From Paenibacillus peoriae (GTDB lineage: Bacteria; Bacillota; Bacilli; Paenibacillales; Paenibacillaceae), in contig NZ_CP092831.1 of NCBI RefSeq assembly GCF_022531965.1, forward strand, positions 5,551,001 through 5,615,000: a DNA stretch of 64,000 nt, written 5' to 3'. The notes under the pieces are model-generated. The model worked only from the letters and a program-made list of their open reading frames with translations, was not told the DNA's origin and ran no database searches. This document shows, in pieces, positions 1-64,000 of this stretch. Positions within the stretch are counted from its first letter, which is position 1. Every line of letters starts with the position of its first letter. The position numbers and the translations under genes were made by a program.

Positions 1-17
1 CGACTTTCAATGAACAA

Positions 18-55
18 AATATATAGATCGAAATGGTCTAGTTCGTCTATATATT
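18..55. repeat. Inverted repeat at the left edge
   Basis: Two arms of ten bases (18-27 and 46-55, AATATATAGA and its complement) enclose an 18-base loop. No T-run follows on either strand, so it is not a clear terminator. It may be a regulatory palindrome or belong to a gene left of the window. Confidence 0.45.
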
Positions 56-69
56 GTACTTTGGGGCGA

Positions 70-178
70 CTGGAATCGAATTTTGCAAAATCCTAAAGTC
101 AAAAATACTTTTGAAATATTTAAAAATTTGATTTCAATCATCTTTTTCATCGACACATCCAACTAGAATCGAATTGTG
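70..178. repeat. Two near-identical 16-base direct repeats upstream of the flavodiiron operon
   Basis: Positions 70-85 and 163-178 read CTRGAATCGAATTKTG, 14 of 16 bases identical and 93 bases apart. They bracket the FNR-type box at 128-141. Their role is unknown; they could be binding sites for a second regulator. Confidence 0.4.
128..141 (+). promoter_or_regulatory. FNR-type box
   Basis: The sequence TTGATTTCAATCAT differs by one base from the classical FNR consensus TTGAT-N4-ATCAA. It lies about 72 bases upstream of the start of the flavodiiron protein. The operon's last gene encodes an FNR-like regulator with the E-x-x-S-R recognition residues that read TTGAT half-sites, so autoregulation by that protein is likely. 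Confidence 0.6.
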
Positions 179-212
179 TTAGACAAACAAAAACAAGCAG
201 GAGGTTGTTCCT

Positions 213-1448
213 ATGAAACCAGGATTCCAACTGGCAAAGGATATTTATTGGGTAGGAAAAATTGATAATCGTGAGGTTCCCTTTCATCGTCTTCTACTAT
301 CTAAGGGCACAACCTATAATGCATATCTATTGAAAACCGGAAAACCAACCATTGTAGATACCGTAGATATGGCGTTCGGTAGAGAATTTGCAGAGGCTGT
401 AGCCGAATTAATCGATCCATTGGATATTCAATATATTATCGTCAATCACACGGAACCAGATCACTCGGGCGGATTGGCGGCACTCGCCTCCAAGGCAACA
501 AACGCTACGATCGTCTGCACTGAGATTGCCGTTCCGGAAATTCAACAAATGTACAAGCTTCAGCATCGCAACTTCCTCGTCATCAAGGATGGAGATCAAC
601 TGGACATTGGAGGCAAAACGCTGCTGTTCAAGGAAACACCTTACCTGCATACGGAAGAAACCATGATTACGTACTGCATAGAAGATAAAATCTTGTTCCC
701 TTGCGATATTTTCAGTACACACGTGGCTGTAGAGCATCTATTTGCCGACGAGGCTGGTTTTGATATCACCGAGGACTTTGTCGGATACTATCAGGCTATT
801 ATTCATCCACATCGCAGATATGTGCGCACATTAATTGAAGCTGTTGCCGATCTGGATATTGAGATGATTGCACCTTCCCACGGCTTCGCCATCCGGCATG
901 ATATTGCCAAGTTTATTGATGTGTACGCCTCTATGAGTACCGAAACCAAGGAGGATAAAAAAGTAGCGATAGTCTATGCCACTCTGAAAAATAATACCAA
1001 AAAAATGGCAAACATCTTGAAAGACTGCTTTTTGGAGAACCAAATCAAGGTGGAGCTATGGGACGTGGATAAAGCCGATGAAACGGAGATATTGAATAGT
1101 ATTGCCTCAGCGGATGCTGTTTTTGTCGGTAGCTCTACCAAATATGCTGATATGACAGGCAAATTGGAAGACCTATTGCAACAAATGCAAAAGATGAATC
1201 TGGAAGGCAAGCTGGCTGCTGCGTTTGGTTCCTACGGCTGGAGCGGGGAAGCCATTGAAGTCGTACAAGATTACTTGAACGGTACCAATATGAAGGTCCA
1301 AAGCACTTCAGATGTAATCAAATCAACAGGTATGACCCATGTGGAATTCCCGGTACGTATTCGTTTCTCTCCTACAGATGTTGAAAAAGTGAAAAAAATT
1401 AAAAATGCCGCTGAATTTGTCTCAGATCTACTGCTTAGTGTTATTTAA
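213..1448 (+). CDS. Flavodiiron protein (FprA family, O2/NO reductase)
   Basis: A 411-residue cytoplasmic protein with the two-domain layout of A-type flavoproteins. The N-terminal metallo-beta-lactamase-like domain carries the diiron ligands: H79, E81 and D83 in HTEPDH, then H146, D165 and H223. From about residue 249 a flavodoxin domain begins (KKVAIVYATLKNN) and should bind FMN. The family reduces oxygen to water or NO to N2O with electrons from rubredoxin. The rubredoxin and its reductase are the next two genes, so the full electron chain is encoded together. The start is supported by AGGAGG eight bases upstream. Whether O2 or NO is the main substrate cannot be read from sequence. Confidence 0.93.
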   Translation: MKPGFQLAKDIYWVGKIDNREVPFHRLLLSKGTTYNAYLLKTGKPTIVDTVDMAFGREFAEAVAELIDPLDIQYIIVNHTEPDHSGGLAALASKATNATIVCTEIAVPEIQQMYKLQHRNFLVIKDGDQLDIGGKTLLFKETPYLHTEETMITYCIEDKILFPCDIFSTHVAVEHLFADEAGFDITEDFVGYYQAIIHPHRRYVRTLIEAVADLDIEMIAPSHGFAIRHDIAKFIDVYASMSTETKEDKKVAIVYATLKNNTKKMANILKDCFLENQIKVELWDVDKADETEILNSIASADAVFVGSSTKYADMTGKLEDLLQQMQKMNLEGKLAAAFGSYGWSGEAIEVVQDYLNGTNMKVQSTSDVIKSTGMTHVEFPVRIRFSPTDVEKVKKIKNAAEFVSDLLLSVI

Positions 1449-1484
1449 AACACAGTAGCATATAGCGAATAGGAGAGATACTGA

Positions 1485-2678
1485 ATGGGTAACCCACATT
1501 ACGTTATTATCGGAGGCAGTGTCGCCGCCGTCAACGCAGCAAAGGCGATTAGAGATCATGATGAGCTGGCTGAAATATCTATTTATGGAGAGGAAGCATC
1601 CTTTCCGTACAACAGAGTCAAACTTTCCAAGGGACTGTTCACTGATTTGCACAGCGACAAAATCCTGATCAAAAAGGAAAAATGGTTTGCCAATCAACGA
1701 ATTCATGTGTATTCCGGCATCAAGATAACCGAGATACAGCCTGAGGATCGTACTATCCAAACCATAAATGGACAAACCGTTGCTTATGACAAGCTGCTAC
1801 TGTGTACAGGAGCTCACAACCGTAAGCTTGTGCTAGAGGGGGCTTCTCTAAGGAACGTTCACAATATCCGTTTTCGACAAGATGCAGATAGCCTTAAAGC
1901 GGAATTGCGACAGGGAGACCGGATATGCATCATCGGCGGCGGTATTCAAGGCGTGGAAACCGCCTGGTCCTTCCAGCAAGCAGGGTATTCTGTAATCATA
2001 CTGGAAGCTTCGCATCGGCTTATGCCCCGCCAGCTAGATGAAAAAGCCTCCACTATTTTGACCGATCGTATAACCGAACGGGGTACTCAGGTACACCTTG
2101 GGCAAGGCGTACAACGTATTAAAGGCACAGATCACGTAGAAGGTGTGGAACTACAGGACGGCTCTGTTATCCCCTGCGAGCATGTCGTGTACTCTATCGG
2201 AATTGTACCTAATACGGAGCTTGCTCGCCAAATCGACCTTGGTATTGGACAAGGCATTCTGGTGAATGCGCAGATGGAGACCAGCGCCACCAATATCTAT
2301 GCAGCAGGTGATGCAGCCGAATTTCAGGGTAGAGTAGATGGGTTATGGGAAAGCGCAATGGAGCAAGGAAAAATAGCAGGCGCCAATATGGCGGGCGCAT
2401 CCGTCAGCTATCAGCGTCCCCTCCCTGTAACCCTGTCGAACTGCTACGAATCCCCTCTCTTTTCCATCGGTCTAGTAGATGAACAAGTCTGCGACACCAG
2501 CCTGATTACTAAAAGTCAAGCTTCTTATACACGTATGTTCATACAAGACGGCTCTATCTGCGGCGTGATTGGCTTTGGGGATGCCCTTGCTTCACTACCA
2601 TACAAAACAGCCATCATGCAGGGACTCAAACCGGATGCACCAGAGCTCACAAAAATTTTAAATGACAAGGAGAACTAG
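1485..2678 (+). CDS. NAD(P)H:rubredoxin oxidoreductase-like FAD protein
   Basis: A 397-residue pyridine-nucleotide-disulphide oxidoreductase. It has the N-terminal FAD motif ([16 protein letters not shown]), a central NAD(P) motif ([14 protein letters not shown], about residue 147) and the second FAD motif near the end (IYAAGDAAE). It lacks the redox-active CxxC of thioredoxin reductases, which fits the NADH:rubredoxin reductase / NorW class. It lies 36 bases after the flavodiiron gene and two bases before the rubredoxin gene, which points to NAD(P)H to rubredoxin to flavodiiron protein. An AGGAGA ribosome site precedes the start. Confidence 0.88.
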
Positions 2679-2680
2679 AG

Positions 2681-2851
2681 ATGAAAAAATATGTATGTCA
2701 GCCCTGTGGATACATTTATGATCCTGCTATCGGCGACCCCGATGAAGACGTTATGCCCGGTACAGCGTTTGAGGATCTTCCAGAAGACTGGGTTTGTCCA
2801 GTCTGCGGTGAGGATCAAAGTCATTTTGCCCCAATAGATGATACAGAATAA
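2681..2851 (+). CDS. Rubredoxin
   Basis: A small 56-residue gene beginning two bases after the reductase stop, behind AAGGAGAACTAGAG. The protein starts [15 protein letters not shown] and contains the two iron-binding knuckles CQPC (C6, C9) and CPVC (C39, C42). The conserved DWVCPVCG and the YDP pair are typical of rubredoxins, and 52-56 residues is the usual length. It should carry single electrons from the upstream reductase to the flavodiiron protein. Confidence 0.97.
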
Positions 2852-2897
2852 CAACCATGCACTATAACCTGTAGTTTCCGGTTTATGAATGGAGTGA

Positions 2898-3617
2898 ATG
2901 AATGTGAATGAGATGTCCTGCCCCTGCCAGTGCGAAAAGGAGCCCTGTGCCCGCAAAGTACCTATCTTTTCCTCTTTGTCCTGCGAAGATTTGTGTAAGG
3001 TCAGCTCCATGATCCGACACCGAAAATATCAGAAGGGTGAGGCCCTAATTATCGAGGAACAAGCATCCGATACGCTGTACATTATTAAAAGCGGGCATGT
3101 CAAGCTGCTGAAGATGACGCCTCAGGGTAAGGAGCAAATCCTGCACATTCTAACAACTGGCGATTTTTTTGGCGAGTTGAACATATTTAACAGCGATGAG
3201 CTGAGTAACTTTAGTGCGTATGCCTTAAAAGATACTGATATTTGTATGCTCACCAAGGATGATATGGAGCAGTTGATCCGCAACAATCCCGATATCTCTT
3301 TGAAGCTGCTCAAAACCATTACTAAACGCTTGGCACATACCGAAAATCTGGCTCAAAGCCTAGCTACCAAAGACCCGGAAATCCGTATCGCCTATATGAT
3401 TCTTGAGCTTGGACATAAATACGGCAAGCCGGATGGCTCCAATATTAAAATAAATCTCCCCCTTTCACGCGAAGAAATGGCTAATTATGTGGGTGTCACC
3501 CGCGAAACCATCAGCCGTAAATTTGGAAAATTTGAACAGCTGGGGATTATTCATAGCAAGGGTACACGAGAGATTACCATCTGCGATGTACAAAAACTGA
3601 ACGAATATATGGATTGA
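2898..3617 (+). CDS. FNR-like Crp-family regulator with N-terminal cysteine cluster
   Basis: A 239-residue Crp/Fnr-family protein. Residues about 25-140 form the cyclic-nucleotide-type sensor barrel, and the C-terminal winged helix contains GVTRETISRKFGKF. The E, S and R of RETISR match the residues with which E. coli FNR reads TTGAT. Cysteines C8, C10, C12 and C17 sit before the barrel, and C116 (DTDICML) lies where E. coli FNR has its fourth ligand. This suggests an oxygen- or NO-sensitive [4Fe-4S] cluster, unlike Bacillus FNR, whose ligands are C-terminal. It follows rubredoxin by 46 bases, probably in the same operon. The family call is firm; the cluster is inferred. Confidence 0.85.
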   Translation: MNVNEMSCPCQCEKEPCARKVPIFSSLSCEDLCKVSSMIRHRKYQKGEALIIEEQASDTLYIIKSGHVKLLKMTPQGKEQILHILTTGDFFGELNIFNSDELSNFSAYALKDTDICMLTKDDMEQLIRNNPDISLKLLKTITKRLAHTENLAQSLATKDPEIRIAYMILELGHKYGKPDGSNIKINLPLSREEMANYVGVTRETISRKFGKFEQLGIIHSKGTREITICDVQKLNEYMD

Positions 3618-3655
3618 GACATATATATACCAGGTTACTCTGGCATGAGAACAAC

Positions 3656-3730
3656 AAAAAACCGCTTCTTTAACTTATGGATTGCAGTTGATCTATCAAC
3701 CAACTTCCATTTCGTTAAAAGGCGGTTTTT
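3656..3730. terminator. Bidirectional terminator between convergent genes
   Basis: AAAAACCGC near 3656-3664 pairs with GGCGGTTTTT at 3721-3730, with further pairing of TTTAAC and GTTAAA. A 40-base loop lies between. A- and T-runs flank the stem on both strands, so it can end the flavodiiron operon and the convergent glycosyltransferase gene. Confidence 0.6.
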
Positions 3731-3748
3731 ACCATATTTTATACTCCA

Positions 3749-5563
3749 CTAACGATCAATTGTCGTGTTCACGCCTTGGGAAGACGCTCCCCATGCAGGC
3801 CGCGCTGAAGGAAGTTCTGGCGAAACTCCGTCTGTGGAAGGAGCAGTCTCAATCGTGGTCGATTGGGAGCAATCCCACACTACTTTGACCAAATACCCAA
3901 ACAATAACACATTCAACAATGACGTCACGCACAAAATAATACCGTATTGATCCCGAGAATTGGAGCTATAGAAGATATCAAAGGTATTCAGGAAAATCGT
4001 AAGACTGAATCCACCTGCAAGCCATAAAAATCTGCGGTCTCGCAAATACAGATACGCCAGTACAGCTAACGCCGCCGCAGGGAACAAATACCTTTCATGC
4101 ATGCTGGAAGCGAAGGTAAATACACCTGCAATGAGTACCAGTGCAGCTGCCGCTGCAAATTGTGGTTTGCGACTACGGATATACATCCACCACGTGAACA
4201 GAGTCACCAGCACAATGCAGATCATACCCCATGTATGGTAACTAAACAGGAACAGCGTTGTAGTGTCCTGCGTATAATTGCCTCCGATCAGTGCAAAAAA
4301 GTTATACGCGTTCACCGAAGCATACGGATACTCGCCGACCGTTCCCTTGTATAGGTCAAGTAGCCATAACGGTTCCTGCCCCCACGAAAATGGCAATATA
4401 ACCAGAATGGTCGTCACAACGACACCGCCAATGGACAACAGCCAAGGTTGTATTCTGCGTTGTCTCAGCAGCTCGAAAAACAAAACTGGCCCATAAATAA
4501 TTCCCTGTGGCTTCATCAATACCGCTACCGTAAACAATACGGTCGACCAGCCCACCCGGTTTTCCACAAGCAGCACAATCATGCCCACAATCAGCAGAGT
4601 AAAGAAAGAATCCACTTGCCCCCAGAAGGTCGAATTGATAAATACAGCTGGGTTAAACACGTAGAATATAGCCAATCCAAGGCTTATTCCATAGCCGACC
4701 CGTTTGCTCGCCAACCGGTACAGCATGCACGCTGTCACAATATCGGCTAATATATTCGGAAGTCGCAGCAGCACAGACATATAGGGACTGAAAGTATCCG
4801 TAGAGCCGATTTGACCGATCACATATAAAATATAAATATAGAACGGCGGATAATCACTTGATCCGTTCGTGTAAAAGCCCGATAAGCTATCCGCTGCTGT
4901 CGTAGCCCAGTTCCGGAATAGCATTAAATCCATGTGACCCGAAATCCATGGGGCGATCGCCATTCTTAAAAAGAAACCCACACCCAGCACAGTCCACAGC
5001 ATCAGTCCTCGATTACGTTCCCCGAGCTTCCATACACGAGCCCGAAACCGGTACGCGATAAACACGAACGCACCGAAGAACAAAGCGGCGAAAATCGCCA
5101 GTGGAGTCGCATAAGCAGATGAGGAGTTCCCACTTCTTCCACCACCACCCATACCACCGCCAGGACCGCCCATGCCCATTCCAGATCCGTTACCAGACAT
5201 GCCTCCGGGGCCTCTGTGCTGACCGTCTCTGGCGGCACCACTGCTGTCCGATGCAGACGTATCCGTTCCAGCCATTGTACCTTGGTCACCCGATGTTGAT
5301 GTCCCCTCAGTGGAGGAGTCGGTAGTTTGGCCTGTCGTCCCCTGATCCTTGCTGTCAGCGCTATTCACCGAATCCAGCCCCCTCATACCTCCGCCAGGTC
5401 CGCCTCCTCCCCCAAACCCGCCGGATGGGCCCTGTCTAACAGCCGCAGACTGGGACGCGGAGCTACCTGAATAACTCCATAACGAAACGACACTAACGAC
5501 AGCACACAATATGAGACTAAATAGAAGTATATATTTCAGACCGTTCGCTTTCCAAACGTTCAA
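3749..5563 (-). CDS. GT-C fold membrane glycosyltransferase with glycine-rich insert
   Basis: A 604-residue membrane protein. After one N-terminal membrane segment (about residues 10-30) comes a long Gly/Ser/Thr-rich stretch (about 35-150, repeated GGPGGG and GMGG) and then about eleven hydrophobic segments. The motifs HMDLMLFRNWA, SDYPPFYIYIL and KPQGIIYGP are typical of polyprenyl-phosphate-sugar-dependent GT-C mannosyl- or glucosyltransferases. It probably moves a sugar to a cell-surface acceptor outside the membrane. Translation likely begins at TTG, with GAGGTG eight bases upstream. The glycine-rich insert is unusual. The acceptor and sugar are unknown. Confidence 0.75.
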   Translation of the reverse strand: MNVWKANGLKYILLFSLILCAVVSVVSLWSYSGSSASQSAAVRQGPSGGFGGGGGPGGGMRGLDSVNSADSKDQGTTGQTTDSSTEGTSTSGDQGTMAGTDTSASDSSGAARDGQHRGPGGMSGNGSGMGMGGPGGGMGGGGRSGNSSSAYATPLAIFAALFFGAFVFIAYRFRARVWKLGERNRGLMLWTVLGVGFFLRMAIAPWISGHMDLMLFRNWATTAADSLSGFYTNGSSDYPPFYIYILYVIGQIGSTDTFSPYMSVLLRLPNILADIVTACMLYRLASKRVGYGISLGLAIFYVFNPAVFINSTFWGQVDSFFTLLIVGMIVLLVENRVGWSTVLFTVAVLMKPQGIIYGPVLFFELLRQRRIQPWLLSIGGVVVTTILVILPFSWGQEPLWLLDLYKGTVGEYPYASVNAYNFFALIGGNYTQDTTTLFLFSYHTWGMICIVLVTLFTWWMYIRSRKPQFAAAAALVLIAGVFTFASSMHERYLFPAAALAVLAYLYLRDRRFLWLAGGFSLTIFLNTFDIFYSSNSRDQYGIILCVTSLLNVLLFGYLVKVVWDCSQSTTIETAPSTDGVSPELPSARPAWGASSQGVNTTIDR

Positions 5564-5662
5564 ATCCGATGCACCTCTCTCTGTTTCTATTTTCCCATAT
5601 TGTATCTGCCTTAGCTTAGGACTTTGTGAGTTCTGGCTGAATGTTGGCTGAATACGGAATCA

Positions 5663-6373
5663 TCACACTGAAGATTGTCGTTCCATCTCCATAATCGCCC
5701 TTTCCAGCTGAGATTGTGGATGCTTCAGCATGTTGCCGTGACCGACAGCTAATAACGATGGATCGAAACTCGCCAGCTTTTTGGCGCTTTTCAGCGAAAT
5801 TTCCTTGTTCCAGGTAGCCAGTGCCGGAAAAGGAAACAGCGGTTTAAGCCTTCCCGATACCGCTATACCTCCTCGGGTCTGAATGGCGTCGCCTGCAATT
5901 AACGCTCGGGTACGAGTATCCAAAAATGCCATCGAACCCGGCGTATGTCCTGGTGCGCTGATCGCCAACAGCGAACCTACATGATCCCCATCCTCCAGTA
6001 AAACGTCAGGCTGGGTAAGGATATGCTTCGGTACATCGCCTCGAATAGGAGTATCCGGTTCCCCTGATTCCAACGATACATCGCCCTGTAGCAGCGGTGC
6101 GTCCCGCCTTGAAATGAATACTTGCGCGTCAGGATACCTTGCCTTCAGCTTATCCAACGCACCCACATGATCCCCATGAGCATGGGTAAGTATAATTCGA
6201 ATAATCGGCTGCCCGATCCGCGCCGCAGCCTGCTCTATACCACGGGTACTGTATGGCAATCCGGCATCTACTAAGGTGAGCCCCTCTTTCTCCTCCACCA
6301 AATAACAGTTCACCGGGAACAGCCGGGGCATAAACGTCAATTGATACAGATGCTGTACCTGAACAATACGCAT
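5663..6373 (-). CDS. Metallo-beta-lactamase-fold hydrolase
   Basis: A 236-residue soluble protein with the zinc-binding signature HAHGDH (ILTHAHGDHVGAL, about residue 63). Further expected ligands are the His of SAPGHTPGS, the Asp of LIAGDAI and the His of AVGHGN near the C-terminus. This is the glyoxalase-II-like / YflN-type branch. AAGGAG lies ten bases before the start. The substrate cannot be assigned from sequence, and no neighbouring gene narrows it down. Confidence 0.85.
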   Translation of the reverse strand: MRIVQVQHLYQLTFMPRLFPVNCYLVEEKEGLTLVDAGLPYSTRGIEQAAARIGQPIIRIILTHAHGDHVGALDKLKARYPDAQVFISRRDAPLLQGDVSLESGEPDTPIRGDVPKHILTQPDVLLEDGDHVGSLLAISAPGHTPGSMAFLDTRTRALIAGDAIQTRGGIAVSGRLKPLFPFPALATWNKEISLKSAKKLASFDPSLLAVGHGNMLKHPQSQLERAIMEMERQSSV

Positions 6374-6753
6374 TTCAGCTCATCTCCTTGTCTTCATCAC
6401 AAACTAATTATATTAGTATTATAATTAATATAATATAATTAGTTTTAAGCAACTGTTTTTGCTGCTATTCAGCCGGAGTTGGAGCTTGGGACTACTACGG
6501 GGACGATCACACTGAGAAAAACAGCAAAAAAGCATCCCCGGAACTCTGCCTCCGTGGATGCCTCTCAAAGCAAAAATTAGTCTTAGATACGAATCTTCCT
6601 GCACGCTCCCTTTGCCCAGTCTTGGGAATGGTGATATCGAGATGTCAGGAGATCCAGATATCATTGCAGAAACTTGGTACAACTTATACGAGAAAAAAGA
6701 CAGCTTTGAAGAAACATTCCCAAAAGAAATGGATCCAACAACTTCATCCGTAA
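6374..6753. other. Intergenic region with no convincing gene
   Basis: The left part (6410-6445) is almost pure AT and probably holds the promoter of the metallo-hydrolase on the minus strand. A terminator hairpin lies at 6531-6562. A 73-codon plus-strand frame at 6558-6779 has no SD, starts inside the hairpin and overlaps the SDR gene tail, so I do not call it. Confidence 0.5.
6531..6562 (-). terminator. Terminator downstream of the SDR gene
   Basis: The stem pairs GCATCC with GGATGC and CGGA with TCCG. The minus-strand copy is followed by TTTTTGC. It lies about 190 bases past the stop of the SDR-type gene. Confidence 0.6.
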
Positions 6754-7395
6754 TTACAGCCGGATTGCCTCAGCAATAGGCGTACTGCCAGACACCAGAT
6801 TAATTGAACGATGATACGTCTGCTGTTCCTCCAGCACTGCTATGACCACTGCCGCCACATCTTCACGGGAAATGGTGTGGCTGGTGAAATCCTCACCGGT
6901 AGCAACTTTGCCGGTGCCCACATCATCCGTCAGGCCACCCGGACGAAGAATAGTGTAGTCCAGGTTGCTCGCTTCTAACAGGCGGTCAGCGTAATGCTTC
7001 GCCACATAATACGGTTTAATGGATTCGGGCCACTGCTCCCGTTTCTCCGCATGTAGGGCGCTGACCATAACGAAGCGTTGGATACCTGCTTGTTCGGCGG
7101 CTTCCATCACCTTGACTGCTCCATCCAGGTCGATGAGCAGCGTTTTATCCGCTCCTGTTTTTCCACCGGAGCCTGCCGTGAATACGATAGCATCGCTACC
7201 TTTTATAGCTTCGGCAATTTCACCAACCGTCCCTTCGAGGTCAGCTACCACCGTTTCTGCTCCCAAACGTTCAAGCGCTTCAGCCTGATCCGAATGGCGG
7301 ATCAACGCCTTTACACGATGCGATTTATTTTGCCCCAGTAGACGAACAAGATGTCTGCCTACTTTTCCATTTGCGCCAATCACCAGTACGTTCAC
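6754..7395 (-). CDS. NAD(P)-binding atypical SDR (YhfK/NmrA-like)
   Basis: A 213-residue Rossmann protein starting MNVLVIGANGKVGRHLVRLL, with the GxxGxxG dinucleotide motif of atypical short-chain dehydrogenases. The later YYVAKHYADRLLEAS and ILRPGGLTD match the YhfK/YwnB group of sugar-epimerase-like or NADPH-sensing proteins. The start is GTG behind GGGGGATAT. A TetR regulator follows the same orientation about 100 bases upstream and may control it. The physiological substrate is unknown for this family. Confidence 0.85.
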   Translation of the reverse strand: MNVLVIGANGKVGRHLVRLLGQNKSHRVKALIRHSDQAEALERLGAETVVADLEGTVGEIAEAIKGSDAIVFTAGSGGKTGADKTLLIDLDGAVKVMEAAEQAGIQRFVMVSALHAEKREQWPESIKPYYVAKHYADRLLEASNLDYTILRPGGLTDDVGTGKVATGEDFTSHTISREDVAAVVIAVLEEQQTYHRSINLVSGSTPIAEAIRL

Positions 7396-7495
7396 TCATA
7401 TCCCCCCTGTATTCAGAGTCTCTCATCTACATTATACAGATGTATTTTACCCTTCGGGTCTGCGACGCAATCATGTTAGCTGCATCAGGTTGAAA

Positions 7496-8098
7496 TCAGA
7501 CTTCTTTGGTCAGCTCACCATCTCGTTCTTGCTGCACACGCAGACCTGCCAAAAAGGTAGCCATCATCACCTCTATGCTCCGGTCCACCTCCACAGGCAA
7601 ACCAAACCCGCCCTTTTGTTCAAGCGAGGCAAATCCATGAAGCAGGCTACGGAATCCCCTCGCTGCATGAATGCAATCTTCTTCCTTGAAGCCGTAACCA
7701 CTGGACAGGACGGTAATGACCAGCTCGGCCACGCGATCCGCAGCCTGCCTCATTTCGGTATCATTTCGATCAGTTGCATACAGCATCGCTTCATACAAAC
7801 CGGGTCGCTCGCGAGCATACCGCATATACGCCTTCCCCATAGCGGTTAGCGCATCTGCGCCCGCTCTACCAACTGCTGCGCTCATCAAAGCTTCCTCCAA
7901 CTGTTCGAGACTGTGCAATGCCAGTACTTGGCGCAGTCCGTTCAATCCGTCCACGTGGTTATACAAGGACGGAGGGCGAATGTGCAGCTTTTGCGCCAGC
8001 GTGGTAAGCGTGACATCCCCCATCCCTTGTTCATTGGCAATGTCCTCGGCAGCCCGCAGGATATCTTGCAGTTTTACTCCGTTTCTAGGCGACATCAT
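7496..8098 (-). CDS. TetR/AcrR family transcriptional regulator
   Basis: About 200 residues. The N-terminal helix-turn-helix (ILRAAEDIANEQG, then TTLAQKLHIRPPSLYNHVDG) is a standard TetR DNA-binding domain, followed by a WHG-type ligand domain. The open frame begins at 8113, but AAAGGAG lies inside that extension five bases before the ATG at 8098 (MMSPRNG), so the true start is 8098 or 8095. It probably represses itself and perhaps the SDR gene downstream. The ligand is unknown. Confidence 0.85.
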   Translation of the reverse strand: MMSPRNGVKLQDILRAAEDIANEQGMGDVTLTTLAQKLHIRPPSLYNHVDGLNGLRQVLALHSLEQLEEALMSAAVGRAGADALTAMGKAYMRYARERPGLYEAMLYATDRNDTEMRQAADRVAELVITVLSSGYGFKEEDCIHAARGFRSLLHGFASLEQKGGFGLPVEVDRSIEVMMATFLAGLRVQQERDGELTKEV

Positions 8099-8338
8099 CC
8101 TGTCTCCTTTCATCGAATTTCTATGTAATTCAGTTCCTTATACATGTACAGAATCGACCCAGATTCTATTTTAACTAATCCTGTTAGTTTATACAAAGAA
8201 AATGCCGTTTACCGCAGCCAACCTGCATCGAATCTTTACAGAAGAGCATAGCAGTCATTACTGATATAATAAAAAAATAAGATCATAGAACGGATCTGAT
8301 CCCTTCCTCGATCCCCTACAAAGGAGCTAGCTATAACT

Positions 8339-9079
8339 ATGGAACCCAAGCCACTTCCAGCTATTGAATTCAACCACATCATCAAATATTTCACCGGGTC
8401 CGGACGGCAACGTGCTGTTCTGAACGGGATTACGGCAAAAGTTTCCCCCGGCAAAATCACCACGTTGGTCGGTCCATCGGGGTCTGGTAAAAGCACGTTG
8501 CTTTCACTGTGTAACCTCCTAATGACACCGGATGAAGGGGAAATCCGTGTCCTCGACAAACCTATATCGGAGTGGGAGATCCCTGAACTGAGACGGAAAG
8601 TCGCATTGGTTTTTCAGGATGCCCCCATGCTTCAGGGAACTGTCCTGTACAATCTCCAAACCGTAGAACGGCTGCACGGTACAGTTCTGGATGACCCTGC
8701 CAGCCTGTTGGAACGCGTAGGGCTCACCCGCGATCTGTTGGAACAGAAGGCGCAGGAACTGTCTGGCGGACAAAGACAACGCTTGGCCTTGGCGCGGACG
8801 CTTGCGAACCGCCCGGATATTTTACTGCTGGATGAGATTACTTCTGCACTGGACCCTGCCTCGGTCAAAGAGGTTGAGGAACTGCTGCTGCAAATGAACA
8901 AAGAAGAGGGAACAACGATGATCTGGATTACGCATCATATGGAACAAGCCCGCAGAGTAGGCCACGAAACATGGCTAATGATCGACGGAAGACTGATAGA
9001 ACAAGCGGATACGGAGACGTTTTTTAATGCTCCGCAGCATAGTGAGACCCGAAAGTTTGTAGCAGGAGAATGGGTATGA
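8339..9079 (+). CDS. fetA: ABC transporter ATP-binding protein (FetA/YbbL-like)
   Basis: A 246-residue ATPase with Walker A GPSGSGKST, signature LSGGQRQRL, Walker B ILLLDE and switch histidine (WITHHM). It pairs with the overlapping UPF0014/FetB permease. Together they resemble E. coli FetAB, linked to iron export under oxidative stress. The SD AAGGAG is 12 bases from the ATG, rather long, but no better start exists. The metal substrate here is by analogy only. Confidence 0.85.
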   Translation: MEPKPLPAIEFNHIIKYFTGSGRQRAVLNGITAKVSPGKITTLVGPSGSGKSTLLSLCNLLMTPDEGEIRVLDKPISEWEIPELRRKVALVFQDAPMLQGTVLYNLQTVERLHGTVLDDPASLLERVGLTRDLLEQKAQELSGGQRQRLALARTLANRPDILLLDEITSALDPASVKEVEELLLQMNKEEGTTMIWITHHMEQARRVGHETWLMIDGRLIEQADTETFFNAPQHSETRKFVAGEWV

Positions 9080-9837
9080 CGATTGTTGCCTTGATTCTCT
9101 CTCTCGGTTTTGTATTTATCGCCATCGTCATGTCCAAATCCTTCAAACTCGGTCTGGACCGAGACATGATCATCGCCACGATCAGAGCGTCGGTTCAACT
9201 GCTGGCGATTGGATATGTATTGCATTTGATTTTTGGGATGCAAAGCTACGGGTTTATCGTATTATTCATTCTGCTCATGATTACCGTAGCCTCACAAAAT
9301 GTTGCGCGCAAAGGACGATTTATCCCCGGTCTCATGTGGAAGTCATTCCTGACTTTGCTGTGTGTGGAAATCGTTACACAGACATTCCTCATTGGCCTGC
9401 ATATTATTCCGGCGACAGCCCGATATATGATTCCGATTAGCGGTATGATCATTGGCAGCTCCATGATTTTGTCCAGTCTGCTGGTATCCCGGCTCAAGTC
9501 GGAAGTCCTGCTGCGCAAGCCTGAAATCATGCTCATTCTGGCGTTAGGCGGCACGCCTAGACAAGCCATCTTCCCTATACTCAAGGATTGCATACGTTCC
9601 AGTATGATTCCAACCATTGAGGGGCAGAAAACGCTGGGGCTTGTCCAGCTTCCCGGCATGATGACCGGACAAATCATCGCAGGTGCCAATCCGATTGCCG
9701 CCGTGCGTTTGCAATTGCTCATCGTATTTACCACCATGACCTCTGCTATTTTGACCAGCGTGCTGCTCAGCCTGTTCATTTATCCGGCATTATTTAACCG
9801 CCAGCAACAACTGCATACCGAAGCATGGGAACGCTAA
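9076..9837 (+). CDS. fetB: ABC transporter permease (UPF0014, FetB/YbbM-like)
   Basis: A membrane protein of about 253 residues with around seven hydrophobic segments. The conserved GMIIGSSMILSSL and VQLPGMMTGQIIAG motifs are diagnostic of the UPF0014/FetB family. An ATG at 9070 is only one base from AGGAG; the ATG at 9076 is seven bases away and overlaps the ATPase stop as ATGA, the usual coupled arrangement. It forms the membrane half of the putative FetAB exporter. Confidence 0.87.
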   Translation: MTIVALILSLGFVFIAIVMSKSFKLGLDRDMIIATIRASVQLLAIGYVLHLIFGMQSYGFIVLFILLMITVASQNVARKGRFIPGLMWKSFLTLLCVEIVTQTFLIGLHIIPATARYMIPISGMIIGSSMILSSLLVSRLKSEVLLRKPEIMLILALGGTPRQAIFPILKDCIRSSMIPTIEGQKTLGLVQLPGMMTGQIIAGANPIAAVRLQLLIVFTTMTSAILTSVLLSLFIYPALFNRQQQLHTEAWER

Positions 9838-9886
9838 TCAGGTGAATATCCCCGGTTATCTACTATTTCGCAAAATAAAAGGACAT

Positions 9887-9911
9887 GTTTAATTCCTGAC
9901 ACAAAGGTTAA
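9887..9911 (+). promoter_or_regulatory. Possible sigma-B-type promoter of the KGG protein
   Basis: GTTTAA (9887-9892), 13 bases, then GGTTAA (9906-9911) resembles the general-stress consensus GTTTAA-N12-14-GGGWAW. It lies 48 bases before the coding region of a GsiB-like protein, the classic sigma-B target. The -10 match is partial, and I cannot tell whether this organism has sigma-B. Confidence 0.4.
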
Positions 9912-9959
9912 TAGATACACGTACCCGCTTTACTAAAATTCGATGAGGAGTGATTGAAC

Positions 9960-10307
9960 ATGGCTAACAACAACCAAAATGGCAAAATGAGTCGCGAAGA
10001 AGCAGGACGTCTAGGTGGAGAAGCTACTGCTAAAAATCACGACAAAGAATTTTACCAAGAGATTGGCGAAAAAGGTGGCGAGGCCACTTCCAAAAATCAT
10101 GGCAAGGACTTCTACCAGGAAATTGGTGAAAAAGGCGGCGAAGCCACTTCCAAAAACCATGACAAGGAATTCTATCAGGAAATCGGACGCAAGGGCGGCG
10201 AAGCCCGTGGCAATTCAGACCAAAGTGATAGCGACGGGAAAATGAGTAGGGAAGAAGCAGGCCGCAAAGGCGGCGAGGCTCGCGCACGCCAACGTAAAAA
10301 TAATTGA
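9960..10307 (+). CDS. KGG-repeat general stress protein (GsiB-like)
   Basis: A 115-residue, very hydrophilic protein made of near-identical 20-residue repeats of the form KGGEA-T-KNH-KEFYQEIGE (three and a half copies), bounded by two copies of KMSREEAGR-GGEA. This is the Con-10/GsiB stress-protein family, hydrophilic proteins thought to protect cells during desiccation or starvation. A TTG at 9954 is only three bases from GAGGAG, whereas the ATG at 9960 is nine away, so I start there. The gene is monocistronic with a strong terminator at 10391. Confidence 0.9.
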   Translation: MANNNQNGKMSREEAGRLGGEATAKNHDKEFYQEIGEKGGEATSKNHGKDFYQEIGEKGGEATSKNHDKEFYQEIGRKGGEARGNSDQSDSDGKMSREEAGRKGGEARARQRKNN

Positions 10308-10390
10308 CAATAAAGCTATGCCGTCGGTGCAATCCTATGAAGAGGCACAGACTGCGTATAAACACAAAGTAAGTTGACGTTTATGTTATA

Positions 10391-10428
10391 AAAGCCTATC
10401 TGCCGGAAGAATGGCAGATAGGCTTTTT
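10391..10428 (+). terminator. Strong intrinsic terminator
   Basis: A perfect 14-base stem (AAAGCCTATCTGCC and its complement) with an eight-base loop is followed by TTTTTGTG. It ends the KGG stress gene transcript. Confidence 0.9.
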
Positions 10429-10547
10429 GTGTAAAAGTTACTTTCAACATCGGATCATACACCTTACAATATACATAAACAGGATAAATAACCAATCATA
10501 CATATTTTATTACAAATGAAAGAATGGATTATGGGAGGTTGGTGCGA

Positions 10548-10844
10548 ATGTTGATTACAAAAAATAAAACGGCTGCAACTATTTTAAAAATTATATTTTT
10601 TTCACTAATTTTCAGCTGGATTTATTATTATTCAGGTCATCACTCGACAGAAATCGCTAAGCTAGTTAAAACTACAGATGATTACTTGGTCATACAGAGA
10701 GATACTTTTAACGGAGGTGGATATAAAGAATTATATATTTCCTCAAAGTCCGCGATCCCTCCTCTGGTTATAGGCAAACAATATTATTTCGTGTCTGATC
10801 AAAGGTACTTTCAACACCCATATATCCGCTATGTAGAGGAGTAA
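10548..10844 (+). CDS. Small membrane-anchored hypothetical protein
   Basis: A 98-residue protein with basic N-terminus MLITKNKTAA, one membrane segment (ILKIIFFSLIFSWIYYY) and a short extracytoplasmic part of about 70 residues. GGGAGG lies nine bases before the ATG at 10548, favouring it over the in-frame ATG at 10524, which precedes the SD. I recognise no family. It is followed closely by the AraC/GyrI gene, but a functional link is not evident. Confidence 0.55.
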   Translation: MLITKNKTAATILKIIFFSLIFSWIYYYSGHHSTEIAKLVKTTDDYLVIQRDTFNGGGYKELYISSKSAIPPLVIGKQYYFVSDQRYFQHPYIRYVEE

Positions 10845-10933
10845 AGCAGAACAAGAGAAAAAAACACATGCAACTCAAGTCAAATATTCCTGCATTCCGG
10901 CTGTTAAGATGGAGTCGAAAGGAGGGAACGCTC

Positions 10934-11836
10934 GTGTATGAATGGAACGAAATGGTTCAGCTTATGATCGATTGGATTGATAATAATCTTACTTCAGCAC
11001 CTTCGTTGTTGAGAATGTCCAATCAGTTAGGCTACTCCCCTTACTACTGTACAAAACAGTTTCATTCCCTTACAGGAATAACGTTAAGGGATTATGTGTG
11101 GATGCGCCGGATTAGCCGTGCCGCGCTAGAACTCCGAGATGGCAATGTCCGCATCCTCGATGTTGCAATAAAGTATGGGTTTTCTTCACAGGAGGCTTTT
11201 ACACGGGCATTTGTAAAAGCATTCGAGGTAACTCCGGCTGTATACCAGAAGGAGCCCCGACCTATTCCGTTAGCCATTCGCGTTGAGGTGTTCTCTCCTT
11301 ATCATTACCATTTGAAGGAGCGGGATAAGATGGTTAAGGATCATTTGCAAGAAGCTGAAGTCAAAATCGAGCATATACCAGCACACAAATTTATTGGAAT
11401 CTGGGATACCTCTTCTCGAAACTACGGTGATTTCTGGAGAAACGGTCACAATTGTGATGAAATTTGCGGAACATTGGAAAGCATGTCTCATCTCAAGCTT
11501 CCCGAACAATTGGGCCAAACTGCGGGCTGGTTCTATCAGGATGGTCAGAAGGGATATCTCTATGGAATACCGGTTGCCGCTGACTACGCCGGAGAGATTC
11601 CCGCAGGAATGAGGTGCCGGGACATCCCCGAATCAGATTACCTGGTGTTTTTCCACCCACCCTTCAATTATTTAAAAAACAATGGAGACGTTATGAGAAT
11701 GGTGGAGGAGAAAGCTTGGAACTTTGACCCTAGCAGCCTGGGGTATGAATGGGATGAGGAAACAAAGCAAGATTATCAGCGGCATTTCCCAGAAGGATAC
11801 GGATACGCAGTGTTACGTCCAGTAAAAAAAGTGTAG
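10934..11836 (+). CDS. AraC-family regulator with GyrI-like effector domain
   Basis: About 300 residues. The N-terminal AraC double helix-turn-helix (LLRMSNQLGYSPYYCTKQFH and LDVAIKYGFSSQEAFTRAF) is followed by an effector-binding GyrI/BmrR-like domain from about residue 130 (VKIEHIPAHKFIGIWDT). Such proteins sense small hydrophobic or cationic compounds. The open frame could begin at 10868, but AAAGGAGG sits nine bases before the in-frame GTG at 10934, which gives the normal length. The target genes are not obvious. Confidence 0.85.
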   Translation: MYEWNEMVQLMIDWIDNNLTSAPSLLRMSNQLGYSPYYCTKQFHSLTGITLRDYVWMRRISRAALELRDGNVRILDVAIKYGFSSQEAFTRAFVKAFEVTPAVYQKEPRPIPLAIRVEVFSPYHYHLKERDKMVKDHLQEAEVKIEHIPAHKFIGIWDTSSRNYGDFWRNGHNCDEICGTLESMSHLKLPEQLGQTAGWFYQDGQKGYLYGIPVAADYAGEIPAGMRCRDIPESDYLVFFHPPFNYLKNNGDVMRMVEEKAWNFDPSSLGYEWDEETKQDYQRHFPEGYGYAVLRPVKKV

Positions 11837-11991
11837 AGAAAAAGAATCCGAAGAAGCCGCTACGATCAGGATGCTGTTCATCGTCTTGCTAAAGTCTGTT
11901 GAAAAATAATAACAGTTTATTACTGACGGGTTCCGTTTTGAGGTGCAATACACATCGAATTGACATTGTGGACACAATCCGATGTAAATAC

Positions 11992-12035
11992 AGAATAAAC
12001 CGATTCACTGAATCATACAGTTGTCGGTTTATTCT
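11992..12035. terminator. Twelve-base-pair hairpin, likely bidirectional terminator
   Basis: AGAATAAACCGA (11992-12003) and its exact complement (12024-12035) enclose a 20-base loop. The minus-strand decayed gene ends inside it (stop at 12029-12031), so it may be that gene's old terminator and also serve the AraC/GyrI gene. Confidence 0.55.
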
Positions 12036-12273
12036 TGATCAGCATTTTTATTTTGCAAGTAACTATCAACGACGTTAACCCATTGTTCCCTTACCACTTC
12101 CGTTGTTTCCTGCGAATACAAACATAGTAGCAAACGGCTCACTCATGATAAAATATCCTGTTCTTTAATTCGTTCGACTTGATCATTACTCTACTCTTTA
12201 ATTAACTTGCCTAGGTTGCGGGTACGATTCATCCAACCATCAACATCCCATCCAAATCATATATCGGGAGTAT
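12029..12273 (-). pseudogene. Decayed protein-coding remnant
   Basis: One minus-strand frame reads as plausible protein in three pieces separated by in-frame stops: FGWDVDGWMNRTRNLGKLIK, then SNDQVERIKEQDILS, then SRLLLCLYSQETTEVVREQW through to NKNADQE and a stop. The even amino-acid composition, the single frame and the terminator-like hairpin at its end suggest the C-terminal 80 codons of a dead gene. I do not recognise the family. Confidence 0.4.
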
Positions 12274-12332
12274 ATCGTAAATCGAAAAGTCTGAAAGAAT
12301 CCAGCGTCACTCAAATTGTGGAGGTATAGAAT

Positions 12333-13220
12333 ATGAGCTCTGTCTCAAAAGTAGCTTGCATATCTATTTTAGGTCTTACTTTAGGTGCGGGAGCAGCACA
12401 AGCTTCTTCGACACATATTATCGTTAATAATTCAATTGTATCCTCTGATGAAACTTACCAATCTCATGGGATTACCATGGTCCCATTAAATGCTGTTCAA
12501 AGTTTACCTGGTGTATCCATCACATGGAATAATAGCACCAAGACAGTCACAATAGATCGTAACGGTGAAAAAACACTATTAAAAGTTGGGCAGAAAAGTG
12601 CAACGCTTGGTTCAAAAAATATAACCTTGCCTGTTGTCACTACATTGAAAAACGGACGGATTATGGTCCCTCTCCGATTCATTGCTGATTCATCCAATGC
12701 GTATGTCTCCTGGAATCCAAAATCTCAGACGGCCTATGTAGCGAAAGCAAACAATGAAATAAAAAACAAATATACTTCGGATAAGCTTAATGTATCCAGA
12801 GGAGCAGCAATCAAACTTCCCAAAGTTAGCAATTTAAAAGAATATACACCCAAAGGGTATGAAAATCTGAACACAGACTATTATTTTCCTGAAGGCAAAT
12901 CAAATTCGTTTTTTATTCAGGAGATGGATGTTATTTCATACTATAAAATCAGCAACGATTGTAGTGTATTAATATGGACAGCACGTTTTGACTCAACCAA
13001 AAGGGAGAGCAGTGGTCTATCCTTTTTGCCTTATAAATTAGTGGAACAAGACGGCCAGAAACCTACAATTCAAGGGCGAATAACCCATTTTAATTTCATG
13101 GCCGCTGTTGGAGAAATCAGTTACAATCTCATTGACAATACTGGGAAAGAGATAAACCCAGGGCAAAAAACAGTTGAACCAACAAATTTCTTTTTTGATA
13201 TCCCTGATGAACAAAAATGA
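12333..13220 (+). CDS. Secreted protein with copper-amine-oxidase N-terminal-like domain
   Basis: A 295-residue protein with a signal peptide (KVACISILGLTLGAGAAQAS). Residues about 28-135 form the repeat domain found at the N-terminus of copper amine oxidases and common in Paenibacillus surface proteins: ITMVPLNAVQ, WNNSTKTVTI, RIMVPLRFIADSSNAYVSWN. No amine oxidase catalytic domain follows. The remaining 150 residues are of unknown fold. GGAGGT lies seven bases before the start. It is probably a wall-associated or secreted protein. Confidence 0.8.
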   Translation: MSSVSKVACISILGLTLGAGAAQASSTHIIVNNSIVSSDETYQSHGITMVPLNAVQSLPGVSITWNNSTKTVTIDRNGEKTLLKVGQKSATLGSKNITLPVVTTLKNGRIMVPLRFIADSSNAYVSWNPKSQTAYVAKANNEIKNKYTSDKLNVSRGAAIKLPKVSNLKEYTPKGYENLNTDYYFPEGKSNSFFIQEMDVISYYKISNDCSVLIWTARFDSTKRESSGLSFLPYKLVEQDGQKPTIQGRITHFNFMAAVGEISYNLIDNTGKEINPGQKTVEPTNFFFDIPDEQK

Positions 13221-13327
13221 TCGAATTGACTTTGCATGCGTTCTTTTCCTCTTACATTAATAAAGACCAGAATCTAAGCTGGTACGTGGTAATAAATTGA
13301 TACAATATTGGTTTGGAGGTATAGGCA

Positions 13328-13570
13328 ATGAAATCTTTTCGTTTTTGGCTAGTCCTAATCTCGTGTCTAGTTATTACTGTAAATATTACGGGGAACGACG
13401 ACTATAATATGCTATTGGCTATCGTTAGCCCGTTGGTTTGGATGTATGAATCATTTCGATTTGTGCGAGAAGCAGACATCCCCATAACCATTGTTTACTT
13501 CACTACACTAGTTTTCTGGTATCTCATTGGATACGCTTTGGACCGTTTGATTAGAAAATCAAAAAATTAA
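13328..13570 (+). CDS. Small two-segment membrane protein, unknown
   Basis: An 80-residue protein with an N-terminal hydrophobic segment (FWLVLISCLVITVNI) and a C-terminal one (ITIVYFTTLVFWYLIGYAL) followed by a basic tail, LDRLIRKSKN. A good SD (GGAGGTATAGGCA) precedes the ATG. I recognise no family and the neighbours do not suggest a role. Confidence 0.6.
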   Translation: MKSFRFWLVLISCLVITVNITGNDDYNMLLAIVSPLVWMYESFRFVREADIPITIVYFTTLVFWYLIGYALDRLIRKSKN

Positions 13571-13571
13571 A

Positions 13572-13850
13572 ATCACTTGAAATTATCTTCTAAATTATCG
13601 TCTACTTTGTCAGGCTCAAACTCGACCGTTCTGTTTTAAAGCGATAATAATCAGACAGAGAAAGCATCTTATCGTAATCGCGACTCATTGAAGCGTTCAT
13701 ATATTCTGAAAATGTCGATACAGCAGTCTCTTTGGGCTTATCGGGAAGTTTATAAGGTTCCTTATCCCCTCCAAAAGCCGTAACAATTACGGTCAAACCC
13801 CCTCCTAGGGCAACCAAGCAAGCCAACTTATTACGCGATACAAGCCTCAA
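13572..13850 (-). pseudogene. Small exported protein with probable frameshift
   Basis: The open frame (TTG start, GAGGG nine bases upstream) encodes a hydrophobic N-terminus (LACLVALGGGLTVIVTAFGG) and a polar part ending FSEYMNASMSRDYDKMLSLS, then DYYRFK, and stops at 13602. In the other frame the sequence continues as sensible protein, RTVEFEPDKVDDNLEDNFK, to a stop at 13572. One extra A in the AAAA run near 13632 would join them into about 92 residues. It is either a frameshifted gene or a base-call error. Family unknown. Confidence 0.45.
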
Positions 13851-14107
13851 TAAACAAAACCCTCTTTGTTGTAAATTTTACCACCTATTTTCAACGTATC
13901 TCAACTTAAAAAGATGCTATAAAACGCAGCATAACTTCTTGTAAAACCCCATTCATTTAAATCTAAGGCCATCTCTTCAATATAATTTTATTTTAACGTA
14001 AATTCTCACTGAATACCTTTGTTACCTTATGTAATGTCGTCTTCCCATCCTGTAAACTAAGTTCCATCAAGCGGTAACCGCTGGATCATAGAGAGGATGA
14101 GATATTT

Positions 14108-15289
14108 ATGAGTTTGGAAAATAGAGTTTTTGCGATACAAGCTGGTCTGGACGGACGTGTAAATGCAGTTATAGATCAAACCCTTGCCGAAAAGCGTCTG
14201 ATCGGCACAGTCGTCATGATATTTATGGATGGTTCACCCGTGTATGTCCGAGCGGCGGGGCTGGCTGATCGAGAAGAACAACGTCCTATGCATGAGGATG
14301 CTTTATTTCGGCTTTCTTCTGTATCCAAACCGATTGTATCTACTGCGGCTTTGGTTTTGGCAGCCCAAGGATTGATTAAGCTCGATGAATCTATTGAACG
14401 CTGGTTGCCCGATTTTCGCCCCCGATTAATCAGTGGTGAGCAGCCCTCCATTACAGTACGCCAATTGCTGACACATACTGCCGGGTTGACCTATGGCTTT
14501 TTAGAGGAAGAAGGCGGGGGTCCCTATCATCGTGCAGGCGTATCAGATGGCATGGATTTTTCAAATCTTACGCTGGAGGAGAACTTGCAACGTTTGGCTT
14601 CTGTGCCTCTGTTATATACACCGGGTAAAGCATGGGGATATTCGATTGCTACTGATGTGCTCGGCGCTATCATTAGCCGTGTATGTGGCACAACCCTTGA
14701 TGCAGCTGTTAAAAAGCTCGTTACCGAACCTCTCGGTATGCACGACACCAGTTTCGCGGTCGCGGATGCCGGACGGCTTGCGGCTCCTTATGTCAACGAT
14801 ATATCAGAACCTCGGCGAATGCGTGAGCTTGAGGTTGCACAGGTTTTTGAGGGCACGGCAGGACTTCGTTTTCAGCCCGCGCGAGCCTTTGATCCCACGG
14901 CTTTCCACTCTGGTGGCTCTGGTATGATTGGCAGCGCAAAAGATTTCATGCGACTGTTGGAAACACTGCGAAACGGCGGCAATCCGTTACTTTCAGAGGA
15001 ATGGGTCCGCGAAATGGGCACCATCCAGACCGGGAACCTTCCCTTGGCAGGCTGGCCGGGGCGGGGTTTTGGATTAGGATTCACCGTACTCCAAAATCCC
15101 GATGAAAGCGGAACAGCAGAATCACCCGGAACGTGGCGTCTCGGAGGAGCTTATGGTCATTCGTGGTTCGTTGATCCCGCACTAAGACTCAGTGTGGTCG
15201 CCTTTACCAATACAGCGTTTGAAGGGATGTCAGGTCCGTTTACAACTGAGCTTTGCCAAGCCATTTACGGTAGCTCAAATAGGGTCTAA
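14108..15289 (+). CDS. Serine hydrolase, beta-lactamase/esterase family
   Basis: A 393-residue protein of the class C beta-lactamase / DD-peptidase / EstB fold. The nucleophile motif SVSK (S71-K74, in FRLSSVSKPIVST), the tyrosine motif region WGYSIATDVLG and the third-box equivalent GHSWF near the C-terminus are present. There is no signal peptide, so it probably acts in the cytoplasm as an esterase or peptidase. It ends convergently with the Lrp-type regulator, overlapping it by 15 bases. Confidence 0.85.
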   Translation: MSLENRVFAIQAGLDGRVNAVIDQTLAEKRLIGTVVMIFMDGSPVYVRAAGLADREEQRPMHEDALFRLSSVSKPIVSTAALVLAAQGLIKLDESIERWLPDFRPRLISGEQPSITVRQLLTHTAGLTYGFLEEEGGGPYHRAGVSDGMDFSNLTLEENLQRLASVPLLYTPGKAWGYSIATDVLGAIISRVCGTTLDAAVKKLVTEPLGMHDTSFAVADAGRLAAPYVNDISEPRRMRELEVAQVFEGTAGLRFQPARAFDPTAFHSGGSGMIGSAKDFMRLLETLRNGGNPLLSEEWVREMGTIQTGNLPLAGWPGRGFGLGFTVLQNPDESGTAESPGTWRLGGAYGHSWFVDPALRLSVVAFTNTAFEGMSGPFTTELCQAIYGSSNRV

Positions 15290-15718
15290 TAAAGTGGGGG
15301 TTACATGTTTATGGTCTACAGGCGAGGACAGGACAATTAACGTGGTAGAGTGCCCATGCTTTCCACACTCATCCCCGAACTGCTCCAGCTTGAGCATAGA
15401 CTCAACCATGACTTTCAGTAAGTAATTTTGCTCGCCGCTGATTCTATGGCACTCAATGACTTCAGGTGCAGATTGGCAAAACTCAACAAATGAATTGCAT
15501 TGATTCGTGTGCACGAGCACGTGAGCCATGATCGGTTTTCCAACTTTCTCATGTGAAACTGTGGCACGATATCCGGTGATAATACCTTTATCCTCCATGC
15601 GCCGTACTCTTTCCGTTACGGCAGGCTGGGAAAGTCCAACCTCCTTACCCAGCTCGGTCATGGAGATACGCGCCTGGTTTTGTAGACACAACAAAATTTT
15701 ATGATCCACTTGGTCCAT
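15275..15718 (-). CDS. Lrp/AsnC family transcriptional regulator
   Basis: About 147 residues, the typical Lrp length. The N-terminal helix-turn-helix (ISMTELGKEVGLSQPAVTER) is followed by a RAM effector domain (HVLVHTNQCNSF, ISGEQNYLLKV). AAGGAG directly abuts the first ATG at 15727; the ATG at 15718 is nine bases away and the better start. It is divergent from an MFS exporter, which it probably controls through the palindrome at 15749-15764. Confidence 0.88.
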   Translation of the reverse strand: MDQVDHKILLCLQNQARISMTELGKEVGLSQPAVTERVRRMEDKGIITGYRATVSHEKVGKPIMAHVLVHTNQCNSFVEFCQSAPEVIECHRISGEQNYLLKVMVESMLKLEQFGDECGKHGHSTTLIVLSSPVDHKHVTPTLLDPI

Positions 15719-15748
15719 CAAATCCATCTCCTTAAGTTCAAGGCAATA

Positions 15749-15764
15749 TTGTAAAAATACAATT
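15749..15764. promoter_or_regulatory. Palindromic operator between Lrp-type regulator and MFS gene
   Basis: ATTGTA-AAAA-TACAAT is a perfect 6+6 inverted repeat in the 100-base divergent intergenic region, 31 bases from the regulator start. Lrp/AsnC proteins commonly bind such AT-rich palindromes, so autoregulation and control of the exporter are likely. Confidence 0.5.
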
Positions 15765-15865
15765 ATTATTGTGTGTTATTTCGAGTATTGACTTATTATT
15801 TTATGATTTAATGAAATATTAGCATGCAAAATCAAGGACGTAAAGTAGGAGGACATGGAGAGGGA

Positions 15866-17053
15866 ATGAAACTAATGAAATATAGTAAGCCTCTGCTTTT
15901 CATCGCACTTGGCCTATTTGGTGTATACACGATTGAGTTCGGTGTGGTTGGCATTTTGCCGGTCATCATTGAACGTTTTCATATTACGGCAGCTCAGGCC
16001 GGGTTTCTTGTCAGTTCATTTGCATTGATCATCGCGCTGTTCGGTCCCTTCATGGTGCTATTGATGTCCAGGTTTAACCGCAAGCGAATCATGACAATAT
16101 CGTTGTTTGTTTTTGCCATAACAAGCTTGCTGTCAGCCTATACATCCAACTTTTATCTACTAGTGATTTTACGTATCATTCCGGCTCTGTTTCACCCGGT
16201 GTACTTCTCGCTTGCCTTTGTCGCCGCTACTGCGTTATATCCCCCGGAAAAGGCAACGCAAGCTTCCGCCAAAGCCTTTCTCGGCACGAGCATGGGAATG
16301 GTACTCGGTATTCCAATTACGGCCTATATCGCCAATCAAATTTCATACGAGGCCTCCTTCTGGTTTACTGCGGTAGCGAATGGGATTGCAGGGATTGGTA
16401 TTTTATTCATGCTGCCGGATACACCACAAGCCGAAATGTTCTCCTATCGGAAGCAGCTTGGCATTTTGCGTAAAATACCGCTGTGGCTCAATATCGGGGC
16501 AGCTACTTTTATTTTTGCAGCCATGTTCTCGGTGTATAGCTATTCTGCCGAATATTTGGGACAAAACACAGGGATGAGCAGCAATGTTATCAGTTTTCTG
16601 CTTATTATTTTCGGCATCGGCGGAATGCTCGGCAATCTATTGGCTGGCAAGCTCATGGGCTTGCATAAGGTACGCACCGCTCTTTTTCATCCAGTAGTCT
16701 TGGGGGGCACCTATTTGCTGCTGTACGGGATCAGTTCTTCATTTATCCCTACCCTCTTCATCATTATTGTGTGGGGGGCCGTTCATACCAGCGGACTGAT
16801 TGTCGCCCAGATTTGGGTGATTGATGAGGCCAAAGAAGCTCCCGCGTTTGCCAACAGTCTTTACATCTCGTTTATTAACCTAGGGGTTTCGCTGGGCTCG
16901 CTGGCAGGGGGATGGTTTATTGCCAGAGCCGGTATCCAGGGGACGCTGTGGAGCGGTTTGCTGTTCGCCATGCTGGCGATGGTATGTATCGGGACTAAAG
17001 TAATTTATCCACGTATTTTTCGAAAATATAAAAGGTTAGATGTGCAAAACTAA
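15866..17053 (+). CDS. MFS transporter (AraJ/YdhP-type efflux)
   Basis: About 395 residues with twelve hydrophobic segments. The N-terminus (PLLFIALGLFGVYTIEFGVV) and the cytoplasmic loop LMSRFNRKRIMTISLFVFA fit the arabinose-efflux-like DHA1 branch of the major facilitator superfamily. The open frame begins at 15824, but purine-rich AGGAGG and GGAGAGGGA favour the ATG at 15866 or 15875. It lies divergent from the Lrp-type regulator, so it is probably an amino-acid or drug exporter under its control. Confidence 0.85.
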   Translation: MKLMKYSKPLLFIALGLFGVYTIEFGVVGILPVIIERFHITAAQAGFLVSSFALIIALFGPFMVLLMSRFNRKRIMTISLFVFAITSLLSAYTSNFYLLVILRIIPALFHPVYFSLAFVAATALYPPEKATQASAKAFLGTSMGMVLGIPITAYIANQISYEASFWFTAVANGIAGIGILFMLPDTPQAEMFSYRKQLGILRKIPLWLNIGAATFIFAAMFSVYSYSAEYLGQNTGMSSNVISFLLIIFGIGGMLGNLLAGKLMGLHKVRTALFHPVVLGGTYLLLYGISSSFIPTLFIIIVWGAVHTSGLIVAQIWVIDEAKEAPAFANSLYISFINLGVSLGSLAGGWFIARAGIQGTLWSGLLFAMLAMVCIGTKVIYPRIFRKYKRLDVQN

Positions 17054-17088
17054 AGAGTTGCAAGAGGGCCAAGCCTGTTATCATAAAA

Positions 17089-17130
17089 AAAACCGGTCAA
17101 CACTTTGTATGGTGTTGAACCGGTTTTTGT
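17089..17130 (+). terminator. Intrinsic terminator after the MFS gene
   Basis: AACCGGT-CAACAC pairs with GTGTTGAACCGGTT around a seven-base loop, with an A-run before and TTTTTG after it. It can work on both strands. Confidence 0.85.
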
Positions 17131-17190
17131 TTAATGATTTATTCCTGCCTGTCGGATTGGATTAGAATGAAACATGCACTTCGTTGCGAA

Positions 17191-17345
17191 TTAAATCAAC
17201 GTATAACCACCATCCGGGAACAGCACGCTTCCGGTGGTAAGCTTGTTCGCCATCAGATACAACACAGTATGTGCAATTTCCTCATTATACCCCACCCCGG
17301 TGTAAACAGATGGCCGAATGCTCCGACTTTTTCAAAAAACGCCTA
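17191..17345 (-). pseudogene. 3' remnant of a short-chain dehydrogenase gene
   Basis: The minus strand encodes the diagnostic SDR C-terminus in one frame: YNEEIAHTVLYLMANKLTTG then SVLFPDGGYTLI and stop. Upstream the frame breaks (AFFEKVGAFGHLF in another frame) and no catalytic YxxxK or Rossmann part is present. Only about 50 codons of a dead gene survive between the MFS terminator and the AraC gene. Confidence 0.7.
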
Positions 17346-17453
17346 AACCTCTTCCTCTATTTGATTATTAAGCACGTTGATTATGTAAATTCGTATTATT
17401 CTCAGCTACCCTATAGGGATTATATCATAACTATTTTAAAGGAATACTTATTT

Positions 17454-18398
17454 TTATTCAGATGGGCTTCCCTGCACTGAGCTTTTGCGATAGGATGTCG
17501 GCGACTGGCCCGACCAGCGCTTGAACTGTCTGCTAAAATGCGCAATATCCCCATAGCCGAGCATATCGGCAATTTGTTGCACCGACCATTGCGGATCAGC
17601 CAACAGCAACTTGGCCTCATGCAGCACAAGCCCGGATAGATATACACGGGGAGAAACGCCGAAAACACTACGGAATACACGATTACAATGGGATACGCTA
17701 ATACCTAGCTCGGATGAAATCCCCTCGATCCCATCCTGTTTTTCCACCGAGCCAGCCTGCCCATAGGGCTGATTTACTCTGCCCTGAAGACGACTGGCAA
17801 TCTGATGGGCAAGCTCTGCCTGCACATATCCACGCCCTGGCAGATGAGCGGCTTCGCTGGATACAGCCTCCCACAACGTTGCGAACAGTTCAAACACAGC
17901 AGATTGAATCCGCATTCGCTTTGCCACCGAATCACTACCAATTCCTATGTCTTCCGGCGTTGAAAGATCGAGCAACTTGCCCAGCGCTGGTCCCATCTGC
18001 CCTGCCACTGTGCCTTCAGCTGGAAACAGCACCTGCTCCAGACGACTCAGCAGCGAGAGAAACAGCTTATCATCAATGTCGAAATGCATACAAAAATACG
18101 TAAATCCCTCTCCGTTACTATGACTGGAGTGAACAATCCCCGGACGCAGCAGCACCAGATCACCCTGTCGCTGGGTATAGCTACGACCATCCACAACCAT
18201 GATCTGTTCTCCCGCAAGCACGATGTTAATTTCATATTGAGGATGCTCGTGTGGCGGATAGCTCCAGTCTCTTCCCACACTTCGTGTATGAATGGCAAAC
18301 AGATTGACTGTGGTCCGCACATCGGGAAAAAAGAATTCCTCTCCGGCAGCTGTAAGGTCCGGATGATGGGGACGCTTCGGTAAACGTGGTGACGACAT
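17454..18398 (-). CDS. AraC-family regulator divergent from the xylosidase operon
   Basis: A 314-residue protein. The N-terminal cupin sensor (PPHEHPQYEINIVLAGEQIM, GDLVLLRPGIVHSS) is followed by a C-terminal AraC DNA-binding domain (ISSELGISVSHCNRVFRSVF and VQQIADMLGYGDIAHFSRQF). AGGAGGG precedes the ATG. The sole divergent neighbour is the GH52/GH67 operon, so it probably activates that operon in response to xylo-oligosaccharides or aldouronic acids. The target assignment is inference from position. Confidence 0.85.
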   Translation of the reverse strand: MSSPRLPKRPHHPDLTAAGEEFFFPDVRTTVNLFAIHTRSVGRDWSYPPHEHPQYEINIVLAGEQIMVVDGRSYTQRQGDLVLLRPGIVHSSHSNGEGFTYFCMHFDIDDKLFLSLLSRLEQVLFPAEGTVAGQMGPALGKLLDLSTPEDIGIGSDSVAKRMRIQSAVFELFATLWEAVSSEAAHLPGRGYVQAELAHQIASRLQGRVNQPYGQAGSVEKQDGIEGISSELGISVSHCNRVFRSVFGVSPRVYLSGLVLHEAKLLLADPQWSVQQIADMLGYGDIAHFSRQFKRWSGQSPTSYRKSSVQGSPSE

Positions 18399-18477
18399 GT
18401 TTTCCCTCCTGGCTTACTTACATGGATATACCCCAGTATATCGCCTTCAGCGCGATTTGGATAAATAGTTGAGCGAT

Positions 18478-18560
18478 TTGACAATGGTTCCCCACCACAT
18501 GACATGCTAGGCTCTAAGTGAAGTTAATCAAAGTTGAACTTTATCATGAAAGGGGTTTCA
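18478..18560 (+). promoter_or_regulatory. Promoter region and cre-like site of the xylan operon
   Basis: TTGACA at 18478-18483 is a consensus -35 element without a good -10, as expected for an activator-dependent promoter. TGAAAGGGGTTTCA at 18547-18560 is a perfect 5+5 palindrome and differs at two positions from the CcpA cre consensus TGWAARCGYTWNCW. It overlaps the SD of the GH52 gene, so binding there would also block translation initiation or transcription. Confidence 0.4.
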
Positions 18561-18564
18561 TTAT

Positions 18565-20763
18565 ATGTCGAAAAATATATTTTATAACACACAGCATGCA
18601 CCTATCGGTTCTTTTTCCAGCTTTACACTTGGGTTTAAGGGTAATCGCGGCGGACTTGGTTTGGAGCTGGGCAAGCCTGCCGACGAAAATGTATATATCG
18701 GGCTGCAATCCAGAGATGGCGAATCATACGAGGCGCTTCCCTTCTTTGCATCCACACAGGATGAAAGTGCCCGCTACGACGTGGAGAAAAAGGGTAAACG
18801 AACGGAACCGCAGCTTATGGCCTTTGCTGATTCCGACATTACCCGTGAGCTAAAAGTAGGAACGGATACATGGCAGGCCGGCGATTTGACGTTCCGGCTG
18901 TACTCTCCTGTTCGCCCGGTACCCGAGCCGGGAACCGCAGGTATGGATGAGCTGCGAGCAGCGTTGGTTCCGGCGGTATTCGCCGAGCTAACCGTCGATA
19001 ACACGCAGGGGACTGCAGCGCGAAGAGCTTTTTTCGGCTATCAGGGCAGTGATCCGTATAGCGGCATACGCATTATAGGAGAAGATCCGCGCAGGGACAC
19101 TACGGATTCTACCCCATTGGAGGAAAGACTCACAGGCATCGGCCAAGGGCGCAGTACAGCCATTGTGACCAACAGCAGCGAAGCAGTACCTGCCAGCGGA
19201 TTTGCAATGGAGAAGCTGCTTGGGGAGACCATGGCCGAGAATTTATCCTTTGGCCTGGGCACGACGGGTGCGCTCCTGATGGACGTTCCCGCAGGTGAGA
19301 AGCGCACATATGCCTTCGCCATATGCTTCTATCGCGGCGGCATTGTGACAACAGGCATCGAAGCGTCGTATTACTATACCCAGCTGTTCAAGGATATTGA
19401 GGACGTGGGAAACTATGCGTTGAAGCATTTTACAGACCTGACTGCAGCCTGTGTTCAGGCTAATCGCTGGATGGAGTCGGCAGACCTGAGCCCGGACCAG
19501 AAATTTATGCTCGCTCAGGCGATCCACAGCTACTACGGCAGTACTCAACTGCTGAGTCACCAAGCGGACGGAGAACCGATCTGGATTGTGAACGAAGGCG
19601 AGTATCGGATGATGAATACCCTCGATCTGACGGCGGATCAGCTTTATTATGAATTGATTTTGAATCCATGGACGGTACGCAACGAGCTGGAGTGGTTTGT
19701 CCAAAGGTACAGCTATCGGGATGAGGTACGCTTTCCGGGAGAGGAACAGACCTATCCCGGTGGTATCACGTTTACCCATGATATGGGCGTAGCCAACGTG
19801 TTCTCCCGGCAGGGATACTCCTGTTATGAGCTGGCAGGGATTGACGACTGCTTCTCTTACATGAGCCACGAGGAACTGGTGAACTGGCTTTGCTGCGCCA
19901 CGGTATATATCGAGCAGACACAGGATCAGTCATTTACGACACGTATGCTACCTGTTTTGTGTGACTGCTTCGAAAGCATGCTACGACGGGATCACCCCGA
20001 CCCGGCACAACGAAACGGCTTGATGGGCTTGGACAGCTCTAGAACCCGGGGAGGCGCGGAAATTACGACCTACGACAGTCTGGACGTATCTCTGGGTCAG
20101 TCCCGCAACAACATCTATCTGGGCAGCAAATGCTGGGCGGTATATGTTGCTCTGGAAAAGATATTTGCCTCAAAAGGGCTTAACTCCCTTTCACAGGAGG
20201 CTGGCTTACAGGCAGACAAATGCGCAGCAGCGATCACAGCACATATGACAGACAAGGGCTATATTCCAGCAGTTATTCAGGAAGGTAATGACTCGCAGAT
20301 TATTCCTGCCATTGAGGGACTGATCTTCCCTTACTTTACAGGATGTGAGGCTGCGCTTAAGCCTGATGGACGGTTCGGTGGATATATCCAAGCACTGCGG
20401 CGCCATTTGGAAACTGTACTGGTACCGGGAGTTTGTCTGTTTGAAGACGGAGGCTGGAAGCTGTCCTCGACCAGTAACAACTCCTGGCTGAGCAAAATCT
20501 ATCTGTCACAGTTTATTGCCCGCGAGCTGCTGGAACTGCCTTGGGAAGAAGCTGGGCAGGCCGCAGACGCTGCCCACGTCTCATGGCTTCTTCACCCTGA
20601 AGAATCCTATTGGTGCTGGAGCGATCAGATACTCTCGGGCATTGCCCATGGCAGTAAATATTATCCGCGCGGAGTTACCGCTATTTTGTGGCTGTATGAA
20701 GGCAACGGCAACCGTCTGACTCTCCCAGAGCATATGAGTCAGGATCAGAAACAGCATGTCTGA
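18565..20763 (+). CDS. xynB: GH52 beta-xylosidase
   Basis: A 732-residue cytoplasmic enzyme that releases xylose from xylo-oligosaccharides with retention. It aligns throughout with Geobacillus XynB2-type GH52: N-terminal [19 protein letters not shown], then [12 protein letters not shown] with the nucleophile E344, and [15 protein letters not shown] with the acid/base D504. Their spacing of 160 residues equals that of the characterised enzyme (E335/D495). No signal peptide is present, so the substrate must be imported. It is the first gene of an operon with the GH67 alpha-glucuronidase 35 bases downstream. Confidence 0.95.
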
Positions 20764-20798
20764 GGATCATCTTCACCTGCCCAAAAGGAGGCTCCAAT

Positions 20799-22970
20799 AT
20801 GAGCAAGCTTATGGATATGCCAAAAGAAAGCGGCTATGCGGCTTGGCTGCATTACAGCCGCAATAGTAAGGTACAAAAGCTGCCCGCTTGGTGCAGGGTC
20901 ATCGTGGTCCATGAGACAGATGAAGTGCTTCAATCGGCTGCGAGTGAGCTTCAGCACGGATTGACCTCCATGTTTGGACAGCAGCCGAAAATCAGCACCG
21001 TTCCTGTAAATGCGCCATTCATTGCGCTGGGTACGTTCCCAACGCATCCTTTGGTCGCAGAACGATTCAGTGCGACGGAACAGGCAGAAGTGGGCGCGGA
21101 AGGCTACCGAATTCGCGGGCTAGAGATGCCAGATCCGGCATATTCAGCTTTGCACAGTAACGATGAGTTCAAAGGACCGTACGTTATAGTCGCGGGGCAG
21201 ACCTCCAAAGGCGTATTGTATGGAGTCTTTCATCTGCTGCGCTACCTTCAAGGAGGATTAGACGGCAAACTGAAACCCGCCGCCGAGGAATCATTGCACG
21301 CTCCCCTTCTAGACCTATTGTCTAATCCAGCTAATCCCATCCGTATGATCAACCACTGGGATAACATGGATGGTAGTATTGAACGCGGGTATGCGGGTGG
21401 GTCCATTTTCTACGACAATAATGCCTTTACTGCAAATATGGAGCGCCTGCGAGACTATGCCCGTCTACTCGCTTCTGTAGGCATTCAAGCGCTATCCATT
21501 AACAATGTGAATGTCCATCAGGTAGAAACCGAGCTGATTACAGATAAATTCCTACCGGATGTGGCCAAAGTAGCTGCGGTATTCCGCGCCTATGGCATAC
21601 AGATCTACTTGAGCATTAACTATGCCAGTCCTATTCAGCTCGGCGGGTTAACCACAGCCGATCCCTTGGAACCAGCTGTAGCTGAATGGTGGCAGACCAA
21701 AGCCCAGGAAGTTTACGCCGCCGTTCCTGATCTGGGTGGTTTTGTGGTCAAAGCCGATTCCGAAAATCGGCCCGGACCGTTCAGCTACGGGCGCCATCAC
21801 GCCGATGGAGCCAATATGCTGGCAGATGCGTTGCAGCCCTATGGCGGACGTGTGATTTGGCGCTGCTTTGTCTACAACTGCAAGCAGGACTGGCGCGATC
21901 GCAAGACGGATCGAGCTCGCGCAGCCTTTGACCATTTTAAACCACTGGATGGGCTGTTTCGGGAAAATGTCATTTTACAGATCAAAAATGGTCCCATGGA
22001 TTTTCAGGTGCGGGAGCCTGTCTCCCCCCTGTTCGGTGGGCTGGAAGCCACTCAGGTGCTACTGGAATTTCAGATTGCGCAAGAGTACACCGGCCAACAG
22101 AAGCATCTATGTTACCTTGTTCCGCAATGGAAGGAAGTATTGGATTTTGATACCTACGCCAAAGGAAAAGGCTCCACCATCAAGCGTATTGTGAGTGGCG
22201 CCCTGCATTCTCCCAAACCTACCAACTATGGAATAGCCGCTGTATCCAATATTGGTGCAGACACCAATTGGACCGGACATTTGCTCGCCCAGTCCAATCT
22301 TTATGGCTATGGTCGACTGGCATGGGACCCGGAGCTGTCTGCGGAGGAAATCGCTGATGAGTGGGTTCGGCTGACGTTTGGCAGACAAGGGAATAGCGAA
22401 GGCGACACAGATTTAATTTCTACCATTAAGCAGATGCTGCTCAATTCATGGAATATCTACGAATCCTACACCGCCCCTCTGGGGGTCGGCTGGATGGTCA
22501 GTCCCGATCACCACTATGGGCCGGATGTAGACGGGTACGAATATTCCAAGTGGGGAACCTACCATTTTGCTGATTGCCGAGGGATTGGAGTAGATCGCAC
22601 GACCACAACCGGGACCGGCTATGCAGGACAATATTTTGCTCCCCATGCCGATATCTACGAATCTACGGACACCTGTCCGGATGAGCTGCTCTTATTCTTT
22701 CACCATGTCCCTTATACACACTTGCTCCACTCCGGCCAAACTGTCATACAGCACATTTATGATACCCATTTTGAAGGTGCAGAACGTGCGGCCCATCTCC
22801 GAGACACATGGGTTAGTCTACGAGGGCAGCTGAATGATACCATGTATGAGCAGGTGCTGGAGCGGCTGGAGCATCAGGCTGAGCATGCCAAAGAATGGCG
22901 GGATCGGATCAATACGTATTTCTACCGTAAAAGCGGCATTGCCGACCAGAAGGATCGCCCTATTTATTAA
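20799..22970 (+). CDS. aguA: GH67 alpha-glucuronidase
   Basis: A 723-residue intracellular enzyme that removes 4-O-methyl-glucuronic acid from aldouronic acids derived from xylan. GH67 hallmarks include [16 protein letters not shown], the preceding [12 protein letters not shown] and the catalytic-site region [20 protein letters not shown] with conserved acidic residues. AAAAGGAGG lies before the ATG. With the GH52 xylosidase it completes cytoplasmic breakdown of glucuronoxylan fragments. Its last 141 coding bases are repeated almost exactly 9.85 kb downstream (32678-32833), marking the edge of the accessory island. Confidence 0.95.
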
Positions 22971-22985
22971 GCAGGCTGTCTCGGC
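22830..22985 (+). repeat. Left copy of a 156-bp direct repeat flanking the island
   Basis: The last 141 bases of the GH67 gene plus 15 bases past its stop are repeated at 32678-32833. I count two differences in 156 positions (GGCTGAG against GGCAGAG and CGCCCT against CGCTCT). The two copies are 9848 bases apart in the same orientation. Confidence 0.93.
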
Positions 22986-22994
22986 TTCCATGGA

Positions 22995-23125
22995 AATTAA
23001 AATTTTATAGAACAATGATAACTTAAAGATACTGATAACATCCCCACTCCTTGGCAGCATCCGATTTAGAAGTATCAGATAAAAAGTGATTAGCTGTTGG
23101 AAATAGGCCGTGTTTTACCTGAACT
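22995..23125 (+). ncRNA. Degenerate copy of the antitoxin-like RNA
   Basis: From ACTGATAACATCCC to GAAATAGGCCGTGTTTTACC this stretch follows, base for base with scattered changes, the RNA at 36795-36885: the shared blocks are CTG-TAACATCCC, ACTC-TTGGCA-CA, CCG-TTT and GAAATAG-CCG. The toxin gene found beside the intact copy is missing here. It is probably a decayed type I antitoxin gene. Confidence 0.45.
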
Positions 23126-23175
23126 GAATCTCATATATGGGCGACTGGTTTTTTACCAAGACTCTTCAGATTTCA

Positions 23176-23209
23176 AAAAGATGGCTTTCATCAGGAGTCA
23201 TCTTTTTTT
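23176..23209. terminator. Bidirectional terminator hairpin
   Basis: AAAAAGATGGC pairs with GTCATCTTTTT, followed by further T on the plus strand. It ends whatever is transcribed from the degenerate RNA region. Confidence 0.6.
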
Positions 23210-23210
23210 G

Positions 23211-23282
23211 TATCCATTGAGCATTATCATAGCAGTTACCCTTACGGGACATCGACTATTTGACTTTGAGTTTTATCAATGA
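23211..23282 (-). mobile_element. Short IS3-family transposase remnant
   Basis: The minus strand encodes SMSRKGNCYDNAQW, the highly conserved block before the catalytic glutamate in IS3-family orfB. Only about 24 codons remain, with an in-frame stop just upstream (LIKLKVK-stop). Confidence 0.6.
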
Positions 23283-23377
23283 GCACATGTGTTCTGGGGG
23301 TGAATGTAATGCATGCCTCAATGTCAGAGCTTCTGTTACACGTTCCTTGAATGACCGACTTTTAATTTTAAAACTTT

Positions 23378-23407
23378 AGTTGTATTTTTTAATATCACTG
23401 ACACTTT
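23378..23407 (+). promoter_or_regulatory. Island promoter P1: AGTTGT-N18-CACTTT
   Basis: AGTTGT (23378-23383), 18 bases, CACTTT (23402-23407), 34 bases before the GTG start of the subtilisin. It is one of five copies of this element in the island and differs only in the first base of the left hexamer. Recognition by the island's SigO/RsoA pair is inferred. Confidence 0.6.
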
Positions 23408-23441
23408 CTTAATTAACAAAAGAGAATGGATGTGAGATAGA

Positions 23442-24365
23442 GTGAAAATACAATCGATAGGATTACCAAACTATAATATTAAAACTGCTACAAACAAAGA
23501 AAACAAGGGTTTAGAAATAATTCATGCTGAACAGTTTTGGAAGCGGAATATTTTTGGATCTAATGTTGTCATTGCTGTGTTGGATACCGGAATAGATATG
23601 AAGCACGAAGATCTACAAAACAACATCATTGGTGGGAGAAATTTCACTTCAAACTATGACAATGATCCGCATAACTATCAGGATGGCAATGGACATGGGA
23701 CTCATGTTGCAGGAATTATTGCAGCTAACAATAAAAAAGTTAACATCGGAGTTGCCCCACGAGCCAGCATTCTCATTTTAAAAACGTTAACCAATGACGG
23801 AGATGGAGATATTAATAATTTAATTGAGGCTATTTACTACGCAATATTATGGAGAGGGCCCAACGGAGAAAGAGTTAACATTATGGCAATGTCTTTGGGT
23901 ACCATAAAGGACAATCCTCTTCTGCATGATGCTATCCGCTATGCAGTGGAACACGGCTTGTCTATAGTCGCTGCTTCCGGAAATGATGGAAACGGGGAGA
24001 GTGATCGGGAATATAGATATCCCGGTGCTTACAATGAAGTGATAGAAGTTGGGTCTATCGGAGCAACAAAATTAATTTCAAAATTTTCTAACAAAAACGA
24101 GCAACTTGACATTGTCGCTCCGGGTGAAGACATATATTCCACATTCCTTAATAATAAATATGCCTCTTTTAGTGGTACATCTATGGCAGTCCCTTTCGTT
24201 GCTGGTGCATTAGCATTGATCATCGAAGAAGGCAGAATCCTATTCAAAAGGGATCTTACTGAACCAGAAATTTATGCTCAATTAATTAAAAGCAGTTCGC
24301 TGCTCTTTGGAAATCCAGCTATAGAAGGAAACGGAATGCTGAATTTGTTAAAGAGCTTTGGATAA
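23442..24365 (+). CDS. Intracellular-type subtilisin (peptidase S8)
   Basis: A 307-residue serine protease with no signal peptide and no cysteines. The catalytic triad is D48 (VIAVLDTGID), H85 (GHGTHVAG) and S247 (SFSGTSMAVPF), with oxyanion N181. Size and order match Bacillus intracellular serine protease, whose short N-terminal LIPY propeptide seems replaced by IGLPNY at residues 6-11. The region after the serine reads MAVPF instead of the usual MAAPH. The GTG start has a weak SD. Promoter P1 links it to the island regulon. It might process the cysteine-rich peptide or degrade misfolded protein; neither is shown. Confidence 0.88.
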   Translation: MKIQSIGLPNYNIKTATNKENKGLEIIHAEQFWKRNIFGSNVVIAVLDTGIDMKHEDLQNNIIGGRNFTSNYDNDPHNYQDGNGHGTHVAGIIAANNKKVNIGVAPRASILILKTLTNDGDGDINNLIEAIYYAILWRGPNGERVNIMAMSLGTIKDNPLLHDAIRYAVEHGLSIVAASGNDGNGESDREYRYPGAYNEVIEVGSIGATKLISKFSNKNEQLDIVAPGEDIYSTFLNNKYASFSGTSMAVPFVAGALALIIEEGRILFKRDLTEPEIYAQLIKSSSLLFGNPAIEGNGMLNLLKSFG

Positions 24366-24410
24366 GTTGATCTAAAATTAAAAACTTATCGCCTTGCTAA
24401 AAAAAAACGA

Positions 24411-24474
24411 CTCATGACCTGATAGTACGAAATATAGCTATAATTACAATCATACAAAAGAATCAGTTCATGAG
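24411..24474. repeat. Long hairpin after the subtilisin gene
   Basis: CTCATGACCTGAT (24411-24423) pairs with ATCAGTTCATGAG (24462-24474), 12 of 13 positions, around a 38-base AT-rich loop. It begins about 45 bases past the subtilisin stop, after a run of A. It may be a terminator or a remnant of a small element. The stretch from here to 24710 shows nothing else. Confidence 0.4.
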
Positions 24475-24710
24475 TTGCTCTCATCACCGCAAAATTTCTG
24501 TAAAATGGTCTTATGAAAGTATGTTTCTCACAACTACTCTAAGTCTGTAATTACTCGATTTTCAAAAGCCTCTAGGCATGTTTTAAGTTCAAGTTATACA
24601 CTCCGGACGTAAGACGTTAGAACACTAGTGGCTTCCAAGAAAAAGCGTCATTACTTATTAGGAACTCCCTCCCTCAAGCAGTAGAACTCCAAGTAAAACT
24701 TATATATTCC

Positions 24711-25285
24711 TCTCTAGTTTTGAAATGCTCCAAATACACGAGTTCCTCTTTCAAAATGCTGTGAAACGATTCAACGCAGACATTGTCATAACAATTCCTT
24801 TTTCGGCTCATGCTGCCTTTCATGCCGTAATCCACAAGCTTTTTCTGGTGTTCCTGAGCCGCATACTGACTGTCCGATCCGAATGGTGCAGAACTTCACT
24901 GGCAGGACGGTGAGCCTGGTAAGCACGCTCCAATGCTGAAAGGACCGGTTCCTTTGTCATCAAGATCCCATTTGGAAGCCCACAACCTGTCGGGTATACA
25001 GGATCCATGACGCTGGGCAGGTAAAACCATTCTTCATCCATACTTCCCTTGGCGTTTGAGCAGAAAACTGCTGGTTCAGGTGTTTTTCATGGACGGGTAT
25101 CTGATATTTGGAATTCGTTGTCGCTTGGTATTCTTCACGATCCTAGATTGAAGGAACAGCTGCCTAATTTTCTGCTCGACCTGACTTCTTCGCTTCTTTC
25201 GCTCACTGCTCTTTTGGCACCTCGAATGAATTTGGTTTTATTCTCGCTTCTCGTCTCTCGGTGTCCACTTTTTAGTCTAACATCA
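24711..25285 (-). mobile_element. Degraded IS3-family insertion sequence
   Basis: Reading the minus strand across several frameshifts recovers orfB of an IS3-family element: ATTNSKYQIPVHEKHLNQQF, then MDEEWFYLPSVMD, then EPVLSALERAYQAHRPASEV, then LHHSDR, QYAAQEHQKKLVDYGMKGSM and FHSILKEELVYLEHFKT. An orfB N-terminal scrap (ERKKRRSQVEQKIRQLFLQS) lies upstream, and GTGTCCACTTTTTAGTCTAA near 25260 may be the terminal repeat. Much of orfA and orfB is deleted, so the element is dead. Confidence 0.8.
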
Positions 25286-25351
25286 ATATGGGCATTTCAT
25301 GTATGCAGCTTTAATAAAAGGGGGAGGAAAACGATAAACTTATAAATATTG

Positions 25352-25381
25352 GGTTGTTATATCTAGTACATAACTCACTTT
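25352..25381 (+). promoter_or_regulatory. Island promoter P2: GGTTGT-N18-CACTTT
   Basis: GGTTGT (25352-25357), exactly 18 bases, CACTTT (25376-25381), 40 bases before the start of the cysteine-rich peptide gene. The same element precedes sigO-rsoA and three other units of the island. Confidence 0.68.
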
Positions 25382-25421
25382 TATAGTTGTAACAAATTAA
25401 ATCGAAAGGAGAAATTAAATT

Positions 25422-25601
25422 ATGAATGAGAAGAAAACTACTCAGACAAATGCTTCCCAGCAAGAGCAAGTGCAGATTCAAGCGGAAATTGGCTGTTACC
25501 AACTGCCTAAATGCTGTGGCTTCGGACCTGACTGCCCAGCAACATATCGCGGTGTATTTAAGAACAATCCGGTCTTTTATTCATGTGGCTGTTCACCTTA
25601 A
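25422..25601 (+). CDS. Cysteine-rich 59-residue peptide
   Basis: A short gene with a strong ribosome site (AAAGGAG nine bases before ATG). The polar first 23 residues (MNEKKTTQTNASQQEQVQIQ then AEI) contain no cysteine and look leader-like. The remaining 36 carry six cysteines: C25, C31, C32, C38, C55 and C57, ending YSCGCSP. There is no Sec signal or hydrophobic segment. It could be a disulphide-rich or modified peptide, or a small metal-binding protein; I see no RiPP maturation enzyme nearby. The next gene, 70 bases downstream, encodes a PLA2-like protein, and both share promoter P2. The gene is real by SD, promoter and codon structure; its function is unknown. Confidence 0.75.
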   Translation: MNEKKTTQTNASQQEQVQIQAEIGCYQLPKCCGFGPDCPATYRGVFKNNPVFYSCGCSP

Positions 25602-25671
25602 TGATTAGCTTTTGATAAGATTTGTGCGTTATCCGCCTTTATATTTCAATTTTAGAGGAGTGTATATAGTT

Positions 25672-26394
25672 ATGATGAATATAATTAATGGTCGACCTAT
25701 GACAATAATCGAAACAACCGATTTTTTAACTGAGCTTACAAATAGCCCTGATTATAAGAAAATTTCAAAATTAATTGATACAGAGTATTCGAAATTTTCT
25801 CTTGAAAACCTAAAAATCAAAGCTACTTTTGTGAGTGACTTATATACAACAAACAAAAAATTAAATGTAGGAAAAATGATTTATTTCATTAGTGAAGATA
25901 AGAAACTTGTATTTCATGCCTTTGGTTATAATGAAATTGACAGTACAGAAGTTACTTACTCCCTTGGTGTAGATATTTTAGAGGGGAACGAATTGAAACA
26001 ATTAGATGTGAAAAAAGGAAGAACTCACGTCACTAATTCACCTTATGATGGAGTTGATCTAGACGTAGAGGTGGAAACTCCACCTTTTCATGACGAGACA
26101 TACACCCCCGGAGAAACTAACAATAAAATTACTACTGCTTGGGATCCTACGGAGTTTTGTGCTCCTGGTGGTTATCAGCATTGTGGTAAAAACTGTGGAT
26201 ACAATATGGCTAGAGGTGGGGGCGCCCCCATTAACGAATTAGATGAATGTTGCGTAGCACACGATCGTTGCTGGGCAAATTTCGGCGAAGGTAACTGCGA
26301 GTGCGATGGGATTCTCGAGAACTGCGCTCGCAGATATAGAACTCAATATTATATTATAGCTAATGCCATTATCATTTATTTCGAAGGATGCTAA
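25672..26394 (+). CDS. Phospholipase-A2-like protein with novel N-terminal domain
   Basis: A 240-residue protein. Residues 1-155 form a cysteine-free domain I do not recognise. Residues about 160-240 are cysteine-rich (ten Cys) with the PLA2 signature: the loop QHCGKNCGYN through GGAPINELD, then DECCVAHDRCW containing the catalytic His and its partner Asp, then CECDGILENC. This resembles the calcium loop and active-site helix of secreted PLA2, but no signal peptide is visible. The frame extends up to a TTG at 25612; AGAGGAG 11 bases before the ATG at 25672 favours that start. It is probably cotranscribed with the cysteine-rich peptide. Lipase activity is inferred from motif only. Confidence 0.75.
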   Translation: MMNIINGRPMTIIETTDFLTELTNSPDYKKISKLIDTEYSKFSLENLKIKATFVSDLYTTNKKLNVGKMIYFISEDKKLVFHAFGYNEIDSTEVTYSLGVDILEGNELKQLDVKKGRTHVTNSPYDGVDLDVEVETPPFHDETYTPGETNNKITTAWDPTEFCAPGGYQHCGKNCGYNMARGGGAPINELDECCVAHDRCWANFGEGNCECDGILENCARRYRTQYYIIANAIIIYFEGC

Positions 26395-26442
26395 TAGATA
26401 ATACTTAAAATGTATAAATATCTCCACTTCTTAATATAGTAC

Positions 26443-26511
26443 TATCCCTTTCAAGTAGACACTCAAAAAAACCTTATGTCACATGAGGAAAGAGTAAACT
26501 TGAAGGGGATA
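26443..26511. repeat. Fourteen-base inverted repeat after the PLA2-like gene
   Basis: TATCCCTTTCAAGT (26443-26456) pairs with ACTTGAAGGGGATA (26498-26511), 13 of 14 plus one G-U, around a 41-base loop. It starts 48 bases past the stop. It could be a terminator without T-run or ends of a small mobile element. Confidence 0.4.
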
Positions 26512-26700
26512 TTTCCATATAGAAAGGGTAATTTCTTTTTCAGAAGAAGCAGAACAAGAAACTGTTCTATAGGCCTCTACTATTTGAAAACGATAATATT
26601 AAGACGCCTTATGATAAATATGTTTGTACTGATTAGGAACATGTAGCCTTAAGCAGAATAAGAGCAGGTACCTTTCCTTACTATTTATTTTGAGCCTCAG

Positions 26701-26840
26701 CTGATCTTTGCAATTTTTTAAAAAGATTTCCTTACAGCTTGTCGCGAGACTCCCTGTTCTCTCGCTACTTGAACAATCCGTTTTTCTTTACCTTGAACAA
26801 TTATCAGTCGGAGGACTTAAAAACTAACTTTTTTACTCAT
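26701..26840 (-). mobile_element. Transposase orfA-like remnant
   Basis: The minus strand begins MSKKVSF, hits a stop, then continues KRIVQVAREQGVSRQAVRK, a helix-turn-helix like that of small transposase subunits, followed by another stop. It is a fragment only and the family is uncertain. The stretch 26512-26700 shows nothing recognisable. Confidence 0.45.
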
Positions 26841-26880
26841 TGGACACACCTCAACTAAGTTTGATTGTGTTCTCCATTCC

Positions 26881-27190
26881 CCGTGTCTAAACGGAAACCA
26901 CCGGCAGAGAAACGTGGGAAGTTTGCGGTAGGAAGTCAATTCAAGAGCGCGTCAAAGAAGTATCCTCTTGGGAGCCTTTCGTTCTGGAACTGGATTCGGT
27001 AAACCCAGTCGTGGGGAAAGCAAAAACTGTTTAGCTACCTTCATCAAACTGAAGATGCGTCTGTAAACCGCGATAAAAGTGCTGGAGCATGTTCTTCCTC
27101 ATCAACCACCTCCCCGAAAATGTCTGGACTGGAAAATCACTCACGAACGATTTACAGAGGAGCTGTTGCACTGGCTCTACAATCCGTCAT
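26881..27190 (+). mobile_element. Degraded IS30-family transposase
   Basis: The plus strand carries GRETWEVCGRKSIQERVKEV and ELDSV-NPVVGKAKTV (compare ELDTVVSSRGKSK of IS30 transposases), then, after a gap, PPRKCLDWKITHERFTEELL, matching the family's C-terminal RPRKCLGWKTPYE block. Stops, frameshifts and an internal deletion make it inactive. From 27191 to the ECF promoter nothing else is recognisable. Confidence 0.65.
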
Positions 27191-27418
27191 TTAATCATTG
27201 TTATCTTTCTTCACTCTTACCGTTTAAGGAATTCAAATTGAGCTATTTCGGTTGTGCTATGATGAAGGAGTTAATAAATTGAGATTCATCTGCACGAATG
27301 TATTTTGGTAACTATATTTCACATGATCAGACCATAAGCTGAATATTTACTTCTTTGGGACCGCCACAATAATCGGCATGTAAATAAATTTAAAATTCAT
27401 CAGTAAATTATTATTTAT

Positions 27419-27445
27419 TGCAACTTTTTCCTGTCTTCATTCGTG
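27419..27445 (+). promoter_or_regulatory. Possible ECF-type autoregulatory promoter
   Basis: TGCAAC (27419-27424), 17 bases, CGTG (27442-27445) resembles the ECF promoter pattern TGAAAC-N16/17-CGTC, 22 bases before the sigma gene start. ECF operons commonly read themselves. Confidence 0.4.
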
Positions 27446-27467
27446 GTTGTAGTGAAAGGAGGAAAGA

Positions 27468-27974
27468 ATGAACCTAGAAACTCTTTACTCCAGCTACTTT
27501 AACGACTTGTATAGATACCTGCTTTCCCTCTCCTGTAATCATTTCGTTGCAGAGGAACTAGTCCAAGAAACTTTCTTTAGAGCCTTTTTACATCTTGAGG
27601 ATAATGAAATTGAAAATATTAAGGCTTGGTTGTTTAAAGTTGGATACCATGCATTTATTGATTTCACACGACGAAAAAACAAAAAAAATGCACTTATTGA
27701 AGAAATTAAGGGACTAGAATTACTGGATAACAATACTCCGGAAAATCAGTTCATAGAGCGTGATCAATTAAGCCAGTTAATACAATCAATTCATACTCTA
27801 CCCGAAAAAGAATCCCAAGCCATCCTTTTATGTGATTTACATCAATTCAAAATGCACGAAGCAGCTGAAGTGCTGGGGTTAAATCTTAACACTTTAAAAA
27901 GTCATATTTATCGTGGGAGGAAAAAGTTAAAAACGATTCTTGAAAAGAGGGGCATACTACATGAAGAAGGATAA
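27468..27974 (+). CDS. ECF sigma factor (SigM-like)
   Basis: A 168-residue ECF (sigma-70 group 4) factor. Region 2 contains LYRYLLSLSCNHFVAEELVQ and ETFFRAF with the DNA-melting helix; region 4 contains HQFKMHEAAEVLGLNLNTLK and SHIYRGRKKLK. AAAGGAGG precedes the ATG. The following genes encode a Sigma_reg-type anti-sigma and a small membrane protein, the same order as sigM-yhdL-yhdK in B. subtilis, which responds to cell-envelope stress. It is a separate sigma system from the SigO/RsoA pair 2 kb downstream. Confidence 0.9.
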   Translation: MNLETLYSSYFNDLYRYLLSLSCNHFVAEELVQETFFRAFLHLEDNEIENIKAWLFKVGYHAFIDFTRRKNKKNALIEEIKGLELLDNNTPENQFIERDQLSQLIQSIHTLPEKESQAILLCDLHQFKMHEAAEVLGLNLNTLKSHIYRGRKKLKTILEKRGILHEEG

Positions 27975-29037
27975 CGATAACGAACAATTTCTCGATAAAA
28001 AAAGTAATAATAGTAATTTAACATCTAAAGAAGATCAAGAGGCGACTAATAATGAATACAATGAGTTGTTTAAAAAAGCTAATTTAGATTTCGGGACCAC
28101 TTTACACTTTGAAGAAAAAGCTTCAAAAGGAATTATTAAATTAGCAAAATACCAAGCAAAGATAAGTACAATCCTCATTGTTCTAACCATTTTACTTTTA
28201 ATTGTACCTGTTCTAACACTTTGTTCCTATTTATATTACGGAACAGAGAACCGAGCTAACGACTTGTTAGACACCACTAGGAATTTAATCTACGTAACTG
28301 AACCTAATACAATGTTAGAAGAAGGGTTTGATGCTAGAATCGGTTTTTTTTCTATGGACGCGAATTTTAACACTTTAAAACGTGTTGGGAAGCAAAGTCT
28401 TAATTCTGAGGCAATCAAAGTGCATTACACAATGAAACAATTTTCTGCCGTGGAACGGCAATCTAACACAAGTATACCTGTATCTGAGTCAAATAAGAAT
28501 CATTTCATTTTCCCAAGTAACAACCTGAATCTTGATAAAAATAAGGAGTGGGAGGTTTTAAACGGTTTGCCTTCTGGGTCTGTCGCCGAATTGTACATTT
28601 CTTTCGATGATTTGTATTCTCCCCAAGAAGTGGAACATAAGCTCCCCAAAAGTATTGATACTCTGTGGCTTGCAGTAAACTCAGGAGTGGAGAACTCACA
28701 AAATAGTGAACAAATAATTCCTTTGGGGTACCCTACGCATTCTGATGCCAATTTATTTTCTCCGTTTTTCGAGGCTGAGGTTGCTAAACAAGGAATTGAA
28801 CCTATATTTCTTAAAATTGTTGAACAGTTGGCTCAGCGACAAAAGCTAATATCTACTTTTCCATACTACCAGAATACATCTTTCTCTAAACGTTTGGATT
28901 ATATAAAGAAAAATGGAATCCTCACCTATGGAGTCGTCGTTACTGGGCCATCTGAAGAACTAAAAAAACTTAAAAGTAATAAAATGGTGCGCACAATAAA
29001 AGTTGAGGAGGTAGAGTTATGGAATTGGCATTCTTAA
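27961..29037 (+). CDS. Membrane anti-sigma factor (YhdL-like, Sigma_reg_N/C)
   Basis: A 358-residue single-pass membrane protein. A polar cytoplasmic N-terminus (about 1-65) leads to LFKKANLDFGTTLHFEEKAS, typical of the sigma-regulator N domain, then one membrane segment (about 68-90, ILIVLTILLLIVPVLTLCSY) and a large outer domain with VAELYISFDDLYSPQEVEHK of the Sigma_reg_C family. The frame opens earlier, but GAGGGG eight bases before the ATG at 27961 sets the start, overlapping the sigma gene by 14 bases. It should hold the ECF sigma factor inactive at the membrane. Confidence 0.85.
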   Translation: MKKDNDNEQFLDKKSNNSNLTSKEDQEATNNEYNELFKKANLDFGTTLHFEEKASKGIIKLAKYQAKISTILIVLTILLLIVPVLTLCSYLYYGTENRANDLLDTTRNLIYVTEPNTMLEEGFDARIGFFSMDANFNTLKRVGKQSLNSEAIKVHYTMKQFSAVERQSNTSIPVSESNKNHFIFPSNNLNLDKNKEWEVLNGLPSGSVAELYISFDDLYSPQEVEHKLPKSIDTLWLAVNSGVENSQNSEQIIPLGYPTHSDANLFSPFFEAEVAKQGIEPIFLKIVEQLAQRQKLISTFPYYQNTSFSKRLDYIKKNGILTYGVVVTGPSEELKKLKSNKMVRTIKVEEVELWNWHS

Positions 29038-29324
29038 AAAATAAAAAGAGAACCCTTTTACACCCCATAATAGGAATGATATCTTTCTTGTGCGGTATTT
29101 TTTCATTAGTTGAATTGAATATTAACTATTTATTTCTCTCTTCTTTTTTTCTTCCTCAAGCACTATATAGCATACCAGTACTAGGAATTTTTTTGGGAAT
29201 GGTAGCACTATTTACAAGGCGATCTAAAATGTATGCATGGTGGGGGATTGGACTGAATATTTTTGTACTCCTCTTCTCTTTCGTGATATTAATACTCTCT
29301 TGGTCAATTAATCCTAAGCCATAA
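29019..29324 (+). CDS. Small YhdK-like membrane protein
   Basis: A 101-residue protein with three hydrophobic segments (LLHPIIGMISFLCGIFSLV, PQALYSIPVLGIFLGMVALF and FVLLFSFVILILSW). GAGGAGG precedes the ATG, and the gene overlaps the anti-sigma gene by 19 bases. In B. subtilis YhdK acts with YhdL to restrain SigM, and the position here suggests the same role. Confidence 0.7.
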   Translation: MELAFLKNKKRTLLHPIIGMISFLCGIFSLVELNINYLFLSSFFLPQALYSIPVLGIFLGMVALFTRRSKMYAWWGIGLNIFVLLFSFVILILSWSINPKP

Positions 29325-29391
29325 TACGAAAGATTTGATATATACATCGCACTATTTACTAACTTAATTCGCATTCAAACAAAACCAAATA

Positions 29392-29422
29392 ACCAGTCGC
29401 CGATAGATTCCAGGCGACTGGT
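29392..29422. terminator. Hairpin between convergent operons
   Basis: ACCAGTCGCC and its exact complement enclose an 11-base loop between the ECF operon and the sigO-rsoA operon. There is no real T-run, so it may be a weak bidirectional terminator. Confidence 0.5.
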
Positions 29423-29484
29423 CGCTTAAATTGCAATATGTTTTGATATCCCACTCAAGACATTCCCGGCTTACAGCACCAGAC

Positions 29485-29730
29485 TTAATTATCTGTCTCT
29501 TCATTTTTTTTATTTACAAATTCCCAAAAACCAGGCACTGATTTCAAGTCATATCTATAGATTGCCTCAATTAATTTTAAGCTTACTTCTTGTCTTAAGT
29601 CATTACGATCTTGAGGTTTTGTCTGTGTAAGAGATTTTTGAATTTTGGGATTGAATTTTTCAATAATAGTTGCTATTGCTCGTGCGTCTCTTTGTTGTGC
29701 TTTCTTAATTAGATTCATAAAAGAGTTCAC
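29485..29730 (-). CDS. rsoA: RsoA-like sigma co-factor (region 2 half of split sigma)
   Basis: An 81-residue helical protein resembling sigma-factor region 2 (LIKKAQQRDARAIATIIEKF, then DLRQEVSLKLIEAIYRYDL). In B. subtilis RsoA, about the same length, binds core RNA polymerase and partners SigO, which lacks this region. The frame opens at 29799 without an SD; GGGGAG seven bases before the in-frame GTG at 29730 supports the shorter form. It lies downstream of the sigO-like gene in the same operon, as in B. subtilis. Confidence 0.75.
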   Translation of the reverse strand: MNSFMNLIKKAQQRDARAIATIIEKFNPKIQKSLTQTKPQDRNDLRQEVSLKLIEAIYRYDLKSVPGFWEFVNKKNEETDN

Positions 29731-29861
29731 TGCTTCTCTCCCCTTCACATAACGAATTACTTGCTCTATTTTCCCGAGAGTATTGAGGATTGATGCCATT
29801 GATCATAACAGATTGGACTGTACTGTTCTTTTATATAATCCAGTACTATAATTAATCCACT

Positions 29862-30410
29862 TTACGCCAAAAAATCTCTAAGTTTTTTTAATGCCCTAGT
29901 TCTTGTTTTTGAAACGGCCTGCTGTGATACGTTATTATTTTTAGCAATTTCAGTATCCGAACAATTCATGACATATGAAGCACTCAAAATACTCTTTTCT
30001 TTTTCCGTTAATAAACTTATCGCTTTATGTAGCTTTGAACTCGTTACCACGTCTTCTATTTTAACTGTTCGCTTATCCTTCAAGAATTCATATTGTGTAC
30101 ATACATCCTTAAAAAGATTGTGTGAATCCTCTTCCGGTATTAACACGTTTCTTTTTCGGATTCTTCTTTGCTTCTTGTCAAAATCTATCGAAGCATAATG
30201 TATCAAAGATGATATATAGGTTGTAAAACGAAGTTCTAAAAAGAATTGTTTGAATTTTTCATCTAGTTCCTTATTATTAGCATCAGATGGAAACATAATA
30301 CTTTCTTTGAATAAAGCATAGTGCTCTGGGTCATTCAAAAACTCATTTATAATTTTTTTTCTTGAAAGAATGCTAACAATTTCAGTAAAATTTAGTATGT
30401 AAGAGTTCAT
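29862..30410 (-). CDS. sigO: SigO-like split sigma factor (YvrI family)
   Basis: A 182-residue protein. The N-terminal half (ILNFTEIVSILSRKKIINEF, LELRFTTYISSLIHYASIDF) matches the YvrI/SigO family. The C-terminal half is a clear sigma region 4: LTEKEKSILSASYVMNCSDT then EIAKNNNVSQQAVSKTRTRA. There is no region 2; this is supplied by the RsoA-like protein encoded next. AGGAGGG precedes the ATG, and promoter P3 lies 34 bases further up, suggesting autoregulation. B. subtilis SigO/RsoA drives oxdC and yvrJ under acid or envelope stress; here five island promoters look like targets and a yvrJ-type gene is among them. Confidence 0.82.
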   Translation of the reverse strand: MNSYILNFTEIVSILSRKKIINEFLNDPEHYALFKESIMFPSDANNKELDEKFKQFFLELRFTTYISSLIHYASIDFDKKQRRIRKRNVLIPEEDSHNLFKDVCTQYEFLKDKRTVKIEDVVTSSKLHKAISLLTEKEKSILSASYVMNCSDTEIAKNNNVSQQAVSKTRTRALKKLRDFLA

Positions 30411-30443
30411 AATTTCCCTCCTAAATAAACAGTATGTTTAATC

Positions 30444-30473
30444 AAAGTGATACAACTTGGCGAAACCACAACC
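30444..30473 (-). promoter_or_regulatory. Island promoter P3: GGTTGT-N18-CACTTT
   Basis: On the minus strand GGTTGT (30473-30468), 18 bases, CACTTT (30449-30444), then GATTAAACATA. It lies 34 bases before the sigO-like start, so the sigma factor probably reads its own gene. The sequence after CACTTT is nearly the same as in P4 (ATTAAACATA). Confidence 0.68.
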
Positions 30474-31268
30474 ATAAATGTCTAAAAAGATATTTTTTTA
30501 AAAAAATTGTTAAAAAACCTTGTGAAAGGCTTTAGTATCGAGATTATTTGTGAGAATTTGAATTCTAATCGTGCTATATTAATTAACTTGGACATTGTAT
30601 AATATTGGATTTTCTTATTTAAAACCTCTTATAACTAATCACTAAAAAATAATCTTGCCTGAATTAAAGAGTTATTGCTACGAAAACAAAACATTTACAT
30701 CGCGAAGTGATTACCGGAGTATTACGGCTCTGTATAAACTATTTCACTATGGGGAAGCTCAATGGAAAGTAGGAGAATTTTTTCGTATACTTTGTTGTGA
30801 TGCCTATTGTTACGATGATTGTTTATATTTATCAGCATGAGCCAGTATAGAGTGGGCAGTGTATCTCAGACCGAAACAACCGATTTTGAGGATCGACCAT
30901 GTCTCTAAACATGACTTGATTGACTTGAGTTGAAAATACGCCTTAATAAAACAAAAAAATCGTTACAAAACACCAACGACTGATTTTCGAAATTAATGTT
31001 ATGGTGAAGAAGACAGACTGGAAATGGTTCTGAAAAAAACCTTTTTCGCACACCCCCAATTAATAAAACGACGTAAAAAGTTTAGTTTTCTCTACATAAC
31101 TGGTAATATCGCAATTTAGGATTGAATGGGTATATATAAAAATTCATGATAAGAACACAGAAAAATAGAAATTTAAAAGCTTTGAATATTTATCACTTAA
31201 CTAAAAAACAAAACATTTGGTTCAGGTTTTGAATAAAATGTTTATGAGCGTTAGCTCTTTGAGAAATG
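30474..31268. other. AT-rich stretch without a supported gene
   Basis: About 800 bases. A 61-codon frame at 30655-30840 with six cysteines (FFRILCCDAYCYDDC near its end) has only a TTG start and no SD, and no island promoter precedes it. Two short A/T-flanked hairpins near 30520 and 31040 could be terminators. I see no other signal. Confidence 0.4.
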
Positions 31269-31302
31269 AAAAAAGCCGCTTCCTAAGAGGAAGCGGCTTT
31301 TC
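31269..31302. terminator. Strong bidirectional terminator
   Basis: AAAAGCCGCTTCC and GGAAGCGGCTTTT form a 13-base perfect stem with a short loop. T-runs follow on both strands. It isolates the small-protein gene at 31539 from the region upstream of sigO. Confidence 0.85.
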
Positions 31303-31538
31303 GCTATATGATTTAAGTTGAACTTACAAGTACTACTACTCAGTTAGATCATGCCCCTTTTCCTCCTTCCTAATACCGCTTAATTAAACCCTATAATTAG
31401 GGCAGGAGGCTCGGTGGTAATATTTTTAAAAGCAGCCGTCTCGCTTCCATAACACTATTATGCCCCATCCGTTTAATCTAAATTTTAAGAGTTCAACTCA
31501 TATAATTGTAATTCACGGTTTATCAAAGGAAAGGAGCA

Positions 31539-31766
31539 CTAATCCGTACAATGTTCAGGATTAAAGTTACAACCACAAATTGTGACACCTACTTTATCGT
31601 AGCACGCGGATTCAATTTTTTTAAGATGATAAGCATATTTCTCACATATCTCCTGGTAAAACAAAATATCACTAGGATTTTCAGTTTCCTCTATTTTTTT
31701 ACTTAGCTTTAATAGTTCAATTTTAAAATTATGATGTCTTGATCTCCAAGCGTGCAATTCTTCCAA
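31539..31766 (-). CDS. Small protein with cysteine-rich C-terminus
   Basis: A 75-residue protein of helical, charged character (FKIELLKLSKKIEETENPSD) ending in a cysteine cluster, SACYDKVGVTICGCNFNPEH then CTD; five Cys in total. GGAGG lies eight bases before the TTG at 31766, so I start there rather than at the TTG at 31781. Promoter P4 lies 32 bases upstream. The CxC-x-n-C pattern could bind metal or form disulphides. I recognise no family, and its place in the regulon is the only clue to function. Confidence 0.6.
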   Translation of the reverse strand: MEELHAWRSRHHNFKIELLKLSKKIEETENPSDILFYQEICEKYAYHLKKIESACYDKVGVTICGCNFNPEHCTD

Positions 31767-31798
31767 CAGGATCGCCTCCAAAATATTTTATGTTTAAT

Positions 31799-31828
31799 AA
31801 AGTGGGGCAGCGGACTGATAGAACAACC
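31799..31828 (-). promoter_or_regulatory. Island promoter P4: GGTTGT-N18-CACTTT
   Basis: On the minus strand GGTTGT (31828-31823), 18 bases, CACTTT (31804-31799), then ATTAAACATA. It drives the 75-residue protein gene. Its left hexamer is one arm of a palindrome whose other arm is the left hexamer of P5. Confidence 0.68.
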
Positions 31829-31856
31829 TAAAAAATAGAAACTATTTTTGGGTTGT
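31823..31856. repeat. Palindrome joining two divergent island promoters
   Basis: ACAACC-T-AAAAAATA and TATTTTT-G-GGTTGT form an inverted repeat of about 14 pairs around GAAAC. It resembles a terminator (TTTTT follows a few bases later), but both arms are the outer hexamers of P4 and P5. Its symmetry may thus reflect two back-to-back promoters. Confidence 0.6.
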
Positions 31857-31880
31857 ACTTTTTAAAACTACTATCACTTT
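31851..31880 (+). promoter_or_regulatory. Island promoter P5: GGTTGT-N18-CACTTT
   Basis: GGTTGT (31851-31856), 18 bases, CACTTT (31875-31880), then ACTTCTCAAACA. The tRNA-Cys begins 24 bases later, followed without a terminator by the glutaredoxin-like and yvrJ-like genes. All three are therefore probably in one transcript. Confidence 0.65.
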
Positions 31881-31904
31881 ACTTCTCAAACACCAATTAA
31901 GTTT

Positions 31905-31976
31905 GGGGGTATAGCCAAGAGGCTAAGGCAAAGGTCTGCAAAACCTTCATCCCCGGTTCAAATCCGGGTACCCCCT
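31905..31976 (+). tRNA. tRNA-Cys (anticodon GCA)
   Basis: A complete 72-nucleotide cloverleaf: acceptor GGGGGTA with TACCCCC, D arm with AGCCAAGAGGCTAAGG, anticodon stem AAGGT/ACCTT around CTGCAAA (anticodon GCA), variable TCATC and T arm CCCGG-TTCAAAT-CCGGG. The discriminator base is T and no CCA is encoded. It sits between promoter P5 and a glutaredoxin-like gene in an accessory island, an unusual place for a lone tRNA. Confidence 0.97.
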
Positions 31977-32007
31977 TGCTAATTTAATTCGATGGGAGAG
32001 AAAGGTA

Positions 32008-32241
32008 ATGTTAAATGAGGTACTTATCTACACAAAGTCAAATTGTAAATTTTGCCAAAAAATTAAGGAGTGGATGGGGGACAACAAGATCAATTTCACT
32101 GACATTGATATTACCAATATAAATGATCTCAAGTTACTTCGCGAAATTAAAGGCGTACCCTACACAATCATAAAGAGATCTGGCAAAGAAACAGTTATCT
32201 GCGGATTCAATCCAAACAAGCTTAGGGAGACGCTTCTATAA
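32008..32241 (+). CDS. Glutaredoxin-like thiol-redox protein
   Basis: A 77-residue thioredoxin-fold protein of NrdH/glutaredoxin size. It starts LNEVLIYTKSNCKFCQKIKE with the redox centre CKFC, and has the cis-proline motif GVPYTII and a C-terminal CGFNPNKLRE. GGGAGAGAAAGG precedes the ATG. It follows the tRNA-Cys by 31 bases and precedes yvrJ by 31 bases. It may reduce or exchange disulphides in the cysteine-rich products of the island; this is inference from context. Confidence 0.85.
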   Translation: MLNEVLIYTKSNCKFCQKIKEWMGDNKINFTDIDITNINDLKLLREIKGVPYTIIKRSGKETVICGFNPNKLRETLL

Positions 32242-32272
32242 TTTCAAAATCTCTTCTGAAGGGAAGATATCT

Positions 32273-32485
32273 ATGAGTGTAGAGGCAATGATTTCATTAA
32301 TTACAAATGTTGGATTTCCCGTTTCGCTATGTTTTATTCTTCTTTGGTACATTTTGAAGACTCTAGGAGAAAAATTAGATAAGTTAGACAACTCAATGAA
32401 TCAGCTTAATACTACGATTAAAAAGATTAGCCTGTTAAGAAACTCTAAAAATGAATTTGATTCAAAAAAAAATTCACTTATGTGA
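32273..32485 (+). CDS. yvrJ: YvrJ-family small membrane protein
   Basis: A 70-residue protein. It begins with a membrane segment preceded by the family hallmark NVGFPVSLCFILLWYILKTL, then an amphipathic tail LGEKLDKLDNSMNQLNTTIK. This pattern (GFP motif, one helix, LDKL repeat) is that of the YvrJ family. In B. subtilis yvrJ is a target of SigO/RsoA, so its presence on the same island as a SigO/RsoA pair supports the regulon reading. Molecular function is unknown. Confidence 0.75.
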   Translation: MSVEAMISLITNVGFPVSLCFILLWYILKTLGEKLDKLDNSMNQLNTTIKKISLLRNSKNEFDSKKNSLM

Positions 32486-32619
32486 TATCAGCATCCTAAT
32501 GGAAAATCATGCAGACACCTTCCAAGTAAGCTATTTCTGAGAGAAATGTCTGTCAATTATATTCAATTTCACATAATATATATTACTCGTTAGTGAACAC
32601 ACTCCTTCGGATAGGTTTG

Positions 32620-32818
32620 TGTAAAACGTGGAAACTTCACTCGTCTCAAAGACATCTAGATCAGTTTGTATGAGCAACTGAATGATACCATGTATGAGCA
32701 GGTGCTGGAGCGGCTGGAGCATCAGGCAGAGCATGCCAAAGAATGGCGGGATCGGATCAATACGTATTTCTACCGTAAAAGCGGCATTGCCGACCAGAAG
32801 GATCGCTCTATTTATTAA
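32620..32818 (+). pseudogene. 3' fragment of a second GH67 alpha-glucuronidase copy
   Basis: The last 47 codons, from [20 protein letters not shown] to the stop, are nearly identical to aguA. Upstream the frame still aligns weakly (RLKDI-stop-ISLYEQ against [12 protein letters not shown]) but carries a TAG where aguA has Trp. This is therefore the tail of a diverged or dead second copy whose very end matches the intact gene, not a clean duplication. Confidence 0.75.
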
Positions 32819-32833
32819 GCAGGCTGTCTCGGC
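32678..32833 (+). repeat. Right copy of the 156-bp direct repeat
   Basis: It matches 22830-22985 at 154 of 156 positions in the same orientation. It forms the right edge of the accessory island, about 290 bases before the amylase gene. Confidence 0.93.
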
Positions 32834-33041
32834 AATACTTTCCATACAGACTGGAACAAGACTTTTATACGCTTAGGTTCATTTTCTCCTATACTGGCTT
32901 GGCTATCCGCACATCACTAAAGGGCATGCGTCTCCTCAGACCTATGCCTTATTTTTTTGCCTGTAGACTTTTAGGCACACGGTTGCTTACGTAAAATGTC
33001 ATATTTGTCCACCTTGAGTGCGCAATAAATTCTTCTTTTTA

Positions 33042-33055
33042 TGCAACCGCTTGCT
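33042..33055 (+). promoter_or_regulatory. cre site 1 of the amylase gene
   Basis: TGCAACCGCTTGCT fits the CcpA consensus TGNAANCGNWNNCW. It lies about 70 bases before the TTG start, so carbon catabolite repression of the amylase is likely. Confidence 0.6.
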
Positions 33056-33066
33056 TTATACTATTT

Positions 33067-33082
33067 TTGTAGACGTTTACAA
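33067..33082 (+). promoter_or_regulatory. cre-like palindrome 2 of the amylase gene
   Basis: TTGTAGACGTTTACAA is a palindrome with one mismatched pair, one base off the cre pattern (TGTAAACG to TGTAGACG). Its centre lies about 26 bases after that of cre 1. Two cre-like sites in tandem suggest tight glucose repression. Confidence 0.5.
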
Positions 33083-33124
33083 AATGTTGTCGAATTAGAC
33101 TATGCTTTGGGGAGGATGATCGGT

Positions 33125-36100
33125 TTGACCTTGTATCGAAGTCTATGGAAAAAAGGGTGTATGCTTCTACTAAGCCTTGTGCTGTCTCTGACCGCCTTCA
33201 TTGGCTCACCCTCTAATACGGCGAGCGCAGCGGTTGCAGATGATTTTCAAGCTTCCGTCATGGGACCGCTGGCGAAAATCAATGACTGGGGTTCCTTTAA
33301 AAAGCAGCTACAAACGTTGAAAAACAATGGCGTGTATGCCATCACTACCGACGTCTGGTGGGGCTATGTGGAGAGCGCAGGAGATAACCAGTTCGATTGG
33401 AGCTACTACAAGACCTATGCAAATGCCGTGAAAGAAGCGGGACTGAAGTGGGTTCCTATTATCTCTACGCATAAGTGTGGAGGAAATGTGGGAGATGACT
33501 GTAACATCCCACTGCCAAGCTGGCTGCCGAGCAAGGGCAGTGCAGATGAAATGCAATTCAAGGACGAAAGCGGCTATGCCAATAGTGAAGCCCTCTCCCC
33601 ATTGTGGAGCGGAACCGGTAAACAATATGACGAGCTGTATGCCTCATTCGCTGAAAACTTTGCCGGATATAAAAGTATCATTCCCAAAATTTATTTGAGC
33701 GGCGGTCCTTCTGGGGAATTGCGCTATCCGTCCTACTATCCAGCAGCAGGGTGGAGCTACCCGGGACGAGGCAAGTTCCAAGCTTATACTGAAACAGCCA
33801 AAAATGCATTCCGCACAGCTATGAATGACAAGTACGGATCATTGGACAAGATTAATGCTGCTTGGGGCACCAAGCTGAGCAGTCTTAGCCAAATCAATCC
33901 ACCGACCGATGGGGACGGATTTTACACGAACGGCGGATATAATTCCACATATGGAAAGGATTTTCTGTCGTGGTACCAAAGTGTACTTGAGAAGCATCTG
34001 GGCGTCATCGGAGCAGCGGCCCACAAAAACTTCGATTCTGTGTTTGGTGTCCGGATCGGGGCCAAAGTTTCCGGTCTGCACTGGCAAATGAACAATCCTG
34101 CTATGCCGCACAGCACAGAACAAGCAGGTGGATATTATGATTACAACCGTCTCATTCAGAAATTCAAGGATGCCGATCTAGACTTGACATTTACTTGCCT
34201 GGAGATGAGTGACAGTGGCACAGCACCGAATTATTCCTTGCCGTCCACCCTGGTTGATACCGTCTCCTCCATCGCGAATGCCAAGGGTGTTCGCCTGAAT
34301 GGTGAAAATGCACTCCCGACAGGCGGCAGCGGCTTCCAAAAAATCGAGGAGAAAATCACGAAGTTCGGTTATCACGGGTTTACGTTATTGCGCATCAACA
34401 ATCTCGTCAACAATGATGGCTCACCAACCGGTGAGTTGAGTGGATTCAAACAATATATCATCAGCAAAGCCAAGCCTGACAATAATGGCGGTACAGGCAA
34501 CAAAGTAACGATATACTACAAAAAAGGCTTTAACTCACCTTACATTCACTACCGTCCGGCTGGCGGAAGCTGGACTGCAGCGCCAGGTGTGAAAATGCAG
34601 GATGCCGAAATTAGCGGCTATGCTAAAATTACCGTCGATATCGGTTCTGCCTCCCAATTGGAAGCCGCTTTTAATGACGGCAATAACAACTGGGACAGCA
34701 ACAACACCAAAAACTACTCCTTCAGCACGGGCACTTCTACGTACACGCCCGGTAACAGCGGCAATGCGGGAACGATCACATCTGGCGCTCCAGCGGGTAC
34801 GATTCCCGGGGATGGCGGCGGTACAACTAACAAGGTAACGGTATACTACAAAAAAGGCTTTAACTCGCCTTATATTCACTACCGCCCAGCTAACGGAAAC
34901 TGGACTGCCGTACCCGGTGTGAAAATGCAGGATGCCGAGATTAGCGGCTATGCCAAAATTACCGTTGATATCGGTTCTGCCTCCCAATTGGAAGCTGCTT
35001 TTAATGACGGCAATAACAGTTGGGACAGCAATAACTCGAAGAACTACCTTTTCAGCACTGGAACTTCTACCTACACACCCGGCTTGAACGGGGCTGCAGG
35101 ATCTATCCGAACGGGGGCACCTTCGGGGGGCGTCCTCAGCGTAGGGGCTTCTACCTACGCAACCGACCTCAACGAAGTGGCAGGACCTATCCCAACAGAA
35201 AAACTTTCGGGTGTAACCTTAAACGTAAGCACTTCTACCTACACACCCAATGTTAACGGAGTTGAAGTAACTGCTCAAACGGAGGCGCCTTTAGGCGCCT
35301 TCACTCCTATAGATCCGGGTACCCTTTCCAAGCCAACTCCCCTCAACGTAGACTGGAGCGAACAAAGCATTTATTTTATCATGACAGACCGATTTAGCAA
35401 CGGAGATCCGTCCAACGATAACTACGGTGGCTTCAATTCCAACAACAGCGATCAACGCAAGTGGCATGGTGGCGATTTTCAAGGTATTATTAACAAACTC
35501 GACTACATTAAAAATATGGGGTTTACCGCGATCTGGATTACTCCGGTAACGATGCAAAAGAGTGAATACGCTTACCACGGCTATCATACGTATGATTTTT
35601 ATGCGGTAGACGGGCATCTCGGTACAATGGACAAGTTCAAAGAGCTGGTTGGTAAGGCACATGACAAAAATATCGCTGTGATGCTGGACGTCGTCGTGAA
35701 TCACACAGGTGATTTCCAACCGGGGAACGGCATCGCCAAAGCTCCTTTTGACAAAGCAGACTGGTATCATCACAATGGTGAAATTACAGGGGGGGACTAC
35801 AACTCCAACAACCAATGGAAAATTGAAAATGGTGATGTGGCAGGACTGGATGACCTAAATCATGAAAATCCCGCTACCGCAAACGAGCTTAAAAACTGGA
35901 TCAAATGGCTGCTGAATGAGACAGGCATCGACGGACTGCGGTTGGATACCGCCAAGCATGTACCGAAGGGTTTTCTAAAGGATTTTGACCAAGCCGCCAA
36001 TACCTTCACCATGGGTGAAATTTTCCATGGCGACCCTGCTTATGTGGGGGATTACACCCGGTATCTCGATGCCGCATTGGATTTTCCGATGTATTATACA

Positions 36101-36715
36101 ATCAAGGATGTCTTCGGACACGATCAATCCATGAGAAAAATCAAGGAACGCTACTCCGATGATCGTTACTATCGCGATGCCCAGACCAACGGTGTATTTA
36201 TTGACAATCATGATGTAAAACGTTTCCTGAATGACGCCTCCGGCAAGCCGGGTGCTAACTATGACAAATGGCCACAGCTCAAAACTGCTTTGGGCTTTAC
36301 TCTGACATCACGCGGAATTCCAATCATCTACCAAGGTACTGAGCAAGGCTTTAATGGCGGAGATGATCCCGGCAATCGGGAGAATATGGCTTTCAACTCC
36401 AACCATGACCTGTATCAGTACATCGCTAAGCTGAACAATGTGCGCAACAACCACCCTGCTCTGCAAAACGGCAGCCAAAAGGAAAAATGGGTGGACGACT
36501 CCTTTTACAGTTTTCAGCGCTCTAAAAACGGTGACGAGGCCATCGTATTTATCAACAACTCCTGGAATAGTCAAACCCGCACGATTGGCAACTTCGATAA
36601 TCTGTCCAACGGAACCCGCCTGACCAACCAGCTAAGCAACGACTCCGTTCAGATTAACAATGGCTCAATCACCGTGACTCTCGCTCCAAAGGAAGTTAAA
36701 ATTTTCACCAAGTAA
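33125..36715 (+). CDS. Secreted beta/alpha-amylase (GH14-CBM25-CBM25-GH13)
   Basis: A 1196-residue exoenzyme that I recognise as the P. polymyxa beta/alpha-amylase precursor. A signal peptide (CMLLLSLVLSLTAFIGSPSN, cut after TASA) is followed by GH14 beta-amylase (about 36-455; DVWWGYVES, GPSGELRYPSY, GENALP), two CBM25 starch-binding repeats, threonine-rich linkers and a GH13 alpha-amylase (about 745-1196; GLRLDTAKH, MGEIFHG, FIDNHD). The start is TTG at 33125, giving MTLYRSLWKKG; GGAGG lies nine bases upstream, while the ATG at 33116 abuts the SD. The known protein is cut by proteases into separate amylases. cre sites precede it. Confidence 0.97.
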   Translation: MTLYRSLWKKGCMLLLSLVLSLTAFIGSPSNTASAAVADDFQASVMGPLAKINDWGSFKKQLQTLKNNGVYAITTDVWWGYVESAGDNQFDWSYYKTYANAVKEAGLKWVPIISTHKCGGNVGDDCNIPLPSWLPSKGSADEMQFKDESGYANSEALSPLWSGTGKQYDELYASFAENFAGYKSIIPKIYLSGGPSGELRYPSYYPAAGWSYPGRGKFQAYTETAKNAFRTAMNDKYGSLDKINAAWGTKLSSLSQINPPTDGDGFYTNGGYNSTYGKDFLSWYQSVLEKHLGVIGAAAHKNFDSVFGVRIGAKVSGLHWQMNNPAMPHSTEQAGGYYDYNRLIQKFKDADLDLTFTCLEMSDSGTAPNYSLPSTLVDTVSSIANAKGVRLNGENALPTGGSGFQKIEEKITKFGYHGFTLLRINNLVNNDGSPTGELSGFKQYIISKAKPDNNGGTGNKVTIYYKKGFNSPYIHYRPAGGSWTAAPGVKMQDAEISGYAKITVDIGSASQLEAAFNDGNNNWDSNNTKNYSFSTGTSTYTPGNSGNAGTITSGAPAGTIPGDGGGTTNKVTVYYKKGFNSPYIHYRPANGNWTAVPGVKMQDAEISGYAKITVDIGSASQLEAAFNDGNNSWDSNNSKNYLFSTGTSTYTPGLNGAAGSIRTGAPSGGVLSVGASTYATDLNEVAGPIPTEKLSGVTLNVSTSTYTPNVNGVEVTAQTEAPLGAFTPIDPGTLSKPTPLNVDWSEQSIYFIMTDRFSNGDPSNDNYGGFNSNNSDQRKWHGGDFQGIINKLDYIKNMGFTAIWITPVTMQKSEYAYHGYHTYDFYAVDGHLGTMDKFKELVGKAHDKNIAVMLDVVVNHTGDFQPGNGIAKAPFDKADWYHHNGEITGGDYNSNNQWKIENGDVAGLDDLNHENPATANELKNWIKWLLNETGIDGLRLDTAKHVPKGFLKDFDQAANTFTMGEIFHGDPAYVGDYTRYLDAALDFPMYYTIKDVFGHDQSMRKIKERYSDDRYYRDAQTNGVFIDNHDVKRFLNDASGKPGANYDKWPQLKTALGFTLTSRGIPIIYQGTEQGFNGGDDPGNRENMAFNSNHDLYQYIAKLNNVRNNHPALQNGSQKEKWVDDSFYSFQRSKNGDEAIVFINNSWNSQTRTIGNFDNLSNGTRLTNQLSNDSVQINNGSITVTLAPKEVKIFTK
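34499..35087 (+). repeat. Tandem CBM25 repeats within the amylase gene
   Basis: Two near-identical units (34499-34757 and 34829-35087, offset 330 bases) encode KVTIYYKKGFNSPYIHYRPA and its copy. The following linker carries four decaying repeats of about 30 residues beginning STYTP or STYAT. Recombination between units could change the number of starch-binding modules. Confidence 0.9.
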
Positions 36716-36729
36716 ACAGCGTTATTCAG

Positions 36730-36758
36730 TTACACTGGTTATTCAGATGTGCTAAAAT
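36730..36758 (+). promoter_or_regulatory. Promoter of the antisense RNA
   Basis: TTACAC (36730-36735), 17 bases, TAAAAT (36753-36758), preceded by an extended-10 TGC. It points toward the terminator at 36863-36908, giving a plus-strand RNA of about 145 bases opposite the toxin gene's 3' part. Confidence 0.5.
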
Positions 36759-36764
36759 AAATGA

Positions 36765-36908
36765 TAGAAGGATATACTAAAAAAGAGCAAGGATGCTGGT
36801 AACATCCCTACTCTTGGCAACAGCCGCTTTGAAGAGCGGTCGGCTGAAAAAGGCGATCTACAGAAATAGACCGTTTTCCCCTTGAGCAGGGCGGTCTATT
36901 TCTTTTTG
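36765..36908 (+). ncRNA. Probable antisense antitoxin RNA (type I TA)
   Basis: A predicted plus-strand RNA of about 145 bases with three hairpins: 36783-36815 (AAGAG-GGATG arms), 36823-36848 (CAGCCG with CGGCTG) and a terminator, GAAATAGACCG (36863-36873) with CGGTCTATTTC (36892-36902), followed by TTTTTG. It is antisense to the last codons and 3' untranslated part of the holin-like toxin, the RatA/txpA arrangement. A degenerate second copy lies at 22995-23125. Confidence 0.55.
36779..36815 (-). terminator. Terminator of the toxin transcript
   Basis: Read on the minus strand, CAAGAGTAGGGATG folds on CATCCTTGCTCTT, followed by TTTTTTAG. The toxin mRNA would thus extend about 115 bases past its stop and overlap the antisense RNA completely. 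Confidence 0.6.
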
Positions 36909-37009
36909 TTTTGGTTCAACGCAATAACAATCGTAACGATTAATCCGATCAACGCTATTAATAGCGTGCCGAACATCATCATTAATGTCAGAGCATCCTT
37001 AACCTCCAC
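36896..37009 (-). CDS. Holin-like small membrane toxin (type I toxin-antitoxin)
   Basis: A 37-residue peptide, MEVKDALTLMMMFGTLLIAL then IGLIVTIVIALNQNKKK: a short charged N-terminus, one strongly hydrophobic helix and a basic tail. This is the putative holin-like toxin family of Firmicutes. GGGAGG is two bases from an ATG at 37015 but eight from the GTG at 37009, which I choose. That SD is locked in the hairpin CTCCC-GGAA-GGGAG. An extended-10 promoter (TGCTATAAT) lies upstream and an antisense RNA opposite the 3' end. Confidence 0.72.
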   Translation of the reverse strand: MEVKDALTLMMMFGTLLIALIGLIVTIVIALNQNKKK

Positions 37010-37018
37010 AGGCATCAC

Positions 37019-37079
37019 CTCCCTTCCGGGAGATTAGCCGACCGCCCACCTAAGCCATTCTGTTGTTACTGGAATTATA
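37019..37079 (-). promoter_or_regulatory. Toxin promoter and SD-masking hairpin
   Basis: The -10 element TATAAT (37079-37074) is preceded by TGC, an extended-10 promoter with no good -35. The hairpin CTCCC-GGAA-GGGAG (37032-37019) pairs the toxin's SD within a stable GNRA-type loop. Masked translation starts are typical of type I toxins. Confidence 0.55.
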
Positions 37080-37170
37080 GCACGTAAATCCGTCCTTAAG
37101 CGACAACATTTTACAGATTCATCCAGCCAATCTTATATGGACACTCATCGTCCTTTGCTGCTTACACATT

Positions 37171-37908
37171 CTACTGTGTCTCTATATGGGTATAGCTTCT
37201 CAACGCTAAAAAAAGCCCAAGCGCAAAAATGAAGCATATACTGATGACCCCACCAGGAACATACGTAAATGTTCTGCCCATGTCGCCATGGGGAGAAAAC
37301 AATAACGGCACTGTCCATGGATAAAAGGTATTCCCCGGTATATTAATTAAAACAAAATTTAAACACATGACCGTACACATTCCCATAATAGCAGGCACAA
37401 ATTTTTTCCAACGAATAGCGAAGAACGTGATGATCGGGATGAGCATAGCGTGCATAAGAATCATTTTAGCAAATACCCCAAGCTGATACATAACGATTTC
37501 AAAGGTTAGCGGTCTGGCCGTAATAAACATACCCAATATCGCAGATAGCACAAATGCTAACAGCAGGCTAACAGCGATGTACATATAGATAACGAGCAGC
37601 TTGCTGAAGTAAATCCGAGTTCGGCGAACTGGGTTTGTAAACAGTGCAATATGAGTGTTCTCCTGGTATTCTCTCGCATAGATATAGCAGGTCAAAATGT
37701 AATAGCTCATATATCCAGTTATTAAATTAATGGAGGATACCAAATCCATAAAGTATTCATTCCATCCATCACGATCCAAGGAAAGTTTAGGATTTATGGC
37801 GTAAGTACTAAAAGTCAAAAATACGGTTGCTATTAAAATAAACACACTTAGAAAAAGAATTTTAGTTCCTTTCAGCTTCAAGCACTCTGCTCTAAACAGG
37901 TCAAACAT
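37171..37908 (-). CDS. ABC-2 type permease (LanG/BcrB-like) 2
   Basis: A 245-residue protein with six hydrophobic segments. It shares with its neighbour the motifs FRAECLKLKGTKILFLSVFI, YIYAREYQENTHIALFTNPV and MILMHAMLIPI, so the two arose by duplication. The family forms the membrane part of bacitracin or lantibiotic resistance/immunity exporters. AAAGGAGGG precedes the ATG. It lies last in the operon of ATPase, permease 1 and permease 2. Confidence 0.82.
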   Translation of the reverse strand: MFDLFRAECLKLKGTKILFLSVFILIATVFLTFSTYAINPKLSLDRDGWNEYFMDLVSSINLITGYMSYYILTCYIYAREYQENTHIALFTNPVRRTRIYFSKLLVIYMYIAVSLLLAFVLSAILGMFITARPLTFEIVMYQLGVFAKMILMHAMLIPIITFFAIRWKKFVPAIMGMCTVMCLNFVLINIPGNTFYPWTVPLLFSPHGDMGRTFTYVPGGVISICFIFALGLFLALRSYTHIETQ

Positions 37909-37936
37909 AGTAGCCCTCCTTTCAAAAAATCTTCAT

Positions 37937-38647
37937 TTAGGCTCTTCTTTGATATGTCCATATGGATAAAAACAATCCAAGAAGAAAGATCACGGATAAG
38001 CTGAGCCATGCTATTGAAACATTGGTAGGTATAGTCGCATTTCTTTCATTAGGAGATAAGAGATAGGGCACAATCCAAGGGTACCATTCACTTTTGTATA
38101 TAAAATTTAAAAATATAGCAGTACAAACTACGAGTACAACCACCATAAGACTTTTCCAGTGTATAGCAAAAAAAGAGGCGATTGGGATTAACATCGCATG
38201 CATCACACACATTTTAGCAAACACTTGGATTTGGTATACCCAGATAGCCATCGTTAAAGGTCGATCTGTAATGGACATGCCTAATAATGCAGACAAAAAC
38301 AGAACGAGAAATAAGGACACAATAATAAATCCATAAATAATGATCAATTTACTAAAATAAAATTTAATCCTGTTGACAGGCGTGGTAAACATAAACAGAT
38401 GCGTGTTTTCCTGATACTCTCTTGCAAAAATATGACCGGTTAATATGTAGTAACTGATAAATCCGGCTGCAACATTGACGAAGAGAACTATGCCCTCGAA
38501 ATAGTAGGTCCAACCCCGTTTATCAATTGAATATCTGTAAAAAATAGCGCTCGTCGCGAATTCCAACAGCACAACAGCCAGCAATATAATATAGCTCAAC
38601 AAGAAGGCTTTAGAACCTTTAAGCTTAATGAGCTCTGCTCTAATCAT
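37937..38647 (-). CDS. ABC-2 type permease (LanE/BcrB-like) 1
   Basis: A 236-residue paralogue of the next gene with six hydrophobic segments (MIRAELIKLKGSKAFLLSYI, HIFAREYQENTHLFMFTTPV). The frame opens with GTG at 38656, but AGGAGAGG sits about nine bases before the ATG at 38647, which overlaps the ATPase stop by eight bases. The two permeases probably form a heterodimer with the upstream ATPase. The substrate is probably an antimicrobial peptide or a similar amphipathic compound. Confidence 0.82.
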   Translation of the reverse strand: MIRAELIKLKGSKAFLLSYIILLAVVLLEFATSAIFYRYSIDKRGWTYYFEGIVLFVNVAAGFISYYILTGHIFAREYQENTHLFMFTTPVNRIKFYFSKLIIIYGFIIVSLFLVLFLSALLGMSITDRPLTMAIWVYQIQVFAKMCVMHAMLIPIASFFAIHWKSLMVVVLVVCTAIFLNFIYKSEWYPWIVPYLLSPNERNATIPTNVSIAWLSLSVIFLLGLFLSIWTYQRRA

Positions 38648-39566
38648 GTCGCCCACCCTCTCCTGAAATGAGAGACAAAAAGTACTCCTCTAGCGTCTGT
38701 TTTGAGGTGTGTATCTCATAGACCGAAAACTGATGATCTATTAACTGTCTATTTAAGGTGGCTGTATTTTCAATCGGACTATGAATTCTTAGTTGTTGTG
38801 GGGATATCACATCATATTGAAGCTGCTTTATGTGCTCTTGCAGAAATGTTTGTACTGCTTCTGCATCGTCTACCTTTACATCTGTGTATTGCTCAAAACC
38901 TTCCTCCAACCGACTCAAACGATCTTCCGCTAACAGCTTTCCATTATGTATAATCCCGATGTGTGTAGCTAACTGCTGAATTTCACTCAAGATGTGGCTG
39001 GAAATAAGAATGGTTTTCCCATTCTCCTCACACAACCGCTTCAACAGCTGACGAATTTCCTTAATTCCAGATGGGTCCAGTCCGTTGGTCGGCTCATCCA
39101 ATATGAGCAACTCAGGGTCATGAACAAGCGCCCTCGCAATCCCCAATCTTTGCTTCATCCCTAGGGAATAATCTTTGAACTTCTTTTTACCGGTATGCTC
39201 TAAACCTACCGTGGTTAAGGTACGTTCTATTCTTCCATCATCCTTCATTCCCATGTACTTACAGCATATTCTCAGATTATCACGCGCACTCAGGTTTTCG
39301 TATAAACCTGGTGTTTCAATAATCGTTCCAATTTTGGAAAAGATAGATGGATAATTCGTCTCCAACCGCTCGCCAAATAAAAAAACCTCCCCACTTGTAG
39401 GCTCAATCAGCCTCATCAGCATGCGGATGGTCGTTGTTTTGCCAGCCCCATTCTCACCGAGGAAACCGTAGATACTGCCACGCTCCACGTGTAAGGAAAT
39501 ATCGTCTACAGCTACCGACATCCCGAACTGTTTGCGGAGGCCCTTCGTTTCAATAACATACTGCAT
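38640..39566 (-). CDS. ABC transporter ATP-binding protein (BcrA/LanF-like)
   Basis: A 308-residue ATPase: Walker A GFLGENGAGKTT, signature YSLGMKQRLGIA, Walker B LLILDEPTNGLDPSG, H-switch ISSHILSEI. The C-terminal extension of about 90 residues is typical of BcrA/LanF. The frame begins at 39623, but GGAGG nine bases before the ATG at 39566 (MQYVIETKGL) sets the start. Two paralogous permeases follow. No biosynthesis cluster or sensor kinase adjoins it, so it is probably a self-standing resistance exporter. Confidence 0.88.
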   Translation of the reverse strand: MQYVIETKGLRKQFGMSVAVDDISLHVERGSIYGFLGENGAGKTTTIRMLMRLIEPTSGEVFLFGERLETNYPSIFSKIGTIIETPGLYENLSARDNLRICCKYMGMKDDGRIERTLTTVGLEHTGKKKFKDYSLGMKQRLGIARALVHDPELLILDEPTNGLDPSGIKEIRQLLKRLCEENGKTILISSHILSEIQQLATHIGIIHNGKLLAEDRLSRLEEGFEQYTDVKVDDAEAVQTFLQEHIKQLQYDVISPQQLRIHSPIENTATLNRQLIDHQFSVYEIHTSKQTLEEYFLSLISGEGGRHD

Positions 39567-39678
39567 TTCTTTCATCCTCCTATACACACCAAATATAATT
39601 ATTATACAGATTGAATCATCCACAAAATGTAAAAACCATCACATTTATTCATTTGCCAATCATTATCCCGATAAAAAC

Positions 39679-39725
39679 AAAACAGGCACCTGACGAAGCG
39701 TACACTTCGTTGCAGGTGCCTTGTT
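39679..39725. terminator. Long bidirectional hairpin terminator
   Basis: CAGGCACCTG-CGAAG pairs with CTTCG-CAGGTGCCTTG around CGTACA, with A- and T-runs on both sides. It ends the old yellow enzyme gene on the minus strand. Confidence 0.85.
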
Positions 39726-39756
39726 TATATATAAACAACGTGGGATTACTTAGGCC

Positions 39757-40785
39757 TCAGTAGCCACGTTGATATTGTTCAGGTATGGAAGGCTTCTCGC
39801 CGCGCAGTGCCACCGCTGCATGAGTAGCCCAATATGGATCACGCAGCAATCCGCGTCCCACAGCGACCAGATCGGCATCCTCATTGCCGATAACAGACTG
39901 CGCCAAGGCCGGTTCATCCAGTGCGCCAACGGCGATGACTGGGATGTTCAGCGCCTCGCGGATTTGGCGAGCAAACGGCACTTGATAGCCCGGATAGTTG
40001 CCTGGCTTTCTGGCGCCTGCCGGTCCTTCTCCGCCCGAGCTGACATGGATCACGTCTACGCCTGCAGCCTGATATGCTCGGCTCAGCTCAATAGCATGAT
40101 CCACATCGTATCCACCATCTACATATTCCACCGCGCTGATGCGGAAGATTAACGGCATACCCGCAGGCATTTCCTTGCGCACAGCCTGAATGACTTCAAC
40201 GCCGAAAAGGGATAGCTCCTGACCATACACGTCATCACGCTTGTTTGTAACCGGCGAATGGAATTGGTGAATCAAGTAACCATGTGCACCGTGAAGCTCA
40301 ATCGTATCCACGCCCGCTTGAACCGCACGCCGGGCGGCGTCTGCGAATTTTTGTACCATGCCACGGACTTCCTCTGTGGTCAGTGCGCGCGGCTGCTTAT
40401 AACTCGCATCCGGGTATGCGATGGCCGAGGGAGCGACCGGCTCTGCTGCATCCTCAGCTTTACGGCCCGCGTGAGCAATCTGAATGCCTACCTTGGACCC
40501 GTGCGCATGAATACCGTCAACCAGCTTCTTATAAGCCGGAATATGTTCATCTGACCAAAGGCCCAGATCATAATCGGTAATTCGTCCATCCGGTTCCACG
40601 TCCGTCATTTCTATAATAATCAGCCCCGTGCCTCCAATTGCTCGGCTTAGGTAGTGAACATGATGCCAATCATTCGGAATCCCATCCTTGGCTGTGACCG
40701 AGTATTGGCACATCGGTGCCATGACCACACGATTCTTTAACTCCAAATTTTTGATTGTATACGGTGTAAACAACGAAGTCTTCAA
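39757..40785 (-). CDS. namA: Old yellow enzyme (NADH:flavin oxidoreductase, NamA/YqjM-like)
   Basis: A TIM-barrel FMN enzyme of about 342 residues that reduces activated C=C bonds with NADPH. It has the N-terminal LELKNRVVMAPMCQYS with the YqjM-type cysteine, catalytic GVDTIELHGAHGYLIHQF with the His-x-x-His pair, and DLVAVGRGLLRDPYW at the end. The frame opens 72 codons earlier, but AAAGGAG nine bases before a TTG at 40785 gives the normal family length. The upstream extension is not protein-like. The gene is probably stress-induced by electrophiles. Confidence 0.9.
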   Translation of the reverse strand: MKTSLFTPYTIKNLELKNRVVMAPMCQYSVTAKDGIPNDWHHVHYLSRAIGGTGLIIIEMTDVEPDGRITDYDLGLWSDEHIPAYKKLVDGIHAHGSKVGIQIAHAGRKAEDAAEPVAPSAIAYPDASYKQPRALTTEEVRGMVQKFADAARRAVQAGVDTIELHGAHGYLIHQFHSPVTNKRDDVYGQELSLFGVEVIQAVRKEMPAGMPLIFRISAVEYVDGGYDVDHAIELSRAYQAAGVDVIHVSSGGEGPAGARKPGNYPGYQVPFARQIREALNIPVIAVGALDEPALAQSVIGNEDADLVAVGRGLLRDPYWATHAAVALRGEKPSIPEQYQRGY

Positions 40786-41065
40786 AACGCTCATCTCCTT
40801 TTTCATCTCTACCACATAACTAAAAATGCGTTCCAAATTACACGGTCTATTATAAGCACAATCGGCACAGTCCAAACGAAATAAAGAGATTCCCCAACCG
40901 GGGTCTCCCTCGTATTTGCACCGTGCAGTCATTATGTATATCGTAAGGTTGTAGATGTATTGCACACAATCTATTATCCACAACCTAATAACTTTTTGCA
41001 AGTAAATATTTAAATATTATTAAATATTTTTTTGTTCACACTCTCTCGACCTCCTAACTCTAACA
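40786..41065. promoter_or_regulatory. Leader and promoter region of the old yellow enzyme
   Basis: On the minus strand a TATAAT (40854-40849) is preceded at only 15 bases by TTGGAC, a short spacing that may make the promoter regulator-dependent. Just upstream GAGACCCCGGTTGGGGAATC (about 40907-40888) is a compact inverted repeat and a possible operator. Nothing else is recognisable. Confidence 0.35.
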
Positions 41066-41090
41066 CAAAAAGACGCCCTTACGGACGCCT
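41066..41090 (-). terminator. Terminator of the sugar-binding protein gene
   Basis: On the minus strand AGGCGTCC-GTAA-GGGCGTCT forms an eight-pair stem with two G-U pairs, followed by TTTTTGTG. It lies 15 bases past the stop. Confidence 0.7.
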
Positions 41091-41104
41091 CTGCGAAACC
41101 AGGT

Positions 41105-42409
41105 TTATTGCGCTGAGCCTAATTGGACCCATGCCTTTTCAATCTCTGCAACTGCCTGATCCTTGTTCATGTTGCCGCTGATATAAGCCTGCATCAGCTC
41201 GCCAAATTTTTGATGGAATGTATCCAAGGAGTAGTTAACAGACAGATCACCGGACTTCGACGTTTTCAAAATGCTTTCCATTTCCTTAGGCATTTCCAGA
41301 TCAGGAAGCGGTGCATCCTTAATTGGAGGAATCACCTTCGCTACCTGGGAGAACCAGTTCTTACCGTATTCCGAAGTGTACAGCCAGTTGAAGAATTCAA
41401 TTGTTTCCTTCGATACTTCGGAATCCTTATTGATACGCAGCGCCTGATCTGCACCGGTAATGATGACCGATTGATCCGCTTTGTCACTCACCGGATATCC
41501 CATGATGCCAATCTTGAGATCAGGGTTAATTTTCTTGATCGCTTCCTCATCCCACGCACCTTTACCCGTCATAAATGCAGCTTTTCCAGATGCAAAATCA
41601 CTTACTCCCGCATTGCTGTCCCGTTCCAGCGGCTTATCTGTGCCATGTTTCACCGTCAAATCAATGAAGCTAAAGAAGTTGTTGTACAGCACTGGGTAGT
41701 CCTTGATTTTTGCTTTACCTGCGATAAAATCACTAACGAGCTGCTTCGACTCCACGCCTGCATCCTGTGCAGCAGCATCTACATAGTGCATGAAGATGTG
41801 CTTCCATACCCACCACTCTTTATATGCGTTGGCAAATGGAGTAATGCCCTTCGCCTCCAGCTTGGTGACCGCGTCCTGCATTTCTGCAATCGTCTTTGGC
41901 GGGGAGGTTATCCCAGCTTTGGTAAGCAAATCTTTGTTGTAAATCAACGAAAACAGGTTCCCCTTCACCGGGAGTCCGAGCACTTTGCCGTCACTGGAAC
42001 TCATATTCGCTCGAACAGCATCCGTCATGGCTGCTGCTAGCGGCTCATTGGTCAGATCGGCGCTATAATCCGCATACGTGTCGATGTCGCCTCCTGCCGT
42101 CGTTTGGAATACATCCGGTGTACTACCTGAAGCTATTTTCGACTTCAGAATCGTGTTGTAGTCTGCCTGCATGATCTCCAAATTGATCTTCACGTTAGGT
42201 TTGACCTTCTTATACTCCTCGATATACGCGTTAAAGGCATCGGTATACTCCGGTGAGGCTGTGAACATATTTATTGTAACCGTTTTCAAATCTTTTTTGC
42301 CGCCAGCACTTTCTTTCGACGCATCCGTGCCGCCGCTGCTTCCACATCCGCTCAACAAACCGACCGTCAAAAGCAAACTGCCGGATAACGCCATCATCTT
42401 CTTTAACAT
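41105..42409 (-). CDS. Sugar ABC transporter solute-binding lipoprotein
   Basis: A 434-residue family 1 extracellular binding protein. The N-terminus MLKKMMALSG with SLLLTVGLLSGC forms a lipoprotein signal with C22 as the lipidated cysteine. The repeated TINMFTASPEY and the IYNKDLLTKAGI motif are typical of carbohydrate-binding proteins for YesO/MsmE-like importers. GGGGGAG precedes the ATG. It lies with the response regulator and histidine kinase on one strand, while its two permeases (46142-47868) lie beyond them on the other strand. The sugar is unknown. Confidence 0.92.
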   Translation of the reverse strand: MLKKMMALSGSLLLTVGLLSGCGSSGGTDASKESAGGKKDLKTVTINMFTASPEYTDAFNAYIEEYKKVKPNVKINLEIMQADYNTILKSKIASGSTPDVFQTTAGGDIDTYADYSADLTNEPLAAAMTDAVRANMSSSDGKVLGLPVKGNLFSLIYNKDLLTKAGITSPPKTIAEMQDAVTKLEAKGITPFANAYKEWWVWKHIFMHYVDAAAQDAGVESKQLVSDFIAGKAKIKDYPVLYNNFFSFIDLTVKHGTDKPLERDSNAGVSDFASGKAAFMTGKGAWDEEAIKKINPDLKIGIMGYPVSDKADQSVIITGADQALRINKDSEVSKETIEFFNWLYTSEYGKNWFSQVAKVIPPIKDAPLPDLEMPKEMESILKTSKSGDLSVNYSLDTFHQKFGELMQAYISGNMNKDQAVAEIEKAWVQLGSAQ

Positions 42410-42515
42410 GGATACTCCCCCATTTGTTTGTGATCAACGTCCATGCGATCATTCTAAAAAATATACTCCAATTTAAAAAGGCAGATTAGTGAAGCATTAA
42501 GGGTAAAAAAGTGGT

Positions 42516-44162
42516 TTATTGCAAGCTCACACGATACTCAGACGGTGACACCTGATAATAATTACGAAAAGCCTTACTGAAATAATTTTTATCCTTGTAG
42601 CCGAGCATATCCGAAATTTCCTGTATTTTCAGGCTGGAATCGCCCAGCAGCTCCTTCGCCTTGTCCATCCTAACCTTCTGTACATATTCGTGAATACCGT
42701 AACCAAACTGCTGCTTAAACAGCTTCATCAAGTATTCCCGACTCAAAAAAAAGGTTTCAGCAAAGAACGAAATTTTAATATCCTCAAAATAATAACGGTC
42801 GATGTGCCTTTTGATGTCTGTTATGTCAAAGGGCTGGTTCCCCGCTTGAGCATGTTGGACCCCAGCAATGTAAAGCTCCAGCATCCGATTCAATCTCTGA
42901 CCGTAGTGAACAAAGCTCGTAAAATCAGCAGACAAATCGCTTTCCCCCACGTGCTCCGGTTCTTCCAAAGCTCCATCTTGATTCAACGCTGACGTAGACG
43001 CACCCAACTCAATCGCTGCCTCTTTCAGTAGAAAATGGAACTCCCGCATCAATCGATCTGCATCCTGTAAACGGAAAACAGGACCTGTTGCCAATTGTTT
43101 CAGCAGATCACCCAGCAGCACCTTTGCCCGGTTTGCCTGACCTGTCTGAGCATCCTTTTGGATCGCCAACAGTTGCTCCGTCCATGACATTTCCTCTGAC
43201 GTAGCCATTTGCCGGGGCACCGTATGGAGAATAGATTCCCCTTCCAGCTTCAATACATCCGTGCTGTGAATAAGCGTTTTGGCATCCCTATAGGCAGAAG
43301 CCAGCTCCACTACGTCTGTACAGAGCTTGCCCACTCCGGCCGCTACTACCATACAGAACAGCCCATGCAGGTTCACAACCGCCTTCTGTGCCACTTGTGC
43401 CAGTAGGAGGGACATATGTTCTTCATGCCCTGGGGCCAGGGTACAGATCGAAATGACCTCGCGCTCCCGTCGCGGATGGGGGAAGCTAAAACAACTCAAC
43501 CGTTCATCTGATGTCTGCGCTAATACATTCGTTACAGCAAAATCCATCAGATCGACATCGCCATGAAAACGTGTCCTGCGAATCTCATCCCTGTTCAGCA
43601 GCCGCAGCACGATCACCCCAAAGCGATTCCCCGGCTGATCCGCTCCGATCAATGGGAGCAACGCCGTATTGGCCTGCCTTTTAAAGCTACCGTCCAAAAT
43701 GGACAAATATAGCTTCTCTTTCAGCTTCGGCAGTGACATATTCAGCGTAATGTTCTGGCTAATGGACTTGTTTTTGCTTTGCTCTCGGCTTTCCAGAATG
43801 TCCACTGCTTTGCGCAGTGCCTGGTTCAGATCCTGACGATTGATAGGCTTGAGCAGATAATCCACCACCCGGGATTGAATCGCCTGCCGTGTAAATTCAA
43901 AGTCGTTGTAGCCGCTAATGACAATCGTCAACAGATGGGGATATGCCTTCTCGATGGCACGGAGAAATTCGATACCGTTCAGCTCAGGCATTTTCATATC
44001 GACCATCACCACATCTATAGGGTGCTGACCCAGCAGCTCCAGTCCCAATCTTCCATTCGTCGCTTCATAAATATGTTCGATCCCCAGACGGTCCCAGTCC
44101 CCGATAATACGAATGGCTTCGCGCAACGGCTCTTCATCGTCAATAATCAATACGTTATACAT
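42516..44162 (-). CDS. Response regulator with AraC output (YesN-like)
   Basis: A 548-residue regulator. The receiver domain has the acidic pocket DDEEP, phospho-acceptor D55 (VVMVDMKMPELNG) and a conserved lysine (DYLLKPINRQD). A long middle region of unknown fold follows, then an AraC DNA-binding domain at about 445-548 (ISFFAETFFLSREYLMKLFK, IQEISDMLGYKDKNYFSKAF). It overlaps the kinase gene by eight bases, so the two are translationally coupled. It presumably activates the binding-protein and permease genes on either side. Confidence 0.93.
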   Translation of the reverse strand: MYNVLIIDDEEPLREAIRIIGDWDRLGIEHIYEATNGRLGLELLGQHPIDVVMVDMKMPELNGIEFLRAIEKAYPHLLTIVISGYNDFEFTRQAIQSRVVDYLLKPINRQDLNQALRKAVDILESREQSKNKSISQNITLNMSLPKLKEKLYLSILDGSFKRQANTALLPLIGADQPGNRFGVIVLRLLNRDEIRRTRFHGDVDLMDFAVTNVLAQTSDERLSCFSFPHPRREREVISICTLAPGHEEHMSLLLAQVAQKAVVNLHGLFCMVVAAGVGKLCTDVVELASAYRDAKTLIHSTDVLKLEGESILHTVPRQMATSEEMSWTEQLLAIQKDAQTGQANRAKVLLGDLLKQLATGPVFRLQDADRLMREFHFLLKEAAIELGASTSALNQDGALEEPEHVGESDLSADFTSFVHYGQRLNRMLELYIAGVQHAQAGNQPFDITDIKRHIDRYYFEDIKISFFAETFFLSREYLMKLFKQQFGYGIHEYVQKVRMDKAKELLGDSSLKIQEISDMLGYKDKNYFSKAFRNYYQVSPSEYRVSLQ

Positions 44163-45990
44163 GACTACTTCCTCCCCGGGGAATTTGCATTCTCATTTCC
44201 GTTCCCGTTTCATCCGTAAGGATGAATAATCCTGCCTGATCTCCATACAAAAGCTTCAACCGTGTGTTCAGATTTTTCAAACCAATATGCTCACTCTCCC
44301 GTTCTTCCCATTTTTCATGGAATGAATCCAGCACCAGTCTCAGCTTGTCCTCTGAAAATCCAGGCCCGTTGTCCCTGACTGCAATTGTGGCATTTGCATC
44401 TGTAGAACTCGAATCGGCTGAAATGACGATCAGAATATCGCTTGATACTTTTTCCAACGCATGCTTGATAGCGTTTTCCACCAACGTCTGCACAGATAAC
44501 CTTGGAATCGGCAGCTCCATCAGCATTTCCTCCCATACCACTTCGACCCGCAGTCTCGCCCCGAATCTTGCTTTTTGCAGACCTATATATCGTTCAATAT
44601 GCTTGAGCTCCTCGCGGGCAGCTACGATATCCTTGCCGTTGATGGAATACCGTAACGTTTGGGCCAACGCATCCACCATATCCGCCATATCGAACATCTC
44701 CCGCTTTAATGCCTGTGTGGATATGGCTTGCAGGGCATTGTACAGAAAATGAGGATTAATTTCAGCCTCCAACGCCTTGAGTATGGCGTTCTTTTCGACC
44801 AGCTTCATGCGATAGCGCTCATTAATAAGTTCTTCGGTTCTTTGGACCATTTCGTTAAAATGCAGCGACAAATATGCAATCTCGTCATGTCCCTTCACAG
44901 GAGCTGTTGCTCCAAAATCTCCGGTGCTAAACCGCTTCATCTGGGTGGACAGCTTATGTAAAGGTCGGGTAATGGCGTTCGAGGTCAGTGTCACTAATAT
45001 AATAGACACACCTAAAAATAAAGCCCCAATGGCATAGCTCCAGTTTCGTGTTGTCGTAGCTGCTTCATAAATCTGGCGGTATGGGATGGGCTTAATGAGC
45101 TGCCACCCATCCTTTTCGCCAGCATCATAGACGACCAAATACTCCTGATTGCCACTGCGATCAGACCACGTTACTCGCCCGCTTCCTCCCTTGCCGATCT
45201 GTGCCAACACTCCGGAATCACGCATCCGCTCATATAGCGGAAAGCTGTTCACATAAAAGGGAACCCCTTTAGGGCTCATTAGCATCAATTGGTCCCCTTT
45301 GCCCAGTGGAATGTTCTGCATGATTTCATCCACGGTGCTCGTATTGTAATAAAAGGACAGCACCGCCTGCGGGTGACGGGATGCAATCGACCTCAGCACT
45401 CGATGGTATGCCATAAAGCTGGCTTGTGGCGCTACATAGCCCATATCAGAGCGGGACCCCACAAAGGATTGAAATGATTCGTTCGTGGTACTGGCCATCG
45501 CCTCTTTATACCAAGGAAGCTTGGGAATATCTGTATTTACTCCTTTGCGCACCGTAATGTTATACGTCTCCCTGGTCACCACATAGTATTGATGTCGGTC
45601 CGCCACGTACAGATAGATCGCTTCCAGATCGGTACGCGAATAAAACATGCTGCGCAAGTAATTCTCAATGACCATTCTCGAAGCATAGTCCCAGTTCTCA
45701 TTGGCAATCGCGTTCATAATATCGTTGTAACGTAGCTGCGGAAGAGCCAACTGCTGCATTCCCTCCAAGTAATCCTCCAAATTCTGATTGACCAGCAGCA
45801 GATTATTGGTCGTGCTGGCGATGCTATGGTTAACCGACTCCTTTTCAATCATCTGATAGGAAATAATTGTGAGTGAGCCCACCACCAGAATAATCACCGA
45901 GGTAAAAAGTAGAATGAGCTTGTTCACTAATTTTTGCGTGATTCTCCTCCACATAGAGCGAAGAAACGTTCTTACACGCTCTGACATCAT
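44155..45990 (-). CDS. Sensor histidine kinase (YesM-like)
   Basis: About 611 residues. One membrane helix near residue 20-40 (KLILLFTSVIILVVGSLTII), an outer sensor domain of about 250 residues, a second helix, a HAMP linker (ITRPLHKLSTQMKRFSTGDF), the His-kinase motif EINPHFLYNALQAIS and an ATPase domain with N and G boxes (VENAIKHAL, VRDNGPGF). The frame opens 20 codons earlier, but AAAGGGG lies nine bases before the ATG at 45990. It pairs with the overlapping response regulator and senses the sugar or its binding protein. Confidence 0.93.
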   Translation of the reverse strand: MMSERVRTFLRSMWRRITQKLVNKLILLFTSVIILVVGSLTIISYQMIEKESVNHSIASTTNNLLLVNQNLEDYLEGMQQLALPQLRYNDIMNAIANENWDYASRMVIENYLRSMFYSRTDLEAIYLYVADRHQYYVVTRETYNITVRKGVNTDIPKLPWYKEAMASTTNESFQSFVGSRSDMGYVAPQASFMAYHRVLRSIASRHPQAVLSFYYNTSTVDEIMQNIPLGKGDQLMLMSPKGVPFYVNSFPLYERMRDSGVLAQIGKGGSGRVTWSDRSGNQEYLVVYDAGEKDGWQLIKPIPYRQIYEAATTTRNWSYAIGALFLGVSIILVTLTSNAITRPLHKLSTQMKRFSTGDFGATAPVKGHDEIAYLSLHFNEMVQRTEELINERYRMKLVEKNAILKALEAEINPHFLYNALQAISTQALKREMFDMADMVDALAQTLRYSINGKDIVAAREELKHIERYIGLQKARFGARLRVEVVWEEMLMELPIPRLSVQTLVENAIKHALEKVSSDILIVISADSSSTDANATIAVRDNGPGFSEDKLRLVLDSFHEKWEERESEHIGLKNLNTRLKLLYGDQAGLFILTDETGTEMRMQIPRGGSSHV

Positions 45991-46141
45991 GATAATCGCC
46001 CCTTTTGAAAGCGTACACATTTTTACCCTCAACTGTTTTCTTAAATCCATTGGTCCGGCCCTAGAGCTATCCTATACTTTCATTATATCTTAAACAGCTT
46101 GGAACGTAAGAACGGAAAATGTTGAGAAAAAGAGGTGCGTT

Positions 46142-47038
46142 ATGCTGAAAAAAAGGGGAACCCGGGGCGACAAGGGCAGTAAACTGGAATTCGGTTTATT
46201 CACACTGCCCGTAATCTTGTGCATTACGATTGCATTTTATATTCCGTTTTTGATGACGATACGCTATTCCCTGACCAAGTGGAACGGCATATCCAAACAT
46301 CCGAAATTTGTAGGTCTGGATAACTTCAAGCAAATCTTGCTTGGAGACGCCAATTTTGCACATGCAGCCTGGTTTACCGTCAAGTATGCCATTTTGTACA
46401 TTGTATTGGTGAATGTGCTGGCCATTTTGCTGGCGCTCGTTCTCGATATGAAGCTGAAAAGCTCGGCTTGGTTGCGAGCGGCCTTCTTTATCCCTTATAT
46501 CCTCAGTCTTGTAATTGTTGGATTCATATGGAAATTTATCTTCATGCAAGGCTTTGAGTCATTGGGTCACAGTACAGGCTGGGGCATCTTCCAGCTCAGT
46601 TGGCTGGGTGAGGAAGGGCTCGCGTTTGTTTCCATTTTGGCGGTATCGATCTGGCAATCCATTGGCTTTTACATGGTCATTTATATTGCAGGCTTGCAAT
46701 CTGTGCCAGAGGATCTAAAAGAAGCTGCCATTGTCGATGGCGCGGGGCCGATTCGGAGATTTTTCAGTATTATTCTACCGATGCTTGCACCTTCCATTAC
46801 GATCTCAGTCTTCATGGCACTGACCAACTCAATCAAAGTGTTTGACGTCATTTTATCTCTGACCGGCGGTGGGCCGGGAGGTACGACATACAGCATTGCG
46901 TATGATATTTACCGGGACACGTTCCAGAACAATCTGTATGGCTACGGAACAGCCAAAGCATTGATTTTATTCGTTGCAGTCCTGATCATTACGATTATTC
47001 AATTGTCTATTTTCAAACGCAGGGAGGTTGAAGCCTGA
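46142..47038 (+). CDS. Sugar ABC transporter permease 1 (MalF/LacF-type)
   Basis: A 298-residue protein with six membrane helices. It has the ATPase-docking motif EAAIVDGAGPIRRFFSIILP (EAA-x3-G-x9-I-x-LP) and ends in a family-typical RREVEA. It overlaps the second permease start by one base (TGATG). It is divergent from the kinase gene across a 150-base region that must hold both promoters. No ATPase subunit is encoded nearby, so a shared MsmX-type ATPase encoded elsewhere is likely. Confidence 0.92.
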   Translation: MLKKRGTRGDKGSKLEFGLFTLPVILCITIAFYIPFLMTIRYSLTKWNGISKHPKFVGLDNFKQILLGDANFAHAAWFTVKYAILYIVLVNVLAILLALVLDMKLKSSAWLRAAFFIPYILSLVIVGFIWKFIFMQGFESLGHSTGWGIFQLSWLGEEGLAFVSILAVSIWQSIGFYMVIYIAGLQSVPEDLKEAAIVDGAGPIRRFFSIILPMLAPSITISVFMALTNSIKVFDVILSLTGGGPGGTTYSIAYDIYRDTFQNNLYGYGTAKALILFVAVLIITIIQLSIFKRREVEA

Positions 47039-47868
47039 TGCAACGCAGCCGTACAGGACGTATTTTGCTAGAAGCGGGCATGATTGTATTATCACTGTTA
47101 TTTTTGTACCCGCTGTTTCTCGCCATTAACAATTCGTTCAAAAGCTTCGCTGAGGTCATGACCGACGTCATTGCCCTGCCTAAGCAGCTTTCGCTGGATA
47201 ATTACGTATATGTATGGAAATTCATTGACTATCCACGCCTATTTCTGAATAACACCATTATTACCGTCGTCGGACTGGCAGGTATCGTACTGATATCTTC
47301 CATCGCGGCCTACAAGCTGGCAAGAACCAAGAGCAAATGGAGCTCCGTGATTTACATGCTGTGCATTATGCCGATGCTGATCCCGTTTCAGTCCATCATG
47401 CTCACTGTCTTGCGACTAGCGAAAGACTTAAATCTGGCAGACAGCACTTGGGGACTTGGCTTGCTGTATTGGGGCTTCGGCGCTCCGCTGGCCGTGTTTA
47501 TCTATCACGGCTTTGTGAAGGGCATTCCGGTCGAGATTGACGAAAGCGCCAAAATCGATGGGGCCTCGGGCTTCCGGCTTTTCTTTTCCGTAATTTTCCC
47601 CTTGCTGAAATCAGTCACCGCCACCATTGTCATTATCGACGTGATGTGGATTTGGAACGATTTTCTGCTTCCGTTACTCATGGTTAACGGCTCGCCCAGC
47701 ACTAAGACACTGACGCTGGCCGCCTATACCTTCGTCGGACAGTACACATCCGACTGGCAATACGCCATGACCGCGATGGTAATGGCTGTGCTGCCTTCGA
47801 TTATCGTATTTATTTTTCTGCAAAAATACATTGTCAAAGGCGTTGTTGCCGGAGCCGTCAAAGGCTGA
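47038..47868 (+). CDS. Sugar ABC transporter permease 2 (MalG/LacG-type)
   Basis: A 276-residue protein with six membrane helices. The docking loop reads DESAKIDGASGFRLFFSVIF with PLLKS, and the N-terminal LYPLFLAINNSFKSFAEVM is typical of the MalG side. The start overlaps the stop of permease 1. With that protein and the lipoprotein at 41105 it forms a CUT1 importer that lacks its own ATPase gene. Confidence 0.92.
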   Translation: MQRSRTGRILLEAGMIVLSLLFLYPLFLAINNSFKSFAEVMTDVIALPKQLSLDNYVYVWKFIDYPRLFLNNTIITVVGLAGIVLISSIAAYKLARTKSKWSSVIYMLCIMPMLIPFQSIMLTVLRLAKDLNLADSTWGLGLLYWGFGAPLAVFIYHGFVKGIPVEIDESAKIDGASGFRLFFSVIFPLLKSVTATIVIIDVMWIWNDFLLPLLMVNGSPSTKTLTLAAYTFVGQYTSDWQYAMTAMVMAVLPSIIVFIFLQKYIVKGVVAGAVKG

Positions 47869-47896
47869 TTCAACTACACCCTTACAGATGACCCAA

Positions 47897-47930
47897 AGAG
47901 GACTTGCGTAAACTTTACGCAAGTCCTCTT
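47897..47930. terminator. Perfect palindromic terminator
   Basis: AGAGGACTTGCGTAAA and its complement form a stem of about 15 pairs with almost no loop, between the permease operon and the convergent signal peptidase gene. It probably serves both. Confidence 0.8.
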
Positions 47931-47962
47931 GTCTTCGTGATGTCCATGCCTGTACTCTGGCC

Positions 47963-48583
47963 TTATTTATGCTTAACCCATTGCGCGCTATCCACCGGCC
48001 AAAAAATCACATCCGCACGGCCAACAATATCTTTAATAGAAACAAAGCCAATAGCACGACTATCCCTACTATTATTGCGGTGGTCGCCCATCACAAAAAT
48101 ATACCCCTCAGGTACCTTGGAATCGGTTATGGTTCCATTTGGAAAGTCCACATTGTTATATAGTTCTCCCTTGGCGTGCGCATCCTGAATAGCTCCCTGA
48201 ATGTATGACTCCTCTACTTTCTTACCGTTCACATAAAGATTGTCGCCTTGATACCGAATCGTATCGCCAGCCACCCCAATAACACGCTTAATAAAGTCTC
48301 TTTGTTCCTTTCTCACATGGAATACAACAACCTCACTCGGCTTGGGATCACGAAAATCGTAAATCACCTTGTTCACGACTACTCGTTCATCTGTCTTGAA
48401 ATTCGGTTCCATGGACGCTCCCTCAACAATAAATGGCGCAAATAATAGCCAACGTATAATGAACACGAGCACAATGGCTACAATAATGGCCTTAAGCCAA
48501 TCGATCATCTCCTTTTTCACTCTTGGCTGCTTTTCCTGCAATTGTTCGACAGTTGAATCTGTCAAATGATTTCCACTCTCCAT
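47963..48583 (-). CDS. lepB: Type I signal peptidase
   Basis: A 206-residue membrane protease with an N-terminal membrane anchor (LKAIIVAIVLVFIIRWLLFA). Box B has the catalytic S57 (EGASMEPNF), box D the general-base K99 (RDFIKRVIGV), and box E reads YIFVMGDHRNNSRDSR. It cleaves signal peptides of secreted proteins such as the amylase and pectate lyase of this window. A lone gene, convergent with the permease operon. Confidence 0.95.
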   Translation of the reverse strand: MESGNHLTDSTVEQLQEKQPRVKKEMIDWLKAIIVAIVLVFIIRWLLFAPFIVEGASMEPNFKTDERVVVNKVIYDFRDPKPSEVVVFHVRKEQRDFIKRVIGVAGDTIRYQGDNLYVNGKKVEESYIQGAIQDAHAKGELYNNVDFPNGTITDSKVPEGYIFVMGDHRNNSRDSRAIGFVSIKDIVGRADVIFWPVDSAQWVKHK

Positions 48584-48776
48584 GCGCTAAAACCACCCTT
48601 TCCCACAGTCTTCATTCCTATTATATGTATAATGTTTAAGTATAATCAAATTTTCCCAGTCTGACAAAAGTGCATTTTTAGTTGAAACAAAAGTGTGAAC
48701 TTTTTTTCACAACATTAAAAAAACAGTAAAAAACTGTTGATGCAAACGTTAACATATATTACACTGTGCATATACT
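48584..48776 (+). promoter_or_regulatory. Pectate lyase promoter overlapped by a cre site
   Basis: TGCAAACGTTAACA (48741-48754) matches the CcpA consensus TGNAANCGNWNNCA fully. The -35 TTAACA (48749-48754), 16 bases and -10 TATACT (48771-48776) form the likely promoter, so the cre overlaps the -35. This predicts strong glucose repression. The rest of the region (48584-48740) holds only AT-rich sequence. Confidence 0.65.
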
Positions 48777-48914
48777 TCATAGAGCGTATTAGACATAGGT
48801 TAGATCAATCTGTCACCCCAGGAGGTGTCCTGTTTTTACTGGTAAGACAGCATGAGCCACTTTTATATATGCTATCTTCTTTTAAAATAAGAACTCAAAT
48901 GAGGAGGAATTTAC

Positions 48915-50267
48915 ATGTTTAAACGGAATGATCGTCCAAAAAACGGATTTAACGCTCTAAGACTCAGTGTTTCTTTTGTTTTCGCCTCTTCTTGTATTAT
49001 TGGAACCGCTTACGCAGATACGTTACCCAACGACACCCCTTCTTCCGCACTCACAGAAGAGGCAGTTAGTACAACTGACTCAACCACCGTCTCCACAACG
49101 TTAGCGGCAGGAGATTTGTATGTGGCGCCAAATGGTAACGTGTCCAATCCGGGCACCATATCTAGTCCTACCACACTCGAAGCAGCTCTTACACAAATTG
49201 CTCCTGGTAAAACCATTTACCTGCGCGGTGGCAACTACACCTACTCCTCAACGATTACAATTCAGCGTGAAAATAGCGGCAATAACGGCTCACTCAAAGG
49301 GTTGGTCGCTTACGGTAGTGAAAAGCCGGTACTTGATTTCTCTGCTCAAGCCTTTGGTTCAGCCAATCGTGGACTTCAGCTTAACGGAGACTTTTGGCTG
49401 GTAAAGGGCCTTGAAGTAAAGGGTGCCGGAGATAATGGTATCTATATCGGCGGTAGCAATAACCGAATCGAAAACGTGGAAACCCACCACAACCGGGATA
49501 CTGGACTTCAGCTTGGGCGTTACTCTCCTAACGCTTCCACTAGTGAGTGGCCTTCGAATAATTTGATTTTGAATTCTTACTCTCATGATAACGCTGATCC
49601 CGATAATGGTGAGGATGCCGATGGCTTCGCGGCCAAATTGACTGTAGGATCAGGCAATGTGTTTGATAACTGCTTGGCTGCGTACAACGTAGACGATGGT
49701 TGGGATTTGTATAGCAAAACAGAAACAGGCCCTATCGGTGAGGTAACCATCTTGAACAGTGTGGCCCACCACAACGGGCAGACCGCAGATGGAACGTCTA
49801 CCGCGAACAGCGACGGCAATGGCTTTAAGCTGGGTGGAGACAAAATCAAAGTCAACCATATTGTGAAAAACAGTATTGCTTTCCAGAACAAAAAACACGG
49901 CTTCACCTACAATAGCAACCCCGGCAGCATTACGTTGACCAATAATACCTCGTGGGACAATGGACAAAGTAATTTTGCTTTTGACAAAGGTGATCACGTG
50001 TTCATTAACAATCTTTCCTTTGAGGGAAGCGCCAGTGACAAAACAAGCGGTACAGATCAAGACAACTCTAGCGTTTGGTGGAAAAACAAAAAATCGACGA
50101 ATGCCAAAGGTCTGGTAGTCAGTGCAGACGACTTTGTTAGTCTCACGCCTTCTATCACTCGAGGTACAGACGGTTCCATCCAGCTAGGTGATTTCCTTAA
50201 GCTGGCCAAAGGGAGCGATCTGATCGGCTCGGGTACTCCGAGCGGAAAAAATATAGGGGCACGTTAA
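48915..50267 (+). CDS. Secreted pectate lyase, family PL9
   Basis: A 450-residue secreted protein. A signal peptide (LSVSFVFASSCIIGTAYA) and a threonine-rich stretch precede a right-handed parallel beta-helix with repeated NNRIENVETHHNRDTGLQLG-like coils. Calcium and catalytic regions NADPDNGEDADGFAAKLTVG and SDGNGFKLGGDK (the Lys is the PL9 base) place it in family PL9. AGGAGG precedes the ATG. It degrades polygalacturonate by beta-elimination to unsaturated oligomers, which the next two genes import and cleave. Confidence 0.92.
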   Translation: MFKRNDRPKNGFNALRLSVSFVFASSCIIGTAYADTLPNDTPSSALTEEAVSTTDSTTVSTTLAAGDLYVAPNGNVSNPGTISSPTTLEAALTQIAPGKTIYLRGGNYTYSSTITIQRENSGNNGSLKGLVAYGSEKPVLDFSAQAFGSANRGLQLNGDFWLVKGLEVKGAGDNGIYIGGSNNRIENVETHHNRDTGLQLGRYSPNASTSEWPSNNLILNSYSHDNADPDNGEDADGFAAKLTVGSGNVFDNCLAAYNVDDGWDLYSKTETGPIGEVTILNSVAHHNGQTADGTSTANSDGNGFKLGGDKIKVNHIVKNSIAFQNKKHGFTYNSNPGSITLTNNTSWDNGQSNFAFDKGDHVFINNLSFEGSASDKTSGTDQDNSSVWWKNKKSTNAKGLVVSADDFVSLTPSITRGTDGSIQLGDFLKLAKGSDLIGSGTPSGKNIGAR

Positions 50268-50379
50268 AAGCCCCGCTTAATCAGGACGCCCTGGCCCATC
50301 TACCAACTTAGACAATTCTGCATAATATAGCGACCGGTGATTGTCCTCATAACCAGACAAAATATGAGGTGAACAGATC

Positions 50380-51912
50380 ATGGAACGAAGAATCACACTG
50401 AAACATACACTCGCCTATGGAAGCGGTAACATGCTGGGAAGTGGCGCACTTGCGATTAGCGGTGCATGGTTAATGTACTTTTATACAACCTTTTGCGGAC
50501 TGTCTCCCGTTCAGGCCGCGGCCATTTTCTCTGTTGCCAGCATCATAGATGCAGTCAGCAATCCGATCATGGGCTTTATCAGCGATAACTTTCACCGGAC
50601 CCGCTTGGGACGTAAATTCGGCAGACGACGCTTTTTCATCATGATGGGTATCCCGCTGATGCTCGTGTATCCGATGCTTTGGGTAGATGGGTTGGGCTTC
50701 TGGTATTACCTGAGTACTTATGTGCTGTTTGAACTGGTGTATACCTCTGTCATGGTGCCGTATGAAGCACTAGCGTCAGAGATGACACGAGACTTCGGCG
50801 CACGCTCCAGATTAACTGGATGGAAGGCCATGTTTGGCAAAATTGCCAATTTCGCCGCTGCCTTTATCCCTGGTCGCTTTATTGCTGAGTATGGCAAAGA
50901 CTCTCCATTGCCTTTCTTTTATACCGGTCTCGTTTTTGCAGCTATTTTGCTGATTGCGATGGCATTCTTGTACAAAAACTCCTGGGAACGTCCAAGTGAG
51001 GAACTGCAAAAGGAACTGGAAGGTGAAGCTCCGCTTTCCTTTATAGATTCGATGAAAAAGTTGTTTATCGACATTTCCTCTACCTTCCGGGTCAAGACGT
51101 TCCGTCATCATCTCGGGATGTACCTGGGCGGCTTTTCAGCTGAGTGGCTGTTTACTTCTGCTTTTACGTACTTTATTGTCTTCTCCTTGTTTCAAAGCTC
51201 GGAGATGGTGTCCAATCTGAATAGCTTTAACTCTGTCATTCAATTGATTTCTACCTATTTCTTCATCCAATTCTGTGTGCGTAAAGGATTCCGTATGCCA
51301 TTCATCGCTGCACTCGTTGTCGTTTGCTTTAGCGTAGCAGGCTATGGCCTGCTCTATATAACGGGAGCCTCTAATACGATGGTATGGCTATATGTCATCA
51401 CACTGTTCATGGGACTTGGTACAGGGGGCGTCTACTATATCCCTTGGAATCAATATACGTTCCTTGCCGATGTGGATGAAGCGTTGACTGGCCGTCGACG
51501 GGAAGGAATTTATGCAGGTATGATGACTTTTGCCGGAAAAATGGTGCGGGCCGTTGTCGTCTTCATTCTCGGCTGGGTGTTACAGCACTTTGGCTTTGTA
51601 TCCGGGGCTGATAGTCAGCCCGTCGCTGCTCAGCACGCCATCTTTTATGTACTCGTGGTCGGTACCATCGTTCTCGCGATCATCGGTATGATTGCTTCTG
51701 TCGTGATGAAGCTGGATATTGACAGCCACAAGAAGCTAATCGCCGAAATTGACCGCCTCAAAAACGGTGGTTCCATGAAATCAGCTAAACCGGAAGCCCG
51801 GAAGGTATTCGAGGAACTGACAGGTTTCCATTACGATCGGTGCTGGGGTAACAATAATGTGGGCTTCAAGAACAAACCCGTTGACCCTAAGACACACACT
51901 CCATCTATGTAA
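50380..51912 (+). CDS. GPH-family sugar:cation symporter (oligogalacturonide-type)
   Basis: A 510-residue transporter with twelve hydrophobic segments. LAYGSGNMLGSGALAISGAW and DAVSNPIMGFISDNFHRTRL show the melibiose-carrier-like GPH family. The long C-terminal tail (EELTGFHYDRCWGNNNVGFK) is typical of the YicJ/OgpE-like group. GAGGTGA precedes the ATG. Placed between a pectate lyase and a GH105 hydrolase, it probably imports unsaturated galacturonides or rhamnogalacturonides. Confidence 0.88.
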   Translation: MERRITLKHTLAYGSGNMLGSGALAISGAWLMYFYTTFCGLSPVQAAAIFSVASIIDAVSNPIMGFISDNFHRTRLGRKFGRRRFFIMMGIPLMLVYPMLWVDGLGFWYYLSTYVLFELVYTSVMVPYEALASEMTRDFGARSRLTGWKAMFGKIANFAAAFIPGRFIAEYGKDSPLPFFYTGLVFAAILLIAMAFLYKNSWERPSEELQKELEGEAPLSFIDSMKKLFIDISSTFRVKTFRHHLGMYLGGFSAEWLFTSAFTYFIVFSLFQSSEMVSNLNSFNSVIQLISTYFFIQFCVRKGFRMPFIAALVVVCFSVAGYGLLYITGASNTMVWLYVITLFMGLGTGGVYYIPWNQYTFLADVDEALTGRRREGIYAGMMTFAGKMVRAVVVFILGWVLQHFGFVSGADSQPVAAQHAIFYVLVVGTIVLAIIGMIASVVMKLDIDSHKKLIAEIDRLKNGGSMKSAKPEARKVFEELTGFHYDRCWGNNNVGFKNKPVDPKTHTPSM

Positions 51913-51961
51913 CAACAATAACAATTACAGATTAAACATTTACTAAAGAGGTGACTGTATC

Positions 51962-53089
51962 ATGGCAAATCCAACATCACAACCAACCCCCAGCCCTACA
52001 AAAACAGATTCTTGGGCTGTACGTATGAGCGATTCCGTTCTACAACGGAGCCCGGAATTTTATGAAAAATGGGAATATGACCATGGCGTGATTTACAGAG
52101 GTCTGGAATGGGTCGGCGAACTGACAGGCGACCCCAAGTACATGGAATTTATAAAAAAACATATGGATCATTTTGTTGACGATAATGGCGTAATTCAGCG
52201 CTATAAAGTAGATGAGTACAATATTGACCACGTGAATAACGGCAAGCTGCTCTTCTCGCTGTATCGTGCCACAGGAGATGAACGATACAAAAAGGCAGCC
52301 TACCAATTACGCAGTCAGTTGGAAAAACACCCACGCACAAGCGAGGGCGCATTCTGGCATAAGCAAATTTATCCGTATCAAATTTGGCTCGACGGCTTGT
52401 ACATGGGTGCCCCGTTCTACGCTGAATTTATCCGCGAATTCGGAGATCCGTCAGAGTTTGACGATGTGACCCTACAATTCAAGCTTTGCTACAAGCATAC
52501 GCGTGATCCTGAAACGGGTCTGCTCTACCATGCTTGGGATGAGAAGGGTGAGCAGCATTGGTGCAACCCGGAAACAGGCTGTTCCAAAAATTTCTGGGGA
52601 CGCTCGATGGGTTGGTTCGTTATGGCACTCGTTGACGTGCTGGACTATATTCCAGAGGATCATGCAGACCGTCCTGTCCTGATCGATATGCTGACGGAAA
52701 CACTGGAAGCCCTGCTGAAAGTGCGTGATAAAGAAAGTGGAGTCTTTTATCAAGTGCTCAACCTGGGCCATGTGAAAGGCAACTATCTGGAGGCTTCAGC
52801 TTCCTGCATGATTCTCTATGCTATTGCCAAGGGCGTTCGCAAAGGCTATCTGCCAGAGCAATATCGTCAAGAGGCAGAAATCATCCGTAAGGGTATTATC
52901 GATGAATTTATCACGATCACTGAAGAAGGACTCGTGAATCTGAACAAAACGGTGCAAGTAAGCGGTTTGGGTGGTAAAGATCGTCGGGACGGTACCTTCG
53001 CTTACTATATCAGTGAGCCGATTATAACCAACGACCCCAAAGGTATCGGAGCTTTCATTCAGGCGATGGGTGAAGCAGAACGCATCTAA
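51962..53089 (+). CDS. GH105 unsaturated rhamnogalacturonyl/galacturonyl hydrolase
   Basis: A 375-residue cytoplasmic enzyme with an alpha6/alpha6 barrel. WLDGLYMGAPFYAEF carries the catalytic Asp of YteR-type enzymes, and CSKNFWGRSMGWFVMAL and GNYLEASASCMILYAI are conserved in GH105. It hydrates and removes the unsaturated uronic acid left by pectin lyases. It is cotranscribed with the transporter 49 bases upstream. The exact substrate (rhamnogalacturonan or polygalacturonan type) is open. Confidence 0.92.
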   Translation: MANPTSQPTPSPTKTDSWAVRMSDSVLQRSPEFYEKWEYDHGVIYRGLEWVGELTGDPKYMEFIKKHMDHFVDDNGVIQRYKVDEYNIDHVNNGKLLFSLYRATGDERYKKAAYQLRSQLEKHPRTSEGAFWHKQIYPYQIWLDGLYMGAPFYAEFIREFGDPSEFDDVTLQFKLCYKHTRDPETGLLYHAWDEKGEQHWCNPETGCSKNFWGRSMGWFVMALVDVLDYIPEDHADRPVLIDMLTETLEALLKVRDKESGVFYQVLNLGHVKGNYLEASASCMILYAIAKGVRKGYLPEQYRQEAEIIRKGIIDEFITITEEGLVNLNKTVQVSGLGGKDRRDGTFAYYISEPIITNDPKGIGAFIQAMGEAERI

Positions 53090-53117
53090 AATACGCGAAC
53101 GATATACCTTAATAGCA

Positions 53118-53148
53118 AAAAGGACGGTGGCCATCAGCCCCGTCCTTT
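53118..53148. terminator. Terminator between pectin genes and deacetylase
   Basis: AAAGGACGG and CCGTCCTTT form a nine-base stem with a 12-base loop, flanked by A on the left and a weak T-tract on the right. It serves both convergent units. Confidence 0.75.
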
Positions 53149-53169
53149 CCTCATTTATGCCTATCTTAC

Positions 53170-54117
53170 TTACTTCATAACTTTAAATTCATATCCCTGT
53201 TTCTTCAGATATTCTATGATTTGCGGCAATGCTTTGGCTGTTTCTTCTTTACCATAGGTGTCATGCATGAGTATAATTGCTTTTTCTCGACCTTTGACTG
53301 ACCTTATAAACTGGTTGATTAGTGCCGGTGCTTTCTTGGATCTTCCCTCTGCATCCTTCGTTAATACATTCCAGTCCACCTGATGGTAATCCTTTTGAAT
53401 TAAAACCTTATCCAGAGCAGCCATTCCCTGTGGATCTCTTCTGTTCCATGTCATGTGCCCCCCAGGGAAGCGGATCATTCTGGTGGAGAATTCTGGCCCC
53501 AGAATACTTTTTAGAACCTGATTGTTCTTCTCGATCTCCTGCATAACATGATCCGTATTTACTCGTCTGTTCGGATATAAATATTTATAATTATGTGAGT
53601 ACGTATGGTTTCCTATCGCGTGACCCTCTTTGACAATTCTTTTGATAAGGTTCCTGGTATGCTCATTTTCATTGGCTTCTTTACCTACAATAAAAAAAGT
53701 TGCCTTGACCTTCTGCTTTTTCAGAATATCTAATATCTGAGGTGTGACCGTCACGGATGGTCCGTCATCAAAGGATAAGTAGGCCACTTTTTTACCATCA
53801 GCACCATCGGGCATTTGTCCTAGCATTTGCTGATTTAAATATTTTTCAACAAAGGCACCGTCTTCTACATCGGGATCGTTTTTTGGAGAGGCCGCTTTAC
53901 CCTTTGCCCCTGCGCTGGATTTAACGTTTGATGATCCGGAATCCGTTTTTTTAGCAAGCTCCTGGGTCGGCGCGTGTGGCTTACTATCCGAAACCTTTAT
54001 CGCAATGAAAGTAATGCAGCCTGCCACAAATAATATAATAGCAATCAGTATCAGCCTTCTTCTGTTCCTCTTCAAGCGGTGCTCACTTGTTCTACTATGT
54101 GAATAGCCCTTTTCCAT
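53170..54117 (-). CDS. Polysaccharide deacetylase (CE4), membrane-anchored
   Basis: A 315-residue protein with a basic N-terminus, one membrane anchor (ILIAIILFVAGCITFIAI) and a NodB domain from about residue 110. Motif 1 is YLSFDDGPS, motif 2 GNHTYSHN, and motif 3 MIRFPGGHMTW; the terminal IILMHDTY is motif 5. It probably removes acetyl groups from peptidoglycan or another N-acetylglucosamine polymer at the cell surface. The frame starts at a GTG at 54135, but GGAGG ten bases before the ATG at 54117 is better placed. A structured leader lies upstream. Confidence 0.9.
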   Translation of the reverse strand: MEKGYSHSRTSEHRLKRNRRRLILIAIILFVAGCITFIAIKVSDSKPHAPTQELAKKTDSGSSNVKSSAGAKGKAASPKNDPDVEDGAFVEKYLNQQMLGQMPDGADGKKVAYLSFDDGPSVTVTPQILDILKKQKVKATFFIVGKEANENEHTRNLIKRIVKEGHAIGNHTYSHNYKYLYPNRRVNTDHVMQEIEKNNQVLKSILGPEFSTRMIRFPGGHMTWNRRDPQGMAALDKVLIQKDYHQVDWNVLTKDAEGRSKKAPALINQFIRSVKGREKAIILMHDTYGKEETAKALPQIIEYLKKQGYEFKVMK

Positions 54118-54140
54118 TAGCTTATGTACCTCCACACTAA

Positions 54141-54272
54141 AATAAGAAAAACCACCGGATCAGGGTGGATGTACACACCTTAGAATGGACATTGGAAAAA
54201 CCCTTAGGTTTAAGCCGGTGAAAATTTAGGGATGCACTTCAACCAGAGGACAACCTACTCCCGGTGGCTTTC
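54141..54272 (-). promoter_or_regulatory. Structured region with two competing helices (attenuator-like)
   Basis: On the minus strand the arm GCCACCGG (in 54272-54261) can pair with CCGGTGG (54158-54152), closing a region of about 110 bases. The same GGTGG can pair with the nearby CCACC (54168-54164), making a short hairpin followed by TTTTTCTTATTTT, a terminator shape. A second small hairpin, AAACC-TAAG-GGTTTTT, lies inside. It precedes the deacetylase gene. It could be an attenuator or simply a terminator of the acyltransferase gene. Confidence 0.4.
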
Positions 54273-54313
54273 TTGTCTTGCATTTGCATAATTACGAGTA
54301 TCATTGCAGTTTA

Positions 54314-56272
54314 TTACGATTGTTTCGTTAGGACCTGAGCTAACAAGGACGCATAAGCTTTAGCACCTTTAGGTTTTAAATGTACTCCGTCATGCTCGAA
54401 ATATGAATTTTTACCAGAGCTTGCTGCATACCAGTCAATCATTGTAATTCGTGGGTCTTGGGATGCAGCTTCGGCAAGATGCTTGTTCACAATACTCTCC
54501 CATGGCCGAGGCACACGGGTATTCACGAGTATAATACGCTTCGTATCCTTCAGACTGGCGAGCAAATTCGCCAACTGATCCTTGGTGAAAGCGCCGTTCG
54601 TGCCCAGCTCAATGATAACTGTCTTACCCAGCTGTCCGTTCTGTCTTAGCTGCTCCAGTACGGCAGGCGCTTCGGCCATCTGACGACCGATCCGCCCATC
54701 TACAACAGCTCCCGGGAAGGATTCCTGAAGGTACGACTGTACATCTAACATGACAGAGTCTCCAATGGCGGTCACACTCGACCCATCACCTGTCATAGGC
54801 GTATCTTCTTTGGGTTTGTCCGAAGGCTCCGACGGTTTCGTAACATCATCCGTAGTACCCACCTGGACCGCCGTGTTTTTAGGCGTCTGGGCTTGAGACG
54901 GGGCTGGGGTCTGCGCCTTGCTGTCCCCGGACCCTTGCAGCTTGGTGGCTTGGGTCTCCTTGGAAGCCACGGATACCGTTCCGTGAAGCGGCGGCATCGC
55001 CTTTGCCTTTGCGACTGGCTTCTCATCACTTGATGCCGCCTGAATCGTTGCATCAGAAGAAGCCACGTACAGGTGGACGGTACCCATGAGAATACCCGCA
55101 AAAAGCACAGCCGCTGTAGTTGTAGGCATCCATCTCCACCGCGCCTGTCTTCGAACCGCTGAACGGATTTCTGTAATCCAGTGACGGAATCCCCCATGGC
55201 GAATCGGCTCCTCGATATATTTAAACGAGAGAGACGCCAGCAATACGGTAGCTAGCAATTGTAAAATGATACGCGTCACATGTACGCCATCGGTATCTAC
55301 TTGAGGCGTCGTTAGCGTAATAACCGGAAAATGCCACAGATACAGACCGTAGGAACGGGCTCCAATCCAGCGTAGCGGCTTGATTCCAAGGAGACGACCA
55401 AGGTGGCTTACCGGATGAGCCAACGCTGCGACCACAATAGCAGTGACCAAGGCTATGCCCAGCAGGCCGCCCCGGTACAGAGATGGGTCGTATTCATTCG
55501 AGGCCCACGCCCAGTGACAAAGCAGCAGCAAGCTTATTGCACCGATGCTGTCCAGAAGCATACGCGCCTTAGCAGAAGCTTGCTCTTTCAGCTTGCCGCT
55601 TGGCCACACCAAGGCCAGCGCTGCACCAATTAGTAAAGCAAATCCACGCGTATCCGTGCCGTAATACACCCGGCTCGGGTCGCTTCCCGGTACGTAAATC
55701 ACGGCCATCAGGAGCGCAGATATTAACGCCAGACAAGTCACCCAGCCTGCGAGCACAATACGCTTGGGCATGAATTTTAGCCCGAGCGCCAGCAGTAAAG
55801 GCCACAGGATATAAAACTGCTCCTCCACCGCCAGTGACCACAGATGCCCAAGCGGAGAAGGGGGGCCGAAACTTTCAAAATACGAAACCTGATGGAAAAT
55901 AAACCACCAATTGCTCATATACACCAATGCTGCAGGAACATCTCCGCGCAAGGCCGTTAGCCGTGACGGATCGAAGAGCAACGAGCACAGGACGATGACA
56001 GCCACAACCGTCAACATGGCAGGCAGCAACCTTCTGGCACGACGCAGCCAGAAATCTTTCATTTTAAAACTATGATATGTATCCCACTGACTAACCAAAA
56101 TATCTGTAATCAGATACCCCGACAACGTAAAAAACACGCCTACACCCAACAAACCACCCGGCAACCAATCCGGATTCAGATGATACACAATGACTGCGAT
56201 GACCGCCAGCGCTCTTAAACCATCCAAACCTGGCATATAACGACGTTGTGACGACAACCGATTAGACTTCAT
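54314..56272 (-). CDS. Acyltransferase-3/SGNH membrane protein (OatA-like)
   Basis: About 652 residues. The N-terminal acyltransferase-3 domain has ten to eleven membrane helices (YMPGLDGLRALAVIAVIVYH, LGVGVFFTLSGYLITDIL). A Pro/Thr/Lys-rich linker follows, then a C-terminal extracellular SGNH esterase domain (SVTAIGDSVMLDVQSYL, VIIELGTNGAF, DWYAASSGKNSYFEHDGVHL). This is the OatA layout, O-acetylating peptidoglycan or another wall polymer. The frame runs up to 56380; AAGGA about 11 bases before the ATG at 56272 gives the normal short N-terminus, though the longer form is possible. A wall deacetylase is the next gene. Confidence 0.9.
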   Translation of the reverse strand: MKSNRLSSQRRYMPGLDGLRALAVIAVIVYHLNPDWLPGGLLGVGVFFTLSGYLITDILVSQWDTYHSFKMKDFWLRRARRLLPAMLTVVAVIVLCSLLFDPSRLTALRGDVPAALVYMSNWWFIFHQVSYFESFGPPSPLGHLWSLAVEEQFYILWPLLLALGLKFMPKRIVLAGWVTCLALISALLMAVIYVPGSDPSRVYYGTDTRGFALLIGAALALVWPSGKLKEQASAKARMLLDSIGAISLLLLCHWAWASNEYDPSLYRGGLLGIALVTAIVVAALAHPVSHLGRLLGIKPLRWIGARSYGLYLWHFPVITLTTPQVDTDGVHVTRIILQLLATVLLASLSFKYIEEPIRHGGFRHWITEIRSAVRRQARWRWMPTTTAAVLFAGILMGTVHLYVASSDATIQAASSDEKPVAKAKAMPPLHGTVSVASKETQATKLQGSGDSKAQTPAPSQAQTPKNTAVQVGTTDDVTKPSEPSDKPKEDTPMTGDGSSVTAIGDSVMLDVQSYLQESFPGAVVDGRIGRQMAEAPAVLEQLRQNGQLGKTVIIELGTNGAFTKDQLANLLASLKDTKRIILVNTRVPRPWESIVNKHLAEAASQDPRITMIDWYAASSGKNSYFEHDGVHLKPKGAKAYASLLAQVLTKQS

Positions 56273-56490
56273 TTCAGCCGCCGTCCTTCTTGCAAATTCA
56301 AGCTCCCTGTCTGTTTCAATGCTCTTCTGCCCTTTCCCTCTCCTGCACATCGTCTGTGCGATGCCTTGTAGCCTTTTCATTCATTATATAAAACTTCATA
56401 ATCGTAATGATTTCATTGAAGTTAAAATTAATGACAATGTTTTTATTATATCATTCCTTTCCACAGTTAGGTAACCACTGATAGATATAC

Positions 56491-56532
56491 AAAAAAAGGC
56501 ATCTCTTCCCTTAGGAAGAAAATGCCTCTTTA
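56491..56532 (-). terminator. Terminator of the NSS transporter gene
   Basis: On the minus strand AAAGAGGCAT-TTCTTCC folds on GGGAAGAGATGCCTTTTTTT. The T-run after the stem fits termination of the transporter mRNA just past its stop. Confidence 0.8.
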
Positions 56533-56548
56533 TTCGGATTCTATTCTC

Positions 56549-57898
56549 TTAAAATTTGATGATACCTGAGGTATGAAGGAAGACCAACAACATCAGGATC
56601 GGTGCAACATACCGAAGACCGAATAACCAAACATTGAACCAGAAGGGTTTGATGTTCGCATGCTCAGCCGCAGTCTTCCAGTAGTAACCTGTGAATATAA
56701 CAATCAACAAACCGCCTAACGGTAAGAAGATGTTGGACGCAGTGAAATCTACGAAATCAAAGAATGATTTATCCCCCACTTTTAACTCTGGCACCAGCCC
56801 CATGGACAATGCAGAAGGGACGCCCAGCATCAAGCACAGGACCGATACGACGATAACGGAGCGAACCCGGCTCCAACGCATACGCTCCATGACATAGGCT
56901 ACTGGAACTTCCAGCAAGGATACCATAGAACCTAACGCAGCAACCGCCAGCAGTACGAAGAACAAACCGCCGAAGAATGCACCAAAAGGCATTGCCGAGA
57001 ATGCAGCCGGTAAAGCAATGAAAACCAGCGATGGTCCTTGAGCTGGATTAATTCCGAAGGAGAAGGTTGTAGGGAAAATAATCATACCTGCGATAAACGC
57101 ATAGATTAAATCTCCACCACCAACTGCCAGCATGGCTCCCCCCAGGGATTGACGGCGATCCACATATGCACCGTACGTGATCATAATCCCCATCCCCAGT
57201 GAGAGTGAGAAGAAGGCATGTCCCAAAGCAACCAATGCAGACTCTATACTTAGCTTAGAGAAGTCAGGATTCAGAAAGAAGGATACGCCCGCACCAGAAC
57301 CTGGCAGCATAAGAGCGTTAATCATCAACACGAGCAGCAGGATGACCTTGGCAGGAATCAAAATTTTATTAAACTTTTCAATCCCGTTCGATACCCCAAG
57401 CGTAACCACGACTGCTGTAAATGCAAAAACAACTAACAGCCAAACCAACGGCGCATAGCCGGAGGAAAAAGAAGCGAATTGTCCAGCAAAATCATTATTT
57501 GAAAACAGATTTCCGCTAAATGCCTCTACGGCATAATGCAGTGTCCAGCCTCCTACAATGGCATAGAACGACAAGATAACAAACGGCACGATAACAAACA
57601 TGATGCTCATCTTGCCCCAAATCGGATGACCGCCTACTTTTACCATTGCAGAAGCAGCACTTCCTCGACCTGCACGACCAAGCGCAAGCTCTGCTAAAAG
57701 TACAGGCAAACCAACAAGCAACAGGCAGACAATAAACAATAAGAAAAATGCAGCTCCGCCATATTGTCCTGTAATATACGGAAATTTCCAAATATTACCT
57801 AGTCCTGCCGCACTTCCGATCGCCGCCAATATAAATCCAGCTGACGAGAAGCGTTCATTTTTATCAGACAGGCTATTCTGCCCCTTGCTCAAATTCAT
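56549..57898 (-). CDS. Neurotransmitter:sodium symporter family transporter
   Basis: A 449-residue protein with about eleven to twelve membrane helices. SAGFILAAIGSAAGLGNIWK and FPYITGQYGGAAFFLLFIVC are the hallmark of NSS/SNF proteins such as LeuT and include sodium- and substrate-site residues of helix 1. AGALGS and VSLLEVPVAYVMERM are also conserved. The frame opens 17 codons upstream, but GAGGGGG six bases before the ATG at 57898 (MNLSKG) sets the start. Substrate: probably an amino acid with sodium. Confidence 0.93.
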   Translation of the reverse strand: MNLSKGQNSLSDKNERFSSAGFILAAIGSAAGLGNIWKFPYITGQYGGAAFFLLFIVCLLLVGLPVLLAELALGRAGRGSAASAMVKVGGHPIWGKMSIMFVIVPFVILSFYAIVGGWTLHYAVEAFSGNLFSNNDFAGQFASFSSGYAPLVWLLVVFAFTAVVVTLGVSNGIEKFNKILIPAKVILLLVLMINALMLPGSGAGVSFFLNPDFSKLSIESALVALGHAFFSLSLGMGIMITYGAYVDRRQSLGGAMLAVGGGDLIYAFIAGMIIFPTTFSFGINPAQGPSLVFIALPAAFSAMPFGAFFGGLFFVLLAVAALGSMVSLLEVPVAYVMERMRWSRVRSVIVVSVLCLMLGVPSALSMGLVPELKVGDKSFFDFVDFTASNIFLPLGGLLIVIFTGYYWKTAAEHANIKPFWFNVWLFGLRYVAPILMLLVFLHTSGIIKF

Positions 57899-58060
57899 TA
57901 TATCCCCCTCATTCTCTCTACTTACGCATAAACATGAGCATGCGTACATAAATAATTTTTACTCATTATAGCGTAAGTAGGATGTAAGGTCATGCATAAT
58001 TTTTCACTATTACCGGATTTATTTTCATAATGTTCGGTATCTACAAAATACAACAGAAAA

Positions 58061-60613
58061 CTACATATTTTCTTCAACATCCTTCTTTATTATGGTCTCT
58101 CCCATGCGATTAGATACTTTTTGATAAATATACGAAATCGCCAACAGTACAACACCAAAAGAGAAGTAGGCTACAATCGTACTTCCTGTCGTTAATAGAT
58201 GCAGATCATACAACAGCAGCTTACCTGTCGACAGCAAGGTCAAGCCCAATCCAAATCTGCGAATGTAGACCACTCGCTTGAGGAAGCCGTATACAATATA
58301 CAAAATGGCCAGCAGTAAATACACCAGACTGAACACAAGACCAGCATCCCCCAGGCGGAACTGAACTCCGAGGAAGGCGGTTATGATGCCCAGCAAATAT
58401 ACACCCATAATGACCGGATACAGCTCATTACTTCTATAATGTCGGGTCATCAGTGCGTTCAGGAAATCCCTACTGCTGAAGAATACCAGCACATTAAAGG
58501 CTGCAAGTACCACCAACGCCACATAATCAGCAGCCGTATTTTGCGCATAATTTTCATGCAAAGTTGGAATCGCTACGGTGGCCACCAGTGCCAGCGCATA
58601 GCCTATGACGTACAACGCCAAGCTGTAGTATTTAATCACCCGATCGTACAGCAGCTTCACTTTAGGCAGGAAATAAGCCAATACCAGCGATACGCAGGTG
58701 TACAACAATACTTTGTACAAGGTGTAATGGGCAAACTCGTCGGATACAACGATGTTATACCAATGCCCGGCTTCATACAAAAGGTAGAAATACACGTTCA
58801 CCAAAGCTACATATTTAAATCCTTGCATGATATGCATTTCGTACAACCGATTGTTTTTGAAAGCATTCGGACGGCTAAATTCAATCGCATAGAAGACGGT
58901 AACGACCAACATTCCCAGTGTAATGAGCGTATATTTGAGTCCAAAATAATCCGTCTCAAATCCTGACAACAGATATATAGGGAAATCGACGAAAAAGAAT
59001 GCGCCCAGACACAGTAATAAAATGCCCCAGCCAGCTCGTTCCAATTCCTTCAACCGGTAACGGTGGCCATATAATGTAAGAAGAACCGCTTCGATCAACC
59101 ACCCCATGGATAACCATCTAACTCCAAACTGGAACGGAATCATAAGGATGGCAAAGGTCAACGAAGTCGCATAAAATAATATTTTGGTTTGTTTCTCCTC
59201 TGGAATATATCGACGGACCCATTGTCCCAGACCCCCGTACACCAAGCAAAAGACGAGAGCCAACAAGCCTTTATAATCATCCAGGCCTGCATCGCCGAAC
59301 AGAGAATACAGAACGGAACAGCTCACGACTGTATTCAGAGCCAATAGGGAGAAATCCAGCCATGACAGTTTTGTTTTTAAACGGAACGGCACCCACAGTG
59401 TCATCCCGAGGTACATCGCAAATGTAATGACTGCATACAGCATGCTCGCTACGGCGCTTTCCGATAACCACGCCAGCACAATCATCAAGGGCGTATTAAG
59501 CAAAAAGCTGATATATTGCACGACGACCCACCGTTTGCGGAAGGATACAAGCAGAATCAGCAAGTTTAACAGGAACAAATAGCCCATGGCGATATACACG
59601 GCGTTCCCTTCCAGCCCGTTCGCTGCCATATAGGAAAAGAGCGGAAGATATCCCCCTACTAAACCAAAAGAGCATATCGTTCGGGATTCATACCTTAATG
59701 ACAGTAGCACAGCGGTCACTGTAACGAGTACGGACAAGCCTATGCCTGTATACATTCCTATGATTTCTAACAAAAAGTAGCTGTAAAAAATCGATCCGTA
59801 CAGTACAGAAATACCGCCGCCCAAAATACCGAGCGCAAAGGTCTGCTTCTGCTTGCGGTACAGCCATTCGCCGCCGCCCAGCATCAGCGCTCCTAGCAGA
59901 AAGAAGGCAACGCCCTTCATATTTCCTGTAAACCAGTTTGAGTATGAGTATTTAAATGCGGCTCCTACACCCAATATAATGAGCAAAATCCCCAGCTTGT
60001 TGATCCAGTTCAAGCCTAACTTCATTTCAAACTGATTTTGCTTCATGCGCTTCTGCATCGTTTCTTCGCTGATCTCTTCTTCTCCGAACTGCTGGAACTC
60101 GCTTGCCGTCTGATGAAGCAATTTGCGCTCGGCCTCCTGAAACCGCCTGCGTTGCTCCATGATTCGGTCTCGTATCTCCTCTGAGAACAGTCGTAATCGG
60201 GCGACGATCTCGTCCTGATCTTCTTTAAGCTCATGCGTAGTTTGCTGAATAAGCTGGTCCACTCGGTTTTTAGCCCCATATTCAAAGGATGTCAGCCGAT
60301 TTTCCCCTTCTGTGGTTCTGGAAGCAAAATAGGTCTCCAGCTTTTCACGCGAAATGCGAATCATATTCGCCTTTTCGCTCAGCATTTGCTCCGTCAGCGC
60401 AGTGCGCAATTTTCCATTTTCCTGCTCAATATGTCGTACTCGCTCTTCCAAGTGAATGCAGCGAGCCTGATAATCCTCGAACTTTTTTCGCAGAACCTCA
60501 TTCTCCAAAATGATATCTGAGGCTTCATAGTCTGCGATTAATGTTTGATACTCCTTGAGCAGCTTGTTCTGTTCTTGGCGGATCGTATGTAAACGATCTT
60601 TAAAATCCTCCAT
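58061..60613 (-). CDS. Large polytopic membrane protein (DUF2339)
   Basis: About 850 residues. A coiled-coil N-terminus (about 1-200, rich in Glu/Lys/Gln, e.g. CIHLEERVRHIEQENGKLRT) leads into NQFEMKLGLNWINKLGILLI, the DUF2339 entry motif, then more than twenty hydrophobic segments to the end. GGAGG five bases before the ATG at 60613 favours that start over 60625. Function is unknown. The coiled coil with many membrane segments suggests a role at the envelope. Confidence 0.82.
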   Translation of the reverse strand: MEDFKDRLHTIRQEQNKLLKEYQTLIADYEASDIILENEVLRKKFEDYQARCIHLEERVRHIEQENGKLRTALTEQMLSEKANMIRISREKLETYFASRTTEGENRLTSFEYGAKNRVDQLIQQTTHELKEDQDEIVARLRLFSEEIRDRIMEQRRRFQEAERKLLHQTASEFQQFGEEEISEETMQKRMKQNQFEMKLGLNWINKLGILLIILGVGAAFKYSYSNWFTGNMKGVAFFLLGALMLGGGEWLYRKQKQTFALGILGGGISVLYGSIFYSYFLLEIIGMYTGIGLSVLVTVTAVLLSLRYESRTICSFGLVGGYLPLFSYMAANGLEGNAVYIAMGYLFLLNLLILLVSFRKRWVVVQYISFLLNTPLMIVLAWLSESAVASMLYAVITFAMYLGMTLWVPFRLKTKLSWLDFSLLALNTVVSCSVLYSLFGDAGLDDYKGLLALVFCLVYGGLGQWVRRYIPEEKQTKILFYATSLTFAILMIPFQFGVRWLSMGWLIEAVLLTLYGHRYRLKELERAGWGILLLCLGAFFFVDFPIYLLSGFETDYFGLKYTLITLGMLVVTVFYAIEFSRPNAFKNNRLYEMHIMQGFKYVALVNVYFYLLYEAGHWYNIVVSDEFAHYTLYKVLLYTCVSLVLAYFLPKVKLLYDRVIKYYSLALYVIGYALALVATVAIPTLHENYAQNTAADYVALVVLAAFNVLVFFSSRDFLNALMTRHYRSNELYPVIMGVYLLGIITAFLGVQFRLGDAGLVFSLVYLLLAILYIVYGFLKRVVYIRRFGLGLTLLSTGKLLLYDLHLLTTGSTIVAYFSFGVVLLAISYIYQKVSNRMGETIIKKDVEENM

Positions 60614-60869
60614 GTTCTCCTCCATCGCTGTCCATTTTGGTAATCATTACATTTTACATGAAATTAAAAAGGCATTATAGAGACTATAGCCTATTTTGAG
60701 CGTTAAATTGGTGCTTTTACTTAAATTTTCTTCCAGTTTCATCATCACAAAAAAAGCAGGACGAATATACATAAGAAATAAAGCCTACCTTTTCCCTTCG
60801 CAAACATGAAACCCGCATGGATGTGTTGCAGAGTCATGCCCTTGATTACCCTGCCGAAAATCAGTATAC

Positions 60870-61110
60870 TAACAAAAAAGCAAACGATATTATGCCTGTG
60901 AAGAGCATCCAACTCGGAGGCGTTTACGCCAAGGACCATACGTTAGCGTAGGATATGGCGATATGTACCTAAGTAAACCGGACCCGCCCGTTACAGCGGA
61001 GCAAAGTGGATTGGAGAGTCATGACATCTGTCATGCTGTCCGGTCAATTTGGGTGGCACCGCGAGATCAAAGCGCTCCTCGTCCCTTATGGATGAGGGCG
61101 CTTTTTGTAT
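60870..61110 (+). promoter_or_regulatory. T-box leader of serS
   Basis: The T-box sequence GGGTGGCACCGCGAG (61051-61065) is unmistakable. It is followed by the terminator AGCGC-CTC-TCC pairing with GGA-GAG-GGCGCT and TTTTTG (61069-61106). The upstream part contains GTGAAGAGCATCC and several stems expected of Stem I. Uncharged tRNA-Ser should favour the antiterminator and allow serS transcription. I could not fix the specifier codon by eye. The longest frame through serS begins inside this leader and is not coding there. Confidence 0.92.
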
Positions 61111-61136
61111 TTTTATCCGAAAAGGAGTGCGGTGTC

Positions 61137-62426
61137 ATGTTGGATATCAAATGGATCAGAGAGCATCAAGAACAGGTTCAGACGGCAGCAGACGGCAAAG
61201 GAATACAAGTATCGGTCGCAGAGCTGTTGACTCTGGATGAGCGGAGAAAACAGCTGCTTCAGGAAGTGGAACAGCTTCGGCAGAAGCGAAATCAGTGTAG
61301 TCAGGATATTGGTGCGCTAATCCATGCTGGTAAGAGTGAGCAGGCCGAAGGAGCAAAGCATCAGGTCAAAGAAATTAACGGACAGCTAGATCTTCTGGAG
61401 GCCCCGCAACAGGAAGTAGAAGAACAGTTTCAACAGCTTTTGCTTCTGATGCCTAATATCGTATCGCCAGATACACCACGGGGGAGATCAGATGAGGATA
61501 ATGTAGAGCTGGAGAGGGTTGGAACGGTTCCGAACTTCGGATTTGAGCCAAAGGATCATATGGCGCTTGGTGAGCTTCACAAGCTTATCGATGTCCCTCG
61601 GGGTGTCAAAACAGCCGGTACCCGTAACTACTATCTGACGGGAGCAGGGGTTGCATTGCATCGGGCTGTGCAGCAGCTTGCGGTGGATCTGCTGACTGAA
61701 CGCGGATTTCAGTTGCTGGATGTTCCGCTGATGGTACGTGCAGAGGCGATGCGCAGCACTGGTTTCTTCCCGCTCGGACTGGATCAGACGTATCGCATCA
61801 CAGGAGAGGATCAGTGGCTTGTAGGCACTTCGGAAGTGCCGCTGGTCTCGTATTACAGCGGTGAGATCGTGGATGTTACGGACCCGATTCGGCTGGCAGC
61901 CGTGTCCGTATGCTTCCGCAATGAGGTCGGCTCGGCCGGAAGAGATGTGCACGGACTGTATCGTGTGCACCAGTTTGCCAAGGTCGAGCAGGTCATCATC
62001 TGTGAAGCCAGCCTGGACGCTTCAGAGCAGATGTTTCAGGAGATTACGCGCAATGCGGAGGACCTGCTTCAACTGCTGGAACTGCCCTACCGTAAGATGG
62101 CTGTCTGTACAGGCGACATGGCGCAAAAAACCTACAAGCAGGTGGACATTGAGACATGGATGCCTAGCCGTCAAGCTTACGGCGAGACACATTCGTCGTC
62201 GCAACTGCTTGATTTTCAGGCGCGTCGTTCCAACATCCGCTACCGTAATGCGGACGGCAAGCTGCGATATTGTTACACGCTCAACAACACAGCGGTTGCT
62301 TCGCCCCGGATTTTGATTCCGTTGCTGGAGCATCACCAGCAAGAGGACGGTTCGATCCGTATTCCGGAGGCTTTACGTCCATATATGCCGCGAGGTATGG
62401 AATTTTTGCGTACTCCCTTGTTATGA
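61137..62426 (+). CDS. serS: Seryl-tRNA synthetase
   Basis: A 429-residue class II synthetase. The N-terminal tRNA-binding coiled coil (about 30-100, LLQEVEQLRQKRNQCSQDIG) is followed by the catalytic domain. Motif 2 lies at VCFRNEVGSAGRDVHGLYRV with HQFAKVEQ, and motif 3 around LNNTAVASPRILIPLLEHHQ. Length and order are those of bacterial SerRS. AAGGAGTG lies before the ATG at 61137. The gene is controlled by the T-box leader just upstream. Confidence 0.97.
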   Translation: MLDIKWIREHQEQVQTAADGKGIQVSVAELLTLDERRKQLLQEVEQLRQKRNQCSQDIGALIHAGKSEQAEGAKHQVKEINGQLDLLEAPQQEVEEQFQQLLLLMPNIVSPDTPRGRSDEDNVELERVGTVPNFGFEPKDHMALGELHKLIDVPRGVKTAGTRNYYLTGAGVALHRAVQQLAVDLLTERGFQLLDVPLMVRAEAMRSTGFFPLGLDQTYRITGEDQWLVGTSEVPLVSYYSGEIVDVTDPIRLAAVSVCFRNEVGSAGRDVHGLYRVHQFAKVEQVIICEASLDASEQMFQEITRNAEDLLQLLELPYRKMAVCTGDMAQKTYKQVDIETWMPSRQAYGETHSSSQLLDFQARRSNIRYRNADGKLRYCYTLNNTAVASPRILIPLLEHHQQEDGSIRIPEALRPYMPRGMEFLRTPLL

Positions 62427-62488
62427 AAACAGGAGTGCACTTTGAAAAGTAGTACCCCATGAGCAGGATTTCCCATTGTATCATCGCA

Positions 62489-62522
62489 AAAAAGACGAAG
62501 GACAAATATCCTTCGTCTTTTT
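62489..62522. terminator. Bidirectional terminator between serS and hmp
   Basis: AAAGACGAAGGA and TCCTTCGTCTTT form a perfect 12-base stem around a six-base loop, with A- and T-runs on both flanks. Confidence 0.9.
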
Positions 62523-62536
62523 GATGTTTCATTGTG

Positions 62537-63766
62537 TCATTGTGCTTCTGCTTCCCAAGCGCTGGCAGGGCCAAAGAATTCATAGTGGATATCCGAAGCA
62601 GGGATATTCCACTCCTTCAACAGGCCGTATACCGATTGCATGAATCCCTCAGGGCCGCAAAAGTAATATTGTGCGTTACGTTCCGGTATCACGGATTGCA
62701 ACCAGGCCAGATCCAAACGACCTTCCTTGTGAAAAGCCTGTGCCAGCCGATCTTGCTCCGTTGGTCTGCTGTAACACCAACGAACTGCAGCCTGTGCATG
62801 TGTGGCGACCAGCTTTTCCACCTCATTGCGCAGAGCATGGTTATCTCCGTTGACTGCTGCGTGGACAAAGGTGACAGGCCGATGCGGAGCAGATTTCACC
62901 AAGGAAGCCAGCATACTGACCATTGGGGTTAGCCCGACCCCGCCGCTGATCAGCACGACAGGTCTGCGATCTGCCCGATCCAGCGTAAAATCACCCGCCG
63001 GTGCAGATACCTGAAGCACATCGCCCTCTTGTACCTGCTCATGCAGATATACGGATACTTTACCTGCCGGACGTGACTCTACGGCATCCTCGTGCTTTAC
63101 AGATATCCGGTAGTGGGATTGGCCCGGTGCATCCGAAAGGCTGTATTGACGAATATGGGTATTATGTTCGCCCGGAATTTCCATTTTTAAGCTGATATAT
63201 TGCCCAGGCTCGAATTCAGGCAGCACCTGTCCATCCTGCGGCACCAAATAAAAGGACGTAATTTGGTCGCTTTCCTTAACCTTTTTCTGCACAACAAAGC
63301 TCTTAAAGTCTGACCAGCCTCCCTGCTGCTGTCCAGCCTCCTTGTACATTTCAGCTTCCATGTCTATAAATACATTAGCGATCACACCATAGGCCTCAGC
63401 CCATGCGGCAATGATCTCGTCTGTAGCCGCATCTCCCAGTACGTCTTTGATCGCAGCGAGCAGATATTTTCCGACAATTGGATAATGCTCGGGCTTAATT
63501 CCCAAACTGCGATGCTTATGTGCAATCTGACGTACCACCGGAATAATTTCCTCCAGACGGTCAATGTGCTGTGCAGCTGCGTATACAGCATTGGCCAGCG
63601 CCCCTTGTTGACGTCCTTGCTTCTGATTCGCGTGATTGAATATATTGAGAAGCTCGGGATGGGCCTCAAACATCATCTGGTAAAAACGCTTGGTGATTGT
63701 AGTTCCATGTACCTCCAAAACAGGTACAGTCGATTTGATCGTTGCAATGGTTTGCTCACTTAGCAT
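62537..63766 (-). CDS. hmp: Flavohaemoglobin (NO dioxygenase)
   Basis: A 409-residue cytoplasmic enzyme converting NO and O2 to nitrate. The globin domain (about 1-138) includes the proximal histidine in VRQIAHKHRSLGI. The FAD domain carries IRQYSLSDAPG (about residue 206) and the NAD domain the nucleotide-binding ISGGVGLTPMVSML (about 275) and YFCGPEGFMQSV near the end. AGAGG precedes the ATG. An FNR-type palindrome lies about 112 bases upstream. It complements the flavodiiron protein at the other end of the window, which works without oxygen. Confidence 0.97.
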   Translation of the reverse strand: MLSEQTIATIKSTVPVLEVHGTTITKRFYQMMFEAHPELLNIFNHANQKQGRQQGALANAVYAAAQHIDRLEEIIPVVRQIAHKHRSLGIKPEHYPIVGKYLLAAIKDVLGDAATDEIIAAWAEAYGVIANVFIDMEAEMYKEAGQQQGGWSDFKSFVVQKKVKESDQITSFYLVPQDGQVLPEFEPGQYISLKMEIPGEHNTHIRQYSLSDAPGQSHYRISVKHEDAVESRPAGKVSVYLHEQVQEGDVLQVSAPAGDFTLDRADRRPVVLISGGVGLTPMVSMLASLVKSAPHRPVTFVHAAVNGDNHALRNEVEKLVATHAQAAVRWCYSRPTEQDRLAQAFHKEGRLDLAWLQSVIPERNAQYYFCGPEGFMQSVYGLLKEWNIPASDIHYEFFGPASAWEAEAQ

Positions 63767-63877
63767 CTTTGTATCCCTCTTCTCTCCAAAATAAGATCAA
63801 CAAAGGATGTATCAACATATGCCCCATTTGTTAATCCTCAATTTAAAGCAAGTATACCCAACTAAAGTAACCGTTTA

Positions 63878-63893
63878 TGTGATTCTAGTCACT
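63878..63893 (-). promoter_or_regulatory. FNR/Crp-type palindrome upstream of hmp
   Basis: TGTGA-TTCTAG-TCACT matches the Bacillus FNR box TGTGA-N6-TCACA at nine of ten informative positions. It lies in the 230-base stretch before hmp, the only gene it can serve in view. Control of hmp by oxygen or NO through a Crp/Fnr protein is likely. Confidence 0.5.
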
Positions 63894-64000
63894 TTAAATT
63901 TGAATTATCCGAAAATGTCAATGACAAAACGCACATTTAAAAACAATTCCGATATAACTAACGTACTTTCCCCTAACAACAGTTTCACCATTCTAAAGAC

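Follow-up and report, generated by a model that had tools for sequence, protein, structure and literature searches.

In this study, we found that a 64-kb stretch of the Paenibacillus peoriae genome, referred to here as the window, contains an island that is probably a mobile, self-activating cassette for putative effectors, driven by its own SigO/RsoA-type sigma factor and supplying its own Cys-tRNA. The island is flanked by a direct repeat on the forward strand, one copy of which (22796-22985) forms the 3' terminus of the gene bordering the island on the left and the other of which lies at 32644-32833. Nine island-free relatives have a single copy of this repeat, and the insertion site is empty in them. 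Besides SigO, RsoA and YvrJ, related Bacillales cassettes, located on other chromosomes and on plasmids, encode glutaredoxin, an S8 protease, a Cys-rich phospholipase A2 (PLA2)-like protein and, often, tRNA-Cys.

The original prediction described five exact copies of the element RGTTGT-N18-CACTTT, all inside the island, and an exact search of the 64-kb window returned these five and no others, against an expectation of 0.03; none of 100 dinucleotide shuffles of the window reached five. With two mismatches allowed, the count (16 matches versus 10.3 +/- 3.1 by chance, with 6 of 100 shuffles reaching 16) is not above chance, which leaves the exact element as the only informative form. Two copies on the forward strand lie 34 nt before the GTG (23442) of the S8 protease (23378-23407, with the sequence AGTTGT-N18-CACTTT) and 40 nt before the ATG (25422) of the unit encoding a Cys-rich peptide and the PLA2-like protein (25352-25381). 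On the reverse strand, one copy (30444-30473) is 33 nt before the sigO ATG, suggesting that sigO is autoregulated, and another (31799-31828) precedes cysP2, by 32 nt if translation starts at TTG 31766. The fifth, on the forward strand (31851-31880), lies 24 nt before a tRNA-Cys gene. The predicted distance of 24 to 40 bases to the gene start therefore describes all five units with the cysP2 start at TTG 31766, which has GGAGG upstream and agrees with the starts of homologues (alignment A6), but falls to 17 nt at cysP2 if the longer TTG open reading frame is taken. The host genome is a single contig of 5,839,239 bases, in which the relaxed form GTTGT-N18-CACTT gave 16 matches versus 14 for the reversed control. 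Of the 11 relaxed matches outside the island, two read TGTTGT..CACTTT, and none combines the leading R with the final T. Thus, the strict element is confined to the island and has no match elsewhere in the 5.84-Mb genome, rather than being equally frequent at other positions.

The tRNA-Cys gene behind the fifth copy (31905-31976, forward strand) was identified with ARAGORN and Rfam (RF00005, 65.9 bits) and forms an intact cloverleaf with a GCA anticodon and U73 and no encoded CCA. A consensus scan listed no sigma-70-like site on the forward strand from 30791 to 32099. The two other tRNA-Cys genes found in the host are both within large tRNA arrays. Downstream of the island gene lie genes for a 77-residue CxxC glutaredoxin (32008-32241, forward strand; PF00462 4.5e-8, 33.6 bits, above the cut-off of 22.9) and for a 70-residue small protein (32273-32485, forward strand). 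The latter scores below cut-off against both YvrJ (PF12841, 8.7e-5, 22.4 bits versus a gathering cut-off of 29.5) and PF10960 (1.1e-3), matches the holin PHROG 4898 at 1.3e-4, and is therefore called YvrJ/BhlA-holin-like here; its homologues in loci L049-L051 are 66-68% identical. A YvrJ-family gene had been predicted behind the fifth element, and such a gene is indeed present, but as the third in line, after tRNA-Cys and glutaredoxin, and with a YvrJ score short of the family threshold. The tRNA-Cys gene, the least expected of the putative targets, had been overlooked in that prediction. The element with spacer 18 also precedes tRNA-Cys in P. maysiensis (L047) and in L051. In L050 the variant GGTTGC with spacer 17 precedes a tRNA-Cys whose discriminator is A rather than U, a copy that may be decaying, and in L049 a variant with CACTAT precedes a decayed tRNA. 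Outside Paenibacillus, support for a SigO-type promoter ahead of the tRNA is only partial: when a model was trained on the remaining cassette genes of these loci, a T-rich box with spacer 17 emerged instead of GGTTGT, and of 17 regions upstream of the tRNA, 4 individually reached p <= 0.01 in comparison with mononucleotide shuffles (Fisher 9e-5).

Two of the island products are rich in cysteine, which makes up 0.78% of the long open reading frames outside the island. The PLA2-like protein (25672-26394, forward strand) contains 10 Cys in 240 residues and consists of an N-terminal alpha/beta domain followed by a PLA2-like domain with the conserved catalytic motif CC..HD.C of secretory PLA2, which is invariant in two alignments, of 12 and of 17 sequences. 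Its profile matches PLA2 structures in the PDB at 3.3e-9, and its AF2 model has a pLDDT of 87.7. Unlike animal and plant secretory PLA2, it is bacterial, has a long N-terminal domain, scores 20.3 bits against PF00068 (E 8e-4; gathering cut-off 32.1), and has no Foldseek match at E <= 0.001, and we refer to it as PLA2-like on these grounds. The preceding 59-residue peptide (25422-25601, forward strand) has 6 Cys and no family match in Pfam, NCBIfam, PHROG or PADLOC. CysP2 (31539-31766, reverse strand) is a small conserved protein of 75 residues with a C-terminal Cys cluster; 22 proteins were retrieved with alignment A6, and no Pfam family was found for it. The S8 (subtilase) protease (23442-24365, forward strand; 307 residues, PF00082 E 4e-55), also a main island product, contains no Cys.

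The association of tRNA-Cys with the PLA2-like gene extends to other loci. Among 51 loci chosen by SigO/RsoA, tRNA-Cys was found in 8 of the 13 with a PLA2-like gene and in none of the 38 without it (Fisher 2e-6), where such values computed on loci overstate independence owing to relatedness by descent and unequal stretch lengths; glutaredoxin was present in 12 of the 51, 11 of which also have the PLA2-like gene. When 28 loci were chosen by the PLA2-like protein alone, a clear SigO was present in half of them (14/28), and tRNA-Cys was found in 8 of the 14 with it and in 2 of the 14 without. Of five additional PLA2 plasmids, four carry tRNA-Cys. ARAGORN found 18 tRNA-Cys, 2 tRNA-Ser and no other tRNA on 79 stretches (1.42 Mb).

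In the best surviving alternative, the SigO/RsoA regulon holds and the tRNA-Cys contributes nothing to the cassette, being a passenger left as an integration scar or carried along as a hitch-hiker. tRNA genes are frequent integration sites of islands, and many PLA2-like cassettes show no tRNA-Cys in the stretch retrieved (L048, L069, L070, L114, L128, L130, L137, L139-L141, L149, L154 and L197) and three have only a decayed copy, so the tRNA is dispensable. However, the tRNA has Cys identity in 21 of 21 distinct loci, with decayed tRNA-Cys in three more, and tracks the PLA2-like gene among SigO loci, while its neighbours vary (before grx, before the PLA2-like gene, between rsoA and an amidase gene, or next to sigO). 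Moreover, the gene lies within the island, with about 670 bp between it and the right repeat, and has no att pair, since its 22 3'-terminal bases have a single match in the window when up to 3 mismatches are allowed, and the genome contains no further match to the gene longer than 19 bases. We therefore regard a passenger tRNA as unlikely. It is rather less likely still that the tRNA serves something other than bulk translation, such as resistance to loss of host tRNA-Cys (e.g., by an anticodon nuclease) or a Cys-tRNA-dependent peptide modification. A dedicated tRNA with an inducible promoter would suit conditions in which host tRNA is scarce, but the association with Cys-rich products gives a simpler reading, and no peptide-aminoacyl-tRNA ligase or LanB-like gene appears among the annotated names in 15 plasmid stretches, where many genes are hypothetical.

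As to what reads the five elements, the original prediction of a split sigma factor behind one of them is borne out. The SigO-like protein (29862-30410, reverse strand; 182 residues) has sigma region 4 (PF04545 6e-8, PF08281 3e-7) and no match to region 2 (PF04542), and its gene adjoins that of a 104-residue RsoA-like region 2 protein (29485-29799, reverse strand; HTH_16 1.7e-9). The two best NCBIfam matches of the latter are PRK14082, a hypothetical protein (3.4e-18, 65.2 bits, below the cut-off of 86), and RsoA (NF041489, 5.9e-14, 51.9 bits, below the cut-off of 100), and an iterated profile groups it with RsoA of L107 and L108. Elsewhere in the Paenibacillaceae, the promoter recurs with an identical 18-base spacer next to divergent SigO genes. 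A search of 20 further SigO loci of this family (394 kb, one being the same island in P. maysiensis) for GGTTGT..CACTTT gave 20 matches at spacer 18, one at spacer 17 and none at spacers 13-16 or 19-23, against one match of the reversed control over all spacers. Over 295 genomes, GGTTGT-N18-CACTTTA occurs 75 times, and 36 of these copies have a SigO match within 5 kb; the reversed control totals 56, so the remaining 39 copies are no more than background, and those away from SigO mean little. A review names the oxdC, yvrJ and sigO operons as SigO-RsoA targets (PMC8103513). In L107 and L108, loci taken as B. subtilis group, RGTTKA-N18/19-CAYTTA, from which the window element differs in the last base of each hexamer, precedes oxdC, yvrJ and sigO, although matches as loose as these are not uncommon (1 and 3 for the reversed control, an extra match in L107 at 5700 and a single match in L109). 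Considering the confinement of the strict element to the island, the conserved spacer and the likeness to the B. subtilis group, the island SigO/RsoA pair very probably reads the five promoters, as originally proposed. That another regulator reads them, e.g., the SigM-like ECF sigma factor (27468-27974), is the least likely alternative, for although an ECF sigma/anti-sigma pair lies inside the island and several plasmids have sigma or anti-sigma genes close to SigO, the window ECF, used as the sole query, has no tblastn match (E 0.01) in the element-bearing SigO loci L048-L051, L055, L056, L058, L059, L061 and L066, and B. subtilis-type SigO operons carry related sequence.

Under SigO/RsoA control, RNA polymerase with both subunits would recognise RGTTGT-N18-CACTTT, and transcription of the sigO-rsoA operon by its own product would create positive feedback. 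The other four units, namely the S8 protease, the Cys-rich peptide with the PLA2-like protein, cysP2, and the tRNA-Cys-glutaredoxin-YvrJ-like operon, would be switched on together. The resulting burst of Cys-rich product could be met by the higher Cys decoding capacity provided by the private tRNA-Cys, with glutaredoxin keeping or shuffling thiols, the protease possibly maturing the product and the holin-like YvrJ possibly offering it an exit route.

SigO/RsoA is linked to acid stress. Like B. subtilis SigO-RsoA (YvrI-YvrHa; oxdC-yvrL, yvrJ and sigO-rsoA), the island system has a split sigma factor, a YvrJ-like target, an apparently autoregulated sigO unit and a similar promoter geometry. Unlike it, the system lies on an island, its hexamers end in T rather than A, and its targets would be tRNA-Cys, glutaredoxin, protease and PLA2-like genes; among the island genes, none resembling oxdC was seen. 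The gene neighbourhood also resembles clostridial toxin loci, in which TcdR or UviA is the sigma factor and TcdE or UviB the holin, in that a dedicated sigma factor lies beside holin-like and effector-like genes, but differs in the two-subunit sigma factor, the type of effector and the presence of its own tRNA.

In summary, SigO/RsoA, known in B. subtilis with three target operons (PMC8103513), forms the core of cassettes that many Bacillales genera carry on plasmids and islands, and its promoter is nearly invariant in Paenibacillaceae, which makes the regulon predictable from sequence. Since two-subunit sigma/promoter pairs are already in use for AND gates (PMC10028694), these cassettes offer many natural pairs of this kind. 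A tRNA gene that is controlled by the sigma factor of the mobile element carrying it and tracks a Cys-rich product would, if confirmed, make this a cassette with its own translation supply, and our results suggest that the cassette arrives with some of the translation machinery required by its product. The chances seem evenly balanced that this holds across the Bacillales, with mobile cassettes whose two-subunit sigma factor drives a private tRNA-Cys, a Cys-rich PLA2-like effector and glutaredoxin, tuning host translation to the amino-acid demand of their own product and making tRNA supply a regulated member of an alternative-sigma regulon.

Five copies of the candidate SigO-type promoter element RGTTGT-N18-CACTTT had been reported on the island, and they were borne out exactly (5 in the window vs 0.03 expected), each lying 24-40 nt upstream of a gene and oriented towards it. 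The strict element has no occurrence outside the island in the whole 5.84-Mb genome and is thus confined to it. With mismatches allowed, the count in the window is at chance level, so that only exact copies of the element are informative. Downstream of one copy lies an S8 protease gene, of another the genes for a 59-aa Cys-rich peptide and then a Cys-rich phospholipase-A2-like (PLA2-like) protein, of a third sigO followed by rsoA, and of a fourth cysP2, as we name the gene for a 75-aa protein that ends in a Cys cluster and falls into no named family. The fifth was originally assigned to a YvrJ gene; a YvrJ/BhlA-like gene is indeed found downstream, but a tRNA-Cys gene and then a glutaredoxin gene come first. 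No sigma-70-like site was detected on the plus strand at 30791-32099 by a simple consensus scan, the total of which (14) did not exceed that of shuffled sequences. A strong terminator-like hairpin of 15 pairs is located downstream of cysP2 (minus strand, 31270-31302).

Comparison across loci indicates that SigO/RsoA very probably reads these elements, the comparative evidence being good, albeit short of proof. SigO matches (E <= 0.001) were obtained in 132 of 295 Paenibacillaceae genomes, the weak ones probably being ordinary sigma factors that match by region 4. RGTTGT-N16-20-CACTTT occurs in 17 of the 30 best SigO loci, the window's own included. In the 20 best SigO loci after the window (394 kb, including L047, the same island in P. 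maysiensis), GGTTGT and CACTTT are separated by 18 nt in 20 cases, by 17 nt in one, and by 13-16 or 19-23 nt in none, whereas the reversed control gave one match over all spacers. Throughout the 295 genomes, GGTTGT-N18-CACTTTA was found at 75 places vs 56 for the reversed control; 36 of the 75 have one of the 78 SigO places no more than 5 kb away, and the remaining 39 are no more than background. The box is looser in Bacillaceae than in Paenibacillaceae: GGTTGT-N18-TTCTTT occurs six times in 10 Bacillaceae plasmid loci (spacer 17 once) and four times in 20 RsoA loci (spacer 19 twice), where GGTTGT..CACTTT with spacers of 13-23 nt was found zero times and once, respectively. RGTTKA-N18/19-CAYTTA lies upstream of oxdC, yvrJ, and sigO in L107 and L108, which were taken as B. 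subtilis group from gene order (oxdC identified by eye) and an RsoA score above the curated cut-off, passed by B. subtilis alone among 14 control genomes.

The island also contains genes for a SigM-like ECF sigma factor and an anti-sigma factor (Sigma_reg_N/C), with a small ORF (27468-29324), and sigma or anti-sigma factor genes lie near SigO on several plasmids too (L067, L069, L071, and L074). Such sigma and anti-sigma genes are possibly the input to SigO.

In Paenibacillus, we consider it highly likely that the tRNA-Cys gene is part of the regulon. It lies downstream of the exact element, with a spacer of 18, also in P. maysiensis (L047) and L051, and downstream of GGTTGC-N17-CACTTT in L050, the tRNA of which has A at the discriminator position. 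A decayed copy follows GGTTGT-N18-CACTAT in L049 (taken as L129, P. piscarius). In other bacterial families, its membership of the regulon is only fairly likely: 4 of 17 tRNA upstream regions there reach significance individually, and the box that the model learned is rich in T and differs from GGTTGT. On B. subtilis plasmid pBS72, sigO, rsoA, tRNA-Cys, glutaredoxin, cysP2-like, amidase, and YvrJ genes stand in a row. A Bacillus arachidis plasmid (L196, 3900-4052) carries a tandem pair of tRNA-Cys genes, of which one is normal and the other strongly divergent. In two relics (L131, 13071-13125; L143, 9540-9594), the tRNA profile match starts only at position 17, so that the acceptor strand on the 5' side and some of the D arm are missing or unrecognisable.

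The tRNA-Cys gene accompanies the PLA2-like gene. Among 51 loci picked by SigO or RsoA (the window itself, 20 from the top 30 Paenibacillaceae matches, 10 of 25 plasmid records, and 20 of the RsoA places), 13 carry a PLA2-like gene, and tRNA-Cys was found in 8 of these 13 vs 0 of the other 38. The difference is not due to search space, since the median stretches are 17.0 kb with PLA2-like (window left out) and 19.5 kb without. Glutaredoxin genes behave likewise, 11 of 12 occurring with PLA2-like. Among 28 loci from GTDB species genomes, picked by the PLA2-like domain, 14 have a clear SigO, with tRNA-Cys in eight (one being P. maysiensis again), decayed in two (L129 and L131), and absent in four; the other 14 include two with tRNA-Cys, on short contigs (L132 and L134), and one with a decayed copy (L143). 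PLA2-like matches stand in 14 plasmid records; of the five taken from these, four have tRNA-Cys, including L193, whose stretch contains no SigO. Over the window and first two sets (79 stretches), ARAGORN detected 18 tRNA-Cys and two tRNA-Ser, and tRNAs of no other kind. In total, 21 distinct loci carry tRNA-Cys, in Paenibacillus, Geobacillus, Anoxybacillus, Bacillus, Peribacillus, Priestia, Mesobacillus, Sporosarcina, Metasolibacillus, Halobacillus, Salimicrobium, and Macrococcus, and in one record labelled Sphingomonas. Because of kinship among the loci, p values for these sets are to be read as indicative. L146, titled Sphingomonas sp. PsM26, has a Bacillales-type cassette and is probably a contaminant contig.

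The island is flanked by a 190-bp direct repeat of 92% identity (22796-22985 and 32644-32833; copies 9.8 kb apart). All nine relatives examined, with at least 83% identity (L199-L207), have an empty site, with a single repeat copy and the flanking gene directly abutting the downstream region, and P. maysiensis has the same island at the same site. Among 72,556 plasmid records, SigO matched in 25 and PLA2-like in 14. The SigO, RsoA, and PLA2-like proteins (window 25672-26394 and others) match PHROG families of unknown function, and tblastn of SigO and PLA2-like proteins against phage records gave no match. Downstream of the island, a 1224-aa ORF contains 300-nt (84%) and 72-nt repeats (34487-35302).

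As to export, YvrJ might, speculatively, be an export or lysis protein and the S8 protease a maturase. N-acetylmuramoyl-L-alanine amidase genes lie within or beside SigO or PLA2-like cassettes in L074, L076, L111, L124, L146, and L193, in some adjoining YvrJ, and a lysis or release pair is possible. A lasso-peptide cluster lies near the SigO cassette of a Halobacillus plasmid (L194, 9870-15000), and a YydF-type RiPP cluster near the PLA2-like gene of a Macrococcoides plasmid (L197, 2573-5864).

Cysteine makes up 10 of 240 residues in the PLA2-like protein, 3 of 77 in glutaredoxin and, as counted from sequence, 6 of 59 in the small peptide and 5 of 75 in CysP2, the background being 0.78% (96 in 12,339 residues; ORFs of at least 300 aa outside the island). 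A pattern search found two other host tRNA-Cys genes, both within large tRNA arrays. The neighbours of the cassette tRNA are reordered from locus to locus with the tRNA retained, although not always, because decayed and missing copies occur. On balance, it is plausible that the tRNA-Cys supplies Cys decoding for a Cys-rich product.
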